Below are positions 1-64,000 of a DNA stretch of 64,000 bases, in pieces (the stretch's first letter is position 1; each line of letters starts with the position of its first letter). The position numbers and the translations under genes were made by a program. The stretch is from Myxococcus stipitatus DSM 14675. GTDB taxonomy: Bacteria; Myxococcota; Myxococcia; Myxococcales; Myxococcaceae. Below the pieces are notes generated by a model. The model ran no database searches, was not told the origin of the DNA, and saw nothing but the letters and a program-made list of their open reading frames with translations. The stretch spans positions 5,784,501 through 5,848,500 of the forward strand of contig NC_020126.1 in NCBI RefSeq assembly GCF_000331735.1. The letters are read 5' to 3'.

Positions 1-261
1 CTGCTATCTCCAGGGGAGCCCGCCGGGCAGAGGTCCAACCTTGCTCGACAAGGAGCCAACGCACTTCCTTGCTGAGAGAGCGGGCCACTGACTCATTCGG
101 CATCATGAGTGGTCAGATTAGCCGGTTCCGGCACGAAGGCGCGCGTGGCGGTGTCCCGAGTGCTGGGGTCGCGGCACTCCCGACTGGACACCGGAAGGCC
201 CCGTGCGCCCCCCAACCTCCCCCTGCTTCCGCGGGGAGGCGGTCCGCGGGCTGCATTCCAT
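1..261. other. Leading stretch without a recognised gene
   Basis: Short open frames on both strands overlap each other here. None has a ribosome binding site together with a recognisable protein pattern. The stretch probably holds the 3' flank of the small membrane-protein gene that follows on the minus strand. Confidence 0.4.
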
Positions 262-576
262 TCATGCCCGTCGCGGGACTGTGGCCCTTTCAGCAACTTC
301 CTTTCGGTATGCCCGACTCACAAGCGCGATGGGCACAACCCAACCAAGCCCAATTGCCAATGGAGCTACAGCGAGGACTCCAGGACCATCGTTCGTGGCC
401 ACCCTGCCCATGTGAGTGATGACGCCGTCTCCTTCCGGATGAGTGATCGTTCCGCCTCCAGAAAAGAGGAATGAGGCAACGTACTGAATGCCTACGGCTG
501 CAAGTGCCGTCAGCCAGTACCGCTGGCCGAGTCGCCGAACGAGCCCAACCAGTGCCACAATTCCCAAGAAAAGCAT
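262..576 (-). CDS. Small integral membrane protein, function unknown
   Basis: The 104-residue product has hydrophobic stretches near residues 1-12, 20-38 and 66-88, which suggests about three membrane segments. The Arg/Lys-rich C-terminus would face the cytoplasm. The ATG start is supported by a GGGAGGGG ribosome binding site about five bases upstream. I do not recognise the family. It lies in an accessory-looking stretch with a transposase remnant nearby. Overlapping plus-strand frames lack comparable protein character. Confidence 0.6.
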   Translation of the reverse strand: MLFLGIVALVGLVRRLGQRYWLTALAAVGIQYVASFLFSGGGTITHPEGDGVITHMGRVATNDGPGVLAVAPLAIGLGWVVPIALVSRAYRKEVAERATVPRRA

Positions 577-687
577 GCGCCCCTCCCGAGTGGGTTTTCC
601 GTGAGTACTCTATGTCCGTCCCCACGCCAGGAGCGCTACCTCTACGGGGGGATGGACACAAGGCGCGTATTCGATAGGCAATCCCGC

Positions 688-1014
688 ATGCTCACTTCCC
701 TCATCCGAGTCTCCTTCATCGCAACACTTCTCTTTCTTTCGGCATGTGGATTCGACGCATCCGGCAGTTGTACCGACACCAACTGCGCCAACTACACATC
801 ACAGGGGGCCGCGCAGGCCGCATTTGATGATGACCCGGAATGCCGAGCCGACCTCGACGCAGACAAGGACCAGATTGCTTGTGAAGAGCCCGGCAACAGC
901 GTGAGGTCGTGTTCGTCCACATCTGCCTGTGGATGCTCCAACAAGACGAAGGCCGCGTGTAGCGGAGACGCCTGCTGTCGATGGGTCGTCGGCCAAGGCT
1001 GTGGCTGCCGCTAA
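688..1014 (+). CDS. Small Cys-rich lipoprotein with an Excalibur-like calcium-binding motif
   Basis: The product has 108 residues. The ATG at 688 is preferred over an upstream in-frame start because it gives a textbook lipoprotein signal: basic n-region, hydrophobic core and lipobox LSAC near residues 18-21. The mature part carries DLDADKDQIACE, which fits the short Asp-rich Excalibur calcium-binding pattern of extracellular proteins. A tail of about ten cysteines follows and probably forms disulfides. It is likely a surface or periplasmic protein. The Excalibur call is by eye and the specific role is unknown. Confidence 0.65.
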   Translation: MLTSLIRVSFIATLLFLSACGFDASGSCTDTNCANYTSQGAAQAAFDDDPECRADLDADKDQIACEEPGNSVRSCSSTSACGCSNKTKAACSGDACCRWVVGQGCGCR

Positions 1015-1105
1015 GAGCACAACGCCAGTGGCCAACCACAGCTCCGGGTAGAGAAACAGGGACTGTGCCACCCTGGTGAGCCTCAGCCCTGGGGCTGCCA
1101 GGGAA

Positions 1106-1243
1106 TCACTTCACTCGGACGGCTCGATTCACCGTGGCCCGGCCCACACGGAACTGCTCTGCCAATTCCTCGCACGTCTTGCCGCTCTCCTCCCGCACCT
1201 CGAGAATGCGTCGACGTAAGTCCTCGGATATCGGTCGGGTCAT
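1106..1243 (-). pseudogene. IS630-type transposase remnant (N-terminal helix-turn-helix only)
   Basis: A 45-codon frame starting MTRPISEDLRRRILEVREE and containing CEELAEQFRVGRATVNRAV matches the N-terminal winged-helix region of IS630-family transposases. It ends in TGA just after the second helix. The rest of the DNA-binding region and the DDE catalytic domain are missing, and no terminal inverted repeats are visible. It is therefore a decayed fragment, probably left by an insertion followed by deletion. It is shorter than usual ORF cutoffs but distinctive. Confidence 0.7.
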
Positions 1244-1668
1244 CCCCCGAGCAGATCATGCCCGCGAGATCGGCTCAACCGAGCACTGCTGTCAGTGCTC
1301 GTCCGAAGTACATCAGCAGCACATCCTGGGGCGAACGCCCTCAGATGAAGCCGCTCGCAGTGGGTGATTTCCCACCGCAGGCTCCCTGACAGGCATGAAC
1401 ACACGAATGCCTCCTCAGTGCCACCCAGCATCGTGCCGACGCCTCGCCCCCTCGCTGGAATCCCGGCCACGGTCTCCGACTCGCCCTTTGGTTCGGCCAG
1501 CACCACGGATTGAAGACGGCAGCACTCACTGGCTGGCGGTCGAATGAACCGCCAAGCGACTGGCAGCACGCGCCATCATCGAGCGTCACCTTCACATCGC
1601 CATGCGCGCCGAACTCTCCCTGCGAACCCGGCCAATGAACTTGTCCGGGCGCATGCACGGAGTAACCA
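1244..1668. other. Gene-poor stretch between transposase remnant and immunity-like gene
   Basis: Overlapping minus-strand frames cover this 425-base stretch, but none has a recognisable domain or convincing start. It may hold further decayed mobile-element or toxin-like sequence. No inverted repeat or tRNA is seen. Confidence 0.4.
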
Positions 1669-2097
1669 CTAAATAGACTCGTCGAGCCACTCGGCGGCAG
1701 CCCCACGTCCGAGGAGAAATCCATGAGGATCAAACCAGACAAAATATCCAAATCCCGGCCCAACAAGTCCAAACTCAAAAAGCGAACAATCCACCAAGAC
1801 TGAAGCGACATCCTTGACACTGCGGAAACGAAATACCCCCTTCTCCTCGTCGAGCGGGAACAGCATCCACACGCCCCCCTCAATTGGCATTCGCCCAATA
1901 TGCTCCCATGGAGCCAGTGTTTCGAGACCCAAGGCATCAGAAGCATCAGACCATAGACTCGCGTAGCTCTCACTTGGGGCCAGTTTCGAAATGATTGCTT
2001 CGCGCAACCGAACAACTTCGTCTATGGGCAACTCATCAAACGAAACGCCTCGTTTCTCAGCACTGGCCACCAACTGACTTCGTGCAGTCCAAGCCAT
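1669..2097 (-). CDS. Hypothetical protein, possibly an orphan immunity protein
   Basis: The 142-residue soluble protein is rich in aromatic and acidic residues, with segments such as WMLFPLDEEKGVFRF and FGYFVWFDPHGFLLG. This compact acidic alpha/beta character is typical of bacterial immunity proteins paired with polymorphic toxins. The coding sequence is clearly AT-richer than most of the window, and the gene sits next to a transposase fragment, so recent transfer is plausible. No toxin gene is visible beside it. The immunity role is inferred from size, composition and context, not from a definite family match. Confidence 0.6.
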   Translation of the reverse strand: MAWTARSQLVASAEKRGVSFDELPIDEVVRLREAIISKLAPSESYASLWSDASDALGLETLAPWEHIGRMPIEGGVWMLFPLDEEKGVFRFRSVKDVASVLVDCSLFEFGLVGPGFGYFVWFDPHGFLLGRGAAAEWLDESI

Positions 2098-2360
2098 GAG
2101 CCCTCAGCTCCCCACGATCACTTCATCACCTTCCCTACCGAAAAGGCTTTGGTTGACAGGTGCCACCACTCACGGATCGACCCGACGTCACGCCGTGTCT
2201 GGAGTAGGTATGTATCACGCGTTCCCTCCTCACCACCGCAAGACCCACGCCAGCATGGCCCCGGGGCTCCCACTTCGAACCTCGTTGGGGATACACTCCA
2301 CACCGTCATCCATCCTCGAGAAACAAACGCAAGATGGAGCCCTCCGTCCTGATTCCACCC

Positions 2361-3341
2361 ATGCGCACGCGCCCCACACGAGTCCTTTCCGCGGTCTTCG
2401 CAGCCATCACCCTCTCCGCCTGTGGCAACGGAGCTTCCCGGCCATCGGGACAGAGTGCCCAGGACTCCGGGTCCGTCGTCGCGGTCATCAATGACCGCTC
2501 TCTGTCCGCCCAGGAGGTCAAGGCGAAGCTGGATGAACAGCCCCTCTTCGTCCGCAGCCGCTACGCCACGACCGAGAAGAAGAAGGAGTTCCTCGACAAC
2601 CTCATCCGTTTCGAGCTCCTCGTTCAGGAAGCTCGACGCCAGGGGTTGGAGAATGACCCCGACGTCAAGGCCACCCTCGAGAAGGTCATGGTGCAGAAGC
2701 TCCTGCGCAAACAGCAGGAAGCGGCCGCAGCGGCCCCTCTCGATGAAGCAGAGCTGCGCAAGTACTACGACGAGCACCGGTCCGAGTTCACCAAGCCCGA
2801 GCGCATCCGCGTCAGCCATCTCTTCCTGGCCGCCCCCGCCTCGGACAGCGCCCTCCGCACCAGGTCGCGCGCCGAGGCCACGAAGATTCTCGCGGACATC
2901 AAGTCCAAGGAGTCCGATCCCCTCAAGACTGCCTTCGAGGTCGCCACCACCCAGAAGTCACAGGACACCGACTCGAAATCCACCGGCGGAGACCTCGGCT
3001 ACCGCAGCCGCGAAGAGCTGACCCAGGCCTGGGGCGCCGCCTTCACCGACGCGGCCTTCGCCCTTCAAGCCCCAGCCGAGATCGGCCAGGTCGTCGAGAG
3101 CGACAAGGGCATCCATCTCATCAAGTTCCAGAGCCGCCAGGCCGGCATGGACCAGACCTTCGAGCAGGCCAAGCCCCGCATCGAGGCCCGCCTCCAAGGC
3201 GAGCGCCGCTCCAAGTCCATGGACAGCCTCCTCGAGAAGCTCAAGTCCCAGGCGAAGATCGAAGTGAAGGACTCCGTCCTCGAGCAGATTCAAATCGAAG
3301 GCGCCGAGTCCAAGCCCGGCACCTCACAGCCTCACCCCTGA
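2361..3341 (+). CDS. Parvulin-type (PpiC/SurA-like) peptidyl-prolyl isomerase lipoprotein
   Basis: The product has 326 residues from the ATG at 2361, which is chosen because it gives a lipoprotein signal (lipobox LSAC near residue 20). An in-frame ATG at 2334 is the alternative. The next ~150 residues resemble a SurA-type helical chaperone region (VVAVINDRSLSAQEV, then a KKKEFLDNLI helix). A parvulin core follows, with IRVSHLF, GGDLGY and ending GIHLIKFQSRQ. The likely role is folding or isomerisation of proteins crossing the periplasm. The 3' end overlaps the convergent aminotransferase gene by ten bases. Confidence 0.88.
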   Translation: MRTRPTRVLSAVFAAITLSACGNGASRPSGQSAQDSGSVVAVINDRSLSAQEVKAKLDEQPLFVRSRYATTEKKKEFLDNLIRFELLVQEARRQGLENDPDVKATLEKVMVQKLLRKQQEAAAAAPLDEAELRKYYDEHRSEFTKPERIRVSHLFLAAPASDSALRTRSRAEATKILADIKSKESDPLKTAFEVATTQKSQDTDSKSTGGDLGYRSREELTQAWGAAFTDAAFALQAPAEIGQVVESDKGIHLIKFQSRQAGMDQTFEQAKPRIEARLQGERRSKSMDSLLEKLKSQAKIEVKDSVLEQIQIEGAESKPGTSQPHP

Positions 3342-4540
3342 GCCTCCCTCAGCACCCCACCGAGCCGGCGCACCGCTTCCTCAATCCGCGCCGGCTCGCA
3401 GTGCGAGAAGTTCAAGCGCATGCAGTGAGCCGCCGAGCGGCCCCCATTCACCATGAACGCCTGCCCCGGCAGGTAGGCCACTTGCTGCGTCTCCAGCGCC
3501 CGCGCCAGCAACACCGTGGTGTCCCGCCCCTCCGGCAACTCCACCCAGACGAACATCCCGTGACTCGGCCGGGACCACTTCGCCCCCGCCGGCAGGTGCG
3601 TCTCCAGCGCCCGCAACAGCGTGTCGCGCCGCAGCCGGTACTCCTTCCGCAGCCGCTCCAGGTGCCCGTCCAGCCCGCCTGACTCGAGGAACGCCAGCAC
3701 GATGCGCTGGGTGAAGGTCGCCGTGTCGATGTCGCTCGACTCCTTCACCGTGGCCAGCCGGAACACCAGCGACTCCGGCACCACCACCCACCCCACCCTC
3801 AACGCCGGCGCCAGAATCTTGGAGAACGACCCCACGTAGAACACCCACTGCGAATCCAACGCCCGCAGCGGCGGAAGCACACCCTCCTCCTCGTACTGGA
3901 GGAAGCCATACGCATCATCCTCGATGACCGGCATGCGGTACTCCCGCGCCAGCCGCACCAACCGCTCCCGGGCCTCCATCGCCAGGCTCGTCCCGAGCGG
4001 ATTGTGCCCATCGCTCATCGTGTAGAAGAGCCCCGGCCGCTCACCCGACGCCAGGAGCGACTCGAGCCCATCCAGGTCCAACCCCCGCTCCACATCCCGC
4101 CGCACCGTGAGGCGCCTCGACTGGAACGGGTCCAACACCTGCTGGAACCCCGAATACACTCGGTCCTCCAACAACACCGCCTGACCCGGCTCCAGCAGCA
4201 GCCTCGCCAGCAGGTTCATCCCCTGCTGCGCCCCGGTCGTCAGGAACACTTGGCTGGGCGAACACGAGACGCCCCGCCGCGCCATCAGCCGGACCACCTG
4301 CTCCCGCAGCGGCTCCAACGTGGGCGAGTACTGCAAGGCCCCACCCTGCTCGGCGAGCACCTTCGCCGCCGCCTCCGCCATCCCTTCCTTCGGGAACAGC
4401 TCCGCCGCGGGGAGCCCCAGCGCCAGCGAGTACACCCCAGGCCGGGTGATTTTCTGGAGCATGTCCTGGATGGCCGAGGGCGCCAGCTTCCTTGCCCAGC
4501 CGGCGAGTGAGTTCTCGAAGGAAGCCGTCGGTGAAGTCAC
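3332..4540 (-). CDS. PLP-dependent aminotransferase (class I/II, 2-aminoadipate/MocR-like)
   Basis: The 402-residue fold-type I aminotransferase begins with the SLALGLPAAELFP region typical of LysN/MocR-like enzymes. It has TTGAQQGMNLLARLL, the cofactor-binding SDGHNPLG, a DDAYGFL Asp-Tyr pair, and the Schiff-base lysine in YVGSFSKILAPALRVG. There is no GntR DNA-binding domain at the N-terminus, so it is a free-standing enzyme and not a MocR regulator. Substrate cannot be read from sequence; 2-aminoadipate, aromatic or branched-chain amino acids are possible. It is divergent from the CmlA-like gene with about 200 bases between. Confidence 0.9.
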   Translation of the reverse strand: MTSPTASFENSLAGWARKLAPSAIQDMLQKITRPGVYSLALGLPAAELFPKEGMAEAAAKVLAEQGGALQYSPTLEPLREQVVRLMARRGVSCSPSQVFLTTGAQQGMNLLARLLLEPGQAVLLEDRVYSGFQQVLDPFQSRRLTVRRDVERGLDLDGLESLLASGERPGLFYTMSDGHNPLGTSLAMEARERLVRLAREYRMPVIEDDAYGFLQYEEEGVLPPLRALDSQWVFYVGSFSKILAPALRVGWVVVPESLVFRLATVKESSDIDTATFTQRIVLAFLESGGLDGHLERLRKEYRLRRDTLLRALETHLPAGAKWSRPSHGMFVWVELPEGRDTTVLLARALETQQVAYLPGQAFMVNGGRSAAHCMRLNFSHCEPARIEEAVRRLGGVLREAQG

Positions 4541-4737
4541 GATTCACTGCCTCCGCGCGATGACGCGCAAATCCTGCGCAACCCTCAAATCCCTCGGAAA
4601 TTGTAGCGCAAGAGCAAGTCGTGCGGCCAAGAAGACCCGACAGGTGGCGCACACGCGCTCAACCAGGGACGACTGCATCATCGTGCTTCCCTGACTCTGA
4701 ACTCTCCAAGATAATCGCGGCTCGCTTGGAGAACCCG

Positions 4738-6327
4738 ATGCTCGACCGACCGATGTACCTCAAGCCGAACGTGGCCATCGAGCCCCTGTACAACTCGTGG
4801 TACGCGTGGTGGTACCTGCTGTCGCCCGCCACGGCGCCCATGTTCGTGACGAACCTGCATCTGAAGCTGATGCAGTCGTTCGTCGCGAATCCCGACGTAC
4901 ACGTGGCCGCGCTGAAGAACCCCATGTTGATGGGAGGCCCCTTCATCAACCACGCCGCTGCGCGCGCGCCGCGGGTGAAGGAGCTGCTGGAGCGGACCCA
5001 GCGCGAGCAGGCCCACATGCTCGCGTACACCAAGGCCGTCGGTGAGCTGGAGCAGCTGCTCGCCCCCAACAACGGCGCCTCGCTGGAGCACCTCTACCCG
5101 AAGGTCCCCGACCTGCTGCGCGGCTACGTCGAGCTCACCTATGACCTGAGCAACCGAGCCAGCGCTCGCTACATCGAACCCCTGCTCTACAAGAGCCAGT
5201 TCTACCAGGAGTCCTCCCAGAGCGTGACGCTCTCCCTGGTGGACAAGGACTGGCGCCCCTACATCTTCAGCACGCCGCGCCTCGAAGAGGACGCACCGCT
5301 GTGGCTCAAGGTGCCCTACCGCCACGAGGGCCTGGACGCGCTGTTCCGCATGCGCCACACGCCGGGCTCGCCGGGCCAGGTGGCGGAGATGCTCGGGGTG
5401 CCGGCCTCCGCGTCGGCCGCGTTCGCGGACCTCTTCACCGACGTCGTGCCGCGCAAGGCGCCCCGCTATGACGGCGAAGGCGTGCGCGTGCGCTACTTCG
5501 GCCACGCCTGCGTGCTGCTGGAGACGAAGGAGGTCAGCATCCTCACCGACCCCGTCATCAGCTACGAGTTCCCCACGGAGCTGCCGCGCTTCACGCACGC
5601 GGACCTGCCCGAGAAGATCGACTACGTGGTCCTCACGCACGGCCACGCCGACCACCTGATGATGGAGACGCTCATCCAGCTGCGTCACCGCGTGGGCACC
5701 ATCATCGTCCCTCGCAACAACGGCAACTCGCTGGCGGACCCCTCGCTGCGGCTGATGCTGCACCACACGGGCTTCAAGAACGTGGTGGAAATCGACGACC
5801 TGCAGGAGATCTCCATCCCCGGGGGTTCCATCACCGGCCTGCCCTTCCTGGGCGAGCACAGCGACCTGTCCATCCAGGCGAAGACGGCGCACCTCGTGCG
5901 GCTGGACGGCAAGTCCATCCTGATGGCCGCCGACTCCAACGCGTTGGAGCCGCGCATGTACCAGCACCTGCGCGACATCATCGGCCCCATCGACATCCTG
6001 TTCCTGGGCATGGAGTGCGAAGGCGGCCCCATGAGCTGGATGTACGGCCCGCTGTTGACGAACCCGCTGCCGCGGAAGATGGACCAGACGCGGCGCCTCA
6101 ACGGCTCCGACTGCGCCCGCGCCGTCGAGATCGCCAACTACCTCACGCCCAAGGACGTCTACGTCTACGCCATGGGCCAGGAGCCGTGGCTGCGCCACGT
6201 GATGATCCTCGTCTATGACGAGACCGCGCCGCAGCTCATCGAGTCGAACAAGTTCCTGGAGCACTGCCGCTCCAAGGGCGTCCCCGCGGAGCGGCCGTTC
6301 GTCAAGATGGAGCGCGTGCTCCGCTAG
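4738..6327 (+). CDS. CmlA-like diiron MBL-fold oxygenase (putative amino acid beta-hydroxylase)
   Basis: The 529-residue protein starts at the ATG at 4738, which has GGAG six bases upstream. The first ~240 residues form a separate N-terminal domain and the rest is a metallo-beta-lactamase fold. Metal-ligand candidates are H301-x-H303-x-D305-H306, E373 (LGEHSDL), D399 (MAADSN) and H487 (EPWLRHVM). The first three sets fall four residues before the iron ligands I recall for CmlA, the diiron enzyme that beta-hydroxylates an NRPS-tethered amino acid in chloramphenicol synthesis. Length and domain order also match. Nearby thioesterase and phosphopantetheinyl transferase genes fit, but no synthetase is in the window, so its substrate is unknown. 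Confidence 0.8.
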   Translation: MLDRPMYLKPNVAIEPLYNSWYAWWYLLSPATAPMFVTNLHLKLMQSFVANPDVHVAALKNPMLMGGPFINHAAARAPRVKELLERTQREQAHMLAYTKAVGELEQLLAPNNGASLEHLYPKVPDLLRGYVELTYDLSNRASARYIEPLLYKSQFYQESSQSVTLSLVDKDWRPYIFSTPRLEEDAPLWLKVPYRHEGLDALFRMRHTPGSPGQVAEMLGVPASASAAFADLFTDVVPRKAPRYDGEGVRVRYFGHACVLLETKEVSILTDPVISYEFPTELPRFTHADLPEKIDYVVLTHGHADHLMMETLIQLRHRVGTIIVPRNNGNSLADPSLRLMLHHTGFKNVVEIDDLQEISIPGGSITGLPFLGEHSDLSIQAKTAHLVRLDGKSILMAADSNALEPRMYQHLRDIIGPIDILFLGMECEGGPMSWMYGPLLTNPLPRKMDQTRRLNGSDCARAVEIANYLTPKDVYVYAMGQEPWLRHVMILVYDETAPQLIESNKFLEHCRSKGVPAERPFVKMERVLR

Positions 6328-6881
6328 GCCGCGCGGCTCGCCAGCAAGCCCCTCGACTGGAGCGCGGCCAGCACGCGCTCCAGTCCGACCTCCACGGGCT
6401 CCTCGGCGGAGCGGACGATGACCTCGGGGGACTCGGGCGCCTCATACGGGTCCGAGACCCCCGTGAAGTTCTGGAGCTCCCCCGCCAGCGCCTTCTTGTA
6501 GAGCCCCTTCACGTCCCGGGCGATGAGCGCGTCCAGCGGCGCCTGGATGTAGACCTCCACGAACGCGAGCCCCGCCTCCGTCGCCAGCTGGCGCACCTCC
6601 GCGCGCGAGCTCCGGTACGGCGATATCGCGGCGACGATGACGCCCACCCCGTGCCGCGCGAGCAGCCTCGCCACATGGCCGATGCGGCGCACGTTCTCCT
6701 CGCGGTCCTCGCGCGAGAAGCCCAGCCCGCGCGTCAGCCAGGTGCGGACCTCGTCGCCATCCATCACCTCCACGGACCGCAAGGGCTCCAGGTGCGCGCG
6801 CAGCGCCCGCGAGAGCGTGCTCTTCCCCGCGCCCGACATGCCCGTCAACCAGAGGATGAACCCAGCGTTCCGTGGCACCAT
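6324..6881 (-). CDS. cysC: Adenylyl-sulfate kinase
   Basis: The enzyme phosphorylates adenosine 5'-phosphosulfate (APS) to PAPS, the donor for sulfotransferases and assimilatory reduction. The 185-residue protein has a Walker A GMSGAGKSTLSRAL, a DGDEVR motif, the GFSREDREENVRRI segment and FTGVSDPYEAPESPE near the C-terminus, all typical of CysC. The ATG at 6881 is preferred because GAGG lies five bases upstream; a GTG six bases further up is possible. It is the last gene of cysD-cysN-cysC and overlaps the convergent CmlA-like gene by four bases. Confidence 0.95.
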   Translation of the reverse strand: MVPRNAGFILWLTGMSGAGKSTLSRALRAHLEPLRSVEVMDGDEVRTWLTRGLGFSREDREENVRRIGHVARLLARHGVGVIVAAISPYRSSRAEVRQLATEAGLAFVEVYIQAPLDALIARDVKGLYKKALAGELQNFTGVSDPYEAPESPEVIVRSAEEPVEVGLERVLAALQSRGLLASRAA

Positions 6882-6888
6882 GCGCACC

Positions 6889-8145
6889 TCAGACGGCGGG
6901 GCCGTTGATCATCCCTGCGCCCACCGTCGCGTTCGTGGCCTCGTCGATGAGGATGAAGCTGCCCGTGTGGCGGTTGCGCCGGTACTCGTCGAAGAACAAC
7001 GGCACCGTGGTTCGCAGCGTCACGCGCCCGATGTCATTGAGCCCCAGCTTCGGACTCTTCTCGTCCCGGCTGAGCGTGTTGATGTCCAGCCGGTAGTGCA
7101 GGTGCTTCACCTGCGTGCGCGCCGAGCGGGTCGTGTGCTTCAGCGCGAAGCGTGCGCCCGGCTGCAGGCAGACCCCTTCCGCCAGCCAGCACACCATCGC
7201 GTCCAGGTCCTGCCCCACCATCGGCGGATTGCCCGGCCGGCACAGCATGTCGCCCCGGCTGATATCCAGCTCCTCGGCCAGCGACACATTCACGGACATG
7301 GGCGGAAACGCCTGCGCCACGGGACGCCCCGCCAGCTCCAGCGACTTCACGCGCGTGGTGAAGCCGGACGGCAGCGCCATCACCTCGTCCCCCGGCCGCA
7401 GCACGCCGCCCAGCACCTGCCCCGCGTACGCACGGTAGTCGGGGTACTTCGTGGACATGGGCCGGATGACACCCTGCACGGGAAAGCGCACGTGGATGAG
7501 GTTGCGGTCCGACGCGATGTGCACGTTCTCCAGGTGGTGCAGCAGCGTGGAGCCCTCGTACCAGGGCATCCGCTCCGAGCGCGTCACCACGTTGTCCCCG
7601 CCCAGCGCGGAGATGGGGATGAACGTCAGGTCCGCCACGTCCAGCTTCATGGAGAACCTGCGGAACTCGTCGCGGATGGACTCGAACACCGCCGCGTCGA
7701 AGCCCACCAGGTCCATCTTGTTCACGCAGAGGACCAGGTGCGGCACCCGCAACAGCGAGGCGATGAAGGCATGGCGCCGCGTCTGCTCCAGCACCCCCTT
7801 GCGCGCGTCCACCAGGATGAGCGCCAGGTCCGCCGTGGACGCCCCCGTCACCATGTTGCGCGTGTACTGCAGGTGCCCCGGCGTGTCCGCGATGATGAAC
7901 TTGCGCCGCGCCGTCGCGAAGTAGCGGTAGGCCACGTCGATGGTGATGCCCTGCTCTCGCTCGGCCTTCAGGCCATCCAGCAGGAGCGCCAGGTTGACGT
8001 ACTCGTCCCCGCGCGCGCGGCTGGTGCGCTCCACCGCGGCGAGCTGGTCCTCCAGAATCGAGCGCGTGTCGTGGAGCAGCCTGCCAATCAAGGTGCTCTT
8101 GCCGTCGTCGACGGAGCCCGCGGTCGCGAATCGAAGCAGTTCCAC
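6889..8145 (-). CDS. cysN: Sulfate adenylyltransferase subunit 1 (GTPase)
   Basis: This is the GTPase partner of CysD; GTP hydrolysis drives formation of APS from ATP and sulfate. The 418-residue protein carries an EF-Tu-like G domain: P-loop GSVDDGKSTLIGRL, the EREQGITID switch region, DTPGH, and NKMD. Two beta-barrel domains follow. It starts with GTG, which shares one base with the cysD stop codon (TAGTG), so the two genes are probably translationally coupled. Confidence 0.95.
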   Translation of the reverse strand: MELLRFATAGSVDDGKSTLIGRLLHDTRSILEDQLAAVERTSRARGDEYVNLALLLDGLKAEREQGITIDVAYRYFATARRKFIIADTPGHLQYTRNMVTGASTADLALILVDARKGVLEQTRRHAFIASLLRVPHLVLCVNKMDLVGFDAAVFESIRDEFRRFSMKLDVADLTFIPISALGGDNVVTRSERMPWYEGSTLLHHLENVHIASDRNLIHVRFPVQGVIRPMSTKYPDYRAYAGQVLGGVLRPGDEVMALPSGFTTRVKSLELAGRPVAQAFPPMSVNVSLAEELDISRGDMLCRPGNPPMVGQDLDAMVCWLAEGVCLQPGARFALKHTTRSARTQVKHLHYRLDINTLSRDEKSPKLGLNDIGRVTLRTTVPLFFDEYRRNRHTGSFILIDEATNATVGAGMINGPAV

Positions 8146-9050
8146 TAGAAGTAGCCCTCTCGCTTGCGGTCTTCCATCGCCGTCTCGCTGAACTTGTCAT
8201 CCGCGCGGCTGGCGCCTCGCTCGGTGACGCGTGAGGCGGCGACCTCGGCAATCACCTCGTCCACCGTGAACGCGGTGGACTCCACGCACGCGGTGCAGGT
8301 CATGTCCCCCACCGTGCGGAAGCGCACCGAGGCCGTCTTCACCTCCTCGCCCGGCAACAGCGGCAGGTAGGGCGACCACGCCATCCACATCCCATCCCGC
8401 CGGAACACCTCGCGGCGATGGCTGAAGTAGATGGACGGGAGCGCCACCTGCTCGCGCGCGATGTACTGCCACACATCCAGCTCCGTCCAATTGGACAGCG
8501 GGAAGACGCGCAGGTGCTCCCCTCGGCGATGGCGGCCGTTGTAGAGGCTCCACAACTCCGGACGTTGGTTCTTCGGGTCCCACTGGCCGAACTCGTCGCG
8601 GAACGAGAACACCCGCTCCTTCGCTCGCGCCTTCTCCTCGTCCCGGCGCGCGCCGCCGAACACGGCGTTGAAGTGGTGCGCCTCGATGGCCTCCAGGAGC
8701 GGCACCGTCTGCGCCCGGTTGCGCGAGGCCCGAGGCCCCTTCTCCTCCGCCACCCGCCCCGCGTCGATGGCCTCCTGCACCGAGGCCACCAGCAGCCGCG
8801 CCCCCAGCTCCCCCACGCGCGCATCCCGGTACTGGAGCACCTCCGGGAAGTTGTGCCCCGTGTCCACGTGCATCAGCGGGAAGGGCAGCGGCGCGGGCGC
8901 GAAGGCCTTCACCGCCAGGTGCAACATCACCGCGGAGTCCTTGCCTCCCGAGAACAGGAGCACCGGGCTGTCCAGCTCGGCGACCACCTCGCGGATGATG
9001 AACACCGACTCCGCCTCGAGGGCGTCCAGGTGCGACAGCTCGTAGCTCAC
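8145..9050 (-). CDS. cysD: Sulfate adenylyltransferase subunit 2 (ATP pyrophosphatase)
   Basis: This is the catalytic N-type ATP pyrophosphatase subunit that makes APS with CysN. The PP-loop LLFSGGKDSAVMLHLA and the downstream NWTELDVWQYI and GEEVKTASVRFRTVGD segments are characteristic. From the GTG at 9050 the product has 301 residues, and its N-terminus SYELSHLDALEAES aligns without a gap to E. coli CysD (about 302). A GTG at 9095 would add 15 residues without family support. This is the first gene of the operon, divergent from the thioesterase gene. Confidence 0.94.
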   Translation of the reverse strand: MSYELSHLDALEAESVFIIREVVAELDSPVLLFSGGKDSAVMLHLAVKAFAPAPLPFPLMHVDTGHNFPEVLQYRDARVGELGARLLVASVQEAIDAGRVAEEKGPRASRNRAQTVPLLEAIEAHHFNAVFGGARRDEEKARAKERVFSFRDEFGQWDPKNQRPELWSLYNGRHRRGEHLRVFPLSNWTELDVWQYIAREQVALPSIYFSHRREVFRRDGMWMAWSPYLPLLPGEEVKTASVRFRTVGDMTCTACVESTAFTVDEVIAEVAASRVTERGASRADDKFSETAMEDRKREGYF

Positions 9051-9214
9051 GGCCCTGAAAGCTACCACGGCGACCACCGAGCCCCGCGAGCCCACCCAGT
9101 CGCGGACACCAAGCCAAACTTGTTATTCATGCATGTCCAACGGAAGTCTCCAACCCTTCCGAAGCTCCGAGGGCTTGACCCGTTTTCCTCGGCTGTGCGA
9201 CAGAGCCATACGTC

Positions 9215-10000
9215 ATGCCCAGTGCGCCCGCCTCGAACCCGAACGCCCCTGATCGCTGGTTTCCTTCCCGCAAGCCCCAACCGGACCCGCGCCTGCGCTT
9301 GTTCTGCCTGCCCTTCGCGGGCGGCAGCGCCTCCATCTACAGCAGCTGGCAAGGAGGTCTACCGCCAGGCGTCGAGCTGTGCGCGGTGCAGCTCCCCGGC
9401 CGTGAGCGGCGGTTGATGGAGAAGCCCATCGACAACCTGCCCGCGCTGGTGGACGCGCTCCTGCCCGTGCTCGCGCCGCTGCTCGACAGGCCCTTCGTCT
9501 TCTTCGGCTACAGCATGGGCTCGCGCATCTCCCTGGAGCTGACGCGGCGGCTGTACGCGCGCAACGGCCCGCTGCCCCGCGGACTGGTGCTGGCCGCGGC
9601 CGGCGCGCCGCGCACGGCGGACCGCAAGCCCATCCACCACCTGCCGCAGGACCAGTTCATCGAGGAGCTGCGGCGCTACGACGGAACGCCGGAGGAGATT
9701 CTCCAGCACCGCGAGCTGCTGGAGCTGCTGGTGCCCACCCTGCGCGCGGACTTCGCGCTGGCGTGGTGGGAGAACGGCCCGTCGCCCGTGAAGCTCGACG
9801 TCCCCATCTCCGTCATGGGCGGCACGGAGGACAAGCACGTCCCCCTCACCCGCCTGGAGACGTGGCGCGAGGAGACGCGCCACTCGGACTTCCGCATCCG
9901 CCACTTCGAGGGAGGCCACTTCTTCCTCCGCAAGCAGCAGGCGGCCCTGCTGACCGCGCTGGGCGAGGACCTCACGCGCTGGATGACGACGCCCGCCTGA
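9215..10000 (+). CDS. Type II thioesterase (external editing thioesterase for NRPS/PKS)
   Basis: The 261-residue alpha/beta hydrolase belongs to the GrsT/RifR-like group, which removes wrong acyl groups from carrier proteins. It has LFCLPFAGGSASIYSSW near residue 30, the PGRERR motif, the nucleophile serine in FFGYSMGS, an Asp in GGTEDKHVP and a catalytic His in EGGHFF. It is convergent with the phosphopantetheinyl transferase gene, with three bases between the stop codons. Both encode trans-acting accessory proteins for carrier-protein enzymes, so the pair probably serves synthetase clusters elsewhere in the genome. Confidence 0.92.
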   Translation: MPSAPASNPNAPDRWFPSRKPQPDPRLRLFCLPFAGGSASIYSSWQGGLPPGVELCAVQLPGRERRLMEKPIDNLPALVDALLPVLAPLLDRPFVFFGYSMGSRISLELTRRLYARNGPLPRGLVLAAAGAPRTADRKPIHHLPQDQFIEELRRYDGTPEEILQHRELLELLVPTLRADFALAWWENGPSPVKLDVPISVMGGTEDKHVPLTRLETWREETRHSDFRIRHFEGGHFFLRKQQAALLTALGEDLTRWMTTPA

Positions 10001-10003
10001 CGC

Positions 10004-10780
10004 TCAGGCCGCCTCGAAGCGAGGCGGCGCATCCGAGGCCAGCGGGACGGTGAACTGCCAGCGCACCCGGAAGGGGTTCGCCCGGGCGCTCCGCAGCGCC
10101 ACCGCCGCGTGGTGGCGCTCGGAGGGGCACCACTGCATGAAGCGCCACGTCTCCGGGGTGTCCGCCATCCGCGCATCGAACGAGATGCGCGGCTCCTGGC
10201 CTCGCGCCAGGTGGAAGGCGAACTGGTCCAGCGGCAGGGACAGCCCCGCGCCTCGCGCCTTGATGTAGGACTCCTTCAGCGTCCAGTACTCGAAGAAGCG
10301 GCTGCGCTGCTCGGCCACGGGGAGCGCCCTGAGCGCGGCGACCTCCGAGGCGGCGAAGAAGCTGTCGGCGATCTCCACCGTGTCCCCGGGGCGCTGGCTG
10401 TCCTCCACGTCCGCGCCCAGCTCCGCGTCCAGCCCCACCGCCACCAGCGCCATGCCGTCCGTGTGCGAGAGGTTGAAGCGCAGCCGCGCGCCCCACTCGC
10501 CCCGAATCTCCGGCCGCCCGTAGGCGTTGGTCGAGAAGCTCCAGGCCGTGGGTGCCACCGGCGCGTAGCGTGAGAGGGTCACTCGCACCAGCGCGTGACT
10601 CACCAGGTATTGCTTCTGGTGGCGCTCGAAGCGGAAGCGCTGCTTCTTCTCGCGCTCGCCTGAGTCCAGCAGGGCCCAGTAGGCGTCCAGGAGCTTCTGC
10701 TCGTGGATGCGCTCGGGCTCGACAATCCACACGTGGACTTCGTCCGGACGTAGCTCCAGTGGCTCGCCAACAGTCGACAT
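10004..10780 (-). CDS. Sfp-type 4'-phosphopantetheinyl transferase
   Basis: The enzyme loads the phosphopantetheine arm of coenzyme A onto carrier-protein serines. The protein has ~258 residues, with the conserved FNLSHTDGMALVAVG segment, the magnesium-binding region LGADVEDS and FFEYWTLKESYIKARG. The two-domain length is that of broad-range Sfp enzymes, not of the half-size AcpS. The Mg-binding motif reads GADVED where Sfp has GIDIEK. The ATG at 10780 is chosen over one at 10789 because of a better-placed GAGAG. Confidence 0.93.
   Translation of the reverse strand: MSTVGEPLELRPDEVHVWIVEPERIHEQKLLDAYWALLDSGEREKKQRFRFERHQKQYLVSHALVRVTLSRYAPVAPTAWSFSTNAYGRPEIRGEWGARLRFNLSHTDGMALVAVGLDAELGADVEDSQRPGDTVEIADSFFAASEVAALRALPVAEQRSRFFEYWTLKESYIKARGAGLSLPLDQFAFHLARGQEPRISFDARMADTPETWRFMQWCPSERHHAAVALRSARANPFRVRWQFTVPLASDAPPRFEAA
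10008..10028. terminator. Hairpin at convergent gene ends (thioesterase / phosphopantetheinyl transferase)
   Basis: Perfect 9-base arms (GCCGCCTCG / CGAGGCGGC) flank a 3-base loop. The hairpin overlaps the last codons of the minus-strand transferase gene and lies just after the thioesterase stop. There is no T-run, so terminator function is plausible but unproven. Confidence 0.4.
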
Positions 10781-10864
10781 GACTCTCATCTACCACGGCG
10801 AAGGGCGCCCCGCGTAGGCTGCGGGGTCCATCTCCGGCCCCGCGCCGGAAACGGGGGGAACAGC

Positions 10865-12079
10865 ATGGACTCGCACGCCGCGACGAAGAAGCTGGAGACG
10901 CTGCGAATGCTCATGGCCGGCCACACCGACACGAGCGAGGAGCGCCGCATCCTGAGCCTGTTGCGCGACGCCAGCGCCGCGGAGCTGAATTTTCTCTTGG
11001 CCAACATCGACCTCGAGTCCCTGCTGGGTGACCTGGACGATGGCATCTTCGGACCCGACCACCACACGCAGCTGTTGGACATGCTCTGCCGGGAGCGGGC
11101 CGCCCAGCTGGCCCTGCCCTTGCGCGCCAGCCTGGTCACGGCGCTCCAGCGAGGCGCCACCCCCGCCCTGGCGGAGCGGTGTGTCCGGGACTTGTTCCTG
11201 AGCCTCCACGGCCGCGAGCTGACCACCTTCAAGAACCTGCTCGACGCGGGCAACAACCACCAGGACCTGGAGAAGCTGCTCTTCGACGACGTGGATGACC
11301 CGGCGCTTCGCGAGGACATCCTCACGCACATCGGCCGCGAGGCGGAGGCCGCGCCGAGTGGCGAGAACAAGGTCCTCAGCGACATCGACGACACCTTCTA
11401 CGCCAACCTCAAGGACACCCGGTACCCGTCCAAGACGGTGTACCCCGGCGTGCTGGCCTTCTACGCCGAGCTGGACCGAGGCCCCGGCCTCATCCCGGGC
11501 CGCGAGGGAGACCTCACCTTCGTCACGGCCCGGCCCATGGACCCGCTGGGCGCCGTGGAGAACCTGACGTTCGACAGCCTGCGCAAGCACGGCGTGCCGC
11601 CCCACGTCGTGCTCTCCGGGAGCCTCACCCATCTGTTGGGCAACTCGCGCATCGCCGCGAAGAAGTTCGACAACTTCCAGCGCTACGCCCGCATCTTCCC
11701 CGAGTACGGCTTCGTCTTCGTGGGCGACAGCGGACAGGGGGACGTGGAGTTCGGCGACAAGATGCTCTCCGCGGCGCCCCACGGCGTCCACGCCGTCTTC
11801 ATCCACGACGTGGTGGAGACCCCCGAGGCCACGCGCCGCACGTGGCGGGACAAGCGCATCTACTTCTTCGACACGTACGTGGGCGCCGCGCTGGAGGCCT
11901 TCGCGCTGGGGCTCATCTCGCGCGATGGCCTGGCACGGGTGGCCATCGCGGCGCGAGAGTCGATGGAGGGCATCGCCTTCACGTCCGCGGCGCAGCGGGA
12001 TGCCCGCAAGGCGGAGCTCACCCGGGACCTGCAGCGCGCGGACGCGGTGACGTCGCCCTCGCCCGCGGCGGCGCACTGA
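10865..12079 (+). CDS. App1-like (DUF2183-type) phosphatidate phosphatase family protein
   Basis: The 404-residue protein has an all-helical N-terminal half of about 165 residues (LRMLMAGHTDTSEERRILSL onward) and a HAD-like C-terminal half. That half carries the catalytic Asp pair in VLSDIDDTFY, followed by FVTARP and FVGDSGQGDVE. These are the three motifs of the App1 family, whose yeast member dephosphorylates phosphatidate. The substrate here is unknown; phosphatidate or another phosphoester is possible. GGGGGG lies six bases upstream of the ATG. Confidence 0.8.
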   Translation: MDSHAATKKLETLRMLMAGHTDTSEERRILSLLRDASAAELNFLLANIDLESLLGDLDDGIFGPDHHTQLLDMLCRERAAQLALPLRASLVTALQRGATPALAERCVRDLFLSLHGRELTTFKNLLDAGNNHQDLEKLLFDDVDDPALREDILTHIGREAEAAPSGENKVLSDIDDTFYANLKDTRYPSKTVYPGVLAFYAELDRGPGLIPGREGDLTFVTARPMDPLGAVENLTFDSLRKHGVPPHVVLSGSLTHLLGNSRIAAKKFDNFQRYARIFPEYGFVFVGDSGQGDVEFGDKMLSAAPHGVHAVFIHDVVETPEATRRTWRDKRIYFFDTYVGAALEAFALGLISRDGLARVAIAARESMEGIAFTSAAQRDARKAELTRDLQRADAVTSPSPAAAH

Positions 12080-12318
12080 CGCGTCGGGGGCGTCCACTCC
12101 ACGACGCATCGGAGGCTTCCGCGTTCCAGGCCGTGACGACGGGAGGACACGCCTTGGTGAGCGCTGGCGTCTGAGTGGGCAACCCCGTTCCACCGTCCCT
12201 GGGGGCAGTTGGCGCGGGCCTCGGTCCCGCCAACTTTCCTACCGCTCCCCCACGGGAGAGGCGGGGCGGCGCGGCCGCCATGGGCAAGGAGTGGCGGCGT
12301 GATGGGGGGCGAGACCTG

Positions 12319-13569
12319 ATGGAGCTCTTTCCCATCCACCTGCTGTTCATCGTCGTGTTGATGAACCGCTACATCCTCGGTCCGTTCCTGCGGCGCCTGC
12401 GCGGACGCGACATCGACCAGGCCGACGACACCTACCAGCCGCGCGTCGCCATCGTCATCCCCCTCTTCAACGAGGGCAAGGGCATCTACCACGCGGTGCG
12501 CAGCCTGCTGGAGCAGGACTATCCCAGCCACCTGCTTCAAATCGTGGTGGTGGACGACTGCTCCAACGACGACAGCTACGCGTGGGCGCAGAAGGCCGCG
12601 GAGGGCACGCCCAACGTCCTGGTGATGCGCAACCCCGAGAACATGGGCAAGCGCAAGGGCATCAACCGGGGCGTCAAGGCCGCGGTCGACGCGGAGATCA
12701 TCGTCTCGGTGGACTCGGACGTCATCGTGGACCGGTCCGCCGTGCGCAACCTGGTGCGGCGCTTCGTCAGCCCGCGCATCGCCGCCGTGGGCGGTCGCAC
12801 CTTCGTGACCAACCGCCACCAGAACTGGCTGACCCGGATGGTGGAGATCAAGTTCCACTTCGCCCAGCAGTGGCTCAAGGACCTGGAGCGCAGCTTCCGT
12901 CAGGTGATGTGCCTGTCGGGCTGTCTCACCGCGTACCGCCGCCATGTGCTGCTGGAGCTGGAGCCCATCCTGGAGGCGCGCGCCATCGCCGGGGTGCCCA
13001 TCAAGTACGGCGAGGACCGCTTCCTGACGCGGCAGATCGTCAAGCACGACTACGAAACGGTCTACACGCTCGACGCGTTCTGCTTCACCGCCGCGCCCGC
13101 GACCCTCGCGGGCTACTTCTCTCAACAGCTCCGGTGGCGGCGCTCCAACCTGGTGGACCTGTTCGGTGGCCTGTCCCACGCGTGGCGACTGCACCCGGTG
13201 GTGACCGTCCACTACGTGTCCCAATTGGCGCTGCTGCTCGCCTACCCCGTGGTCATCGTCCACAACGTCCTCACCGGGGAGTTCCTGGACATCCTCTCGT
13301 TTCACTTCCTGGTCATCGGACTGCTGGGAATCATCTACCGGCTGGAGACGCGGCACCTGCCCGAGGACCGGCGTGTGCATGGTGCGTGCTTCCTGCCCAT
13401 GGCGCTGCTGATGCCCGTGACGTACGCGCTCTTCACGCCGCTGGCCCTGCTGACGCTGGACTCGGGGAGCTGGGAGACCCGCGGCAGCCCCAGCGCGGCG
13501 AAGGCGCCCTCCGTGGCTGGCGACGGCAGCCAGCTTCCGCCCAATCCCGCCGGTGAGAGCGCCCCATGA
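12319..13569 (+). CDS. Processive family 2 glycosyltransferase (NodC/hyaluronan-synthase type)
   Basis: The 416-residue membrane enzyme starts with a hydrophobic segment (FPIHLLFIVVLMNRYIL). Its GT-A domain carries IVIPLFNEGKG, VVDDCSNDD and VDSDVIVD. The acceptor motif GEDRFLTRQI and the QQLRWRRS motif mark processive synthases such as NodC, HasA and BcsA. About three membrane segments follow. The ATG at 12319 is preferred (GGGGGGC upstream); an in-frame ATG at 12280 is possible. The stop overlaps the next start (ATGA). Enzymes of this class couple polymerisation to passage through the inner membrane, so it should make a beta-linked polysaccharide; the sugar is unknown. Confidence 0.88.
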   Translation: MELFPIHLLFIVVLMNRYILGPFLRRLRGRDIDQADDTYQPRVAIVIPLFNEGKGIYHAVRSLLEQDYPSHLLQIVVVDDCSNDDSYAWAQKAAEGTPNVLVMRNPENMGKRKGINRGVKAAVDAEIIVSVDSDVIVDRSAVRNLVRRFVSPRIAAVGGRTFVTNRHQNWLTRMVEIKFHFAQQWLKDLERSFRQVMCLSGCLTAYRRHVLLELEPILEARAIAGVPIKYGEDRFLTRQIVKHDYETVYTLDAFCFTAAPATLAGYFSQQLRWRRSNLVDLFGGLSHAWRLHPVVTVHYVSQLALLLAYPVVIVHNVLTGEFLDILSFHFLVIGLLGIIYRLETRHLPEDRRVHGACFLPMALLMPVTYALFTPLALLTLDSGSWETRGSPSAAKAPSVAGDGSQLPPNPAGESAP

Positions 13570-14666
13570 ACCAACGCGTCGCGAACCGCATCAACTCGGC
13601 CGCCGTCTCCGTGTACAAGCTCATGGGCTCGGTGCTGCTGGGCCTCATCCTCCTGGCGCTGGTGTCCTTCCTGTCGGTCCAGGGCTTCTTCCTCCTGAGC
13701 CGGAGCTGGGCCACGCCCGCGGTGATTTCACCCACGGACCCGCACATCCTCACGCTCAACACGCAGGTCGCCGCGCAGACCTCCTCCCGGGACCATGTGC
13801 TCGCCGAGCGTCGCACGCTCGAGAACCAGTTGCTGGACGCGGAGCGCACCGCCTCCGCCGAGCGCGCCTTCCAGCAGCGCTTCCTGGTCGCCTTGAGCGA
13901 TGAGCGCGACTCCAAGAGCCGCACCGCGAAGCGGCTGACATCGCTGCGCCTCGAGTACAACCGCGCCCGCGACGAGATCCTCAAGTCGAACCGCGCCTAC
14001 GCGGGGCTCTCCCGCGCGCGCACGGATGCGATGTACGGCGCGAAGCTGCTGCAACAAGAGGACAAGCTCACGCTGAACCACCACCTGGCCCAGCTCGCGC
14101 AGAGCAACCTGTCGCTGGCGCAGACCACCGTGGACCTGGAGACGCGGACGGAGAACCTCCATCGGGAGATCGCCGGCCTCACGGCGGTGCGCGACCGGGT
14201 GGGCAAGGACGGCGTCCCCGAGGGCATCACCTCGGATGTCCTGTTGCTGGAGCGGGAGTACACGCACTCGGTCCTGGAGCAGGCTCGCGCGGAGGCGACC
14301 CTTCGGAGTCTGCAGCAGGACCTGAAGGCCCTGGAGGATGTGGCGCAGCGCTACGAGACGCTCATCGCGTCGCTGCGTGCCTCGCCGTACCTGCGCGCCA
14401 TCGAGAAGGACCTGACCGTGGCCTTCGTTCCCTACGAGAACCTGAACAACGCGGGGGCCGGGACGCCGCTCTTCGCGTGTGCCGCGAAGGTCGTCTGGTG
14501 CCGGGAGGTCGGCGTCGTGGGCCAGGTGCTGGAGGGCGAGGTGTCCATCAAGCACCCCATCCGCCAGCACATGCTGCGCGGGGTGATGGTGGAGCTGAAG
14601 CTCACGGACTCCACGTCGGCACGCGAGGACCTGCTGCACCTGGGCCGTGCGCCCTTGTTCCTGTGA
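13566..14666 (+). CDS. Membrane-anchored coiled-coil adaptor, HlyD/Alg44-like
   Basis: The 366-residue protein has one N-terminal transmembrane segment near residues 19-42 and a long coiled coil from about residue 75 to 270. The C-terminal region is beta-rich (PLFACAAKVVWCREVGVVG then VLEGEVSIKHPI), resembling the barrel-sandwich end of periplasmic adaptors. Its start overlaps the synthase stop by four bases. In this position it would link the inner-membrane synthase to an outer-membrane exit, as Alg44 or HlyD-type adaptors do. This role is inferred from architecture and operon order; there is no clear family signature. Confidence 0.65.
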   Translation: MNQRVANRINSAAVSVYKLMGSVLLGLILLALVSFLSVQGFFLLSRSWATPAVISPTDPHILTLNTQVAAQTSSRDHVLAERRTLENQLLDAERTASAERAFQQRFLVALSDERDSKSRTAKRLTSLRLEYNRARDEILKSNRAYAGLSRARTDAMYGAKLLQQEDKLTLNHHLAQLAQSNLSLAQTTVDLETRTENLHREIAGLTAVRDRVGKDGVPEGITSDVLLLEREYTHSVLEQARAEATLRSLQQDLKALEDVAQRYETLIASLRASPYLRAIEKDLTVAFVPYENLNNAGAGTPLFACAAKVVWCREVGVVGQVLEGEVSIKHPIRQHMLRGVMVELKLTDSTSAREDLLHLGRAPLFL

Positions 14667-14674
14667 GGAGCCTC

Positions 14675-15787
14675 ATGCGGAAGACTCTCACCTGCGGCGC
14701 GCTCCTGTGCTTCGCCGTGCGAACACCGTCGGCCCTCGCGGCCAGCCCCGACGCCCAGTTGGAGGAGCGCGCGGAGGGCTACTGCGAGTGGGTCCGGGGC
14801 GTCGGAGACGCGGAGGCCGCGCTGGAGCTGGCCCCGGAGGTGTTCGGCAGCTTCGGCGTGGTGAACACCGGGCAGGCCGAGGGCGGCACGGACCTGGGCA
14901 AGCCGAAGCCTCGCGTCACCGCGGGCGTGAGCTACGACGTCGTCGGGCTGTATCGAGGCCGGGTGATTCACCGCCGCGCCGCCGCCGAGTGTCGCCGGCA
15001 GCAGGCGCTCTCCTCGCTCCAGGCGGCCCTGAGACAGGGCTCGGGGCTCGGAGAAGCGTCCGCGCTGGAGGCGCGGGCCCGCGTGCTCGAGGAGGCCCTG
15101 CCCCGAGCGGAGGCGCTCGTCACGGCCCTGCGCTCCGACCTTCGCGAGGGCCGCGCCACGCTGGAGGAGCTCAACGCGGTGCAGGTGCGGCTGGACAACC
15201 TCCGCTCGCTCAGCACCGACACCGCCATGGCGCGGGAGCGGCTGGCCGCGCAGCCGGACCTTCCGCGAGGCCAGCGGCTCGAGTCGCTGCTGGAGGAGTT
15301 CCGCGCGGCGGATGACGCCGTGGAGGCCGCGTCCGCGGGCCTGCGTCGCGCGAAGGGCTGGGAGCTGAGCCTGCGCGGCGGCTACGACGAGGTCTTCGAC
15401 CTGGACCAGGACGTCCCGCTCTTCGGGCAGGTCATGCTGACGTATGACCTGGGCCACCTCTGGCAGGGAAAGGCCAACGCCCGGGCGAGAGAGGGGCGCC
15501 GCCGCGCGACGAAGAATGACGTGGGTGGCATGGACCAGCAGATCTCCGAGCTGCTCACGGAGCTGCGCTCGCGGCATCGGACGGAGGAGGCTCGGCTGCG
15601 CGAGGTGTCCGCGCTCGTGACGGACCTGGAGGGGCAGCTTCGCGAGGTCGAAGCGCTCCAGACTCGCGAGGTCCGCCGGTTCAGGGACTATCTGCTCCTG
15701 GAGCTGGCGCGGCTGCGCGCCGAGCAGGCCTATCTGACGGCCCACGTGGAGTCGCTCGCTTCGCTCCTCGGGCCCGCGGCTCCGTGA
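14675..15787 (+). CDS. Exported coiled-coil protein, possibly TolC-like outer-membrane component
   Basis: The 370-residue protein has a signal peptide (MRKTLTCGALLCFAV, cleavage near SALAA) and long helical, coiled-coil-prone stretches around residues 95-230 and 285-365. Between them is a short beta-rich segment (WELSLRGGYDEVFD and LFGQVMLTYDLGHLWQG). Two helical arms around a beta-strand hairpin recall half of a TolC-type repeat, but no definite family is recognised. GAGGAG lies four bases before the ATG. It sits third in the operon, the expected place for an outer-membrane exit or periplasmic scaffold of the polymer made by the synthase. Confidence 0.6.
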   Translation: MRKTLTCGALLCFAVRTPSALAASPDAQLEERAEGYCEWVRGVGDAEAALELAPEVFGSFGVVNTGQAEGGTDLGKPKPRVTAGVSYDVVGLYRGRVIHRRAAAECRRQQALSSLQAALRQGSGLGEASALEARARVLEEALPRAEALVTALRSDLREGRATLEELNAVQVRLDNLRSLSTDTAMARERLAAQPDLPRGQRLESLLEEFRAADDAVEAASAGLRRAKGWELSLRGGYDEVFDLDQDVPLFGQVMLTYDLGHLWQGKANARAREGRRRATKNDVGGMDQQISELLTELRSRHRTEEARLREVSALVTDLEGQLREVEALQTREVRRFRDYLLLELARLRAEQAYLTAHVESLASLLGPAAP

Positions 15788-16488
15788 GGTTCCTCCTCCG
15801 GGGTGTTCCCTGGAGGGTGCTCGCCGCCTGCCTGGGCGGATGGGGTTGTCCTCGCGCCACGCCTCCCGAGGCGCCGAAGGCCGCTGTGCAACGGGGCAAG
15901 ACCTCCATGACAGCACTCGACGTGGTGCCCCTGGCGCGAATGAAGGTGACGCAAGGGACGTTGGACGCGGAGCCCCATGGGTGGCTCGTCGTGCGGACCG
16001 CCCGGATGCGGGCCGTCGTTCCTGGGCTGGAGGCGTCTCGAGCGACGCTTCGCTTCAAGCTGTCAGGTCCATCCACCGAGCAACGCCCCTTGGAATCCGG
16101 CGAGCTGCGACAGCAAGTCGGCCTCAAGCTCCGAGCCCTGGATGGCTGCAACGTGCTGTATGTGATGTGGCGAATCGCTCCCAAGCCCGGCGTGGTCGTC
16201 AACTACAAGCGAAACCCAGACATGCATCACAGCCATGACTGTGGAAACGCGGGCTACACCACGGTCCGCCCTTCCGTGCGTCACACGGCGAGGACCCTGG
16301 CCCCCTCGCTCGAGACGGAGCACACCCTGCGCGCGCACCTGGATGCGGGAACGCTGCGCGTCTGGGCGGATGACCTCCTGGTCTGGGAAGGGACGCTCCC
16401 CTCGGAGGCGCTCGAGCTCGAGGGCCCCGTGGGGCTGCGCTCGGACAACGTGCAGCTGAGCTTGCAGCTCGCCGTGCCCCCTAGTTGA
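15784..16488 (+). CDS. Putative lipoprotein with a concanavalin-like beta-sandwich
   Basis: The 234-residue protein starts with GTG overlapping the preceding stop (GTGA), so it is the fourth gene of the synthase operon. The N-terminus is hydrophobic with a possible lipobox (LAAC near residue 16). The C-terminal half ends in a DLLVWEG, GPVGLRSDNVQLS pattern, typical of LamG/DUF1080-like sugar-binding sandwiches. It may bind or process the exported polymer at the cell surface. Catalytic residues are not identifiable. The 3' end overlaps the convergent mannosyltransferase gene by eight bases. Confidence 0.6.
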   Translation: MRFLLRGVPWRVLAACLGGWGCPRATPPEAPKAAVQRGKTSMTALDVVPLARMKVTQGTLDAEPHGWLVVRTARMRAVVPGLEASRATLRFKLSGPSTEQRPLESGELRQQVGLKLRALDGCNVLYVMWRIAPKPGVVVNYKRNPDMHHSHDCGNAGYTTVRPSVRHTARTLAPSLETEHTLRAHLDAGTLRVWADDLLVWEGTLPSEALELEGPVGLRSDNVQLSLQLAVPPS

Positions 16489-17626
16489 TGGGGTACGCGT
16501 GGACGAAGAGGAAGACGAGCATGCCCTGGAAGAGCGCCATGCCCAGCACCACGGGGCCTCGCAGCGCGGGGTGCCGGCTGAGCCAGGCGCCCAGGGGAAG
16601 GAACGCGGGCCAGGCGGACGCACTGTAGCGCCCGAGCCCCACCACCCCCACGCTCCACATCACGAGCATCAAGGGTATCGCGAAGGCCGCCAGCGTCCAC
16701 CAGCGGCGGTGCCTCGCCAGCAGCAGCGCGCCCACGCCTGGGATGAAGGACGTCACCACGTAGAGGCTCACCTCCGGCCCCCACTTACCGTTCCACCAGC
16801 TCCGCAATCCATCCCAGGCCCCCGCCCATCCACTCCCACGCACCTTCCACCAGACCTGAGGATCTCCGAACGTCCGCCACAGGAAGACGAAGTAGAGCGA
16901 GGTCATCACCCCGGGCAGCGCCAGCGCGAGCAGGTCCCGATGGAACCACGCCCTCCACCCACCTCCGCGCGAGCGAAGCTGCTGGAAGAGCAAGCCCAGC
17001 CCCGCCACCAGCGACAGGTGGCGCGCCAGCCCTCCGAATCCCAAGGCCAGTGCCGCCCACCACGGACGGCCACTCAGGCTCAGTGAGACGGCGAGCGCCG
17101 TGAAGAACACCATCCACGATTCGGGGTAGCCCGCGGACTGGAAGAACACGAAGGGATAGGCCGTGAAGAGCAGCAGCGAGACCCGTGCCACCTCCTCCCC
17201 TTCCAAGGCGCGGAACAGCCGATACAGCACGAGGAGCGACAGCAACCCGCCCACGTTCGCCACGAGCACCAGCGACACCGGGATGCCAATACCCGTGATC
17301 GCGCTCAGGAGCTTCGCCGTCAGCGGCAGGAACGGAAAGAAGTTGGTGGCCTCGGGGCGCGCATAGCCTTGTCGGGCAATCTCCGCGTACCAGCCGCAGT
17401 CCCACCGGCAGAACGCATCCAGCCCCGCGAGCCCCTCTTGGGTGAACGGCGCGCGATGCAGCCGGGGGTCGAACCGCAGCGAGACCCGCGCGAGGAGGAA
17501 CAGCGCCAGCCGGCTGAAGATGAAGAGTCCCACCGGAAAGGACAGCTCCGCGGCGAGGGCGCGCAGGCGGGTCTTCCAGGTGGCGGAGGGCCGAGCCTCT
17601 TCCGAGACCAGGACTTCGGTGGACAT
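16481..17626 (-). CDS. Multi-pass membrane mannosyltransferase, PIG-V-like
   Basis: The 381-residue protein has about nine membrane segments. After the first one comes the extracytoplasmic motif FCRWDCGWYAEIARQGY, the W-D pair typical of PIG-V-type GT-C mannosyltransferases that use polyprenyl-phosphate sugars. NFFPFLP and YPESWMVFF loops further support the family. It probably transfers a hexose to a lipid or glycan on the outer face of the inner membrane. The ATG at 17626 is used; a TTG eight codons upstream is possible. It is convergent with the polysaccharide operon but could act on related products. Confidence 0.8.
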   Translation of the reverse strand: MSTEVLVSEEARPSATWKTRLRALAAELSFPVGLFIFSRLALFLLARVSLRFDPRLHRAPFTQEGLAGLDAFCRWDCGWYAEIARQGYARPEATNFFPFLPLTAKLLSAITGIGIPVSLVLVANVGGLLSLLVLYRLFRALEGEEVARVSLLLFTAYPFVFFQSAGYPESWMVFFTALAVSLSLSGRPWWAALALGFGGLARHLSLVAGLGLLFQQLRSRGGGWRAWFHRDLLALALPGVMTSLYFVFLWRTFGDPQVWWKVRGSGWAGAWDGLRSWWNGKWGPEVSLYVVTSFIPGVGALLLARHRRWWTLAAFAIPLMLVMWSVGVVGLGRYSASAWPAFLPLGAWLSRHPALRGPVVLGMALFQGMLVFLFVHAYPIN

Positions 17627-17711
17627 GTGGCGGACGGCCCCACGGTTCAAGAGGGGCCACCACCCTATCCCACCGTCGGCCCTCGCGCAGCGACTGGCGC
17701 GAGCAGGCCGC

Positions 17712-18287
17712 CTACAGCACCGTCCGCACCGTGCGGTCCCCCGCGATGTACTGGTTCAACGTGTAGCCGAAGTCCGACGTCCCGCCCCGGCGCAGCAGCG
17801 AGTAGACCATCCAACCCAGGGGAAGCGCGTCATCGCCTTCCCCCGCGCTGAAGGACTCCTCGTGCGAGACAATCCGGAGGTCCGCGTCGAGCACGAACTT
17901 GTGCACCGCCTGGAAGGAGACGGTGTCTCCCATCAGCTTCTGCCAAGGCCTCCACGCCAGGAAGCGCTTGAAGACCAGTGCACATGCCACGTCGGCCAAC
18001 ACCACCCGGAGGCCATCCGGACGGACCGACTCCGCGATGTCGATGAAGCTGAGCTGACAACCGGAGAAGAAGGTGCGATGGACATACACCAGTCGCCTGA
18101 CATTCTCGAGCCCTTGGACAGTCACCCACGGGCCTTGAAACGTGGCGTCTGGGTGATAGTGCTCCGTCACCGTGGCGCGGGGCGGGTGCTCCTCAACCCC
18201 ATACAGCTTGGGCAACATGCTGCGAATCAACTCCGAGGCACTGCGAGAGTCCGCGAGCGGCAGCGTGGAATGCGCGACATCCCTCAT
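17712..18287 (-). CDS. NTF2/SnoaL-like domain protein
   Basis: The 191-residue soluble protein has the layout of NTF2-like alpha+beta barrels: an N-terminal helix (ELIRSMLPKLYG), then HYHPDATFQGPWVTVQG, and later strands such as VSFQAVHKFVLDADLRIVSHEE. The pocket in this fold can bind small hydrophobic molecules, but no catalytic pair is evident. GGAGG lies eight bases before the ATG. No close neighbour suggests a pathway. Function is unknown. Confidence 0.7.
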   Translation of the reverse strand: MRDVAHSTLPLADSRSASELIRSMLPKLYGVEEHPPRATVTEHYHPDATFQGPWVTVQGLENVRRLVYVHRTFFSGCQLSFIDIAESVRPDGLRVVLADVACALVFKRFLAWRPWQKLMGDTVSFQAVHKFVLDADLRIVSHEESFSAGEGDDALPLGWMVYSLLRRGGTSDFGYTLNQYIAGDRTVRTVL

Positions 18288-18527
18288 GTGGACGACCTCC
18301 AGCTAGGGTGATGAAGTTGCGTCGAGGTCAGGCGCCCACTCCTCGCACTCGGGACAGTCGCGAGGAATGCACGAGCAGGGGCTCGGCCCTTGGGAATGGC
18401 ACACACTCGATGGCGGGATGGTGTCCGTTCGAGCGGGGGGCCGTAATCGCCTGTCAGTCGCGGGGGCCTGTCCATTGCCGGACGGAGACTTGTCCGCGCA
18501 TGGCGCACATCCACCCAGGACAGCGGA

Positions 18528-18552
18528 GCCCCGGCGCTGGAAAGACCGGGGC
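18528..18552. terminator. Possible terminator of the carboxypeptidase-regulatory lipoprotein gene
   Basis: Seven-base perfect arms (GCCCCGG / CCGGGGC) flank an 11-base loop, 27 bases beyond the minus-strand stop codon. The hairpin lacks a clear T-run. The rest of 18288-18578 shows nothing recognisable. Confidence 0.35.
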
Positions 18553-18578
18553 CCCTTCACCTCAATCGTGGATCAACC

Positions 18579-19835
18579 TCACGGCAGCGGCGGCAACGTC
18601 AGCACGCCATTGCATTGGCTGGGGCTCGCCGGGACACCCGTTCCGCCCCACGGCGCCCCCGTATTCACCGTCACGCTGGTGCCCGGAGGAGGCGGGCAGC
18701 CCATGCCCGCGGCCTGGCGGACGGTGAGGTTGGTGTTGAAGGGCAGGTTGTAGAGGATGTCCGTGCCCGCACCCACGCAGATGTTGCGCGTCTGGGAGCC
18801 GCCGGACGGGATGGGAATCTCCAGCTCCAGGCAGATGGGGAGCACCGTGCCGGGCGGCAGCGCGGCGGCGTTCACGTCGATGCGCAGACACGCGGGGTTG
18901 GTCTTCTCGATGTCGGCGTTGATGAAGCCAATCTCGTTGGTATTGCCCCGGAAGCCGCTGGTCGAGATGCGGTTGCAGTCATCCACGTTGCACGTCACCG
19001 TCGCGCGGCTGGAGCACTGGTTCTGGTTCGCCGAGCGCGTCGCGTTGGACGGCTGCTGCGCCCACTGGTTGCTGCCCACCGGCATGGACCACAGCGCGAT
19101 GTTCGCCGGCGCCGTGCCAGCCATGTCCCGCGTCAGCGGGATGAAGACCTGCGCCGTCGCGCCCGCGCGCAGCTTGAGCAGCGTTCCCCTGGAGTCACGC
19201 ACCTCCGTGTAGATGGCCCCTCGGGTCTCCAGGAAGACCTGCTGGCCCGTCAGGTTCACCGCGCCGTCCGAGCCGGGCATCGCCAGGAAGCCCGTGTCGA
19301 TGAAGCGCACGCCCACCGTGAACGGCGGGACAGGCTGGTCACTCGCCGACGCGCCCTGGAGCGACGCCAGGTTGAGCGTGACGGACGCACCGCTGCGAGG
19401 GTCCGTCACCGTCGCGGTGCCCCCCGTGAAGGTCTGCCGATGGAGCGGGTGCAGCACGAAGGTCGCCCCCAGCACGTTGCGCGTGACGGCGCCCACGTGG
19501 GGCATGTACCCCGGCGCGGTGATGGTCAGCGGGGCTCCGACCGGCACCGCCGCCGCGACCGAGAACGAGCCATCCGCGGCCGTCACCGTGCGCGTCCCGC
19601 GCAGGTCCACCTGGGCGCCCGCGATGGGTACTCCCACGGCGGTGACCACCGCGCCACAGACCGTCGTCCCGCTCGTGGACGGGACACAGGGGCCCAGCGA
19701 CGTGGACATCTCCGCGGAGGGTTGCGGCTCGACGCTCGCGTCGGGCACGCCACAGCCAGCACCCATCATCGCGGCGCCGCCGAGCAGACCGCACAACCAC
19801 AGCCATTGCCTTCCAGCAATCCTTGACAAACGCAT
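18579..19835 (-). CDS. Lipoprotein with carboxypeptidase-regulatory-like domain
   Basis: The 418-residue protein starts at the ATG at 19835, behind GGGGG. A lipoprotein signal ends at a GAGC box near residue 30. A Ser/Pro linker is followed by a CarboxypepD_reg-type beta sandwich (VCGAVVTAVGVPIAGAQVDL, then TAADGSFSV and APGYMPHVG). The remainder is beta-rich with Cys pairs and resembles secreted adhesin-like proteins. It is probably exposed on the outer membrane. The upstream region holds two inverted repeats. Confidence 0.75.
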   Translation of the reverse strand: MRLSRIAGRQWLWLCGLLGGAAMMGAGCGVPDASVEPQPSAEMSTSLGPCVPSTSGTTVCGAVVTAVGVPIAGAQVDLRGTRTVTAADGSFSVAAAVPVGAPLTITAPGYMPHVGAVTRNVLGATFVLHPLHRQTFTGGTATVTDPRSGASVTLNLASLQGASASDQPVPPFTVGVRFIDTGFLAMPGSDGAVNLTGQQVFLETRGAIYTEVRDSRGTLLKLRAGATAQVFIPLTRDMAGTAPANIALWSMPVGSNQWAQQPSNATRSANQNQCSSRATVTCNVDDCNRISTSGFRGNTNEIGFINADIEKTNPACLRIDVNAAALPPGTVLPICLELEIPIPSGGSQTRNICVGAGTDILYNLPFNTNLTVRQAAGMGCPPPPGTSVTVNTGAPWGGTGVPASPSQCNGVLTLPPLP

Positions 19836-20003
19836 CACATACCCCCGGGTTCGAGAAAGGCGACGCCAATCCAACGCCACCCACACCGATAGTACGTGAA
19901 TCATCTGACGCCTTCAGCGTCATGCGTGTGATTTCATTCTCAGCACCAATATCTATTCAGTCACACCTCGTCCGAGTCGACCCAAGACAGCTCGGACTCA
20001 CCG

Positions 20004-20064
20004 TGTGACATGAAAAGTCACAAGAGACGGGAGCGTGACACCCCTTTGTAGCGAGAGGTGTCAC
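20004..20064. repeat. Two nearby inverted repeats of GTGAC type
   Basis: TGTGAC-N7-GTCACA lies at 20004-20022 and GTGACACC-N14-GGTGTCAC at 20035-20064. A direct repeat ACACCCCTTT also occurs on both sides of the right arm. They lie between the ankyrin gene end and the lipoprotein gene start, both minus strand. They could be a terminator, an operator, or both. Confidence 0.5.
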
Positions 20065-20076
20065 ACACCCCTTTCA

Positions 20077-21381
20077 TCACCGGGCCTTGGGCTTGCGGCT
20101 CGACGCAGGCTTCGCGGCGGGCGTCGCGCCCAGGAGTCTGGCGATGTGCGAGAGCTCGCGCTCCACCGCCGCGTCGGCGGGTGTCTTGCCTTGGGCGTCC
20201 TTGCGGCGGGCATCGGCTCCGGCGCGCAGGAGGAGCTCGATGACGGGCCCCCGGTCCAGGAAGCACGCCATCTGGTGCAGCACCGTCCATCCCTTGCCCG
20301 CGTTGGGGTTGGCGCCCACGTCCAGGAGCGCTTGCGCGGACTGGGGCACCCGGGCATCGAAGAGAGGCGTCCGGCCGTTCACGTCGAGCGCCTCGACGGC
20401 GGCGCCCCCCTTCACCAGCACGGGAACACACGCCACCGCGTCATTCTCGGTGGCGCGGTGCAGGGGCGTGGCCTTCTCGTCGTCGACCGCCGTGGGAGAC
20501 AGGCCCAGGGCCAGCAGTTCCTTCACCAGCGCCGAGTCGTCCACCATGGCCGCCACGTGCAAGAGGCCCTGCTTGCTGTCGTTCCGGAGGTCCAGGTTCG
20601 CCCCCAAGGCACGCAAGGCCAGCACCCGCCCGACGCGGCCGAATCCACCGAACCCGGGTCCCAGGAAGGGAGCGGCATCATCGCCCGCGGCCAGCAGGAG
20701 CGCGGCATCCAGCTCCTTGCCCTTCTTCCCCTTGGGACGTGCCACGGGCGTCTGCTTCCGCAGCCACGCGAGGAAGCCTTCGTCGGCGAAGGCCCCCTCC
20801 AGTCCACAGAAGCACGCGTCGTCATCATCGGGCACGTCGAGGATGCGGCGCGCGGGCGTCCGCGCCATCGAGTCGAGCAGGGAGGGATATCCCTTCACGC
20901 CCTGCCGCACGGCACGCCAGGCCCCGAGGCCCCTGCGCCCTCGCGAGAGGTCTGGCAGTGCCCGGAAGCCCTCCGCCTCGTCCAGCGCGGCCTCCACCTC
21001 GTCGAGCTCGGCGTTGGAGGGCGTGCCGCGAACCCGATCCTCGGCCCAGAGGCTCAGCGCCAGGGCGCGGGCCCGCTGGGCATCACTCAGCTTGCCCCCG
21101 GACTTCGTGCCCTTCGTCAAGGCGAGGACCTGGTCGCGAAGCCTCCAGTGTTCCGCCTTCATCTCCCGCTCCCAGCGAAGCGGGTCCGTGCGCCGGTAGG
21201 CATCCAAGGACCAGCTCAGGGAGTGCAAGGCCATGAGCCGGTCCGGCTCCACCTCCAGCACCTGCCGCAACAAGGCCATCGCGTCGTCGAGCTGAGGGGG
21301 CGCGTCGTCGAGCAACGCGTCCACCTTCTTCATCAGCCGGGCGACATCCACCTTCTTCCGAGCATCCTGAGCACGCGCCAT
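20077..21381 (-). CDS. Ankyrin-repeat protein
   Basis: The 434-residue cytoplasmic protein has an N-terminal helical region with a TPR-like segment (AMALLRQVLEVEPDRLMALHSL). From about residue 250 it carries four to five ankyrin repeats, visible as GLLHVAAMVDDSALVKELLALG, ATPLHRATENDAVACVPVLV, GRTPLFDA and GWTVLHQMACFLDRG. A Lys/Arg-rich tail follows. Such proteins mediate protein contacts; the partner is unknown. It is separated by 60 bases from the upstream MBL-Rieske gene and might be cotranscribed with it. Confidence 0.85.
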   Translation of the reverse strand: MARAQDARKKVDVARLMKKVDALLDDAPPQLDDAMALLRQVLEVEPDRLMALHSLSWSLDAYRRTDPLRWEREMKAEHWRLRDQVLALTKGTKSGGKLSDAQRARALALSLWAEDRVRGTPSNAELDEVEAALDEAEGFRALPDLSRGRRGLGAWRAVRQGVKGYPSLLDSMARTPARRILDVPDDDDACFCGLEGAFADEGFLAWLRKQTPVARPKGKKGKELDAALLLAAGDDAAPFLGPGFGGFGRVGRVLALRALGANLDLRNDSKQGLLHVAAMVDDSALVKELLALGLSPTAVDDEKATPLHRATENDAVACVPVLVKGGAAVEALDVNGRTPLFDARVPQSAQALLDVGANPNAGKGWTVLHQMACFLDRGPVIELLLRAGADARRKDAQGKTPADAAVERELSHIARLLGATPAAKPASSRKPKAR

Positions 21382-21441
21382 GTCGCGCGGACCCTAGCGC
21401 GCTCCCCCTCCCGCGTCCGCCTACTCCCGCGTCGCCTCGAC

Positions 21442-23064
21442 TCAGAGCGAGAGAGGCTCCTGGGCGGGCTGCAGCGGCACTTCGGGCTCGGATTCGGAGG
21501 GCGCGGAGGGCTGGGGCGCGTGCTCCGCGCAGAGCGTCGACCCGTTCGTGGGGCACCGCCCCCCATCCTCCAGGTCGAACCGCCAGCGATGCCGAGGGCA
21601 CACCAGGTAGCGCCCCTCCTCCACCCACCCCTCCGACAGGTCCGCGCCTTGGTGAGGACAGAAGCGCTGGACGGTGAAGCGCCGTCCCCCCGCGTCCACC
21701 ACCGTCCGCTCACGCTGGGACTCCGTGGAGCGCACGCCCTCGCAGAAGGCGCGGAGGTCTTCAATCTCCACGCCCAGGAAGCCGTGGAGGATGGGCTCAT
21801 AGACATCCGGCGACCGGCTCAACCGCAAGCGGAAGGACAAGAGGAAGTCCTCCCACGTCAGCTTCCGGTCGAGCACCCGGACCAGGTCCACGGCGCTCAC
21901 CTTCATCGCGTAGCGCGTCGACTCGTGGATGGAAGGCACCTCGTCCACGCGGCGCGCCTGGAAGTCCACTCGCAGGAGTCGCCGCGGCAGCTCCGTCAGC
22001 TCCACATACAGCGGCATCCCCACGCGCGCGTGCAGGTCCAGGTGGTCCAGCTTGCGCTGGAGCTCCACGCGGAGGCGCTCGTGAATCTCATCGACCTCGG
22101 CGCGGAGCATGTTGCGGCGCCGCTCGCGGAACAGGTGCGCCATGTCCGCCGCGTACGCGCGCAGGTACGCCTCGAAGCGCTCCTCCGTGAGGCGCTCACC
22201 GTCGAGCGAGACATAGTCCAGCGTCCCCGCGTCCAGCACGTCGCCCGGCATCGACTCCAGCTTCTTCAAGTTCGCGGACGGGAGGCGCTGGTCCAGGAAG
22301 CGGAACAGCTGCGTCGCGTTCGGGAAGATGTTCACCTTCTCGAGGTTGAGGTGGAACAGCGTCGGGTCCAGGAAACACGCCGGGCCCGCCGAGGCCAGAT
22401 AGGCCCTGGGACGCAGGGTCTCCAGCGCGCGCGACACCGCCTCGAACTTGCTCTCGCGCTTCTTCAGCGAGATGGCCGCGTAGGTCTCCTGCGGGTACTC
22501 GTAACAAGTCGGATGCCAGATGGCGCCGGAGAACTGGGCCGTGAAGACGTCGACCGGGCCTTCCTCCTCGGCGATGCGCGCCAGCCGGTCATGCAGCTTG
22601 CAGTCGTTGAGGTTGAGGAAGCACTGGCCATCCCCGCGCACCATCACCGCGGAGTCCCGATTGGTCCCCTGCTCCGAGACGAAGAGCTTGATGTAGCCGC
22701 CCTTGATGGGGACCTCGCGGCCATCCTCGCAGGCGATGACGCGCTTGCAGCCATACTTCGCGAAGACGTCCTGGAGCTCCGAGCGCAGGAAGCGCGGAAT
22801 CACCACGGTGAAGTCCCGGCGCTGGAGCGTCGCGAGGAACTCCGGGTCGAAGTGGTCCTTGTGCTCGTGGCTGACGTAGAGGAAGCGGTCGCGCCCCGGC
22901 GTCTCCAGCAGCGCGCGCACTCGCGGCGCCAGGTGGTGATTGCGAGGGAGCTGCATCCACGCCGAGTCGAAGGCTCCTCGCTCGGACAACCACGGGTCCA
23001 TGACGACGACGCTCGACGCCGTCTCCACGGCGAAGCCCGCATGGCCCAGGAAAGTGATTCGCAT
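21442..23064 (-). CDS. MBL-fold hydrolase fused to a C-terminal Rieske [2Fe-2S] domain
   Basis: The 540-residue protein starts at the ATG at 23064. Residues 1-250 form an UlaG-like metallo-beta-lactamase domain (ITFLGHAGFAVE; metal motif H66-E-H68-K-D70-H71). A middle region is helical. Residues ~465-495 carry a Rieske motif: C469-P-H471 in FCPHQGADLS and C489-x2-H492 in CPRHRWRFDLEDG. MBL and Rieske parts also co-occur in animal CMP-Neu5Ac hydroxylase, but there the Rieske domain comes first. This suggests an iron-sulfur-fed oxygenase or hydroxylase. Substrate is unknown; neighbours give no clue. Confidence 0.82.
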   Translation of the reverse strand: MRITFLGHAGFAVETASSVVVMDPWLSERGAFDSAWMQLPRNHHLAPRVRALLETPGRDRFLYVSHEHKDHFDPEFLATLQRRDFTVVIPRFLRSELQDVFAKYGCKRVIACEDGREVPIKGGYIKLFVSEQGTNRDSAVMVRGDGQCFLNLNDCKLHDRLARIAEEEGPVDVFTAQFSGAIWHPTCYEYPQETYAAISLKKRESKFEAVSRALETLRPRAYLASAGPACFLDPTLFHLNLEKVNIFPNATQLFRFLDQRLPSANLKKLESMPGDVLDAGTLDYVSLDGERLTEERFEAYLRAYAADMAHLFRERRRNMLRAEVDEIHERLRVELQRKLDHLDLHARVGMPLYVELTELPRRLLRVDFQARRVDEVPSIHESTRYAMKVSAVDLVRVLDRKLTWEDFLLSFRLRLSRSPDVYEPILHGFLGVEIEDLRAFCEGVRSTESQRERTVVDAGGRRFTVQRFCPHQGADLSEGWVEEGRYLVCPRHRWRFDLEDGGRCPTNGSTLCAEHAPQPSAPSESEPEVPLQPAQEPLSL

Positions 23065-23238
23065 GTCCCCCGCCCTTCGCCCGAAGCAGGCGAGCGCCAC
23101 GCCGCGCCCGCCCCCACCCATGCCGCGCGCTCTCACACCGGCGCGAACTAGGCTGGCCCGCGCCCGAGGCCCCGGCTACCTGCCTCCCAGTCGGGAGCCC
23201 GCGTCCGCGCGATGACACGACGGACGCTGAACGCACGA

Positions 23239-23270
23239 AGGGCGCGGAAGGTCATCGCCTCCCGCGCCCT
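23239..23270. terminator. Probable terminator of the Pro-Thr-linker lipoprotein gene
   Basis: Nine-base perfect arms (AGGGCGCGG / CCGCGCCCT) flank a 14-base loop, 10 bases beyond the stop codon of the minus-strand gene. Read on the minus strand it is followed by TCGTGCGTTC, a weak T-rich tail. Confidence 0.5.
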
Positions 23271-23280
23271 CGAGGTGTGG

Positions 23281-24312
23281 CTACGGCTGGATTTCGCGGA
23301 CCGACAGCCACTTGAAGTCGACGTCCTCCGCGTTGTCCCAGCGGAAGGTGGCGATGGGCCCGCCCCACGTGATGGGCATGGGGCCCGTGGCGCCGCCGCA
23401 GTGCTGGGCATCACCGCCCCAGTCCCCCGCATCCACCATGTCGTGGACCTTCTTCCACGTCACCTTGTCGGCGTTCTCGTTGACGTACAGCTCCAGGCGC
23501 ACGGCGTCCTTGCCATTGACGGAGGTGTTGCGCATCACCGCCTTGAAGCCCACCCAGCGGCCTCGCAGCGCGGACGTAGCCGGCTTGTAGGGCGCCTGCT
23601 CGTACGAGACATGCCACGTCTCCTTCTGCCACCGGGCGCGGCCGTCGTAGTGCAGGCCGCCCTTGTAGCTGCTGCCCTCGCAGCCGGAGCTCTTGTCGTT
23701 GTGCTTGCCGCCGCGCGCATACCAGTCGAAGTTGTCCGACGTGTCCGACGAGGCGTTGAGCTTCACGAAGCCCGTCATCTCCACGTTGCGCCAGTCGTTG
23801 GGCGCCTGCATGTAGCCGCGGCTGGCCAGCACGTCCCGGTCATACGTGGGAATCTTCGCGGCCGAGTAGCCCGTGGACGTGGTGACACCCATGCGCACCT
23901 TGTTGCTCTTCATCTTCCAGGAGCCATCCGCGTTGCGGGTGACGGTGCCCTGAGGGTCGAACCGAGGGTCCGCGTTGGGGTTGTCCGCCAGGCTCCAGGC
24001 CTCGCCCCCGGACAAGGACGGGTAGAGCATCTTCACGCCGAACGCGTCGGTGCCCGCGGGCTCCGGTGTCGGGTCGGGATTCGGCGTCGGGTCGGGATTC
24101 GGGGTCGGCTCCGGGACAAGCGGGGGCACGGGCGTCGGATCCGGCGTCGGCGTGGGAGTCGGGTCGGTGGATGGCTGGTGCGGCTGCTCGCCGGGGGACG
24201 GAAGGTCACCCGGCGAGGTCACTCCATTGGAGCCCGAGTCGGCACTGCAGCCCGTGGCGGACAACGCGAGCAAGGCCCCGCACAACGAGGCAAGAAGTCG
24301 ATTCCGGATCAA
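23281..24312 (-). CDS. Secreted lipoprotein with Pro-Thr-Asp linker and beta-rich domain
   Basis: The 343-residue protein is best started at the TTG at 24312: AAGGA lies seven bases upstream and the result is a lipoprotein signal ending LSATGC. An upstream GTG/ATG start would add a long non-signal leader. Residues ~35-85 are a linker of repeated PTPDPTP and NPDPTP units, as found in cell-wall or polysaccharide-linked proteins. The C-terminal ~250 residues are aromatic and beta-rich (GYMQAPNDWRNVEMTGFVKL, RWVGFKAVMRN, RLELYVNEN), consistent with a concanavalin-like carbohydrate-binding or lyase fold. No catalytic residues are assigned. Confidence 0.72.
   Translation of the reverse strand: MIRNRLLASLCGALLALSATGCSADSGSNGVTSPGDLPSPGEQPHQPSTDPTPTPTPDPTPVPPLVPEPTPNPDPTPNPDPTPEPAGTDAFGVKMLYPSLSGGEAWSLADNPNADPRFDPQGTVTRNADGSWKMKSNKVRMGVTTSTGYSAAKIPTYDRDVLASRGYMQAPNDWRNVEMTGFVKLNASSDTSDNFDWYARGGKHNDKSSGCEGSSYKGGLHYDGRARWQKETWHVSYEQAPYKPATSALRGRWVGFKAVMRNTSVNGKDAVRLELYVNENADKVTWKKVHDMVDAGDWGGDAQHCGGATGPMPITWGGPIATFRWDNAEDVDFKWLSVREIQP
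24062..24175. repeat. Short tandem repeats encoding the DPTP linker
   Basis: Units such as GTCGGGTCGGGATTCGG recur in tandem and encode NPDPTP/PTPDPT on the minus strand. Slippage could change linker length between strains. Confidence 0.7.
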
Positions 24313-24641
24313 GCGGCGGTCCTTCTTCGAGGGGCCGAGAGAGAGACAGGAACCGCTGGCGCCGATCGCCCTGCGAGTCCTCGCCGCGCCCACCTCGCCT
24401 GAGGCCAGGATTGCCTCGGTGCGGGGACGCCTGGTTGGTCTCAACGGCCCGGTGTTGTTGATTTTCCAACCGGACGGCACCCAACCCACCGTCCCTCACG
24501 GCCCTTCCCCAGCCCTCCGCGCCCGCCTGGTGTCCCCCCGACCAGCCCCGAATCCGGGTCCATCCTTCGGTTTTTTCGATGGAGCGCGACCGGAATCCCT
24601 ATTTGTCGAAGAGAACGGCGGCTCTTATCTGAGTCCCACCT

Positions 24642-25616
24642 ATGGAACCCATACATACCGTCGGAAGTCCTGTCCTCTGGGGCGGCTTCGTCGCTTTCGT
24701 CATCGCCATGCTCGCGCTGGACCTGGGGGTCTTCCACCGGAAGGCCCACGTCGTGGGCTTCAAGGAGGCGCTTGGCTGGAGCACGGTGTGGATCAGCCTG
24801 GCCTTCGTCTTCAACGGGTTCATGTGGTGGAAGTTCGGGAGCGGACCGGCGGTGGAGTTCCTCACCGGCTACCTCATCGAGAAGTCGCTCTCCATCGACA
24901 ACGTCTTCGTCTTCGTCGTCATCTTCTCGGCGCTGCGAATCCCCCAGCTCTACCAGCACCGGGTGCTCTTCTGGGGCATCCTCAGCGCGCTCGTCCTGCG
25001 GGCCATCATGATCTTCGCGGGCGTGGCGATGCTGGAGCGCTTCCACTGGCTCATCTACGTCTTCGGCCTGTTCCTCATCATCACGGGCGTGAAGCTCTTC
25101 ATCCAGCGCAACAAGGAGGACCACCCCGAGGAAGGCTGGATGATGCGCACGGCCCGCCGGGTCATCCCCTCCACCACGAACTTCGACGGGCACCACTTCT
25201 TCACCGTGGAGAACGGCCGCAAGCTGGCCACGCCGCTGTTGATGGCGCTGGTGCTGGTGGAGGCGTCGGACATCCTGTTCGCGCTCGACTCCATCCCGGC
25301 CATCTTCGCCGTGACGCGTGATCCGTTCATCGTCTTCACGTCCAACATCTTCGCCATCCTGGGCCTGCGCTCACTGTTCTTCCTGCTGGCCGGGGCGGTG
25401 GAGAAGTTCAGCTACCTGAAGGTGGGCCTGTCGGGCGTGCTCATCTTCGTGGGCACGAAGATGGCCATCATCGACATCGTGAAGATCCACCCGATGGTGT
25501 CGCTGGTCGTCATCGCCACCATGCTGGGCGCGAGCATCGTCGCCTCGCTCATCAAGGCGCGGAACCTGCCCGCGCACCCGCCGGCGGATCCACTGGCCAA
25601 GCCGTCGGAGAGCTGA
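24642..25616 (+). CDS. TerC/Alx-family membrane protein
   Basis: The 324-residue protein has about eight or nine membrane segments. Family signatures include FTGYLIEKSLSIDNVFVFVV-type sequence with intramembrane Glu/Asp, and ALVLVEASDILFALDSIPA with E/D/D residues. Alx and TerC proteins export manganese or calcium and assist metal loading of exported proteins. I looked for the yybP-ykoY manganese riboswitch upstream and did not see its conserved core. The 330-base region between this gene and the divergent lipoprotein gene holds both promoters but no recognisable site. Confidence 0.9.
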   Translation: MEPIHTVGSPVLWGGFVAFVIAMLALDLGVFHRKAHVVGFKEALGWSTVWISLAFVFNGFMWWKFGSGPAVEFLTGYLIEKSLSIDNVFVFVVIFSALRIPQLYQHRVLFWGILSALVLRAIMIFAGVAMLERFHWLIYVFGLFLIITGVKLFIQRNKEDHPEEGWMMRTARRVIPSTTNFDGHHFFTVENGRKLATPLLMALVLVEASDILFALDSIPAIFAVTRDPFIVFTSNIFAILGLRSLFFLLAGAVEKFSYLKVGLSGVLIFVGTKMAIIDIVKIHPMVSLVVIATMLGASIVASLIKARNLPAHPPADPLAKPSES

Positions 25617-25716
25617 CGCCGTCCCACCGAGGCGCGCCTGGCAGTCGAGCCGGGCGCGCCCCTTCCTCGAGCAGACCGAAGCGCGCGGGGCGCCGAGAAG
25701 CCGTGAGCCGAAAAGC

Positions 25717-25764
25717 GAAGAGGCCGTGAACCCTTGGGTTTCCCCTTGGATTCACGGCCTCTTC
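25717..25764. terminator. Bidirectional hairpin terminator between TerC gene and tRNA
   Basis: Perfect 14-base arms (GAAGAGGCCGTGAA / TTCACGGCCTCTTC) flank a 20-base loop that has its own small stem (CCCTTGG/CCTTGG). On the minus strand, the direction of the tRNA, it is followed by GCTTTTC. It most likely ends tRNA transcription and could also end the TerC transcript. Confidence 0.75.
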
Positions 25765-25768
25765 TTGT

Positions 25769-25840
25769 TGGGCGCAGCAGGGTTTGAACCTGCGACCCCT
25801 GCCGTGTGAAGGCAGTGCTCTACCGCTGAGCTATACGCCC
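25769..25840 (-). tRNA. tRNA-Val (anticodon CAC)
   Basis: The 72-base cloverleaf has a 7-bp acceptor stem GGGCGTA/TGCGCCC with one G-T pair, D arm GCTCAGCGGTAGAGC, and anticodon stem CTGCC/GGCAG with loop TTCACAC giving anticodon CAC (codon GUG). The T arm is GCAGG-TTCAAAC-CCTGC and the discriminator is A. CCA is not encoded. Every stem pairs. Confidence 0.97.
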
Positions 25841-25929
25841 CTGCTCTGTGTGCCGCGCCGTCCGTGTGCGACCGGCGGCGGCGACGGGGAGCTAGATGCC
25901 ATCTGCTCCCTCAGGTGTCAACGCAATTT

Positions 25930-26202
25930 CTACGGGAGGTCATCCAGCTTCTCGTCCAACTCCCGCAGGCGGCGCTTGAGACCGGACAGCTGCTTGCCCA
26001 CGGCCTTGAAGTCGCTGCGCGGCGCGAAGTGGAACGCCTTCATCAGCTCCTCCTGACCGCGGTCCAGGGCCTGCTTGCCCCGCTGGACCTTCCCGATGGC
26101 GTTGGCGATGGCCATGGCCCGCTTCTCGTCGGCCATCAGCTTCTCCATCGCCTTGCCGGAGACCTCCAGCGCCTGCTTCTTCAGACCATCGCGGATTCCC
26201 AT
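25930..26202 (-). CDS. Small helical protein, function unknown
   Basis: The 90-residue, highly charged, almost wholly alpha-helical protein has coiled-coil-prone ends (GLKRRLRELDEKLDDLP at the C-terminus). GGGGGG lies upstream of the ATG. It follows the SCP2-like gene by 15 bases and is the last coding gene before the tRNA, so it probably belongs to the Hsp70-SCP2 transcription unit. The family is not recognised. Confidence 0.7.
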   Translation of the reverse strand: MGIRDGLKKQALEVSGKAMEKLMADEKRAMAIANAIGKVQRGKQALDRGQEELMKAFHFAPRSDFKAVGKQLSGLKRRLRELDEKLDDLP

Positions 26203-26217
26203 GGCGTGCCCCCCGAG

Positions 26218-26643
26218 CTACGGCTCGTCGACAAACTGCGTTTGCAGCCGCGCGAAGACGCGGTCCGCGATGCCCTTGTACTTCATGCGCTCGATGAGCG
26301 GCTGAAGGTCGCCCTTCATGGTGATGCGGCGCTTGAGCACCGCCTCCACCGGATCCAACGTCCCCTGGAGGAGCTGCTTCCAGACCGTGTACGGCGCGCG
26401 CGCCAGATACACGGGCTCCAGCTCATCCAGGTCATCGGGGTCCGCGAGCACACGCGCCTTCTCGATGCGGCAGTCCCCAGGGACGACATGCACCACGAAG
26501 GACTTGGGCAGCTTGCCCGGCTCGGCTTCGATGACGGCTCCGAAGTCGCCCTTCCAGCCCTTGCCGGCCACGGCGCACTCGGGGTCCTCGTTCGTGAGCC
26601 GGACGGCCTCGTCCAGCCACTCCTTCGACGGAAACTTCGGCAT
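26218..26643 (-). CDS. SCP-2 sterol-transfer-family protein
   Basis: The 141-residue protein has the SCP2 layout: an amphipathic N-terminal helix, five-stranded sheet (FGAVIEAEPG, SFVVHVVPGDC), then APYTVWKQLLQGTLDPVEAVLKRRITMKGD. The 'gift, weight, amplification, small number' pattern is typical of SCP2 domains that bind lipids or fatty acyl groups. GGAG lies seven bases before the ATG. The gene is 12 bases after the Hsp70 gene, so the two are likely cotranscribed. Ligand unknown. Confidence 0.82.
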   Translation of the reverse strand: MPKFPSKEWLDEAVRLTNEDPECAVAGKGWKGDFGAVIEAEPGKLPKSFVVHVVPGDCRIEKARVLADPDDLDELEPVYLARAPYTVWKQLLQGTLDPVEAVLKRRITMKGDLQPLIERMKYKGIADRVFARLQTQFVDEP

Positions 26644-26655
26644 GACCTACTCCTA

Positions 26656-28272
26656 CTACCCTCTCCGGAAGATGCTCTTGATGCTGGAGAAGAGGCCCCG
26701 GTCATCGCTGGTGCCGTTGGAGCTGGGCACCTGCTGGGTGTTGCGCGCGGAGACTTCCTGGAGCGCCTTCTTGAGCTGCTCCGGGGTGTCTCGCGTGGCC
26801 AGGTCCACCTTCCGCATTCCGCTGGCGTCTTCCACCTCGACCTGGAGCAGACACTCCTCGGTGAGCCGGAAATCAATCTTCCGCCCCGCCGCGGCGGACG
26901 ACACGCGCACCGTCCCCAGATACTCGTTGTCCACCATCAGGTCGCTGTCCCCCTGGAAGATGTCCAGCTCGATGTACTGCGAGCCGGACTCCTTGGGCGG
27001 AGGAAGGCGGAAGCTCTTCACCATCGGGATGAGGGAGTTCTTCTCGATGATGCGCTTCACGCGGCCGTTGGGCAGCGCGTAGCCGATGGGCATGGACACC
27101 GCGTCCAGCAGCGTCACCGCGTCGATGCTGCCCAGCGAGTCCCCCAGGAGCGCCGCGCCCAGGGCCACGCACTCGTCCGGGTGGACACCCTTGCGGGGCG
27201 GCTTGCCGAAGTGGGCTTGAATCTTCTGCTGCACCAGCGGCATGCGGCTCTGGCCGCCCACCAGGATGATCTCGTCGATCTCGGAGCGGGCGATGCCCTT
27301 CTCCGCCAGCACGCGATCACAAATCTCGAACGTGCGGTCCACCAGGTCGCCGGTGAGGCTGTTGAGGAACTCGCGCGTCAGGGGAATCCGCAGGTCCAGC
27401 GGCTTGCCCTTGCGCTCGTCGATGAAGGGCAGGTCGATGACGACGTTGGGGATCAGCGTCAGGTCGATCTTCGCCGCCTCGGCGGCGTTCTTGATGCGCT
27501 GGAGCGCGATGGGGTTCTCCGTGAGGTCGACCTTGGTCTCCTCGCGGAAGCGCTCCAGGACGTACTCGATGATGCGGTTGTCGAAGTCCGCGCCGCCCAG
27601 GAAGGTGTCGCCGCCGGTGGCGAGGACCTCGAAGACATTCCCGGCCAGGTGGAGCACGGAGACGTCGAAGGTGCCGCCGCCCAGGTCATAGACGAGGATC
27701 TTCTGGTCCAGGCCCCGGTTGAACCCGTACGCCAGCGCGGCCGCGGTCGGCTCGTTGACGATGCGCTTGACGTCGAAGCCGGCCAGACGGCCCGCCTCCT
27801 TCACCGCCTGGCGCTGGTTGTCGGTGTAGTAGGCCGGGACGGAGATGACGGCCGCGTCGATGGGGCCGCCCAGGAACTGCTCGGCGATGGTCTTGAGCTG
27901 GGCCAGCACGAAGCTGGAGACCTGGGGCAGCGAGTACAGCTTGCCGCCCATCATCACCGCGGCGTCGCCGTTGGGCCCCTCGACGATGTCGTAGGGGAAG
28001 GAGCCGCGCAGGTCCTCCACCGACTTCGACTGGTACTTGCGGCCGATGAGGCGCTTGGTCCCCCAGAGCGTGTTCCGGGGGTTGGTGATCATCTGGTCCT
28101 TGGCCACGCCACCCACCAGCAGGTCGCCCTTGCCCGAGAGGGCCACGACGGTGGGGAGGATGAGGTTGCCGCGGTCCGTGGGGACGATCTTCGGGATGCG
28201 GTTGCGCACGGACGCCACCAGCGTGTTGGTGGTGCCCAGGTCAATCCCGACGATGCGAGGTCTGTCCGCCAT
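26656..28272 (-). CDS. Hsp70/DnaK-family chaperone, shortened C-terminus
   Basis: The 538-residue protein has the ATPase signatures GIDLGTTNTLVA, VYDLGGGTFDVSVLHLAG and ILVGGQSRMPLVQQKI, with a substrate-binding beta domain around residues 385-490. The C-terminal lid is short, ending in a basic GLFSSIKSIFRRG stretch instead of the EEVD-like end. Canonical DnaK has about 610-640 residues, so this is a specialised paralog, not the housekeeping chaperone. No DnaJ or GrpE gene is adjacent. The ATG at 28272 is preferred over a GTG three codons upstream. Confidence 0.9.
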   Translation of the reverse strand: MADRPRIVGIDLGTTNTLVASVRNRIPKIVPTDRGNLILPTVVALSGKGDLLVGGVAKDQMITNPRNTLWGTKRLIGRKYQSKSVEDLRGSFPYDIVEGPNGDAAVMMGGKLYSLPQVSSFVLAQLKTIAEQFLGGPIDAAVISVPAYYTDNQRQAVKEAGRLAGFDVKRIVNEPTAAALAYGFNRGLDQKILVYDLGGGTFDVSVLHLAGNVFEVLATGGDTFLGGADFDNRIIEYVLERFREETKVDLTENPIALQRIKNAAEAAKIDLTLIPNVVIDLPFIDERKGKPLDLRIPLTREFLNSLTGDLVDRTFEICDRVLAEKGIARSEIDEIILVGGQSRMPLVQQKIQAHFGKPPRKGVHPDECVALGAALLGDSLGSIDAVTLLDAVSMPIGYALPNGRVKRIIEKNSLIPMVKSFRLPPPKESGSQYIELDIFQGDSDLMVDNEYLGTVRVSSAAAGRKIDFRLTEECLLQVEVEDASGMRKVDLATRDTPEQLKKALQEVSARNTQQVPSSNGTSDDRGLFSSIKSIFRRG

Positions 28273-28365
28273 GAAGTTCACGGGCGCGGGCCACAGGGCA
28301 CGCGCCCCCGTCCCCCACTCTGTATCACGTCGCGCCGTTGTGCGCGCGTTTCTGGGCGCCGGGCG

Positions 28366-30438
28366 TCAGTCCTCCTCCGGGGAGACGAGCGCCACCGGGC
28401 CATCGGACCCCAGGGAGGGTCCCGCGCGTACCGCCTCGGTGGAAGCCAGGGTGAGCCGCTCATAGGGCGCCCCCTCCCCGGCCGGGAGTTCTTCCAGGAA
28501 ACGGGACGGGCGCAGCAGGATCCGCTCCCCCTCCCGGGGCAGCACCGACAGGGGGTACACCAGCGCCAGGGCGTCCCGCGCGCGGGTGGTGGCGACGTAG
28601 AAGAGCCGCCGTTCTTCCTCCTCCTCCTCGGCCGTCCGAGCGGCCTGGGACATGGGGAAGCGCCCATCCACCAGCCAGAGGACGAAGACGGCCCGCCACT
28701 CCAGCCCCTTGGCCTGGTGGACCGTCGAGAGTGTCAGGACGTCTCCGGCCGCCTCGGCCCCCAGGGCCTCCTTCGCGGCGAACTCGGCGACCAGCGCGAG
28801 TTCCGAGAGGAAGCGCGGCAGGTCCTCGAACCGGCGGGCGAACGCGGCGAGTTGCCGCAGGTCCTCCTCCCGTCCGTCCTCGGGGGTCGCCTCGGCCGCG
28901 AGCGCCTGCGCGTACCCTCCGGACAGGACCTCCTCGATGAGGCCCCCCGGGTCCGCCACCGCCCCCGGACGTCCCATCCGCCCCATCAACCCTGCGAAGC
29001 GCTCGAAGGCGGGCCGGGACTTGCGAGACAGGTGGGATTGGACCTCGTCGCGCACGAGGCCCTCTCCCAGGGGGAGGCCCTCCGGCAGCGCGCGCAGGGA
29101 CGTCCACAGGTGTTCCGCCGTCGTCGGTCCTACCCCTGGCACCGCGCGCACCACCCGCTTGAAGGCGAGCTCGTCCCCGGGGTTGTTCACCAGTCGCAGG
29201 TGCGCCAGCACATCCTTGACATGGGGCTGCTCGAAGAACCGGACGCCCGAGCGGACCCGGAACGGGATGCTCCGACGGGCCAGCTCCAGTTGGAGCTCCA
29301 GCGAGTGGTTGTGCGCGCGGTAGAGGACGGCCATCGCCTCCAAGGGGAGCCCGCCCTCGCGCAGCGCCGTGATTCGCTCCACGACCCAGCGGGCTTGATC
29401 CGCCGCGTCCAGCGCCGGCACGACCTCCGGCCGAGGCCCGGGGGCTCGCTGCGCCGTGAGCACCTTGGGGAACTGCCGCTCGTTCCGGGAGATGACGGCG
29501 TTCGCGAGCTGGAGGACCTCCGGAGTGGAGCGGTAGTTGCGCGTGAGCGTGAAGACGGCGCAGCCCGGGTGACGCTCGGGGAAGTCGATGATGTTGGCGA
29601 AGTGCGCGCCCCGGAAGCTGTAGATGGACTGGCAGTCGTCGCCCACCACCGTCAGGTCGCCGCGCTCCCCCGCGAGCAGATCCACCAGCTCCCCCTGGAG
29701 CTTGTTGGTGTCCTGGTACTCGTCCACGAGGACGCTGTGGAAGCGCTCCGCCAGCTCGGCACGCACCGCCGGCTGTTCGACGAGAAGCCGCTTCAGGTTG
29801 AGCAGCAGGTCGTCGAAGTCCATCAGGTGCAGCTGCGCCTTGCGCTGCCGGTAGCGCGTCGCCGTGACGAACACCTCGGGGGCCATGGGCACGAAGAGGG
29901 GGCGCCGGTCGACGAGGACGTCCGAGAGGGACTGCTGGAGGTTCGTCGCCAGCGACACCAGCTCCAGCATCAGCTCCGGTCGGGGGATGCGCCTGTCGCT
30001 CTTGAGCTTGCGCTCGGCCAGGCAGGACACCATCAAGTCCCGGGCATCCTCCCGGTCCAGGACGGTGAAGCGCTCCGAGTACCCCAGCGCGCTCGCGTGC
30101 CGCCGCAGCAACGTGTGCGCGACGTGGTGGAACGTGCCTCCGAGGATGCGCTCCACGTCCACGAAGGAGCCCACCAGCTCCTTCACGCGCCGGGACATCT
30201 CCCGGGCCGCCTTGTTGGTGAACGTCAGGAGGAGCAGGTTCTCGGGGAGGACACCCCGCTCCAGCATGCGCGCCACCCGGAAGGTGAGCGTGCGCGTCTT
30301 GCCGGAGCCCGCTCCAGCGATGACCATCACCGGCCCCGCCGCCGCATCCACCGCCTGCAACTGCTCCTCGTTGAGCTGCCCGGCGTAGTCGATGCGCGAC
30401 GAGGAGCTCGCCGGGGCGAGCGTGGGCGAGGTGGACAT
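28366..30438 (-). CDS. UvrD/Rep/PcrA-family superfamily 1 DNA helicase
   Basis: The 690-residue helicase has motif I AGAGSGKTRTLTFRVARML, motif II VDEYQDTNKLQGEL, motif III VVGDDCQSIYSFRGA, motif IV NYRSTPEVL and motif VI STVHQAKGLEWRAVFV followed by FYVATTRARDAL. It translocates 3'-5' and acts in repair or replication restart. Whether it is the main UvrD or an extra paralog cannot be told here. It lies 13 bases after the HEAT-like lipoprotein gene and likely shares its transcript. Confidence 0.93.
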   Translation of the reverse strand: MSTSPTLAPASSSSRIDYAGQLNEEQLQAVDAAAGPVMVIAGAGSGKTRTLTFRVARMLERGVLPENLLLLTFTNKAAREMSRRVKELVGSFVDVERILGGTFHHVAHTLLRRHASALGYSERFTVLDREDARDLMVSCLAERKLKSDRRIPRPELMLELVSLATNLQQSLSDVLVDRRPLFVPMAPEVFVTATRYRQRKAQLHLMDFDDLLLNLKRLLVEQPAVRAELAERFHSVLVDEYQDTNKLQGELVDLLAGERGDLTVVGDDCQSIYSFRGAHFANIIDFPERHPGCAVFTLTRNYRSTPEVLQLANAVISRNERQFPKVLTAQRAPGPRPEVVPALDAADQARWVVERITALREGGLPLEAMAVLYRAHNHSLELQLELARRSIPFRVRSGVRFFEQPHVKDVLAHLRLVNNPGDELAFKRVVRAVPGVGPTTAEHLWTSLRALPEGLPLGEGLVRDEVQSHLSRKSRPAFERFAGLMGRMGRPGAVADPGGLIEEVLSGGYAQALAAEATPEDGREEDLRQLAAFARRFEDLPRFLSELALVAEFAAKEALGAEAAGDVLTLSTVHQAKGLEWRAVFVLWLVDGRFPMSQAARTAEEEEEERRLFYVATTRARDALALVYPLSVLPREGERILLRPSRFLEELPAGEGAPYERLTLASTEAVRAGPSLGSDGPVALVSPEED

Positions 30439-30451
30439 GGGGCCCGGGACT

Positions 30452-32143
30452 CTAGGGCACCGGCTTGAGCGCGGTCAGCCTCGAGGACGCCGCCTCGCGC
30501 ACCTCGGGCGACGGGTCTCTCTCCCGGGCCAGCTCCAGCAGGACGCGCCCCACCTGGGGCAGCTTCGCGCCCACCGAGGCCAGGGCCTGGGTGCGCTCCT
30601 TCACCCCACCCTCCAGCCGCTCGGAGACGCCCCGGTCCGCGCACGTCCGCACGCCCGGCGTCTGCTCCCGCAGGAGCAGCTCCGCGTCCGCCAGCCGCGC
30701 CTCCGACAGCCGGCGTGCCTCCTCGGCCCGGCGCTCGAACTCGGCCAGGTCCTCGGGGAACTCGGTGGAGGCCGCGCGGGCCCGGGCGATGGCCGCCGCC
30801 GCGAACCGCGCGTTGACGGCCGCCGCGCACAGCTGCCGCGCCGAGGCCAGCGGCACCTTGCCTTCCGGAGACACCGTCTCCTCGCGCGCCACGCTCAGCG
30901 CCCACACCGCGAGCTGACGCGCCGCCACCGCCGCGGAGAAGGGCTGCTTGCGGCTCTCGCGGATGTCCACCCACCGGCGCAGCACCACCGGGTCCGGCAC
31001 ACCGGAGTCGAAGGCGCGCTGGTACTCCGTGGACGCCTGGCCCAGCTGGCCCGACAGGTCCAGGAGCACCGCCACCGTGAGGTACATCTCCGCGCTGCTG
31101 GCCTTCTCGCGCAGGGCGTCCAGCCGCGAGGCAATCTCATACTCCGCCACCGGCTTCGGCAGCGCGGCCAGCACCGTGCGCAGCGACTCCAGCGCGTTCT
31201 GGCGGATCAACGGGTTGCGAGCGGCGCGCAGCGTGTCCAGCAGCGGGTCCAATGCGCGCACGGAGACGTGCTGCCCCAGCTCCTCCGCCGCCTGCCAGCG
31301 GTCCAGCGCATCCGGCGCGACCAGCGCGCGCTTCAGGTCCTCGAGGTCCCGGAGGTAGTGCCCCACGTAGGCGGCCCGGACGAGCGGCTCGGGGTGGTTG
31401 AGCGCGGCCCGCTCGGCGCGAGCTCGGGCGAGGCGCGCGGGGAACGCGGTGAGCTTGCTCCCCAGCGGATGCCCCTTCACCCGCGCCTCCGCCTCGTCCA
31501 CCAGGCCCGAGACGAGGAGCCCCTCGACCTCCAGCTCCAGCAACAGCATGCGCGCCTCTTCGCGGTGCGTGCCGGCCGGGAACTCCTTGAGGTAGCCGAA
31601 CAGCTTCGTCGCACCCGCCGCCTTCGCCTGCTCGAACGCCTGCGCGTCCAGGCGGGACTCCACCTCAAGGCGACGCGGGTCATCCGGCTTCTCACGCAGG
31701 TACTCGGCCAGCCGCCGGGGGTCCTGCGTCGTGGCGAGCTCTTGCGACTCCACCTCCGCCATCAACCGCTTCGCTTCGTCGCGCTGCGTGCCGTCCGGAT
31801 GCTCCTGGAGGAACTGGCGCCAGGCCGCCACCGTCGCGGCCTCCTTCGCGGCGTTGAAGCGCAAGCCCTCCAGCAGCGTCCTCGCGGTGCGCGCGTGCGG
31901 CCCGTCCGTGTACACGCTCAGGAAGCGCTTGTAGGCGAGCACCGTGTGCAGGCGCTTCGCCTCCTCGAACTCCAGCTCCTCCATCCGCGCCTCGGCGGCG
32001 TCGGTGTCCGGGTGCGTGGGATGTTCTCGCAAGAAGGCGCGGTAGGCTTCCACCGTGTCCGTCCTCGCGGCGCGGTCATACGGGGATGGCATGCAGCCAG
32101 CGGACAACACGAGGACCACGACGGCGCGGCGGAGGGAGACCAT
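30452..32143 (-). CDS. Lipoprotein with TPR-like and HEAT-like repeats
   Basis: The 563-residue protein has a short lipoprotein signal (LVLSAGC, Cys near residue 17). About six TPR-like helical pairs of the form AYRAFLREHPTHPDTDAAEARM and AAWRQFLQEHPDGTQRDEA follow. The middle contains HEAT-like helices (DRWQAAEELGQHVSVRALDP, LIRQNALESLRTVLAAL), and another HEAT-like pair closes the protein. It is probably a periplasmic scaffold on the inner leaflet of the outer membrane. The partner is unknown. Confidence 0.8.
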   Translation of the reverse strand: MVSLRRAVVVLVLSAGCMPSPYDRAARTDTVEAYRAFLREHPTHPDTDAAEARMEELEFEEAKRLHTVLAYKRFLSVYTDGPHARTARTLLEGLRFNAAKEAATVAAWRQFLQEHPDGTQRDEAKRLMAEVESQELATTQDPRRLAEYLREKPDDPRRLEVESRLDAQAFEQAKAAGATKLFGYLKEFPAGTHREEARMLLLELEVEGLLVSGLVDEAEARVKGHPLGSKLTAFPARLARARAERAALNHPEPLVRAAYVGHYLRDLEDLKRALVAPDALDRWQAAEELGQHVSVRALDPLLDTLRAARNPLIRQNALESLRTVLAALPKPVAEYEIASRLDALREKASSAEMYLTVAVLLDLSGQLGQASTEYQRAFDSGVPDPVVLRRWVDIRESRKQPFSAAVAARQLAVWALSVAREETVSPEGKVPLASARQLCAAAVNARFAAAAIARARAASTEFPEDLAEFERRAEEARRLSEARLADAELLLREQTPGVRTCADRGVSERLEGGVKERTQALASVGAKLPQVGRVLLELARERDPSPEVREAASSRLTALKPVP

Positions 32144-32278
32144 TCTCCCTCAGCAATACCGCACCCGGGCGCACCCGGAAACCCGAGCCGCCATGGCCGG
32201 TTGCCTGGGTAGGTTTTTTGACGACACACCCGTGCGGGGGGAGCATGGGTGCCTCAGGACGCTACAGGGAGGTCGCGC

Positions 32279-33136
32279 ATGCGGTGGCTCACGCTGATGG
32301 GATGGCTCGCGATGATGGCGACCGGATGCGCCACCCCCTCCAACCGCCTGGAGCCGTGGCTGGACTCGTATGCCGTCCGCTACCACTCCGCCTCCCCGCC
32401 CGCCTTCCCGCGCGAGTCCCTGTCGAGCGCGGTGGCGTCTTCCGCCGAGCCCAAGGCCCCCGCCGCCCGGCGCCCGCCCGCGCGCGCCACCGCGTCGAAG
32501 CCTCCGAAGGGCAAGCCCGCCACCGTGGCCGTGAGCACGAGGGCCCCTCGCGCCGTTTCTCCCCAGGCCCGCGCGACGGTGATTGCCGCCGCCCGCTCCG
32601 TGGTCGGCAAGCCCCAGGTCACCTTCGACGGGCGCAAGTACCCCGCGGACTGCACGGGCCTCATCGAGGGTGTCTATGCCCAGGCCGGCCTGTCCTTCCG
32701 AGGCACCCTCAAGCCCGGCGACAACGGCGTCACGGCGCTCTACCGCTACGCTCGTGCCCATGGCCGCGTGTACGAGGACGGCCGCCCGGTGCCCGGTGAC
32801 CTCGTCTTCTTCCGCGAGACGTATGACCAGAACCGGGACGGCCGCCGCAACGACGGCCTCACCCACGTCGGCATCGTCGAGGACGTGGACGCCCGGGGCA
32901 CCGTCACCGTCATCCACCGCGTGAACCGGGGCGTCGTGCGCTACCGCATGAACCTGGACCGCCCCCACCTGCCTCGGGACCCGAAGACGGGCGAAGTCCT
33001 CAATGACTTGCTCCGCCACCCGGGCCCCAACAGGGACCCGGTCCTCACCGGGCAGCTCTTCTCCTCCTACGGAAGCGTGCTGCCCCTGTCCCCCGCGCCG
33101 AAGAAGCCCGCCCCCATTCCTGTGGCCCTCCGGTAG
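32279..33136 (+). CDS. NlpC/P60-like cysteine peptidase lipoprotein
   Basis: The 285-residue protein starts at the ATG at 32279, with AGGGAGG seven bases upstream and a lipobox ending ATGC. A Pro/Ala/Lys-rich linker of ~80 residues follows. The catalytic domain has a likely nucleophile Cys in ADCTGLIEGVY and the His in LTHVGIVEDVD, with GDLVFF between, as in NlpC/P60 and CHAP enzymes that cut peptidoglycan stem peptides. It is probably an outer-membrane-anchored wall hydrolase. Convergent with the next gene, 11 bases apart. Confidence 0.82.
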   Translation: MRWLTLMGWLAMMATGCATPSNRLEPWLDSYAVRYHSASPPAFPRESLSSAVASSAEPKAPAARRPPARATASKPPKGKPATVAVSTRAPRAVSPQARATVIAAARSVVGKPQVTFDGRKYPADCTGLIEGVYAQAGLSFRGTLKPGDNGVTALYRYARAHGRVYEDGRPVPGDLVFFRETYDQNRDGRRNDGLTHVGIVEDVDARGTVTVIHRVNRGVVRYRMNLDRPHLPRDPKTGEVLNDLLRHPGPNRDPVLTGQLFSSYGSVLPLSPAPKKPAPIPVALR

Positions 33137-33147
33137 CGCCCGCGGCG

Positions 33148-34332
33148 TCAGGACGCTCGAGCGGTGCGGTCCCACGCGGCGCGCTGCGAGTTGCGCAGGA
33201 AGCGCCAGAAGCCCACGACGATGGCCAGGTTCATCGTGACGAAGTAGTAGGCCACCGAGGCCACCCGCTTCGCCGTGCCCCGCTTCAGCGCCCCCACCTT
33301 CCCCAGGTACGCCAGCGCGTAGAACAGCCCCTGCGCCAGCAAGGTGAAGCGGTAGAACACGCTGTCGAGCAGGAACAGGTTGGCCACCAGCGCGACGCCC
33401 ATCAACGCCGGCGCGAACCAGCGCAGGAGCTTGTGGGACCAGAACGCGAACGCCGGGAAGCCCGCCGTGGGGAGCAGGAGCCCCGGCACCATGCGAAGGC
33501 TCTGGAAGTTGCCCGCGGCGATTCTCGCTCGGCGGCCGAACTCCTTGCCGTAGTCCTCCGTCGTCTCCTCGTGGGCCACGGCGCCCTCTTCGTAGACGAC
33601 CTTGTAGCCCTTCTCGAGGATGCGCAGCGGGATGACGAAGTCATCCACGATGGTGGACGGGGGGAGCTGGGTGAAGAGCGTGCGGCGGATGGCATACAGC
33701 CCCCCGTTGGCGCCCACCACGGCGCCTCGGCGCCCCTCGTACAGCTTGATGAGGGACTCGTAGCTCCAGTACGCACTCTCCTCGTAGTCCTTCTTCGTCG
33801 GATTGAAGAGCCGCAGCTTGCCGCAGACGGCCCCCACTTCCGGGTCCTCGAAGTGCCGCACCAGCTTCTGGACCGCGTCCGGCTCAATCATCGTGTTCGC
33901 GTCCGAGAGCACCACGATGTCGCCCCGGGCCGCGGGGATGCAGCGATTGAGCACCGTCGTCTTGCCCGCGCGCGGCGCTGGCGACAGACGCACCCGCTCA
34001 TCCTGGCACCGGAGCACGTGCTCGTCCGTCCCATCCGTCGAACCGTCCGAGCCGATCAGCACCTCGAAGCGCTCGGCGGGATAGTCGAAGGCGAGGCTGT
34101 TCTCGAGCTTCTGCTCGATGCACGACGCCTCGTTGTACGCGGCGACGACCAGGCTCACCGAGGGCGCCGGCGAGCGGCTGGCCACGAGGTCCTCGGCCGC
34201 GTCACTCCCTCGCATCGCCCGGATGTTCTGCACCACCTGCGCCACCCCATCCAGAACGAAGAGGCTCAACGGGTACAGAAAATATGTGTGCGCCAGCAGC
34301 AATGCGGCGCACCAGAAGAAGACTTCCGCCAT
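33148..34332 (-). CDS. Family 2 glycosyltransferase, membrane-bound
   Basis: The 394-residue protein has one N-terminal membrane segment, a GT-A domain and three to four C-terminal membrane segments. Motifs are LVVAAYNEASCIEQKL, IGSDGSTDGT, LSDANTM (DxD-like), a DDFVIPLRIL acceptor segment and FGRRARIAAGNFQSL near the membrane. The ATG at 34332 gives a membrane segment directly at the start and has GGAGG and AAGG upstream. It likely builds a cell-surface glycan. No other glycan genes are adjacent. Confidence 0.88.
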   Translation of the reverse strand: MAEVFFWCAALLLAHTYFLYPLSLFVLDGVAQVVQNIRAMRGSDAAEDLVASRSPAPSVSLVVAAYNEASCIEQKLENSLAFDYPAERFEVLIGSDGSTDGTDEHVLRCQDERVRLSPAPRAGKTTVLNRCIPAARGDIVVLSDANTMIEPDAVQKLVRHFEDPEVGAVCGKLRLFNPTKKDYEESAYWSYESLIKLYEGRRGAVVGANGGLYAIRRTLFTQLPPSTIVDDFVIPLRILEKGYKVVYEEGAVAHEETTEDYGKEFGRRARIAAGNFQSLRMVPGLLLPTAGFPAFAFWSHKLLRWFAPALMGVALVANLFLLDSVFYRFTLLAQGLFYALAYLGKVGALKRGTAKRVASVAYYFVTMNLAIVVGFWRFLRNSQRAAWDRTARAS

Positions 34333-34476
34333 CGACCTTGCCTCCCAAACCCAGTCCCCGATTCCACCCGGGGGATGAGCAAGAGGCATGCCCCGCGCTC
34401 CGCCTGTGGCGAGAGGCTTCGCGTGGACCTCGAGCGTCGTGACTGGAATTTATCCAGTCATTCGCCTTGCGTTTGT

Positions 34477-36606
34477 TCAGGGTTTGGAGCCGTGGGCTTC
34501 GAGCTGCTTGAGCAGCTTGCGCGCCACTTCGTGGTTGGGATTGAGGGCGTGGACGACGTCCAGAAGTGAACGGGCGGACGCCTTGTCCTCCTGGCGCAGG
34601 GCCATCCGCGCGCCCAGGACGTGTGCTCGCAGCAGCGTTCCGTCCGCCTCGCGGAGGGCCTCGAGGTCCTTCTTCGATTGCTCGACGGAGGTGGGCGGGG
34701 AGCCGGAGCTGAGGACGTACTCGGCGCGGGCGAGGGTGCTCCAGACCTTGGGGGCGCTCTCGACGTTGCGCAGACGCTCCGCCAGGGCCAGGGCGTCGGG
34801 GGAGGCTCTCACGGCGGCGTGGAGGGCTCGTGCCTTCACTCGGGCCACGAGGGCGGGCGTGGGCTCGACTTCCGGGGCTGGCTCGAGGGTCGCGGCCAGG
34901 GCATCCACTTCGTCGCGGAGCCGGGTGAGGTCCGCCTTCAGCGGGCCACCGAGACGCGTCGCCTCGGAGAGCTCTTCCGCGCGGGCGACGAGCTCGAGGG
35001 AGTCCGGTTCGAGGGTGCCCATCTCGCGCTGGAGCTGCTCGGCGCGGAGGCGGAGACCTTCGACTTCGGCTTGGAGTTCGCCCAGGCGCAGGCTCAACGC
35101 GACGAGAAGCTCCGCGCGGGCCTCGACGTACTTCGGATGCGCGACAGTCAGACGCTTGAGGCTGTCGATGGCGGTGGCGCGAGTGACTTCGTCGTCCCGG
35201 CGGAGGAGCGCTGCGGCCTCGTCCTTCGCGGTGACCGCCGCGGTCGGCATGTTCGCATCGCGGTCACGCCAGGCGGGATAGGCGAGCACTCCCGCGAGGA
35301 GCACTCCGCCCACCACAAGCAGTCCCCACACGATAGGAGATGCGCGATTCGCTGGCTTCGCGCCCGGGGCGTCCTGAGCGGAGTCTCGCGATGCGGCGAG
35401 GAGCTCGGGAGGCAGGGACACCGGGCCCCGGAGGTAGGCGGGTTGCTTGTCGCTGCTCGCCTTGGGGCTTCCGATGGGTGATTCATCCACGGGGAGCAGC
35501 ACGCGCGGAAGGGGCTGCTCCGCGCCCGATGCGCCACCGTAGAGCGACGTCTTTCGCTGGGCGGGCTCGGGGGCGGCGGCGCCGAAGAGTTGCGTGGCCC
35601 GCGGTGCTCCCGCCGTGGCATCGGGTTCGGGCCGCAGCGGGCTCTCGCCTGGGAGCGATGGGGTCGCGGCCGCACCGTGGGCATCGGTTGTCACGGCACC
35701 GAAGGTCATGGTGCGCCCGATGGGGGCCTGCGCGTTCCCCGGGAAGACGGGAGAACTGCTCGGAGATGAGGCGGACTCCGGGCCCCCCAGGGTGACGGGG
35801 GCGCTCGACGGCGGAGCAGTTTGCGCGGGCTTCGCGGCGCCGAACACTTGCGTCGAAGTCGGAATCGTCTGGCCGCTGTGACCCGAGCTCACTGCGCCGA
35901 ACGTCTGCGTCGTGTTCGAAACGGCCGGAGCCGCTGCGGTCACGCCTACCGCGCCGAACGTCTGTGTCGTGTTCGGGATGGGGTGTGCGTTTGCATTCGC
36001 CCCTACCGCGCCGAACGTCTGTGTCGTGTTCGGAATGGGGTGCGCGGCTGCATTCGCCCCTACCGCGCCGAACGTCTGCGTCGTGTTCGGAATGGGTTGC
36101 GCGGCTGCATTCGCCCCTACCGCGCCGAACGTCTGCGTCGTGTTCGGGATGGGGTGTGCGTTTACGGTCGCGCCTACCGCGCCGAACGTCTGAGTCGTGT
36201 TCGATGCGGCGTGTCCCGTCGCGCCCAAGGTCCGCGCGGGAGTCGGAGCAGCTTGTCCCGTTGCGCCCACCGCCCCGAACGTCTGCGTCGTATTCGAGAC
36301 GCCCTGCCCCACCGCCCCGAACGTCTGCGTCGTATTCGGAACCACCGCACCCTGCCCGCTCGGCGGCGTCTGGCCTGAACCGAAGAGCTGCGTCTTCATC
36401 GACGCGGGCGTCGAGGCCCACGAGCCGCTCGGTGTGCGCCCCCCCGCCTCTTCCACAGGCCCGGGCACCGGGCGCGGCGCCTCCGTCGGAGGCACCACCA
36501 TGAACACATGGTTACACCGTGTGCACTGCATCGACGCCCCGCTCGGCGGCAGCAGCCGAGCGTCGAGGGCGTACTGCATCGAGCACTGAGGGCAGGAGAT
36601 CTGCAC
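34477..36606 (-). CDS. MJ0042-type zinc-ribbon membrane protein with TQTF repeat array
   Basis: The 709-residue protein starts with GTG. Residues 1-36 are an MJ0042-like zinc ribbon (C5-x2-C8 and C28-x2-C31). A disordered Ala/Pro/Thr region follows, with eight exact NTTQTFGAV units and several diverged ones (TQVFGAA, TQLFGAA, TMTFGAV). One transmembrane segment lies near 421-445. The C-terminal ~260 residues are helical and TPR-like (ending LLDVVHALNPNHEVARKLLKQL). The topology suggests a cytosolic sensor or scaffold with a periplasmic TPR domain. The threonine-rich array could be a docking or phosphorylation site. Function is unknown. Confidence 0.8.
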   Translation of the reverse strand: MQISCPQCSMQYALDARLLPPSGASMQCTRCNHVFMVVPPTEAPRPVPGPVEEAGGRTPSGSWASTPASMKTQLFGSGQTPPSGQGAVVPNTTQTFGAVGQGVSNTTQTFGAVGATGQAAPTPARTLGATGHAASNTTQTFGAVGATVNAHPIPNTTQTFGAVGANAAAQPIPNTTQTFGAVGANAAAHPIPNTTQTFGAVGANANAHPIPNTTQTFGAVGVTAAAPAVSNTTQTFGAVSSGHSGQTIPTSTQVFGAAKPAQTAPPSSAPVTLGGPESASSPSSSPVFPGNAQAPIGRTMTFGAVTTDAHGAAATPSLPGESPLRPEPDATAGAPRATQLFGAAAPEPAQRKTSLYGGASGAEQPLPRVLLPVDESPIGSPKASSDKQPAYLRGPVSLPPELLAASRDSAQDAPGAKPANRASPIVWGLLVVGGVLLAGVLAYPAWRDRDANMPTAAVTAKDEAAALLRRDDEVTRATAIDSLKRLTVAHPKYVEARAELLVALSLRLGELQAEVEGLRLRAEQLQREMGTLEPDSLELVARAEELSEATRLGGPLKADLTRLRDEVDALAATLEPAPEVEPTPALVARVKARALHAAVRASPDALALAERLRNVESAPKVWSTLARAEYVLSSGSPPTSVEQSKKDLEALREADGTLLRAHVLGARMALRQEDKASARSLLDVVHALNPNHEVARKLLKQLEAHGSKP
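35890..36340. repeat. Imperfect 57-base tandem repeats encoding the NTTQTFGAVG array
   Basis: The unit ACCGCGCCGAACGTCTGCGT and its variants recur eight times. The middle copies are spaced at 57 bases (19 residues), the outer copies irregularly. Near-identical nucleotide sequence suggests recent amplification or gene conversion. Confidence 0.85.
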
Positions 36607-36615
36607 GTCGCGTGC

Positions 36616-37032
36616 TTACCACACAGCCCCCGTATCGGGCGCCGCCCCCAGCACCGTGGCCGTCTGCAGGGTCTTCAACCGGGCAGCCCCGACTCCAGGC
36701 ACCTCGTCCACCGCCTCCCAACTCCCGAACCCGCCCGCCACCTCGCGCGCCTCCACCAGACTCCTCGCGAGCGAAGCCCCCACTCCCGGCAACAACGCCA
36801 GCTCCTCCGCCGTGGCGACATTGAGGTCCAACCGCCTCCCCAATGCCAGCGCCCGCGCCCCCGTCGGCCAATCCCCCTCCCCACACGTGGCCACGCCATC
36901 CGCGCGCAGCCGCACCAGGTCCGGAGGACAATCCAACGCTGACGCGGAATCCGGCCAACGCGAGCGCACCACCGCCCCCAACCCCATCACCCCCAACGCC
37001 ACGACCGCGAGCGCCGCGGTGCGCCTCGCCAC
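36616..37032 (-). CDS. ComEA-like helix-hairpin-helix protein
   Basis: The 138-residue protein has an N-terminal membrane anchor or signal (AALAVVALGVMGLGAVV). Its C-terminal pair of helix-hairpin-helix motifs reads LDLNVATAEELALLPGVGAS and VDEVPGVGAARLKTLQ. This is the layout of ComEA, the periplasmic DNA receptor of transformation, though related proteins occur outside competence systems. It starts four bases after lysC ends and precedes the zinc-ribbon gene by nine bases. Confidence 0.85.
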   Translation of the reverse strand: MARRTAALAVVALGVMGLGAVVRSRWPDSASALDCPPDLVRLRADGVATCGEGDWPTGARALALGRRLDLNVATAEELALLPGVGASLARSLVEAREVAGGFGSWEAVDEVPGVGAARLKTLQTATVLGAAPDTGAVW

Positions 37033-37036
37033 CGGC

Positions 37037-38323
37037 TCAGACCTTCTCGCCCTTGAGGGCCGCCGTCTCCGACACGGTCACCACACCCTCCGGAGGCAAC
37101 GGCTGGTCCAACCCGAACGCCGTGTGCAGCGCGCGCACCGCCAGCTCCGTGTACTTGGAGTGCACGACACACGAGACCTTGATCTCCGAGGTGGAGATCA
37201 TCTGGATGTTGATGCCCTCGGAGGACAGCGCCGTGAACATCCTCGCCGCCACGCCCGAGTGGTTGCGCATGCCCACGCCGACAATGGAGACCTTGGCGAT
37301 GTTGTCGTCGGTCTCGATGCCCAGGGCCTGAATCTCCGCCGCCGCCTTGCGCACCACCTCCTGCGCCTTGGCGAAGTCGGACTTGCCCACCGTGAAGGTC
37401 AGGTCCGTGCGCCCGTCCTTCGACGGGTTCTGGACGATGAGGTCCACCACGATGTGCTTCTCATCGAGCGGCCCGAAGATCTTCGCCGCGATGCCCGGCA
37501 CATCCGGCACCCCGCTGACGGTGATCTTCGCCTCGTTCCGGTCATACGCCACGCCGCGGACCAGCACGTCCTCCATGGACTTGTCCTCCTCGCAAACGAG
37601 GGTGCCCGGGTCCTGGGAGAACGAAGACTTCACCCAGAGCGGCACCTTGTACTTCATGGCGAACTCGACAGAGCGAATCTGCAGCACCTTCGCGCCCACG
37701 CTCGCCAGCTCCAGCATCTCCTCGTAGGCGATGCGCTCCAGCTTGCGCGCGGCGGGAACCATGTTCGGGTCCGTCGTATAGACACCATCGACGTCCGTGT
37801 AGATTTCACACGCGTCCGCCTGGAGCGCGGCGGCCACCGCCACCGCCGTCGTGTCCGAGCCTCCGCGCCCCAGCGTCGTGACGCTCCCCTCCTCGTCCAC
37901 GCCCTGGAAACCCGCCACCACGACGATGTGGCCCTTGGCCAACGCCGAGCGGATGGGCTGCGCGTCGATGCTCTTGATGCGCGCCTTGGAGAAGGTGCTG
38001 TCGGTGACGATGCGGACCTGGTGCCCCAGGAAGCTCGTCGCTTTGCCGCCCTGCGCGTGGATGGCCATGGCCACCAGGCCGATGGACACCTGCTCACCCG
38101 TGGCGACGACCACGTCCTGCTCCCGCTCGTCCGGCCGGTCGGTTATCTGGGCCACGAGTTTGAGCAGCCGGTTCGTCTCCCCGGACATGGCGGAGACGAC
38201 GACGACCACGTCGTGCCCCGCACGCTGTGCAGCCAGACACCGACGAGCGACGTTCTTCATCCGCTCGGTGTCACCCACGGAGGTACCACCGTACTTCTGG
38301 ACGATGAGTGCCACGGGCTCCAT
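37037..38323 (-). CDS. lysC: Aspartate kinase
   Basis: This enzyme phosphorylates aspartate in the first step towards lysine, threonine, methionine and diaminopimelate. The 428-residue monofunctional enzyme has [18 protein letters not shown] at the start, [18 protein letters not shown] in the substrate site, and two ACT domains in the last 160 residues ([18 protein letters not shown] and [19 protein letters not shown]) for feedback control. It is divergent from hutH with a 100-base shared promoter region. Confidence 0.96.
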
Positions 38324-38423
38324 GACCTCCCTGCGTCAATCGCGCGGAGCTATACGAGCACCGCTCCCGGGTGTAAAGCCCCGCTGCCGCTGACCTTAGA
38401 CCTCGCCAACTCTTGGAGCCCCA

Positions 38424-39947
<1,524 letters not shown>

Positions 39948-39978
39948 GCGGCGCTTCGCATCCGCCGCTGACATGACG

Positions 39979-40012
39979 ACGGCCCGCCCCGGAGCACTCC
40001 CGGGCGGGCCGT
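39979..40012 (+). terminator. Terminator after hutH
   Basis: A GC-rich hairpin (ACGGCCCGCC... / ...GGGCGGGCCGT) with a 6-8 base loop lies 30 bases after the stop and is followed by TCTCGTTC. Confidence 0.65.
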
Positions 40013-40034
40013 TCTCGTTCAGCGCGACGAGGAC

Positions 40035-40334
40035 TCAGTCTGGAATGACGTCCTCCGGCCGAACCGGGCACAAATCGGTGGTCGTTCTGTATGCGGACGA
40101 GGACCCCCACTGAGTCCATCGCCCACAACCACAGCCGCTGTAGCCCACCCAGTACCGATAGGTGGCATCGGAATAGTAGAGCGTCCCGGTCGTCGAGCCC
40201 GAGCAATCCGGGACGCGGTCCTCGCGCGTCCCCAGGTCTTGCGCCTCGACGTCATCCACCGGGGACCCACCACACCCCGCGAGCATCAGCCCCACCGCGA
40301 ACAACATTCCGCTCATGAGCCTTCTTGCATGCAT
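40035..40334 (-). CDS. Small Cys-containing lipoprotein
   Basis: The 99-residue product starts at the ATG at 40334, with GGAGG five bases upstream. The signal ends LMLAGC. The mature part has a short acidic segment, then a Tyr/Ser/Gly-rich region with four Cys (VPDCSGSTTGTLYYSD, GYSGCGCGRWTQWGSS). It resembles small secreted lipoproteins of unknown function in myxobacteria. An upstream in-frame start would precede the signal by 20 residues and is less likely. Confidence 0.75.
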   Translation of the reverse strand: MHARRLMSGMLFAVGLMLAGCGGSPVDDVEAQDLGTREDRVPDCSGSTTGTLYYSDATYRYWVGYSGCGCGRWTQWGSSSAYRTTTDLCPVRPEDVIPD

Positions 40335-40369
40335 GCGTGCCTCCAGGGACAAAGTCTGGACTTCACAGC

Positions 40370-40398
40370 ATTCAAAGAATAGCACGCAAAACACTCAA
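40370..40398 (-). promoter_or_regulatory. Possible -10/-35 promoter of the small lipoprotein gene
   Basis: On the minus strand, TTGAGT (40398-40393) and TTGAAT (40375-40370) are separated by 17 bases in an AT-rich patch, about 36 bases before the ATG. Hexamers are imperfect. Confidence 0.3.
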
Positions 40399-40470
40399 AG
40401 AGAACACGACCAACACCCGAAGTGAATAGCAACAACCAGCCTGCATCCCCATACACGACGCACACGTGCG

Positions 40471-41259
40471 TCAACGCAACCAGGAGAACGCGCGCTCGAG
40501 TCGGGCTGGCACGTCGTCGAGATAGCAGCGGCCGTGGCCCACCACGACGCGCTGGGGCTTCCAATCCATCATCCGCTGCAAGCACTCACGCGCCCGTGCC
40601 TTGCGCCCCCACGTCGTCACCTGGACCTCGCGAGGCGTCTGGCCCGGCCACATCGCTCCCCCCAGGGACAACAGCCAGCGGAAGCGCGTGTGGACACGCT
40701 CGGGCTCGAGCGCCAGGACCATGTCCGCGACAATCAACGTCGAAGAAGCCCTGTGGAAGAACACGACCTCTTCGATGTAGCGGCTGCCTCGGAAGATGAG
40801 CTGGTGGAGGTCCTCCGCCCACGCGGACGGCGGCGCATCACCCAGGTCCGCATCGAAGGTGACGTCGAAGCCTTGCGAGCGGGCGCGCTCACGGACACCC
40901 GGAGAAGCCCACGCCGTCGCCTTCGGGTAGCGAGCCTTCCAGGCGGAGATGGCCATGTAGTGGAGTCGATTGGGTGAGACCAGGTGCTCCACTGGCCCCA
41001 GCGCGTCGACCTCCGCGAACAACTCCGGTGTCGGCGCCGTGGGCGACCACACCCACAAGCCCCCGGAGCGCAGCCGGACCACCACCATCCGCGTGGGGAA
41101 CGGCAGTGACACCGGGCCCATGCTCATCCTGGCCACGGGGCCGTCCACCATCCAGAGGTCCTCCGCCAACGGCTTGAGGGTCGAGAGCGGAGTGTAGAGA
41201 CCGATTCCGTCGGACCACTCCACGGGAGCATCAGCGCTCGCGCGGTTTCCAGATGTCAT
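40471..41259 (-). CDS. DUF4336-like (MBL-related) protein
   Basis: The 262-residue protein has the pattern of DUF4336: LWMVDGPVARMSMGPVSLPFP, TRMVVVRLRSGGLWVWSP, then HLVSPNRLHYMAISAWK and a late VVVGHGRC. The fold is related to metallo-beta-lactamases, but the HxHxDH metal motif is absent, so hydrolase activity is doubtful. The ATG at 41259 is chosen over one six codons upstream. Confidence 0.8.
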   Translation of the reverse strand: MTSGNRASADAPVEWSDGIGLYTPLSTLKPLAEDLWMVDGPVARMSMGPVSLPFPTRMVVVRLRSGGLWVWSPTAPTPELFAEVDALGPVEHLVSPNRLHYMAISAWKARYPKATAWASPGVRERARSQGFDVTFDADLGDAPPSAWAEDLHQLIFRGSRYIEEVVFFHRASSTLIVADMVLALEPERVHTRFRWLLSLGGAMWPGQTPREVQVTTWGRKARARECLQRMMDWKPQRVVVGHGRCYLDDVPARLERAFSWLR

Positions 41260-41307
41260 GTGCCCGACACTACCCAATCCCTGCTCATCCCATCCATCCG
41301 TATCGGC

Positions 41308-42255
<948 letters not shown>

Positions 42256-42468
42256 TCGTACACACCCTTGTAAAAGTACGGCTTGCCCGCACAGAACAGC
42301 GGTTCTCGCCGAAGTGGCCCAAGGCTGTCCATCCCTCCGGCAGGAATGAAGCCCAAAAGGAGATGTCAGCATTTACGCCTCACCCTGAATCCAACGAAGA
42401 TTCAGCGTTCCCTTTCGCCCAGCGCCGCTGGCGGAGGAAGGGAACCGCAACTCTCCCTGGAGGGTGTC

Positions 42469-45264
42469 TTGAGAATCACACACACGTCAGTTCACCTTGG
42501 TATCTCGAGAGTCATTGTCGCAGCCCTGCTGCTGATAGGAGGACTCCTCGGCGGCGAGGCCTCCGCTGCCCACTTCACCGTCTTCGAGAGCGGACAGGTT
42601 CGTCCCCTGGCCCTCTCGCCGGATGGAAAGCTGCTCTTCGCCGTCAACACCCCCGACAACCGTCTGGAGATCTTTCGCGTCGGCAACAACGGGCTGAGCC
42701 ATCGAGGCTCCGTGCCCGTGGGCCTGGAGCCCGTGGCCGTCGCGGCTCGCACGAACGAGGAGGTCTGGGTCGTCAACCACCTGTCGGACAGCATCAGCGT
42801 CGTCCGGGTGAATGACGAGGGCCAGGGTGGAACGGTGACGCGGACGCTGCTCGTGGGCGATGAGCCCCGCGACATCGTCTTCGCGGGCCACGGCCGCAGG
42901 CGCGCGTTCATCACCGCCGCGCACCGCGGACAGAATGCCCCGTTCAACCCCCAGCTCACCACGCCGGGCATCGGCCGCGCGGACGTCTGGGTCTTCGACT
43001 CGGACAACCTGGGCAACACGCTCGGCGGCACGCCGCTCAACATCCTGACGTTCTTCGCGGACACGCCTCGCGCGCTGGCGGTGACGCCCGACGGCTCACG
43101 CGTCTACGCGGCGGCGTTCCACTCCGGCAACCGCACCACGGCGCTGCACGAGGACGCGGTCCCGGATGGCGGCGAGGCCGTGGGCGGCGTCCCCGGTCCC
43201 AACACCAACTACGCGGGCATCCCCGCCCACGAGACGTCCATCATCCTCAAGCAGGAAGGACAGGAGTGGCTGGACGTGCTGGGCCGCTCGTGGACGTCCA
43301 AGGTCCGCTTCACCCTGCCCGACAAGGACGTCTTCGCCATCAACGCCACCGCCAACCCGCCCGCGGCTGTCACGGGCCCCGGCGGCGTCTTCTCCGGCGT
43401 GGGCACCATCCTCTTCAACATGGTCGTCAACCCCGCCAACGGGAAGGTGTACGTCAGCAACACGGACGCCCGGAACGACCTGCGCTTCGAGGGCCCCGGC
43501 ACCTACGCCGGCTCCTCCCTGCGCGGCCACCTGCACGAGAGCCGCATCACCGTGCTGGGCGCCTCCAGCGTCACCCCGCGCCACCTCAACAAGCACATCG
43601 ACTACTCGACGTGCTGCGCGCCCACGCCCAACCCCGTGAGCGAGAAGAGCCTCGCGCAGCCCACGGGCATGGCGGTGACGTCGGATGGCGCGACGCTGTA
43701 CGTGGCGGCGTTCGGCTCGTCGAAGCTGGGCATCTACTCCACGGCGGCCCTGGAGACGGACACCTTCGTGCCCAACAGCGCGAACCACATCCAGCTCACC
43801 GGCGGAGGTCCCACGGGCCTCGTGCTGGATGAGTCCCGCCGCCGCATCTACGTGCTGACGCGCTTCGATAACAGCATCTCCGTCATCAACACCACGACGC
43901 GCCAGGAGATTGCCCACCTGTCCATGTTCAACCCGGAGCCTCGCAGCGTGGTGGAAGGTCGCCCGTTCCTCTACGACGCCCGCAACAGCTCCAGCCACGG
44001 CGACTCGTCCTGCGGCAGCTGTCACATCTTCGGTGACTTCGACAGCCTGTCGTGGAACCTGGGCAACCCGGACCTCGACGTGAAGGCCAACCCCAACCCC
44101 ATCGTCCCGAACCTGCCCGAGTTCGGCGATGACCCCACGTTCGGCCAGAACACGTCCTTCCACCCGCTGAAGGGGCCCCTGTCGACGCAGAGCCTTCGCG
44201 GCATGGCCAACCATGGCCCCATGCACTGGCGCGGCGACCGCAACGGAGGCTTCACCGCTCCCAGCCTCCAGCCCAACAGCGGCGCCTTCAACGAAGCGGA
44301 GGGCTTCAAGCAGTTCAACCCGGCGTTCATGGACCTGCTGGGCCGCAGCGCGCAGCTGCCCCCGGAGCAGATGCAGAAGTTCACCGACTTCATCCTCCAG
44401 GTCGCCTACCCGCCCAACCCCATCCGCAACCTCGACAATGTCCTGACGCCCGCGCAGCAGGCCGGCCGGGACTTCTTCGTGAACACCACGTCGTTCTTCC
44501 ACGGCGCCTGCGCCGCGTGCCACACCATCGACCCGAACGGGAACCCGGGAGAGGGCCCGTTCAAGGGGTTCTTCGGCTCGGACGGCCGGTCGTCCTTCGA
44601 CGTGTCGACGTTCTTCCCCCGGGTGCCGCATCTGCGCAACGCCTACCAGAAGGTCGGCATGTTCGGCACGCCCGTCGTGTTCGGCAAGCAGCCCATCGAC
44701 CCCTTCATGGGGGACCAGATTCGCGGCTTCGGCTTCAACAGCGACGGCTCCATCCCCACCCTGTTCAACTTCGGCAGCGGCTTCGACTTCGACCCCATCC
44801 AGAACGCCGTGGGCATCCCCAATACGCCGGAAGGCCACGCCATCAAGAAGAACATGGAGCAGTTCATGCTCGCCTTCGACACCAACCTGGCCCCCATCGT
44901 GGGCCAGCAGGTGACGCTGACGGCGGGCCTCGGCGCCGTCGCCGGGCCTCGCATCAACCTGATGGTGGCTCGCGCCAACGCGGGCGAGTGCGAGCTGGTC
45001 GCCAAGGGCCGCTTCGGCCCGCATGAAGCGGGCTTCCTCTACACCGGCAATGGCCAGTTCACCGTGGACCGCCACGACGTGGGCCCCGTGTCCGATGCGC
45101 ACCTGCGCGCGGCCGCGACGTCGAACGGTGGAACGCTGACGTACACGTGTGTGCCTCCGGGCTCGGGCGTTCGCATCGGCATCGACCGGGACCTGGACGG
45201 AGCACTCGACGGCGACGAGCGGCGCGCGGGCACCCACCCCGCGGATCCGCTGAGCCACCCGTGA
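42469..45264 (+). CDS. Secreted beta-propeller protein with two CxxCH heme motifs
   Basis: The 931-residue protein starts at the TTG at 42469 with GGAGG five bases upstream, which gives an export signal (VIVAALLLIGGLLGGEASA). Residues ~35-490 are YVTN-like propeller repeats (RPLALSPDGKLLFAVN, PRALAVTPDGSRVYAAAF). Heme-binding candidates are C515-GSCH and C681-AACH, with a cytochrome-peroxidase-like surrounding sequence (LRGMANHGPMHWRGDR, TPAQQAGRDFF). The C-terminus holds an Asp-rich DRDLDGALDGDE calcium-binding-like loop. It is probably a periplasmic or outer-surface electron-transfer protein. Partner and substrate unknown. Confidence 0.8.
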   Translation: MRITHTSVHLGISRVIVAALLLIGGLLGGEASAAHFTVFESGQVRPLALSPDGKLLFAVNTPDNRLEIFRVGNNGLSHRGSVPVGLEPVAVAARTNEEVWVVNHLSDSISVVRVNDEGQGGTVTRTLLVGDEPRDIVFAGHGRRRAFITAAHRGQNAPFNPQLTTPGIGRADVWVFDSDNLGNTLGGTPLNILTFFADTPRALAVTPDGSRVYAAAFHSGNRTTALHEDAVPDGGEAVGGVPGPNTNYAGIPAHETSIILKQEGQEWLDVLGRSWTSKVRFTLPDKDVFAINATANPPAAVTGPGGVFSGVGTILFNMVVNPANGKVYVSNTDARNDLRFEGPGTYAGSSLRGHLHESRITVLGASSVTPRHLNKHIDYSTCCAPTPNPVSEKSLAQPTGMAVTSDGATLYVAAFGSSKLGIYSTAALETDTFVPNSANHIQLTGGGPTGLVLDESRRRIYVLTRFDNSISVINTTTRQEIAHLSMFNPEPRSVVEGRPFLYDARNSSSHGDSSCGSCHIFGDFDSLSWNLGNPDLDVKANPNPIVPNLPEFGDDPTFGQNTSFHPLKGPLSTQSLRGMANHGPMHWRGDRNGGFTAPSLQPNSGAFNEAEGFKQFNPAFMDLLGRSAQLPPEQMQKFTDFILQVAYPPNPIRNLDNVLTPAQQAGRDFFVNTTSFFHGACAACHTIDPNGNPGEGPFKGFFGSDGRSSFDVSTFFPRVPHLRNAYQKVGMFGTPVVFGKQPIDPFMGDQIRGFGFNSDGSIPTLFNFGSGFDFDPIQNAVGIPNTPEGHAIKKNMEQFMLAFDTNLAPIVGQQVTLTAGLGAVAGPRINLMVARANAGECELVAKGRFGPHEAGFLYTGNGQFTVDRHDVGPVSDAHLRAAATSNGGTLTYTCVPPGSGVRIGIDRDLDGALDGDERRAGTHPADPLSHP

Positions 45265-45284
45265 AGGCCGTGAGCTGAAACACC

Positions 45285-45322
45285 CCCGTGGCGCGGACAA
45301 CCCCGACCGTCCGCGCCACGGG
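45285..45322 (+). terminator. Hairpin after the beta-propeller gene
   Basis: Perfect 14-base arms (CCCGTGGCGCGGAC / GTCCGCGCCACGGG) flank a 10-base loop, 20 bases beyond the stop codon. No T-run follows. Confidence 0.55.
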
Positions 45323-45483
45323 CTCCCACGGGGTGTCCCGGCCTCGCGCCCGCCTGCTCCCCGGGTATCCGGACACCCAAATCGCGAGGAAAGTCGGGAA
45401 GTTGAGGGACCGGCCGAGCGCGTGTTACGACCGCCTGCGGCCATTCTCCCTACCCACGCCCTGGCCCCTGGAGCGGGCCTTCC

Positions 45484-48400
45484 ATGAGCGAGCGCAACGA
45501 TATTCCGCGGGCCCCCGTCACGGCCGCGCCTCCGGTTCCTGGAGCGCCCGTGAAGCCCGCCCCCGCCGCCAGCGAGGTCCTCACCCAGTCCGTCCAGGCC
45601 GCGCCCGCGGCGCCCCCCTCGCCCAGCATGGAGGACGAGGCCCGCGAGCGCATCGCCTCCCTGGAGCGTGAGGCACGCGCGCTGAGCACCACCGACGGAC
45701 AGGCCGCCGCGGTGCTCTTCCACGAGGTGGGGCTGCTCTGGGAGGAGCCGCTCAAGAATCCGCGCAACGCGGCGGTCGCGTTCCAGAACGCCTACAAGCT
45801 GGCGCCCCGCTTCCTCGTCAACATCCGCGCCGCGCGCCGGCTCTTCGCGGACGTGGGCAACTGGCAGATGGTCATCCAGTTGCTCGACGCGGAGCTGGCC
45901 GCCACCGACGACACGCGCCACCAGGCCGCGCTCCTGTTCGAGAAGGGCATCGTCCTCCAGGAGCGGCTGTCTCGCGACGACGAGTCCTCCGCGTGCCTGC
46001 GCCAGTGCCTGGAGCGCCGGCCCACGGACGTGGTGGTCCTCACGCAGCTGGAGTCCGTCTACGCCGCGCGCAACGACGCCGCCGCGCTGGTGGAGGTCTA
46101 CCGGCTCCTCGCGGCCGCGGTGCAGCAGCCGTCGCTGCGCGCGCACTACCTCACGTCCGCGGGCCTGCTGCTGGAGGAGCGGCTCAAGCAGCGCGAGCCC
46201 GCCGCCGCCCTGCTGCGCGAGGCGTTCGCGCTGGACCGCACGGACCCGCTGCTGCTCGCCGCGCTCAAGCGCGTGTCGGAGCGCGAGGGCCGGACCGACG
46301 AACTGCTCGAGGCCCTCACCGCCGAGGCGTCGCTCCTGGGGTCGCAGGCCGCTCCCGCGTACCTGCAGATCGCCAAGGTGCACGAGCGGATCGGCCAGAA
46401 GGAAGAGGCGCTCGCCGCGCTCCTGGATGGCCGCCGCGCCGCGCCGCATGAGCCCCTGGTGCTCAGCGAGCTGGCCGGCATCTACGAGACGCAGGGCCGC
46501 TACGAGGAGCTGGCGGACGTGCTGCTCGCGCGCGTGGGCTCGCTCAACGACGAGAGCGAGCTGGTGGCCACCAACCTGCGGCTGGCCGCGCTCTACGAGG
46601 AGGTCCTCAAGCGCGAGGTGGACGCGGCGGCGCGCTATCAGGCCATCGTCGCGCGCATCCCCGGCCACGCCGCGGCGCTCGCCGGCCTGGGCAAGCTCTA
46701 CTACCGCATGCAGAACTGGGAGGGGCTGGTCTCCGTCTTCGACGCGGAGGTCGCCGCCGCCGAGGACGCCAAGCAGAAGGCCGCGCGCATGTACAAGGCG
46801 GCGGAGATTCTCGAGGAGCGGCTGGGTCGGCAGGAGGACGCCATCTCCCGCTACAACTCGTGCCTCCAGCTGCAGCCGGGCTACCTCCCCGCGCAGAAGG
46901 CCCTCACCCGCCTCTTCGAGCGACAGGGCCGCTTCGCGGAGCTGGTGGCGATGTTCGAACAGGACCTGCTCCAGACGTCGGACCGGGACCAGCTCATCAC
47001 CACGCTCAACAAGATGGCCGGCGTGTACGAGGACCGGCTGGGAGACCTGGACCACGCCATCGAGTGCATGAAGCGCATCCTCGACCTGGCGTCGGACCAC
47101 CTGCCCACCATCCGCAACCTGGCGCGGCTGTACGAGCGCGCGGGCCGCTACCGGGAGCTGCTGGAGACGCACGACCTGGAGGCGTCGCTCGCGGGCGACA
47201 CCAAGCAGGTGCTGTCGCTCCTGCACCGCAACGCGGAGATCCTCGACGAGAACCTGAAGGACCGCCCGGGCGCCATCGCCGCGTATGAGCGCGTGCTGGC
47301 GCTGTCTCCCTCGTACCTGCCCGCGCTCAAGGCTCTGGGCCGGCTGTACGCGCAGGACGGCCGCTGGGAGAAGCTGGTGGACATGTACCGGGCGGAGTCG
47401 GAGAGCTCGACGTCCACCGAGCAGGCCGCCGCGCTCATCTACAAGATTGGCGAGCTGTACGAGCAGCGGATGTCTCGCGAGCACGAGGCCATCGCGTCGT
47501 ACCAGGAGGCGCTGATGCTGGCGCCCAGCTACTTCCCGGCGCTGCGCGCGCTGGCCCGCATCTACCGGGCGCAGGGCGCGTGGGAGAACCTGGTGGAGAT
47601 GCTGCGCGAGGAGGCCGCCAACCGCACGGACCCGCTGGAGCGCGCCAACGCGCTGTTCCAGGCCGCGGTCATCTGGGAGGACGCCCTCCAGCGGCCCGAG
47701 CTGGCCATCGAGACGTATCAGGAAGTGCTGCGGCTCACGCCGGGCCATGCCGCCACGCTGCGCGCCCTGGAGCGGTTGTTCCTGGCGCAGGACAACGTGA
47801 AGGAGCTGGTGGCCATCCTGGACCGGGAGACGCAGGTGGGCGGCACGCCCGCGGCCAAGGTGACGGCGTACCTCAAGCTGGCGCGGCTCTATCTGGACCG
47901 CTTCCAGGAGCCCTCGCGCGCGGCGCTGTGCTGCGAGGCCGTGCTGGGCCTGGACGCGGGCAACCTCACCGCGCTCACGCTGTTGGAGCGCATCCGCGCG
48001 TCGGACCGGCCGCGCCGCGCGGAGCTGCGTCAGCGCCTGGCCGAGCGCGTGAAGGACCCGCGCCTGGCCACCGCGCTGCGCCTGTCCGCGGCGGTGGACC
48101 TGGACAAGGGCCCCGCCGAGGGAACGCTGGAGGCGTACAAGCGCGCCTTCGAGGCGGACCCGGCGGATGCGCGGCTCGCCTTCGCGCTGGAGCGCTCCCT
48201 GCGGCTCGCCGGTGACGTGGCGGGCCTCGCGCGGCTCTACACGCTGCGGCTCGCCCACGCCCGCGACGCCGATGAAGCACTGGAGATGCTCCTGCGCACG
48301 GCCGAGCTCGCGGAGGTCCGCTTCGGGGACCTGGAGCGCGCGGCGGCCCTCTACAAGCAGGCGCTGGAGCTGCAACCGCATTGCATCCCGGCGCTGCAGG

Positions 48401-50562
48401 GGACGCGGCGCGTGGCGATGCGGCGCGGGGATGCGGCCGAGGCTCGGGCCGCGCTGGAGACCGAGGCCCGGCTCAGCAAGGACCCGCGGGGCGCCATCGA
48501 GGCGTTCATCGGCGCGGCGCGGCTCGCCTCGCTCGTGCAGAAGGACACGGACGGCGCGGCGGCGCTCTACAAGCAGGCGCTGGAGAGAGACCCGCTGCAC
48601 CCGGCCGCGCAGGCGGGGCTGGAGGAGCTGCTCGCCCAGCGCGGGGGCTCCGCGGACCTGGCGGCGCTGCATGAGCGGCGCGCCGAGGCGAAGCTGGCGC
48701 AGAAGGACAGCACCGCGGCGGCCACGGGCTTCGTGAGCGCGGCGCGGCTCCACCATGCGGCCCTGGGCGACAGGACTCGCGCGGTGGCGCTGCTGGAGAA
48801 GGCGCTCATGGCGCAGCCGGGCCATGTCGAGGCGCTGGAGCTGCGCGGCTCGCTGCTCCTGGAGGCGCAGCAGTACGCGGAGGCCGCGGCCATGCTGAGC
48901 CAGCGCGTGCAGCAAGGGGGAGACCCTCGGACGCTCGCGGCGTTCCACCTCACGCTGGGCGGCCTGTACCAGACGCATCTGCAGGACCCGACGCGCGCCA
49001 CGGCGCACCTGATGACCGTGCTCTCCTCGCAGCCTCGGCACATCGAGGCGCTGGAGCGGCTGGCCTCGATCCATGCGCAGGCCCGCAACTGGACCGGCGC
49101 GGTGGACTGCCTGCACAAGCTCCTGCAGCAAGACCTGCCCGTGGAGTCGCGGGCGCGCTTCACGCTGGACCTGGCGCGCACCTACGACGAGGGACTGGGC
49201 GACGCGGCCGCGGCCACCCCGCTGTATCGCCGCGCGATGGAGCTCTCGCCGGGAGACCCGGCGTTGGTGGACCGGCTCGTGACGCTGTACGAGCGGGCTC
49301 GCAACCTGCCGGAGCTGGCGCAGATGCTGGAGGCGCAGGCGCAGTCCTCGGCTTCGGCGGCGGACCCGAAGCGGGCCGCGGCGCTGCGCATCCGGGTGGC
49401 GGAGCTGTACGCCGGCCCGCTGTCCGAGCCCGCGCGCGCCACCGCGCTGTACCGCCAGGTGGTCGACAGCGACGGTGCCCATCTCGCGGCGCGCTCGGCG
49501 CTCGCGGGGCTGTATGCGCGGGACACCTCGTCCGTGCCCCTGGCCGTCGAGGAGCACCGGCAGATCCTCCGCCAGGACCCGACGCGCGTGGACAGCCTGC
49601 ATGCGCTGTTCAAGCTGTGGGAGGGACTGCGGCAGCTCGACAAGGCGTTCTGCGTGGCGTCGGTGCTGCAGTTCCTGCGCTCGGCGAACGAGGTGGAGCT
49701 GGCCTTCTACACGGAGGGCCGCACGCGGCTGGCGCAGGAGGCTCGCGAGGCCCTCACGTCGACGGACGTGGACACCGTGCTGCTGCATCCGGGTGTCCGC
49801 GGGCCGCTGCTCGAGGTGCTGCGCGCCATCGGCGACCAGCTCGAGAAGGTGTATCCCCCGAGCTTCGACATCGTCGGCGTCAATCCCAAGACGGACAAGC
49901 TCAAGCCGGACAGCGCCGTGTACAAGGCCATCCGCGGCGTGGCGCAGGTGTTCGGCGTGGAGGAGTTCGACGCGTACCAGTCGCGTCGTGGCCTGGCCGT
50001 GCTGGAGACCACCGAGCCGATGTCCGTGTGCATCGGCCAGGACGTGGTGCGGCGCTTCAACGCCCGGGAGCAGAAGTTCCTGCTGGGCCGCGCGGCGATG
50101 GGCCTGCTCAACAAGGCGGCGGTGCTGGAGAAGCTGTCCCAGGGCGAGACGGCGGACCTCTTCGGCAGCGCGGTGCGCATCCACGCGCCGCAGTTCGCCG
50201 CGATGGGGCGACGCAACGACGAGACGGTGAAGCAGCTGCGCAAGGCCTTCTCACGCAAGGCCATCAAGGCGCTGGAGAGCCCGGCGATGGCGCTGGGGGA
50301 CGTCGCGAAGCTGGAGCTGTCGCCCTGGCTGGATGCGCTGGACTCCTCGGCGGACCGGGCCGGGTTGCTCATCACCGGGGACGTGTCCGTGGGCCTGGGC
50401 ATGGTGCTGCGCGAGGACCCGAACTACGCGGGCGCGAAGCTGGACGCTCCCGAGCCCGTCATCCAAGCGGTGCGGGATGGAACGCGGCTGCGCACGTTGC
50501 TCGCGTGGTCCTTCACGGACGACTTCTTCCGGCTGCGTCAGCGGCTGGGACTGTCGCTGTAG
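45484..50562 (+). CDS. Very large TPR-repeat protein
   Basis: The 1692-residue protein has a Pro/Ala-rich N-terminal ~45 residues and no signal peptide. About 1250 residues of TPR-like repeats follow, with a period near 34-40 (RYEELADVLLARVGSLNDES, NWEGLVSVFDAEVAAAEDAK, AITALLAL-type spacing with PGHAAALAGL). The last ~350 residues are not TPR; they include FDIVGVNPKTDKLKPDSAVY and FLLGRAAMGLLNKAAVLEKL, which I cannot assign. It is probably a large cytoplasmic scaffold. The ATG at 45484 has GGAGC upstream. Confidence 0.88.
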   Translation: MSERNDIPRAPVTAAPPVPGAPVKPAPAASEVLTQSVQAAPAAPPSPSMEDEARERIASLEREARALSTTDGQAAAVLFHEVGLLWEEPLKNPRNAAVAFQNAYKLAPRFLVNIRAARRLFADVGNWQMVIQLLDAELAATDDTRHQAALLFEKGIVLQERLSRDDESSACLRQCLERRPTDVVVLTQLESVYAARNDAAALVEVYRLLAAAVQQPSLRAHYLTSAGLLLEERLKQREPAAALLREAFALDRTDPLLLAALKRVSEREGRTDELLEALTAEASLLGSQAAPAYLQIAKVHERIGQKEEALAALLDGRRAAPHEPLVLSELAGIYETQGRYEELADVLLARVGSLNDESELVATNLRLAALYEEVLKREVDAAARYQAIVARIPGHAAALAGLGKLYYRMQNWEGLVSVFDAEVAAAEDAKQKAARMYKAAEILEERLGRQEDAISRYNSCLQLQPGYLPAQKALTRLFERQGRFAELVAMFEQDLLQTSDRDQLITTLNKMAGVYEDRLGDLDHAIECMKRILDLASDHLPTIRNLARLYERAGRYRELLETHDLEASLAGDTKQVLSLLHRNAEILDENLKDRPGAIAAYERVLALSPSYLPALKALGRLYAQDGRWEKLVDMYRAESESSTSTEQAAALIYKIGELYEQRMSREHEAIASYQEALMLAPSYFPALRALARIYRAQGAWENLVEMLREEAANRTDPLERANALFQAAVIWEDALQRPELAIETYQEVLRLTPGHAATLRALERLFLAQDNVKELVAILDRETQVGGTPAAKVTAYLKLARLYLDRFQEPSRAALCCEAVLGLDAGNLTALTLLERIRASDRPRRAELRQRLAERVKDPRLATALRLSAAVDLDKGPAEGTLEAYKRAFEADPADARLAFALERSLRLAGDVAGLARLYTLRLAHARDADEALEMLLRTAELAEVRFGDLERAAALYKQALELQPHCIPALQGTRRVAMRRGDAAEARAALETEARLSKDPRGAIEAFIGAARLASLVQKDTDGAAALYKQALERDPLHPAAQAGLEELLAQRGGSADLAALHERRAEAKLAQKDSTAAATGFVSAARLHHAALGDRTRAVALLEKALMAQPGHVEALELRGSLLLEAQQYAEAAAMLSQRVQQGGDPRTLAAFHLTLGGLYQTHLQDPTRATAHLMTVLSSQPRHIEALERLASIHAQARNWTGAVDCLHKLLQQDLPVESRARFTLDLARTYDEGLGDAAAATPLYRRAMELSPGDPALVDRLVTLYERARNLPELAQMLEAQAQSSASAADPKRAAALRIRVAELYAGPLSEPARATALYRQVVDSDGAHLAARSALAGLYARDTSSVPLAVEEHRQILRQDPTRVDSLHALFKLWEGLRQLDKAFCVASVLQFLRSANEVELAFYTEGRTRLAQEAREALTSTDVDTVLLHPGVRGPLLEVLRAIGDQLEKVYPPSFDIVGVNPKTDKLKPDSAVYKAIRGVAQVFGVEEFDAYQSRRGLAVLETTEPMSVCIGQDVVRRFNAREQKFLLGRAAMGLLNKAAVLEKLSQGETADLFGSAVRIHAPQFAAMGRRNDETVKQLRKAFSRKAIKALESPAMALGDVAKLELSPWLDALDSSADRAGLLITGDVSVGLGMVLREDPNYAGAKLDAPEPVIQAVRDGTRLRTLLAWSFTDDFFRLRQRLGLSL

Positions 50563-50573
50563 CGTGACGGCTG

Positions 50574-50601
50574 GCGGCGGGAGGCTCGCTACTCCCGCCG
50601 C
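50574..50601. terminator. Hairpin shared by convergent TPR and CinA-like genes
   Basis: Perfect 10-base arms (GCGGCGGGAG / CTCCCGCCGC) flank an 8-base loop, beginning 12 bases after the TPR stop and overlapping the CinA-like gene's last codons. No T-run. Confidence 0.45.
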
Positions 50602-51326
50602 AGCACCGCGCCCTCGGGAAGTCCGCCGACGATTCGCGCGACGGCCTCCTCCACGGGGCCCCGGTCCGCGCATTCGATGGTGATCTTCACGCGGTAGTCC
50701 TTCGTGGGGTCGAACTCCGGATACGAGCCGATGGCCACGTGCGGCATGCTCAAGGCCACGGCATCCAGCACGGCGGCGATCTCACTCTCCCCCAGGCCCA
50801 GGAACAGGTTGTGGAGCACCACGGGGGTGCCACTCAGCCTCGCGAGTACCGTCTCCAACTGCATCCGGAAGAGCTGGGGCACGCCGGGCAGCAGGAAGAT
50901 GTCTCCCACGGTCAGGACGGGGAACCACGTCCCCGCTTGCGGCAGCAGCACGGCGCCTTCGGGCGCATCCGCCAGGCGCATGCCTTCCGCCGTGACCTTG
51001 CCTCCCGGGGCGCGGGCCTCGATGAGCGACACCATCTCCGGCAGCCGCACCACCGGCTTCCCGAGGGCCAGCGCCACCGCCCGCACCGTGACGTCATCGT
51101 GGGTGGGGCCAATGCCGCCACTGGTGAAGACGTAGCGAGCCTTCTGACGGGCCCGGCTCATCGCATCGACGATGGCGTCCACGTCATCGAGGATGGTCTC
51201 CACCGAGCGGAGGGGGATGCCCACCTCGCGCAGCCGCTTGATGAGGTGTGGACCGTTCTGGTCCTGGACCTTCGCGGTCAGGACCTCATTGCCGATGATG
51301 ATTGCCGCCGCACCCGAACGCTCCAT
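50589..51326 (-). CDS. CinA N-terminal / MoCF-domain protein
   Basis: The 245-residue protein is a molybdopterin-binding (MoCF) domain: AAIIIGNEVLTAKVQDQNGP, VFTSGGIGPTHDDVTVRAVA and LPGVPQLFRMQLE. This is the COG1058 part of CinA; the C-terminal nicotinamide-nucleotide amidase domain is absent. Such short forms are linked to ADP-ribose or nucleotide pyrophosphatase activity in some bacteria. The ATG at 51326 is preferred over an upstream frame start without similarity. Confidence 0.88.
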   Translation of the reverse strand: MERSGAAAIIIGNEVLTAKVQDQNGPHLIKRLREVGIPLRSVETILDDVDAIVDAMSRARQKARYVFTSGGIGPTHDDVTVRAVALALGKPVVRLPEMVSLIEARAPGGKVTAEGMRLADAPEGAVLLPQAGTWFPVLTVGDIFLLPGVPQLFRMQLETVLARLSGTPVVLHNLFLGLGESEIAAVLDAVALSMPHVAIGSYPEFDPTKDYRVKITIECADRGPVEEAVARIVGGLPEGAVLRRE

Positions 51327-51408
51327 GGAGTCGGGGACTCTACCGCATGGAGGTGAAGATGCGCCGCGCGAGTCTCGCGCCACACGGTGAGTGTCCATTT
51401 CCCATGTC

Positions 51409-51422
51409 GGCATACTGATTGC
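51409..51422 (+). promoter_or_regulatory. Sigma-54-like promoter element
   Basis: GGCATACTGATTGC matches the -24/-12 core GGCA-N6-TTGC exactly. It lies in the divergent region upstream of the first of two paralogous lipoprotein genes. The predicted start would be near 51434. The second paralog has the same core. Confidence 0.55.
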
Positions 51423-51535
51423 TCAGCGCAAGAGATGCACCGTGGCCGGGATGCGCTTTGGCCGGCTGCGTTGCCGATTCCGGAGCCCCCCTGATGACGA
51501 GCGTCTGTTCCCCGACCGTGACCGCGAGATTCTCC

Positions 51536-52138
51536 ATGTTCCGCCGAACGCTGCCCGTCTTCCCCATGATGCTGGCGTTGTCGCTCACCGCCTGCGGCGA
51601 TGAGCTGAATCCGGAGCGAGTGCCGCCCCAGTCGGTCTGGGTGACTTCTCGCGTGGGGACACACTCGGAGCTCAGGACCCTCTCCTATGACCTGTTCCCG
51701 GGGGGCTACCTGGGCTTCGTGCGAGAAGGGACCCCTTCCCTCGGCGCGTGCGCCACATTCGCCCCGGGTGGGAGTCTGGGGGTGGATGGTGACTCGAGGG
51801 CATGCATGGTCCTGGACCTCGACAACGCGGTCCTCGGAACCGGCCCCAAGAAGTTCAAGGTCGCCGGGCAGAGCAGCTACACCGTCGCGGGGTCCTCCGC
51901 GACGTTCACCCCAGGGGCGGGACACTCGCCTGAGATCAAGAACGCCTACGCCAGCATCTTCTGCGCGGCCTCGGACCGGGCAGACGCCGTTCAGGACGTG
52001 TCTGGCCGGGTCGTGCTGGAAGAGAACAGCGATACGCGGCTGAGTGGCTACGTGGTGGCGACCAGCATCGGGAAGACGGTGGGCTGCACCTTCGGCGACA
52101 AGACCGAGGTGAACATCCGCTTCGACATCGCCCGCTGA
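51536..52138 (+). CDS. Lipoprotein, first of two tandem paralogs
   Basis: The 200-residue protein has a signal ending LSLTAC. The mature domain has paired Cys and the blocks VLGTGPKKF, GHSPEIKNAYAS, VVLEENSDTRLSGYV and VNIRFDIAR, all echoed in the next gene. The family is not recognised. The ATG at 51536 is chosen because it gives a normal-length lipoprotein signal and a size matching the paralog; an ATG at 51494 is possible. Confidence 0.7.
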   Translation: MFRRTLPVFPMMLALSLTACGDELNPERVPPQSVWVTSRVGTHSELRTLSYDLFPGGYLGFVREGTPSLGACATFAPGGSLGVDGDSRACMVLDLDNAVLGTGPKKFKVAGQSSYTVAGSSATFTPGAGHSPEIKNAYASIFCAASDRADAVQDVSGRVVLEENSDTRLSGYVVATSIGKTVGCTFGDKTEVNIRFDIAR

Positions 52139-52337
52139 CCCCGTTGTCTCAGAATTTCATTTCAGGAATCCGTGGCGGGCCTCTGCTCCACAGAGGCTCG
52201 TCCACGGGTCGACGAGCGAGTCGCGCCTCCGGGCGTTCGCCGCCCTTCCCTTGTTGCCGAGAATCCATGAGGCGGCACTCCAGATTCGCTTCGAAGCCCT
52301 GACCTTCTAGCGCGACCACCCAGGGGCTGACAGTGGG

Positions 52338-52351
52338 GGCATTTCAATTGC
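52338..52351 (+). promoter_or_regulatory. Sigma-54-like promoter element
   Basis: GGCATTTCAATTGC matches GGCA-N6-TTGC exactly. The predicted transcription start (about 52363) would leave only about three bases before the ATG at 52366, so a leaderless or slightly shifted start is implied. Confidence 0.5.
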
Positions 52352-52365
52352 ACACTTCGGGCACC

Positions 52366-52962
52366 ATGCCCCAAGCCCCCCATGTCTCCCTCCGAACGTT
52401 CGCAGCCCTCCCCTTCGCCCTGGCCCTGTCGCTCACCGCCTGCGGCGACGACGCCAAGCCAGGGGATGAAGACGCCACGGGCTACATCCGGACGAGCAAG
52501 CCCACCCAGGTCCTCTTTCACTTGAACCCGCAATTCGAGCTCAAGGACGGAGCGCCCCGGCGGTTGGGACTGTGCAAGTGGAGCGACCCGGACCCCAACA
52601 CTGTCGATGATGAGTCGACGGCCTGTGCGAACGTCGCGTTCGACGAAGCGGCCCTCGGCACGGGCCCCAAGAGCTTCACCATCAAGCTCGGCGCCCTCCT
52701 CCCCCCGACCGGAGACGCCACCATCACCCCCCGCGAGGGCAACTCCTCCGAAATCAAGGAGGCCTATTTCTCGACGGGTGGTTGCCTCGCACCGCCCCAG
52801 CGAGGGGACACGACCCAGGAGCTCACCGGCACCCTGGTGTTCGAGGAGAATACGGCCACGCGACTCCGGGGACGTCTCGAGCTGCGCAGCACGGGGGCGA
52901 CCCGGGGACGTTGCCCCGTCATGGATGCCGAGGCCGACCTGCGCTTCGACCTGCAGCGCTGA
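52366..52962 (+). CDS. Lipoprotein, second of two tandem paralogs
   Basis: The 198-residue protein has a signal ending ALSLTAC, identical over the lipobox to the preceding gene's product. Shared blocks are ALGTGPKSF, GNSSEIKEAYFS, LVFEENTATRLRGRL and ADLRFDLQR. Overall similarity is moderate, so the duplication is old. The ATG at 52366 is the only start compatible with the sigma-54-like element just upstream. Function unknown. Confidence 0.72.
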   Translation: MPQAPHVSLRTFAALPFALALSLTACGDDAKPGDEDATGYIRTSKPTQVLFHLNPQFELKDGAPRRLGLCKWSDPDPNTVDDESTACANVAFDEAALGTGPKSFTIKLGALLPPTGDATITPREGNSSEIKEAYFSTGGCLAPPQRGDTTQELTGTLVFEENTATRLRGRLELRSTGATRGRCPVMDAEADLRFDLQR

Positions 52963-52978
52963 CGTCTCCGTCAGCGCT
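52955..52978. terminator. Hairpin shared by convergent lipoprotein and tmk genes
   Basis: Perfect 10-base arms (AGCGCTGACG / CGTCAGCGCT) flank a TCTC loop. The hairpin spans both stop codons. Confidence 0.5.
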
Positions 52979-53627
52979 TGCGGCCCAGGAGCCTGCGAAT
53001 CTCCACGAGGGAGGCCGCCGTCACCGCCTCGATGCCCTGCTCGCCATCGATGTGGACGATGCGCTCCTTCTTCGCGCGGCGGCGGATGGCGGCCAGGTAC
53101 TGCTTCGCGATGCGCCGCTGCGCCTCATCCGCCTCGAACAACTCCTCCGCGCCCCCCCGCACCGCGCGCCGCTTCGCCGCGACTTCGGGGGCGACTCCCA
53201 CGAACAACGTCAGGTCCGGGGACACCGCGTGGCTGTTGATGGCCTCCACCCAGGCCATGGGCAGCGACGCTCCCTGGTAGGCCAGCGAGGACAGGACATA
53301 CCGGTCGCAGAGGACCAGCTTCCCCTCCGCCAACGCGGGCAACACCCGCGCCGCGAGGTGGTCCGTGCGGTCCGCTGCGAACAAGAGCGCCAGCGTCTCG
53401 GACGTCAGCGGGCCGGCCCCATGGGGCAGCCCCAGCCGGCCCGTGAGGGCCTGGCGAATCATCGTCCCCACGGGCCCATCGGAGGGCTCGCGGGTGGTCA
53501 CCACCACGTGCCCTTCCGCGCGGAGCGCCGAGGCCAGCCGCTCCACCTGCGTGGTGGTCCCCGCACCGTCGAGCCCCTCCAGGACGATGAACCGCCCCTT
53601 GCGGGCGGCCGTTCGCGCGGCGCTCAC
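52971..53627 (-). CDS. tmk: Thymidylate kinase with altered P-loop
   Basis: The enzyme phosphorylates dTMP to dTDP. From the GTG at 53627, which overlaps the upstream stop (GTGA), the product has 218 residues, the normal family length. Family features are FIVLEGLDGAG at the start, TREPSDGPVG, and DRYVLSSLAYQGA. The P-loop reads G18-LDGAG-T24-T-T: the usual Lys at position 24 is Thr (codon ACC). Either this is a tolerated family variant or the enzyme is impaired or divergent in function. Confidence 0.88.
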   Translation of the reverse strand: MSAARTAARKGRFIVLEGLDGAGTTTQVERLASALRAEGHVVVTTREPSDGPVGTMIRQALTGRLGLPHGAGPLTSETLALLFAADRTDHLAARVLPALAEGKLVLCDRYVLSSLAYQGASLPMAWVEAINSHAVSPDLTLFVGVAPEVAAKRRAVRGGAEELFEADEAQRRIAKQYLAAIRRRAKKERIVHIDGEQGIEAVTAASLVEIRRLLGRKR

Positions 53628-53962
53628 CGGGGCAGCAGCGCGGCGGGTTCGTCGAGCCGGAGCTGGCTGCGCAGCGCCAGCATGGCCTGGTAGCCCTTCA
53701 GCTCCTCGGCCAGCACGCGGCGGCCCAGGAGGTAGCGGCGCAGCGCGTACCCCAGCAGCACCACCGACAGCAGGGCCACGCCCCACGCCAGCAGCGGCGT
53801 GCGGAGGGAGTCATAGAACAGCTTGCCAGCAGCCCCCCCGAACATCAGGGCGACCATGGTGGCCACTCCCGTGTGCGCGAAGTGCGTGGTGCTCTGGCGG
53901 ACGGACAGGCTCTCCTGGAGCCGGTCGAGCTGATTCCTCAAGTCCTGGGTATCGGCGCTCAT
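53624..53962 (-). CDS. Small membrane protein with coiled-coil ends
   Basis: The 112-residue protein has an N-terminal helix (DLRNQLDRLQESLSVRQS), two membrane segments (about residues 32-50 and 57-78) and a cytoplasmic helical tail. The ATG at 53962 is used. Its stop overlaps the tmk GTG, so the two genes are translationally coupled. Function unknown. Confidence 0.7.
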   Translation of the reverse strand: MSADTQDLRNQLDRLQESLSVRQSTTHFAHTGVATMVALMFGGAAGKLFYDSLRTPLLAWGVALLSVVLLGYALRRYLLGRRVLAEELKGYQAMLALRSQLRLDEPAALLPR

Positions 53963-54164
53963 TTCGGAGCCGGGCACCCTACAGCACCCCGTCTCACGCG
54001 TCGAGTCATCCAGCTCCCCCCACCCCCACCCACCGGCCCTCCGGAAATTTCAACGACATCGCAACGAGGGAGCAAGGCCCCCCTCGCGACGGGCTCATCC
54101 GCCCCATCACTCGGGCGCACGGCTGGTCGCGGGTTGGCTTGCCAGCCCGAAACGCAGACGCTAC

Positions 54165-55328
54165 ATGCGCCAGCACATGCAGACCCGCGAGCGGACAGAA
54201 GCCACCCCACGCCACGACACCCAGCTGTCCTCCATCGAGGACGCCATTCGCGATATCCGTGACGGCAAGTTCGTCATCGTCGCGGACGACGAGGACCGGG
54301 AGAACGAGGGCGACCTCATCATGGCGGCGGAGAAGGTGACGCCGGACCACCTGGCGTTCATGGTGCGCCACACCAGCGGCATCGTCTGCATGCCCATGCT
54401 GGCGGACCGGCTGGACGCCCTGCGCCTGCCGCAGATGGTCGCCGACAACAACGAGTCCCACCGCACCGCCTTCACCGTCTCCGTCGACTACAAGCACGGG
54501 ACGACCACGGGCGTGTCCGCGGCGGACCGCGCGAAGACCATCCTGGCCCTGGCCGACCCGGACAGCCAGGCGAGCGACTTCCTGCGCCCCGGCCACATCT
54601 TCCCCCTGCGCTACCGCGAGGGCGGCGTGCTGCGCCGTGCGGGCCACACCGAGGCCACCGTGGACCTGTCCCGCCTCGCGGGCCTGGGCCCCGCCGGCAT
54701 CCTGTGTGAGCTGGTGAAGGACGACGGCACGATGATGCGCATGCCCGACCTCCAGGTGTTCGCCCGGGAGCACAAGCTGGCGGTCATCACCATCGCGGAC
54801 CTCATCGAGTACCGCCGCCGCAAGGACCGGCTGGTGCGCCGCGAGCCGGGCCAGCACACCGTCACCACCCGCTATGGCGAGTTCACCGCGCTCACGTACT
54901 CGTGGACGCCGGACGGCGCCAAGTCGCTGGTGCTGGTGAAGGGCGACCCCGCCTCCCGCCCCAGCACGCTGGTGCGCCTGCACGCCGCTTGTACCCTGGG
55001 CGATGTGTTCGGCTCGCCGACGTGCAACTGCAACGTGCTCCTGGACCAGGCGCTGGCCCGCATCGCTCGCGAAGGAAATGGCGTGCTGGTCTACCTGCCC
55101 GGCATGCACGGGGACGACTTCGGCATCCAGCACAAGCGCAACACGGACGGCAGCGCCTCCCTGGGCGCCGGCCCGCGCGAGTCCCGAGACCTGGGCATGG
55201 GCTGCCAGATTCTCAACGACCTGGGCGTGCGCTCGCTCCAGGTGATGACCAACTCGGACATCACCTACCGGGGCCTCGCGGGCTTCGGGCTCACCATCGA
55301 CAAGCGCATCCCGCTCGTCGCGGACTGA
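54165..55328 (+). CDS. ribBA: RibBA-like: DHBP synthase with a degenerate GTP cyclohydrolase II domain
   Basis: The 387-residue protein has an intact N-terminal 3,4-dihydroxy-2-butanone-4-phosphate synthase half: DDEDRENEGDLIMAAE, HTSGIVC, TTTGVSAADR, RPGHIFPL and GHTEATVD. The C-terminal half keeps the three zinc Cys of GTP cyclohydrolase II (CTLGDVFGSPTCNC) and the LGMGCQILNDLGV segment. The catalytic QEGRGIGL loop is replaced by LPGMHGDDFGIQHK. RibB activity is therefore expected and RibA activity doubtful. No FMN riboswitch core is seen upstream. Confidence 0.9.
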   Translation: MRQHMQTRERTEATPRHDTQLSSIEDAIRDIRDGKFVIVADDEDRENEGDLIMAAEKVTPDHLAFMVRHTSGIVCMPMLADRLDALRLPQMVADNNESHRTAFTVSVDYKHGTTTGVSAADRAKTILALADPDSQASDFLRPGHIFPLRYREGGVLRRAGHTEATVDLSRLAGLGPAGILCELVKDDGTMMRMPDLQVFAREHKLAVITIADLIEYRRRKDRLVRREPGQHTVTTRYGEFTALTYSWTPDGAKSLVLVKGDPASRPSTLVRLHAACTLGDVFGSPTCNCNVLLDQALARIAREGNGVLVYLPGMHGDDFGIQHKRNTDGSASLGAGPRESRDLGMGCQILNDLGVRSLQVMTNSDITYRGLAGFGLTIDKRIPLVAD

Positions 55329-55341
55329 GCGGTCTCCCCCC

Positions 55342-55376
55342 GTGCGTGGGGCTCCCCGAGCGAGGAGCCCCCGCAC
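55342..55376. terminator. Hairpin between ribBA and thrC ends
   Basis: GTGCGTGGGGCTCC pairs with GGAGCCCCCGCAC around an 8-base loop with one bulged T. It lies between the convergent genes; no T-run. Confidence 0.5.
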
Positions 55377-55385
55377 CGATGGGCC

Positions 55386-56719
<1,334 letters not shown>

Positions 56720-56723
<4 letters not shown>

Positions 56724-57283
56724 GCTTCCTCCGCGAGACGCGCGCCGCACTCGTTGCAGTTGCGTCCCGGGCGGCCCGGCGTGTGGCACGTCGGGCAGGC
56801 CATCCACCCCTCCCCTTCCTCCGCCGTCCCAGTCACCACCACCGCCTGCGCCACACGCGCCCGAGGCATTCGCATGCCGCAGTTATCGCAGAGCAGCCCC
56901 GTGGCTTGGACATGCCTGCAGTAGCGGCAGGCGACCGCGCCCAGTGGGGCCGGGGTGCGCACGCCGTCGTCCGGCGCACGCCCGGTGTCCAGGCCATCGA
57001 GTCCCCCGGTGGGGGCATCCGCCGTGGGGCCGGACAGCGTGAGCTCCAGGTCCTGGACCACCTGGGCCGGGAGGTCCGGGCCACTGCGCAGGCGAGTCTC
57101 GTCCAGCTCCGGCAGCGTGGGGGCCAGCACGGCATCGCGGCCCCCTGCGTGCGGAGTGAGCTCCAGTTCCGGCAGCCGGGCCACGGGAGGAGTCGCGGTC
57201 ACGGTGGTTGGAAACCGCTTCCCGCAGACGTCACACTCAATCCCCTCAGGCTGTACGTGGTCGCAGACCGGACAGATGATCAT
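56720..57283 (-). CDS. Protein with three zinc-ribbon motifs
   Basis: The 187-residue protein has Cys4 ribbons at the N-terminus (CPVCDH, CDVCGKRF), the centre (CRYCRH, CDNCGMRM) and the C-terminus (CPTCHT, CNECGARL). Low-complexity acidic linkers lie between. It is probably a small protein- or nucleic-acid-binding adaptor. It starts 13 bases after pcm and overlaps thrC by four bases. Confidence 0.78.
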
Positions 57284-57296
57284 GATGCGCGCGACG

Positions 57297-57950
57297 TTAC
57301 CGGGGGCCCACACTCGGGGGCAACGCGGCCGCGCTCGTCATGGGAACGAAGCGCACGGGGAGCAAGGACTCCACCTGGGGGAGCATCCCCGGCTCCCGGG
57401 CCCTGCGGATGCGCAGCAGCTCCTGCGTGCCCCCGGTGGGGCCCACCGGAACCACCATCCGCCCCCCTCCCTGAAGCTGGGAGAGCAAGGCCGTGGGGAC
57501 CTCGTTCGGCGCGGCGGTGACCAGGATGGCGTCGAAGGGGGCTTGCTCGGGCCACCCTTCCCCTCCGTCCCCTTGCCGGAGGAACACGTTGTCGAATCCC
57601 AGACGCTTCAGCCGCTCGCGCGCCGAGCGGGCCAGCTCGGGGATGATCTCCACCGAGAAGACCTCGCGGCAGAGGAGCGCCAGGAGCGCGGTCTGGTAGC
57701 CGGAGCCGGTGCCAATCTCCAGCACGCGCTCGTGGCCTTGGAGCTGGAGCGCCTGCGTCATCAGCGCCACGACAAAGGGCTGGCTGATGGTCTGCCCATG
57801 GCCGATGGGCAACGGCACGTCGGCGGCCACCTCGCCCCGAGCCGCCTCCGGGACGAAGTCCGCCCGCGTCAGCCGAGCGACTCCTTCCAGGACCCGCTCG
57901 TCGTGAATGCCCTCCTGGGACAAGAAGTCCGCGCGTGCCTGGTCACCCAT
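57297..57950 (-). CDS. pcm: Protein-L-isoaspartate O-methyltransferase
   Basis: The enzyme repairs isoaspartyl residues using S-adenosylmethionine. The 217-residue protein has VPLPIGHGQTISQPFVVALM, the SAM-binding VLEIGTGSGYQTALLALL, and ILVTAAPNEVPTALLSQLQ, all family hallmarks. It lies 53 bases after recG. Confidence 0.94.
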   Translation of the reverse strand: MGDQARADFLSQEGIHDERVLEGVARLTRADFVPEAARGEVAADVPLPIGHGQTISQPFVVALMTQALQLQGHERVLEIGTGSGYQTALLALLCREVFSVEIIPELARSARERLKRLGFDNVFLRQGDGGEGWPEQAPFDAILVTAAPNEVPTALLSQLQGGGRMVVPVGPTGGTQELLRIRRAREPGMLPQVESLLPVRFVPMTSAAALPPSVGPR

Positions 57951-58003
57951 TCCTCGAAGCTAACGACGCCACGAGCCCCTCGCCCGAGGCTCCCTCGCGT
58001 CCG

Positions 58004-61000
58004 CTAGCCCACTTGCGCGAGCGCGAGCCGGCCTTCCCACCGCTCCTCCAGCGCCTTCACCAGCGCGAGGTGCTCGGGGGACTTCATCTCCGGGTCCCTC
58101 GCGAGGATACGCCGGGCCTCCGCCTGGGCCATTGAGAGGAGGTCTCCATCGCGCGCGAGGTTCGCCACCGCCAGCTCGGGCAGGCCGCTCTGCCGCGTCC
58201 CCAGGAACTCTCCGGGCCCTCGAATCTCCAGGTCCTTCTCGGCGATGACGAAGCCGTCGCTGCTCTGCTCCATCACCGCGAGACGCTCGGCGGACTCCCA
58301 GGAGCGCGCGCTCCCGGCGACGAGGTAGCAATGACTGGCCGCCGCGCCACGGCCCACGCGGCCACGGAGCTGGTGGAGCTGCGAGAGGCCGAAGCGCTCC
58401 GCCGACTCCACCACCATCACCGAGGCGTTGGGCACGTCCACGCCGACCTCCACGACGGTGGTGCACACGAGGACCTGGATGCGCTTCTCGCGGAACTCCT
58501 CCATCACCGCGTCCTTCTCCTCCGCCTTCATCCGCCCGTGAAGCAGGCCGACGCGCGCCTCGGGGAAGACCTTGCTCAGCTTCTCCACGCCGCGCGTCGC
58601 GTCCTCGAGGTCCAGCTTCTCCGACTCCTCCACCAGCGGGTACACCACGTAGGCCTGATGCCCCTTGGCCAGCTCCGCGGCGATGGACTCGTAGACGCGG
58701 GCGCGCTGCTTGTCGTTGAAGACACGCGTGTTGATGGGCGTCCGGCCCGGCGGGAGCTGGTCGATGATGGAGAGGTCCAGGTCTCCGTACAGCGTCATCG
58801 CCAACGTGCGAGGAATCGGCGTGGCCGTCATCACCAGCACGTCCGGCTTGAGCCCCTTGCTCATCAGCGTGTGACGCTGGAGCACGCCGAAGCGGTGCTG
58901 CTCATCGATGACCACGAGCCCCAACCGGTCGAAGGCAATCTCCTGCTGGATGAGGGCGTGCGTGCCCACCGCGAGGTGGATATCGCCCCGAGCCACGGCG
59001 TCGCGCACCTGGCGCTTGGCCTTCGCGGTGCCGGACGCGCTCACCAGGCCCACCTGGAAGCCGAGCGGGCCCAGGACCTTGCGGAAGTTGCGCTCGTGCT
59101 GCTCCGCCAGGATCTCCGTGGGGGCCATCACCGCGACCTGGTAGCCGTTCTGCAGCGCGACGAGCGCGGAGACCATGGCCACCGCCGTCTTGCCGCTGCC
59201 CACGTCTCCTTGCACCAGCCGGTTCATCGGCTCGGCGCGCGCCATGTCCCGGCTGAGCTCTTCCACGACTCGGGCCTGGGCGCCCGTGAGCTGGAAGGGA
59301 AGCGCGGTGCGCGCCTTCTCGAGGAACGCGGGTGACACGTCGAAGCTGATGCCCTGCTCCGCCTTGATGCCCTGACGCTTGAGCGCCATGCCCAGCTGGA
59401 GGAAGAACAGCTCGTCGAACGCGAGCCGGCGATGCGCGGGGCTCTGGTGCGCATCGAGCGCCTCCAGGTCCGCGTCCTCGGGTGGGAAGTGGATGAAGCG
59501 CAGCGCGTCCGGCAGCCCCATCAACTCGAGGCGACGGCGGAGCTCTGGAGGGAGTGGGTCCTCGAGGGCGTGCGCGTACTGTTCGCCGACGCGGGAAGCC
59601 AGCTCGCGGAAGGAGCGCTGCTCGCCTCGTTCGAAGCCGGGGTAGACGGGGACGATGCGGTTGAAGTGGACGGAGGTGGCGGAGTCCAGGTCCTCGGCCG
59701 GCTCGATTTCAGGGTGGGCCATCTCCCGGCCACTCATCGTCGCGCGCACCTCGCCGGAGAGGACCAGGCGCTTGCCCACCGTGAAGCGGCTCTTCAGCCA
59801 GGGGCCCGCGTTGAAGTACGTCGCGGCGATGCTGCCCGAGCTGTCCCCCACCACCGCGCGGAACATCCGCCGGCCCTGCTTGCCGGGGACGAAGTCCGCG
59901 ACCTTGACCATGCCCACGGTGACGCCGCGCTCGCCGGGCTCGAGCTCCGCGATGGTGAGCAGACGCCTGCGGTCCTCGTAGCAGCGCGGCAGGAGGAAGA
60001 GGATGTCGCCCATCCGGCGCAGCCCCTTCTTGTCCAGCGCCGAGATGAGCCGAGGCCCCAGGCGCTTGCCGAGGGTCTTCAGCGGAGAGGACAGCGGGCC
60101 GGAGCGAGGCGCGATGGACAGGAGCTTCGCCTCGGAGCGCGACGCCTCCGCCGCCACGGCGCGCTTCTTCTTTTTCTGTTCCTTGCGGGCCTTGGCCGGG
60201 GCCTTGGATTCGGGACCGGTGTCGAGCGAAGCCTGGCGTGCGCCGCGTCCAGCGGGGCGAGGCTCGCCACCTCGTGCGGGAGGACTGGCAGCAGGTCGTG
60301 TCAGGCCCGCGTGCGCGCCATAGGACTGGCCATCGCCCCGGGCCGAGGAAGCGCCCGAACGCGGATCAGCGTCCTTCGCCCGAGGCGCGGCCGGAGCGGG
60401 CTCGCTCGACCGCCACGAAGGCATCTGCACATAGCCCGGAGGCGGCGCGACCGAGTCGGTTCCCAACGCGCGGCCCCGTGCCGAGGGCTCCAACTGCCCT
60501 TCCATCCCACGTGCCCGAGGCTCTCGCGCGGAGGAGGAGCCCGCTGCCGTGCGCGGCCCTTCGAATCCCGCGCCCTGCTGCTGACGAGGCGCCTTCGACA
60601 TCTCGGCATTCGGCCGAGGAGCTCGCGCGGAGGAGGATCCCGCCGCCGCGTGGGCCCCATCGAACATCGCATCCTGCTGCTGACGAGGCGCCCTCGACGT
60701 CTCGGCATTCGGCCGAGGAGCTCGCGCGGAGGAGGATCCCGCCGCCGCGTGCGCCCCATCGAACATCGCATCCTGCTGCTGACGAGGCGCCCTCGACGTC
60801 TCGGCGTTCGCCCGAGGAGCTCGCGCGGAGGCGGAGGAGGAACCCGCCGCCGCGTGGGGCCCATCGAACATCGCATCCTGCTGCTGACGAGGCGCTCTCG
60901 ACGCCTCGGCATGAACATCCGGCGTTCCGAGAGCACGACCACTCGCGGCCCCCGCATCCACTCGCGGCGCCGTGGGCCTCGCACCTTGGGCTCCCGGTGC

Positions 61001-61483
61001 GGCGCCCCCCTGCCCCCCTCCCATCACCGCCGAGCGGGGCATCGCTCCCCGTGCATCCGGCGCGCTCAACTCAGAAGCGTTCGTCCCGACCGCCCCGCGG
61101 GGTTCAGCGGACCTTGGCCGCGGGCTCGCTCCATCCCGTCCTGGCTCGCCACCACCGCCTCGCGCGCCGGGCTCACGCCCCAGCGGGGATGCCGCAGGGG
61201 GCTCCTCCGCGAGCCCTTCCAGCTCCACGGGCAGCACCACGCCCCCGAGCTTCAGCCCCGCCACTACCCGCCGCAGCGCCGCCTTGCGATGCTCCGGAAC
61301 CGGGTGGTCCACATGCGGCAGCGCCGCGCGGAGCAGGCGCAAGGCCTCGGCGTTCACGCCGCTGGCTCCCGCCAGGGCGCGCTCCAAGACGGGGGTCAGC
61401 CCCTTCACGGTCGCGAGCATGGCGAAGTCGCGCTGGCACGCGTACCGGAGGGGTCCCACAAGACTGGCGAGCGGATGGTTCAC
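58004..61483 (-). CDS. recG: RecG helicase with a long repetitive N-terminal extension
   Basis: RecG remodels stalled forks and branched DNA. The C-terminal ~700 residues are a normal RecG: OB-fold wedge (PRSGPLSSPLKTLGKRLG onward), Walker A GDVGSGKTAVAMV near residue 763, DEQHRFGV near 860, and the C-terminal TRG region. The first ~90 residues are helical. Residues ~90-450 are a disordered Ala/Pro/Arg/Gln insert containing four units of ~33 residues (SRAPRQQQDAMFDG... AAAGSSSARAP). Ordinary RecG has about 690 residues, so the extension adds two-thirds again. Confidence 0.93.
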   Translation of the reverse strand: MNHPLASLVGPLRYACQRDFAMLATVKGLTPVLERALAGASGVNAEALRLLRAALPHVDHPVPEHRKAALRRVVAGLKLGGVVLPVELEGLAEEPPAASPLGREPGARGGGGEPGRDGASPRPRSAEPRGAVGTNASELSAPDARGAMPRSAVMGGGQGGAAPGAQGARPTAPRVDAGAASGRALGTPDVHAEASRAPRQQQDAMFDGPHAAAGSSSASARAPRANAETSRAPRQQQDAMFDGAHAAAGSSSARAPRPNAETSRAPRQQQDAMFDGAHAAAGSSSARAPRPNAEMSKAPRQQQGAGFEGPRTAAGSSSAREPRARGMEGQLEPSARGRALGTDSVAPPPGYVQMPSWRSSEPAPAAPRAKDADPRSGASSARGDGQSYGAHAGLTRPAASPPARGGEPRPAGRGARQASLDTGPESKAPAKARKEQKKKKRAVAAEASRSEAKLLSIAPRSGPLSSPLKTLGKRLGPRLISALDKKGLRRMGDILFLLPRCYEDRRRLLTIAELEPGERGVTVGMVKVADFVPGKQGRRMFRAVVGDSSGSIAATYFNAGPWLKSRFTVGKRLVLSGEVRATMSGREMAHPEIEPAEDLDSATSVHFNRIVPVYPGFERGEQRSFRELASRVGEQYAHALEDPLPPELRRRLELMGLPDALRFIHFPPEDADLEALDAHQSPAHRRLAFDELFFLQLGMALKRQGIKAEQGISFDVSPAFLEKARTALPFQLTGAQARVVEELSRDMARAEPMNRLVQGDVGSGKTAVAMVSALVALQNGYQVAVMAPTEILAEQHERNFRKVLGPLGFQVGLVSASGTAKAKRQVRDAVARGDIHLAVGTHALIQQEIAFDRLGLVVIDEQHRFGVLQRHTLMSKGLKPDVLVMTATPIPRTLAMTLYGDLDLSIIDQLPPGRTPINTRVFNDKQRARVYESIAAELAKGHQAYVVYPLVEESEKLDLEDATRGVEKLSKVFPEARVGLLHGRMKAEEKDAVMEEFREKRIQVLVCTTVVEVGVDVPNASVMVVESAERFGLSQLHQLRGRVGRGAAASHCYLVAGSARSWESAERLAVMEQSSDGFVIAEKDLEIRGPGEFLGTRQSGLPELAVANLARDGDLLSMAQAEARRILARDPEMKSPEHLALVKALEERWEGRLALAQVG
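60510..60910. repeat. Four tandem repeats in recG (99-105 bases)
   Basis: The sequence CTGCTGCTGACGAGGCGC recurs near 60575, 60674, 60773 and 60878, at 99, 99 and 105 base intervals. The two middle units are nearly identical. Confidence 0.9.
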
Positions 61484-61599
61484 GCGTGATTCACACCATC
61501 CATCCTACGGAACGGGGGTGACGTCTCCCAGAAAACGCAACCGGGGAAGCGAGCCGTGGCCCGCCCCCCCGTGGTTCCCTTCCGTGAATGGCCCGAGGC

Positions 61600-62118
61600 T
61601 CAGCCCTCGCCGGGGACGGCTTCGGGTTCAGGGTCCTCGAAGCGGATCTCCTGGATCTCCAGCTCGCGCACACCGCCCGGGCTCTGCACCGTGGCGACAT
61701 CCCCCACGCGCTTGCCAATCAACGCCCGAGCCACCGGAGAGGTGACGGCGATCCACCGCTTCTTCAGGTCCGCCTCCAACTCACCGACGATGCGGTACGA
61801 GACGGGCTTGTCCGTCTCCGTGTCCAAGAGGTCCACCGTCGCCCCGAAAATCACCTTGTCACCGCCCAGCTTGCTGGGGTCGATGACCTCGGCGCGAGCA
61901 ATCCAGTCATTCAAGTCCAGGATGCGCCCTTCGATGTGCGACTGCTTCTCTTTCGCCGCGTGATACTCGGCGTTCTCGCGGAGGTCCCCGTGAGCCCGGG
62001 CGACCTCGATCTCCCGCGAGATCTTCCCCCGCTCGACGGACTGCAGGTGCTTCAGCTCGGACTTGAGCTTGCGCAGCCCGGAGGGGGTCATCGGGATGTT
62101 GTCGCTCCCGCTAGCCAT
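61600..62118 (-). CDS. greA: Transcription elongation factor GreA
   Basis: GreA enters the RNA polymerase secondary channel and stimulates cleavage of backtracked RNA. The 172-residue protein has the coiled-coil tip with acidic pair (EVARAHGDLRENAEYHAAKE) and the FKBP-like C-terminal domain (SPVARALIGKRVGDVATVQSPGG). The ATG at 62118 has AAGGAG eight bases upstream. It is slightly longer than usual because of an acidic C-terminal tail. Confidence 0.95.
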   Translation of the reverse strand: MASGSDNIPMTPSGLRKLKSELKHLQSVERGKISREIEVARAHGDLRENAEYHAAKEKQSHIEGRILDLNDWIARAEVIDPSKLGGDKVIFGATVDLLDTETDKPVSYRIVGELEADLKKRWIAVTSPVARALIGKRVGDVATVQSPGGVRELEIQEIRFEDPEPEAVPGEG

Positions 62119-62304
62119 CGACACAGCTCCTTCCACCACTCCCAGGTTCACTAACGATTGAGGGCCGGCACCCCTCCCGGAGCCCGGCCCCCACCATGAT
62201 GAAGGACTCAATGTAGGGAACCCGAGTCCTGAAGGTCAACGAAACCCGTACATGGCCCTCGGAGTCGCTGGGCGCACGCGGGGTGAGCCGCTAGGCTGCC
62301 CCTC

Positions 62305-62835
62305 GTGCTGTCCGTCCAGGAACTGCGTGCCCTCGCCGCGTCTCTGTCCGCCAAGGACTTCGAGCGGCAATTGGGGCCCTTCGCCCTCATCCAGCGTCCC
62401 CCCTCGGAGGCCTCGGCCGCGGTGCTCGCGCCCACCCGCATGGCGGACCCGGAGGACATCAGCCTGGGCATGATGTCGCTCCTGTTTGAATTCGAACACC
62501 TGCGCGTCGCCACCCTCCCGCCCCTCCACGCGACGGACCGCCTGCGCATCGGCCGGCGCATGGACTGCGACCTGGTCATCGACGACGCGTCCGTCTCCAA
62601 GCTGCACGCCGAGCTGCGCTGGAGCGAGGCCGACCACCGCTGCACCGTGCAGGACCTGGGCTCCACCAACGGCACCTTCCTCAACGCCGGCACCCTGGGA
62701 CAGCGCGAGGCCACGCTGCGCGACGGCGACATCCTCAGCTTCGGAAACGTCCAGTACTGGTACCTGGAATCGAAGACGCTGCATGAGCGCCTGCGAGCGG
62801 GCGAGGCCACCGGCCTGGGCTCGCGCAGCGGCTAG
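62305..62835 (+). CDS. FHA-domain protein
   Basis: The 176-residue protein starts with GTG. The C-terminal half is a forkhead-associated domain that binds phosphothreonine: RIGRRMDCDLVIDD, the SVSKLHAEL Ser/His pair and DLGSTNGTFLN. The N-terminal ~75 residues are helical and unassigned. Myxobacteria have many Ser/Thr kinases, so a signalling role is likely, but no kinase gene is adjacent. Confidence 0.88.
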   Translation: MLSVQELRALAASLSAKDFERQLGPFALIQRPPSEASAAVLAPTRMADPEDISLGMMSLLFEFEHLRVATLPPLHATDRLRIGRRMDCDLVIDDASVSKLHAELRWSEADHRCTVQDLGSTNGTFLNAGTLGQREATLRDGDILSFGNVQYWYLESKTLHERLRAGEATGLGSRSG

Positions 62836-62889
62836 ACCTCGCCTCGCCCCCCGTCCCGTGGATAGGTTGCGCCCAGGAGCCAGGACACC

Positions 62890-63297
62890 ATGACGCAGCA
62901 GAGCCCTCGCGACGAGCGCGACTACTTCGAACGCATCTACACCGCCGTCGAGCAGGTGCCCTGGGGCAAGGTGGCCACCTACGGCGACATCGCGACCCTC
63001 GTCGGAGACGGCTGTGATGCCCGCGTCGTGGGTCATGCGCTCGGCGCCCTGGGCGCTCGCTCCGCCACCGTGCCGTGGCAGCGCATCATCAACCGCACGG
63101 GCGGCATCAGCCTCACCGGGCATGGGCAGCGCGAGCGGCTCGAAGAGGAAGGCGTGGCCTTCGACGAGCGCGGCAACGCGCGGATGGACGCGCACCACTG
63201 GAGCGGCCCCAGCGAGGAGTGGGCTCGCGCGAATGGCTTCCAGACGCTGCCGCGCACCGCCGAGAAACCGGCCTCCGCGCAGCTTCAGCTGTTCTGA
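62890..63297 (+). CDS. Alkyltransferase-like (ATL) DNA repair protein
   Basis: The 135-residue protein resembles the DNA-binding domain of O6-alkylguanine alkyltransferases (VPWGKVATYGDIATLVG, RVVGHALGAL). The active-site PCHR is replaced by VPWQRIINRTGGIS, with no cysteine, as in ATL proteins that bind alkylated guanine and recruit nucleotide-excision repair. It has a C-terminal Gln-rich tail. Confidence 0.9.
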   Translation: MTQQSPRDERDYFERIYTAVEQVPWGKVATYGDIATLVGDGCDARVVGHALGALGARSATVPWQRIINRTGGISLTGHGQRERLEEEGVAFDERGNARMDAHHWSGPSEEWARANGFQTLPRTAEKPASAQLQLF

Positions 63298-63395
63298 CAC
63301 GTCACATCCTGCACCAAGGGCTCGGCCTCCCGGCTGCTTGCCTGCGGGAATAGACGCGCGAGAGTCGGGCTCTTGCCCTCGGGCCGGATTCCGCC

Positions 63396-63941
63396 ATGTC
63401 GCTCGCGCTATTCCGCTGGAGTGTCGTCCTGTTGCTGTGCCTGTTCACCTCGGCCGCCGTCGCGGGGGAGGTGCGCACGCGGAAGAACAAGGCGAAGGCC
63501 CCCAGGCTCGTGAGCCTCCCGGGAGGGCACCAGCTCCACCGAGACACCGCGACGGCGTACCAGCGCATGGCCCAGGATGCGGCGAAGCACGGCATCGTGT
63601 TGACAGTCACGAGCGGCTACCGCTCCCCGCATGAGCAGCGGTGGCTCTACGAGCAGTACCGGCAAGGCAGCGGCAACAAGGCGGCGCGGCCCGGCCAGTC
63701 GAAACACCAGCTGGGCATCGCGGTGGACCTCATCGTGGGCAAGCGCACGTCGAAGCGCTACCGATGGCTCAAGGCCAATGCCTGTCGCTTCGGCTTCCGC
63801 CGCACGGTGCGCTCGGAGCCGTGGCATTGGGAGTACCACCCTCGGAGCACCTTCCCTCCCGTGGCCGGCTTCGACTGCCTGGGCCGCAAGACGCGCCCGC
63901 CCGAGCCCCCCACGCCCGTGGCCACCCAGGACCCGAGCTGA
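63396..63941 (+). CDS. Exported VanY/M15-type D,D-carboxypeptidase
   Basis: The 181-residue protein has a signal peptide (cleavage near AAVAG). The M15 metallopeptidase core has SGYRSPHEQRWLYEQY, zinc ligands in SKHQLGIAVDL (His, Asp) and a Glu-x2-His pair in SEPWHWEYH. It probably trims peptidoglycan stem peptides in the periplasm. The last ~30 residues are Pro-rich. Nothing further is recognised to the end of the window. Confidence 0.9.
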   Translation: MSLALFRWSVVLLLCLFTSAAVAGEVRTRKNKAKAPRLVSLPGGHQLHRDTATAYQRMAQDAAKHGIVLTVTSGYRSPHEQRWLYEQYRQGSGNKAARPGQSKHQLGIAVDLIVGKRTSKRYRWLKANACRFGFRRTVRSEPWHWEYHPRSTFPPVAGFDCLGRKTRPPEPPTPVATQDPS

Positions 63942-64000
63942 GTCACCCACGCCCCATGCGGGCGCTCACGACGTCACAAAGACGTCACGCGCTCAGGCTA

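Follow-up and report, generated by a model that had tools for sequence, protein, structure and literature searches.

A probable synthase-dependent polysaccharide secretion operon with a TolC-like exit in Myxococcus stipitatus

Four tightly packed genes of Myxococcus stipitatus DSM 14675, here called P1 to P4 [Table 1], probably form a synthase-dependent polysaccharide secretion operon with a TolC-like exit. They lie in a 64,000-nucleotide stretch of contig NC_020126.1 (positions 5,784,501 to 5,848,500), hereafter the window, in which a preliminary description had placed four open reading frames at 12319-16488 with junctions of ATGA, 8 bases and GTGA, all of which we found to be as described. 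That description read the genes, in order, as synthase, periplasmic bridge, outer-membrane exit and sugar-binding protein, an order of roles now supported by the OEP match of P3, the EmrA match of P2 and the CBM66-like match of P4; the export of a polysaccharide by their products is something that we infer. Its further suggestion that the operon may be new holds in part: the enzyme is not new, P1 being a probable orthologue of FbfA of Stigmatella aurantiaca, whereas the export module that would explain FbfA appears to be.

Table 1. Genes of the candidate secretion operon and of its surroundings (positions are those of the window).
Feature	Location	Strand or orientation	Description
P1	12319..13569	+	416 aa; GT2 processive-type synthase, probable FbfA orthologue
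P2	13566..14666	+	366 aa; predicted inner-membrane-anchored periplasmic adaptor; overlaps P1 by 4 bases (ATGA)
P3	14675..15787	+	370 aa; exported, predicted TolC/OEP-family outer-membrane channel protein; 8-base gap after P2
P4	15784..16488	+	234 aa; exported beta-sandwich protein, likely glycan-binding; GTGA overlap with P3
APP1-type phosphatidate phosphatase domain protein	10865-12079		upstream of P1; conserved in many relatives
Thioesterase-like and 4'-phosphopantetheinyl-transferase-like genes	9215-10789	convergent	assigned by eye; conserved upstream of the operon
PIG-V-like mannosyltransferase gene	16481-17650	convergent with P4	8-base overlap with the end of P4
FbfB-type gene	loci L038, L040, L041, L047, L049-L053, L055, L057	opposite strand to P1	

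By its sequence, P1 is a predicted processive-type GT2 synthase of the hyaluronan synthase, chitin synthase and NodC type. It matches the Pfam family Glyco_tranf_2_3 (2.1e-30), NCBIfam likewise places it in GT2, and the best PDB matches of the family profile are hyaluronan synthase 8smm (2.8e-30) and 7sp7 (1e-22). The processive-synthase motifs pointed out in the preliminary description (GEDRFLT, QQLRW) are present, and an alignment of 27 orthologues retains every signature, with VDD (residues 78-80), SVDSD (130-134), YGEDRFLTR (230-238) and QQ.RW (269-273) invariant in all of them. Hydrophobic segments at residues 3-21, 295-313, 322-340 and 362-380 are suggestive of membrane segments on both sides of the catalytic domain, one at the N-terminus and three or more at the C-terminus. 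Pfam searches of P1, and of P2 across 30 members, gave no match to a PilZ domain.

The single-chain AlphaFold2 model of P2 (pLDDT 86) consists of a membrane helix (residues 20-38), three long helices that make up a coiled coil (about 59-271) and, at the C-terminus, a beta domain (about 284-359). A layout of the HlyD/EmrA adaptor kind, with transmembrane segment, coiled-coil hairpin and beta domain, is supported for the predicted structure by Foldseek, whose best PDB fold match was EmrA (4tko; E 1.8e-5, probability 1.00), with a TM-score that is low (0.18-0.20), as with long flexible coiled coils, and with unrelated coiled coils ranking close behind; a second structural comparison (VIA-align) was swamped by unrelated coiled coils. 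At residues 152-165, where the helix is predicted to turn, R152...M..A.LL..E repeats the spacing seen in EmrA as R145...L..A.LI..E, a tip pattern that was seen post hoc, occurs in 0.3% of shuffled coiled coils and is strictly fitted by 17 of 30 members. Pfam and NCBIfam gave no convincing family, and no HlyD or lipoyl match, across 30 members of P2, in agreement with the earlier view that it belongs to no named sequence family. Comparisons by hhalign of the P2 profile with EmrA, BgsB and the HlyD proteins of its own genome, made on small and shallow alignments, were not significant, and PDB sequence searches with the profiles of P2, P3 and P4 returned nothing meaningful. The membrane-anchored coiled-coil adaptor of the preliminary description has its layout and the EmrA fold match in its favor and the want of a HlyD profile match against it.

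P4, likewise predicted as a single chain, was modeled as a beta-sandwich (pLDDT 87.5), for which Foldseek returned CBM66 as the best fold match (4b1m; E 6.5e-7, TM 0.72 by target), followed by levanases, laminarinases and galectins. On this model, the protein is likely a glycan-binding, ConA-like beta-sandwich; no Pfam family matched it, and a GH16 catalytic motif was not seen by eye. Of the small beta-sandwich lipoprotein proposed earlier, the sandwich stands, but lipoprotein as a family property had to be rejected, the lipobox-like cysteine being missing in most orthologues.

These features bear on another way of reading the locus, according to which a NodC-like P1 would make short oligosaccharides or a glycolipid and P2 and P3 would be an efflux-type pump exporting a small glycan, perhaps a developmental signal. 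NodC (TIGR04242) is the best NCBIfam model of P1, and the fold closest to P2 is that of an efflux adaptor, EmrA. With 165 bits, however, P1 falls far short of the 550-bit NodC cut-off, and P1 as NodC was rejected; the P1 profile fits hyaluronan synthases best, neither an acyltransferase nor an inner-membrane pump was found in the conserved gene set, and P4 resembles a polymer-binding domain. We consider a small-glycan pump unlikely.

P3, the putative exit, is a protein of the TolC/OEP family as judged by its match to Pfam OEP (PF02321), which reaches 28.3 bits against a gathering cut-off of 22, the best-scoring stretch (residues 208-356) covering one repeat. An OEP match at E<=0.01 was found in 10 of 27 P3 members, and the N-terminus is a signal-peptide-like segment; profile-profile comparison of P3 with TolC and with the OEPs of its own genome gave no significant match. 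Since the OEP cut-off is passed, the earlier statement that P3 fits no family that could be named was wrong.

Adaptors from about 345 aa upward lie next to a P3-type gene. Seven short adaptors of Polyangia-type genomes (about 265-282 aa; loci L096-L099, L102, L103 and L173) have no TolC-like neighbor and mostly lie beside a P1-like synthase; five such genomes hold both a short adaptor and a long one, the latter next to P3 and P4, and two more hold a short one only. What the short adaptors lack corresponds roughly to residues 113-229 of the window protein, that is, to the distal coiled coil. Such a distribution is to be expected if P2 bears a TolC-reaching hairpin, and the long and short forms amount to a natural experiment on how adaptors reach TolC.

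P2, P3 and P4 were each used separately to search 145 genomes of the order and then 195 Myxococcota genomes. In the latter, each matched 61 genomes, 60 of which were common to all three, with adjacent coordinates. The neighborhood of P1 was checked in 29 fetched loci (L031-L059): P1 adjoins P2 in all 29 and lies upstream of it in 28, and the 4-base overlap of the two genes is kept in 25. In several Polyangia-type genomes P1 is divergent from a P2-P3-P4 operon, and in Polyangia loci beyond the 29 it is divergent or adjacent. The preliminary description had staked its operon on the glycosyltransferase showing processive-synthase signatures, all of which it has, and on the other three genes being conserved next to it in related genomes, and conserved beside it they are.

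This distribution weighs against P2 and P3 being envelope-spanning structural proteins that accompany a real synthase, the polymer of which would stay in the cell wall or leave the cell otherwise. Two points speak for such a role: sequence profiles give P2 no adaptor support, and certain Polyangia combine a P1-like synthase with a short adaptor in the absence of a TolC-like gene. P3, on the other hand, scores above the OEP cut-off, the segment that the short adaptors lack is exactly the one that would reach TolC, and the genes are tightly co-conserved, within 60 genomes and also in a second phylum; a structural role thus seems to us quite improbable. The four-gene arrangement is not due to chance: that the genes should be fortuitous neighbors, or share regulation only, has nothing in its favor among our results and is barely credible given that their order and tight junctions are kept across the order Myxococcales and that the set recurs, rearranged, in Betaproteobacteria.

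Outside the Myxococcales, three Ralstonia loci combine genes for a UDP-sugar dehydrogenase, a GT2 enzyme, a TolC-like protein, an adaptor and a 249-aa protein, and Paraburkholderia PGU19 has the same five gene types in a different order. The small exported protein of these betaproteobacterial operons (L093, 8047-8796; L105, 11494-12171) carries a GH16-lichenase-like ExDxE motif, assigned by eye; Pfam and PDB searches with the Ralstonia protein found nothing. In a plasmid collection, the sole adaptor homolog found shares its record with the top-scoring glycosyltransferase among the matches listed, and a myxobacterial contig (L060, 680-6006) brings together distant adaptor-like and TolC-like genes, a different GT2 gene, a UDP-sugar dehydrogenase gene and a polysaccharide-deacetylase-like gene. 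These associations suggest that adaptor and TolC-like genes travel with glycan synthases.

In 11 of the mapped loci, a galactose-oxidase/GlxA-like gene of the FbfB type lies upstream of P1 and divergent from it [Table 1]. One of these, L050, encodes a synthase to which P1 is 77% identical, with the oxidase-like gene divergent beside it. We take the L050 genome to be, probably, that of S. aurantiaca DW4/3-1, which the gene arrangement fits; it encodes three oxidases of this kind, of which the one adjacent to P1 is found at 4.83 Mb, a position fitting the tag STAUR_4011. The product of this gene aligns with Streptomyces GlxA (4unm; 1.8e-48), also at the Cys, Tyr, Tyr-His and His of the copper site. 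Both fbfA and fbfB were reportedly the subject of work by Silakowski in 1996 and 1998. Fruiting of S. aurantiaca requires fbfA, whose product is chitin-synthase-like (Silakowski 1996, cited in PMC6997564), and fbfB (STAUR_4011) is divergent beside a glycosyltransferase gene and abolishes fruiting when mutated (PMC3543389). The synteny of L050 with its divergent fbfB-like gene and these published descriptions make P1 probably the FbfA ortholog. P1 has in common with the S. aurantiaca pair its homology to NodC and chitin synthase and, in relatives, the divergent galactose-oxidase neighbor, and differs in that no fbfB-like gene adjoins it in the window genome. Corallococcus and the M. xanthus locus likewise have none beside P1, so that the oxidase is not an obligatory part. 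In the literature searched, the three export genes downstream of the synthase are mentioned nowhere, FbfA is not connected with any exporter, and nothing joins galactose oxidase, a myxobacterial glycosyltransferase, the fruiting body and TolC. Three genomes of one genus (g8; G081-G083) that lack P2 are also without any such oxidase.

Alg8-Alg44-AlgE, BcsABC and PgaABCD are synthase-dependent systems, the logic of which is shared by the locus studied here; they differ from it in that we found here no PilZ domain, TPR scaffold or porin-type beta-barrel gene, the exit being of the predicted TolC type. Closer in composition is the XcsA-XcsB-TolC route of cellulose secretion proposed in cyanobacteria (PMC12430437, citing Maeda 2018), which in that account likewise comprises a synthase, a HlyD-like adaptor and a TolC-like channel. 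In T. vulcanus, the organism for which it was proposed, the genes lie scattered and the synthase carries PilZ. Here, by contrast, a single operon encodes a P1 without PilZ and an adaptor, P2, in which no HlyD domain is recognizable, as well as the additional sandwich protein P4. The rhizobial mixed-linkage glucan operon also has a GT2 synthase gene, bgsA, adjoining that of a HlyD-type protein, BgsB, with which P2 gave no significant alignment; BgsA is activated by c-di-GMP at its C-terminus, and the two-gene operon includes no TolC gene (PMC9495663). The CslA-GlxA cellulose synthase complex of Streptomyces, in which a GT2 synthase tied to development has a GlxA-type oxidase as neighbor (PMC11022532), offers by analogy a striking parallel to P1 and the GlxA-like oxidase, but it belongs to a Gram-positive organism without an outer-membrane exit, and P1 of the window has no adjacent oxidase.

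Under the secretion reading that we favor, P1 would polymerize nucleotide sugars in the cytoplasm and pass the chain, as it grows, through a membrane channel that P1 itself forms. P2, with its inner-membrane anchor, would dock on P1 and, by way of its long coiled coil, on P3, so that the two would provide an uninterrupted route through the periplasm and the outer membrane; P4 may bind the chain in the periplasm or on the cell surface. In many relatives, the divergent copper radical oxidase of the GlxA/FbfB type might modify the polymer or help to deposit it. Multicellular development is the probable setting in which the polymer serves; its role in this species we infer, as we do the docking, the channel path and the polymer itself. 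More tentatively, and with rather less confidence than in secretion as such, we propose as a possibility that the module stands for a distinct secretion class, composed of a hyaluronan-synthase-like enzyme, an adaptor in which no lipoyl domain is recognizable, a TolC-type exit of its own and, in the ancestral state, a GlxA-type copper oxidase. In it, the length of the adaptor coiled coil would decide on coupling to TolC, and it would make the fruiting-body polymer behind the fbfA phenotype of 1996, in lineages from which the synthase route was reported to be missing.

For almost 30 years no mechanism has gone with the developmental role of FbfA. A conserved four-gene module headed by FbfA offers a direct and testable one, namely that fruiting myxobacteria export an additional polymer. 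Synthase, adaptor and TolC are here united in one operon, unlike in the proposed cyanobacterial system. M. xanthus carries all four genes, as found in strain AM003 (L084), despite a 2020 survey of this species in which a synthase-dependent pathway was reported absent (PMC7484181).

Around the operon, the PIG-V-like gene is linked to it in close relatives only, and the APP1-type protein encoded upstream of P1 shows a weak match, below the cut-off, to the T6SS effector Tse3 (N-terminal domain). An adaptor of Myxococcus type, 75% identical, was also encountered in a record named Comamonas sp. KCTC 72670 (L080; BNCN01000016.1), the genome of which looks mislabeled or contaminated.
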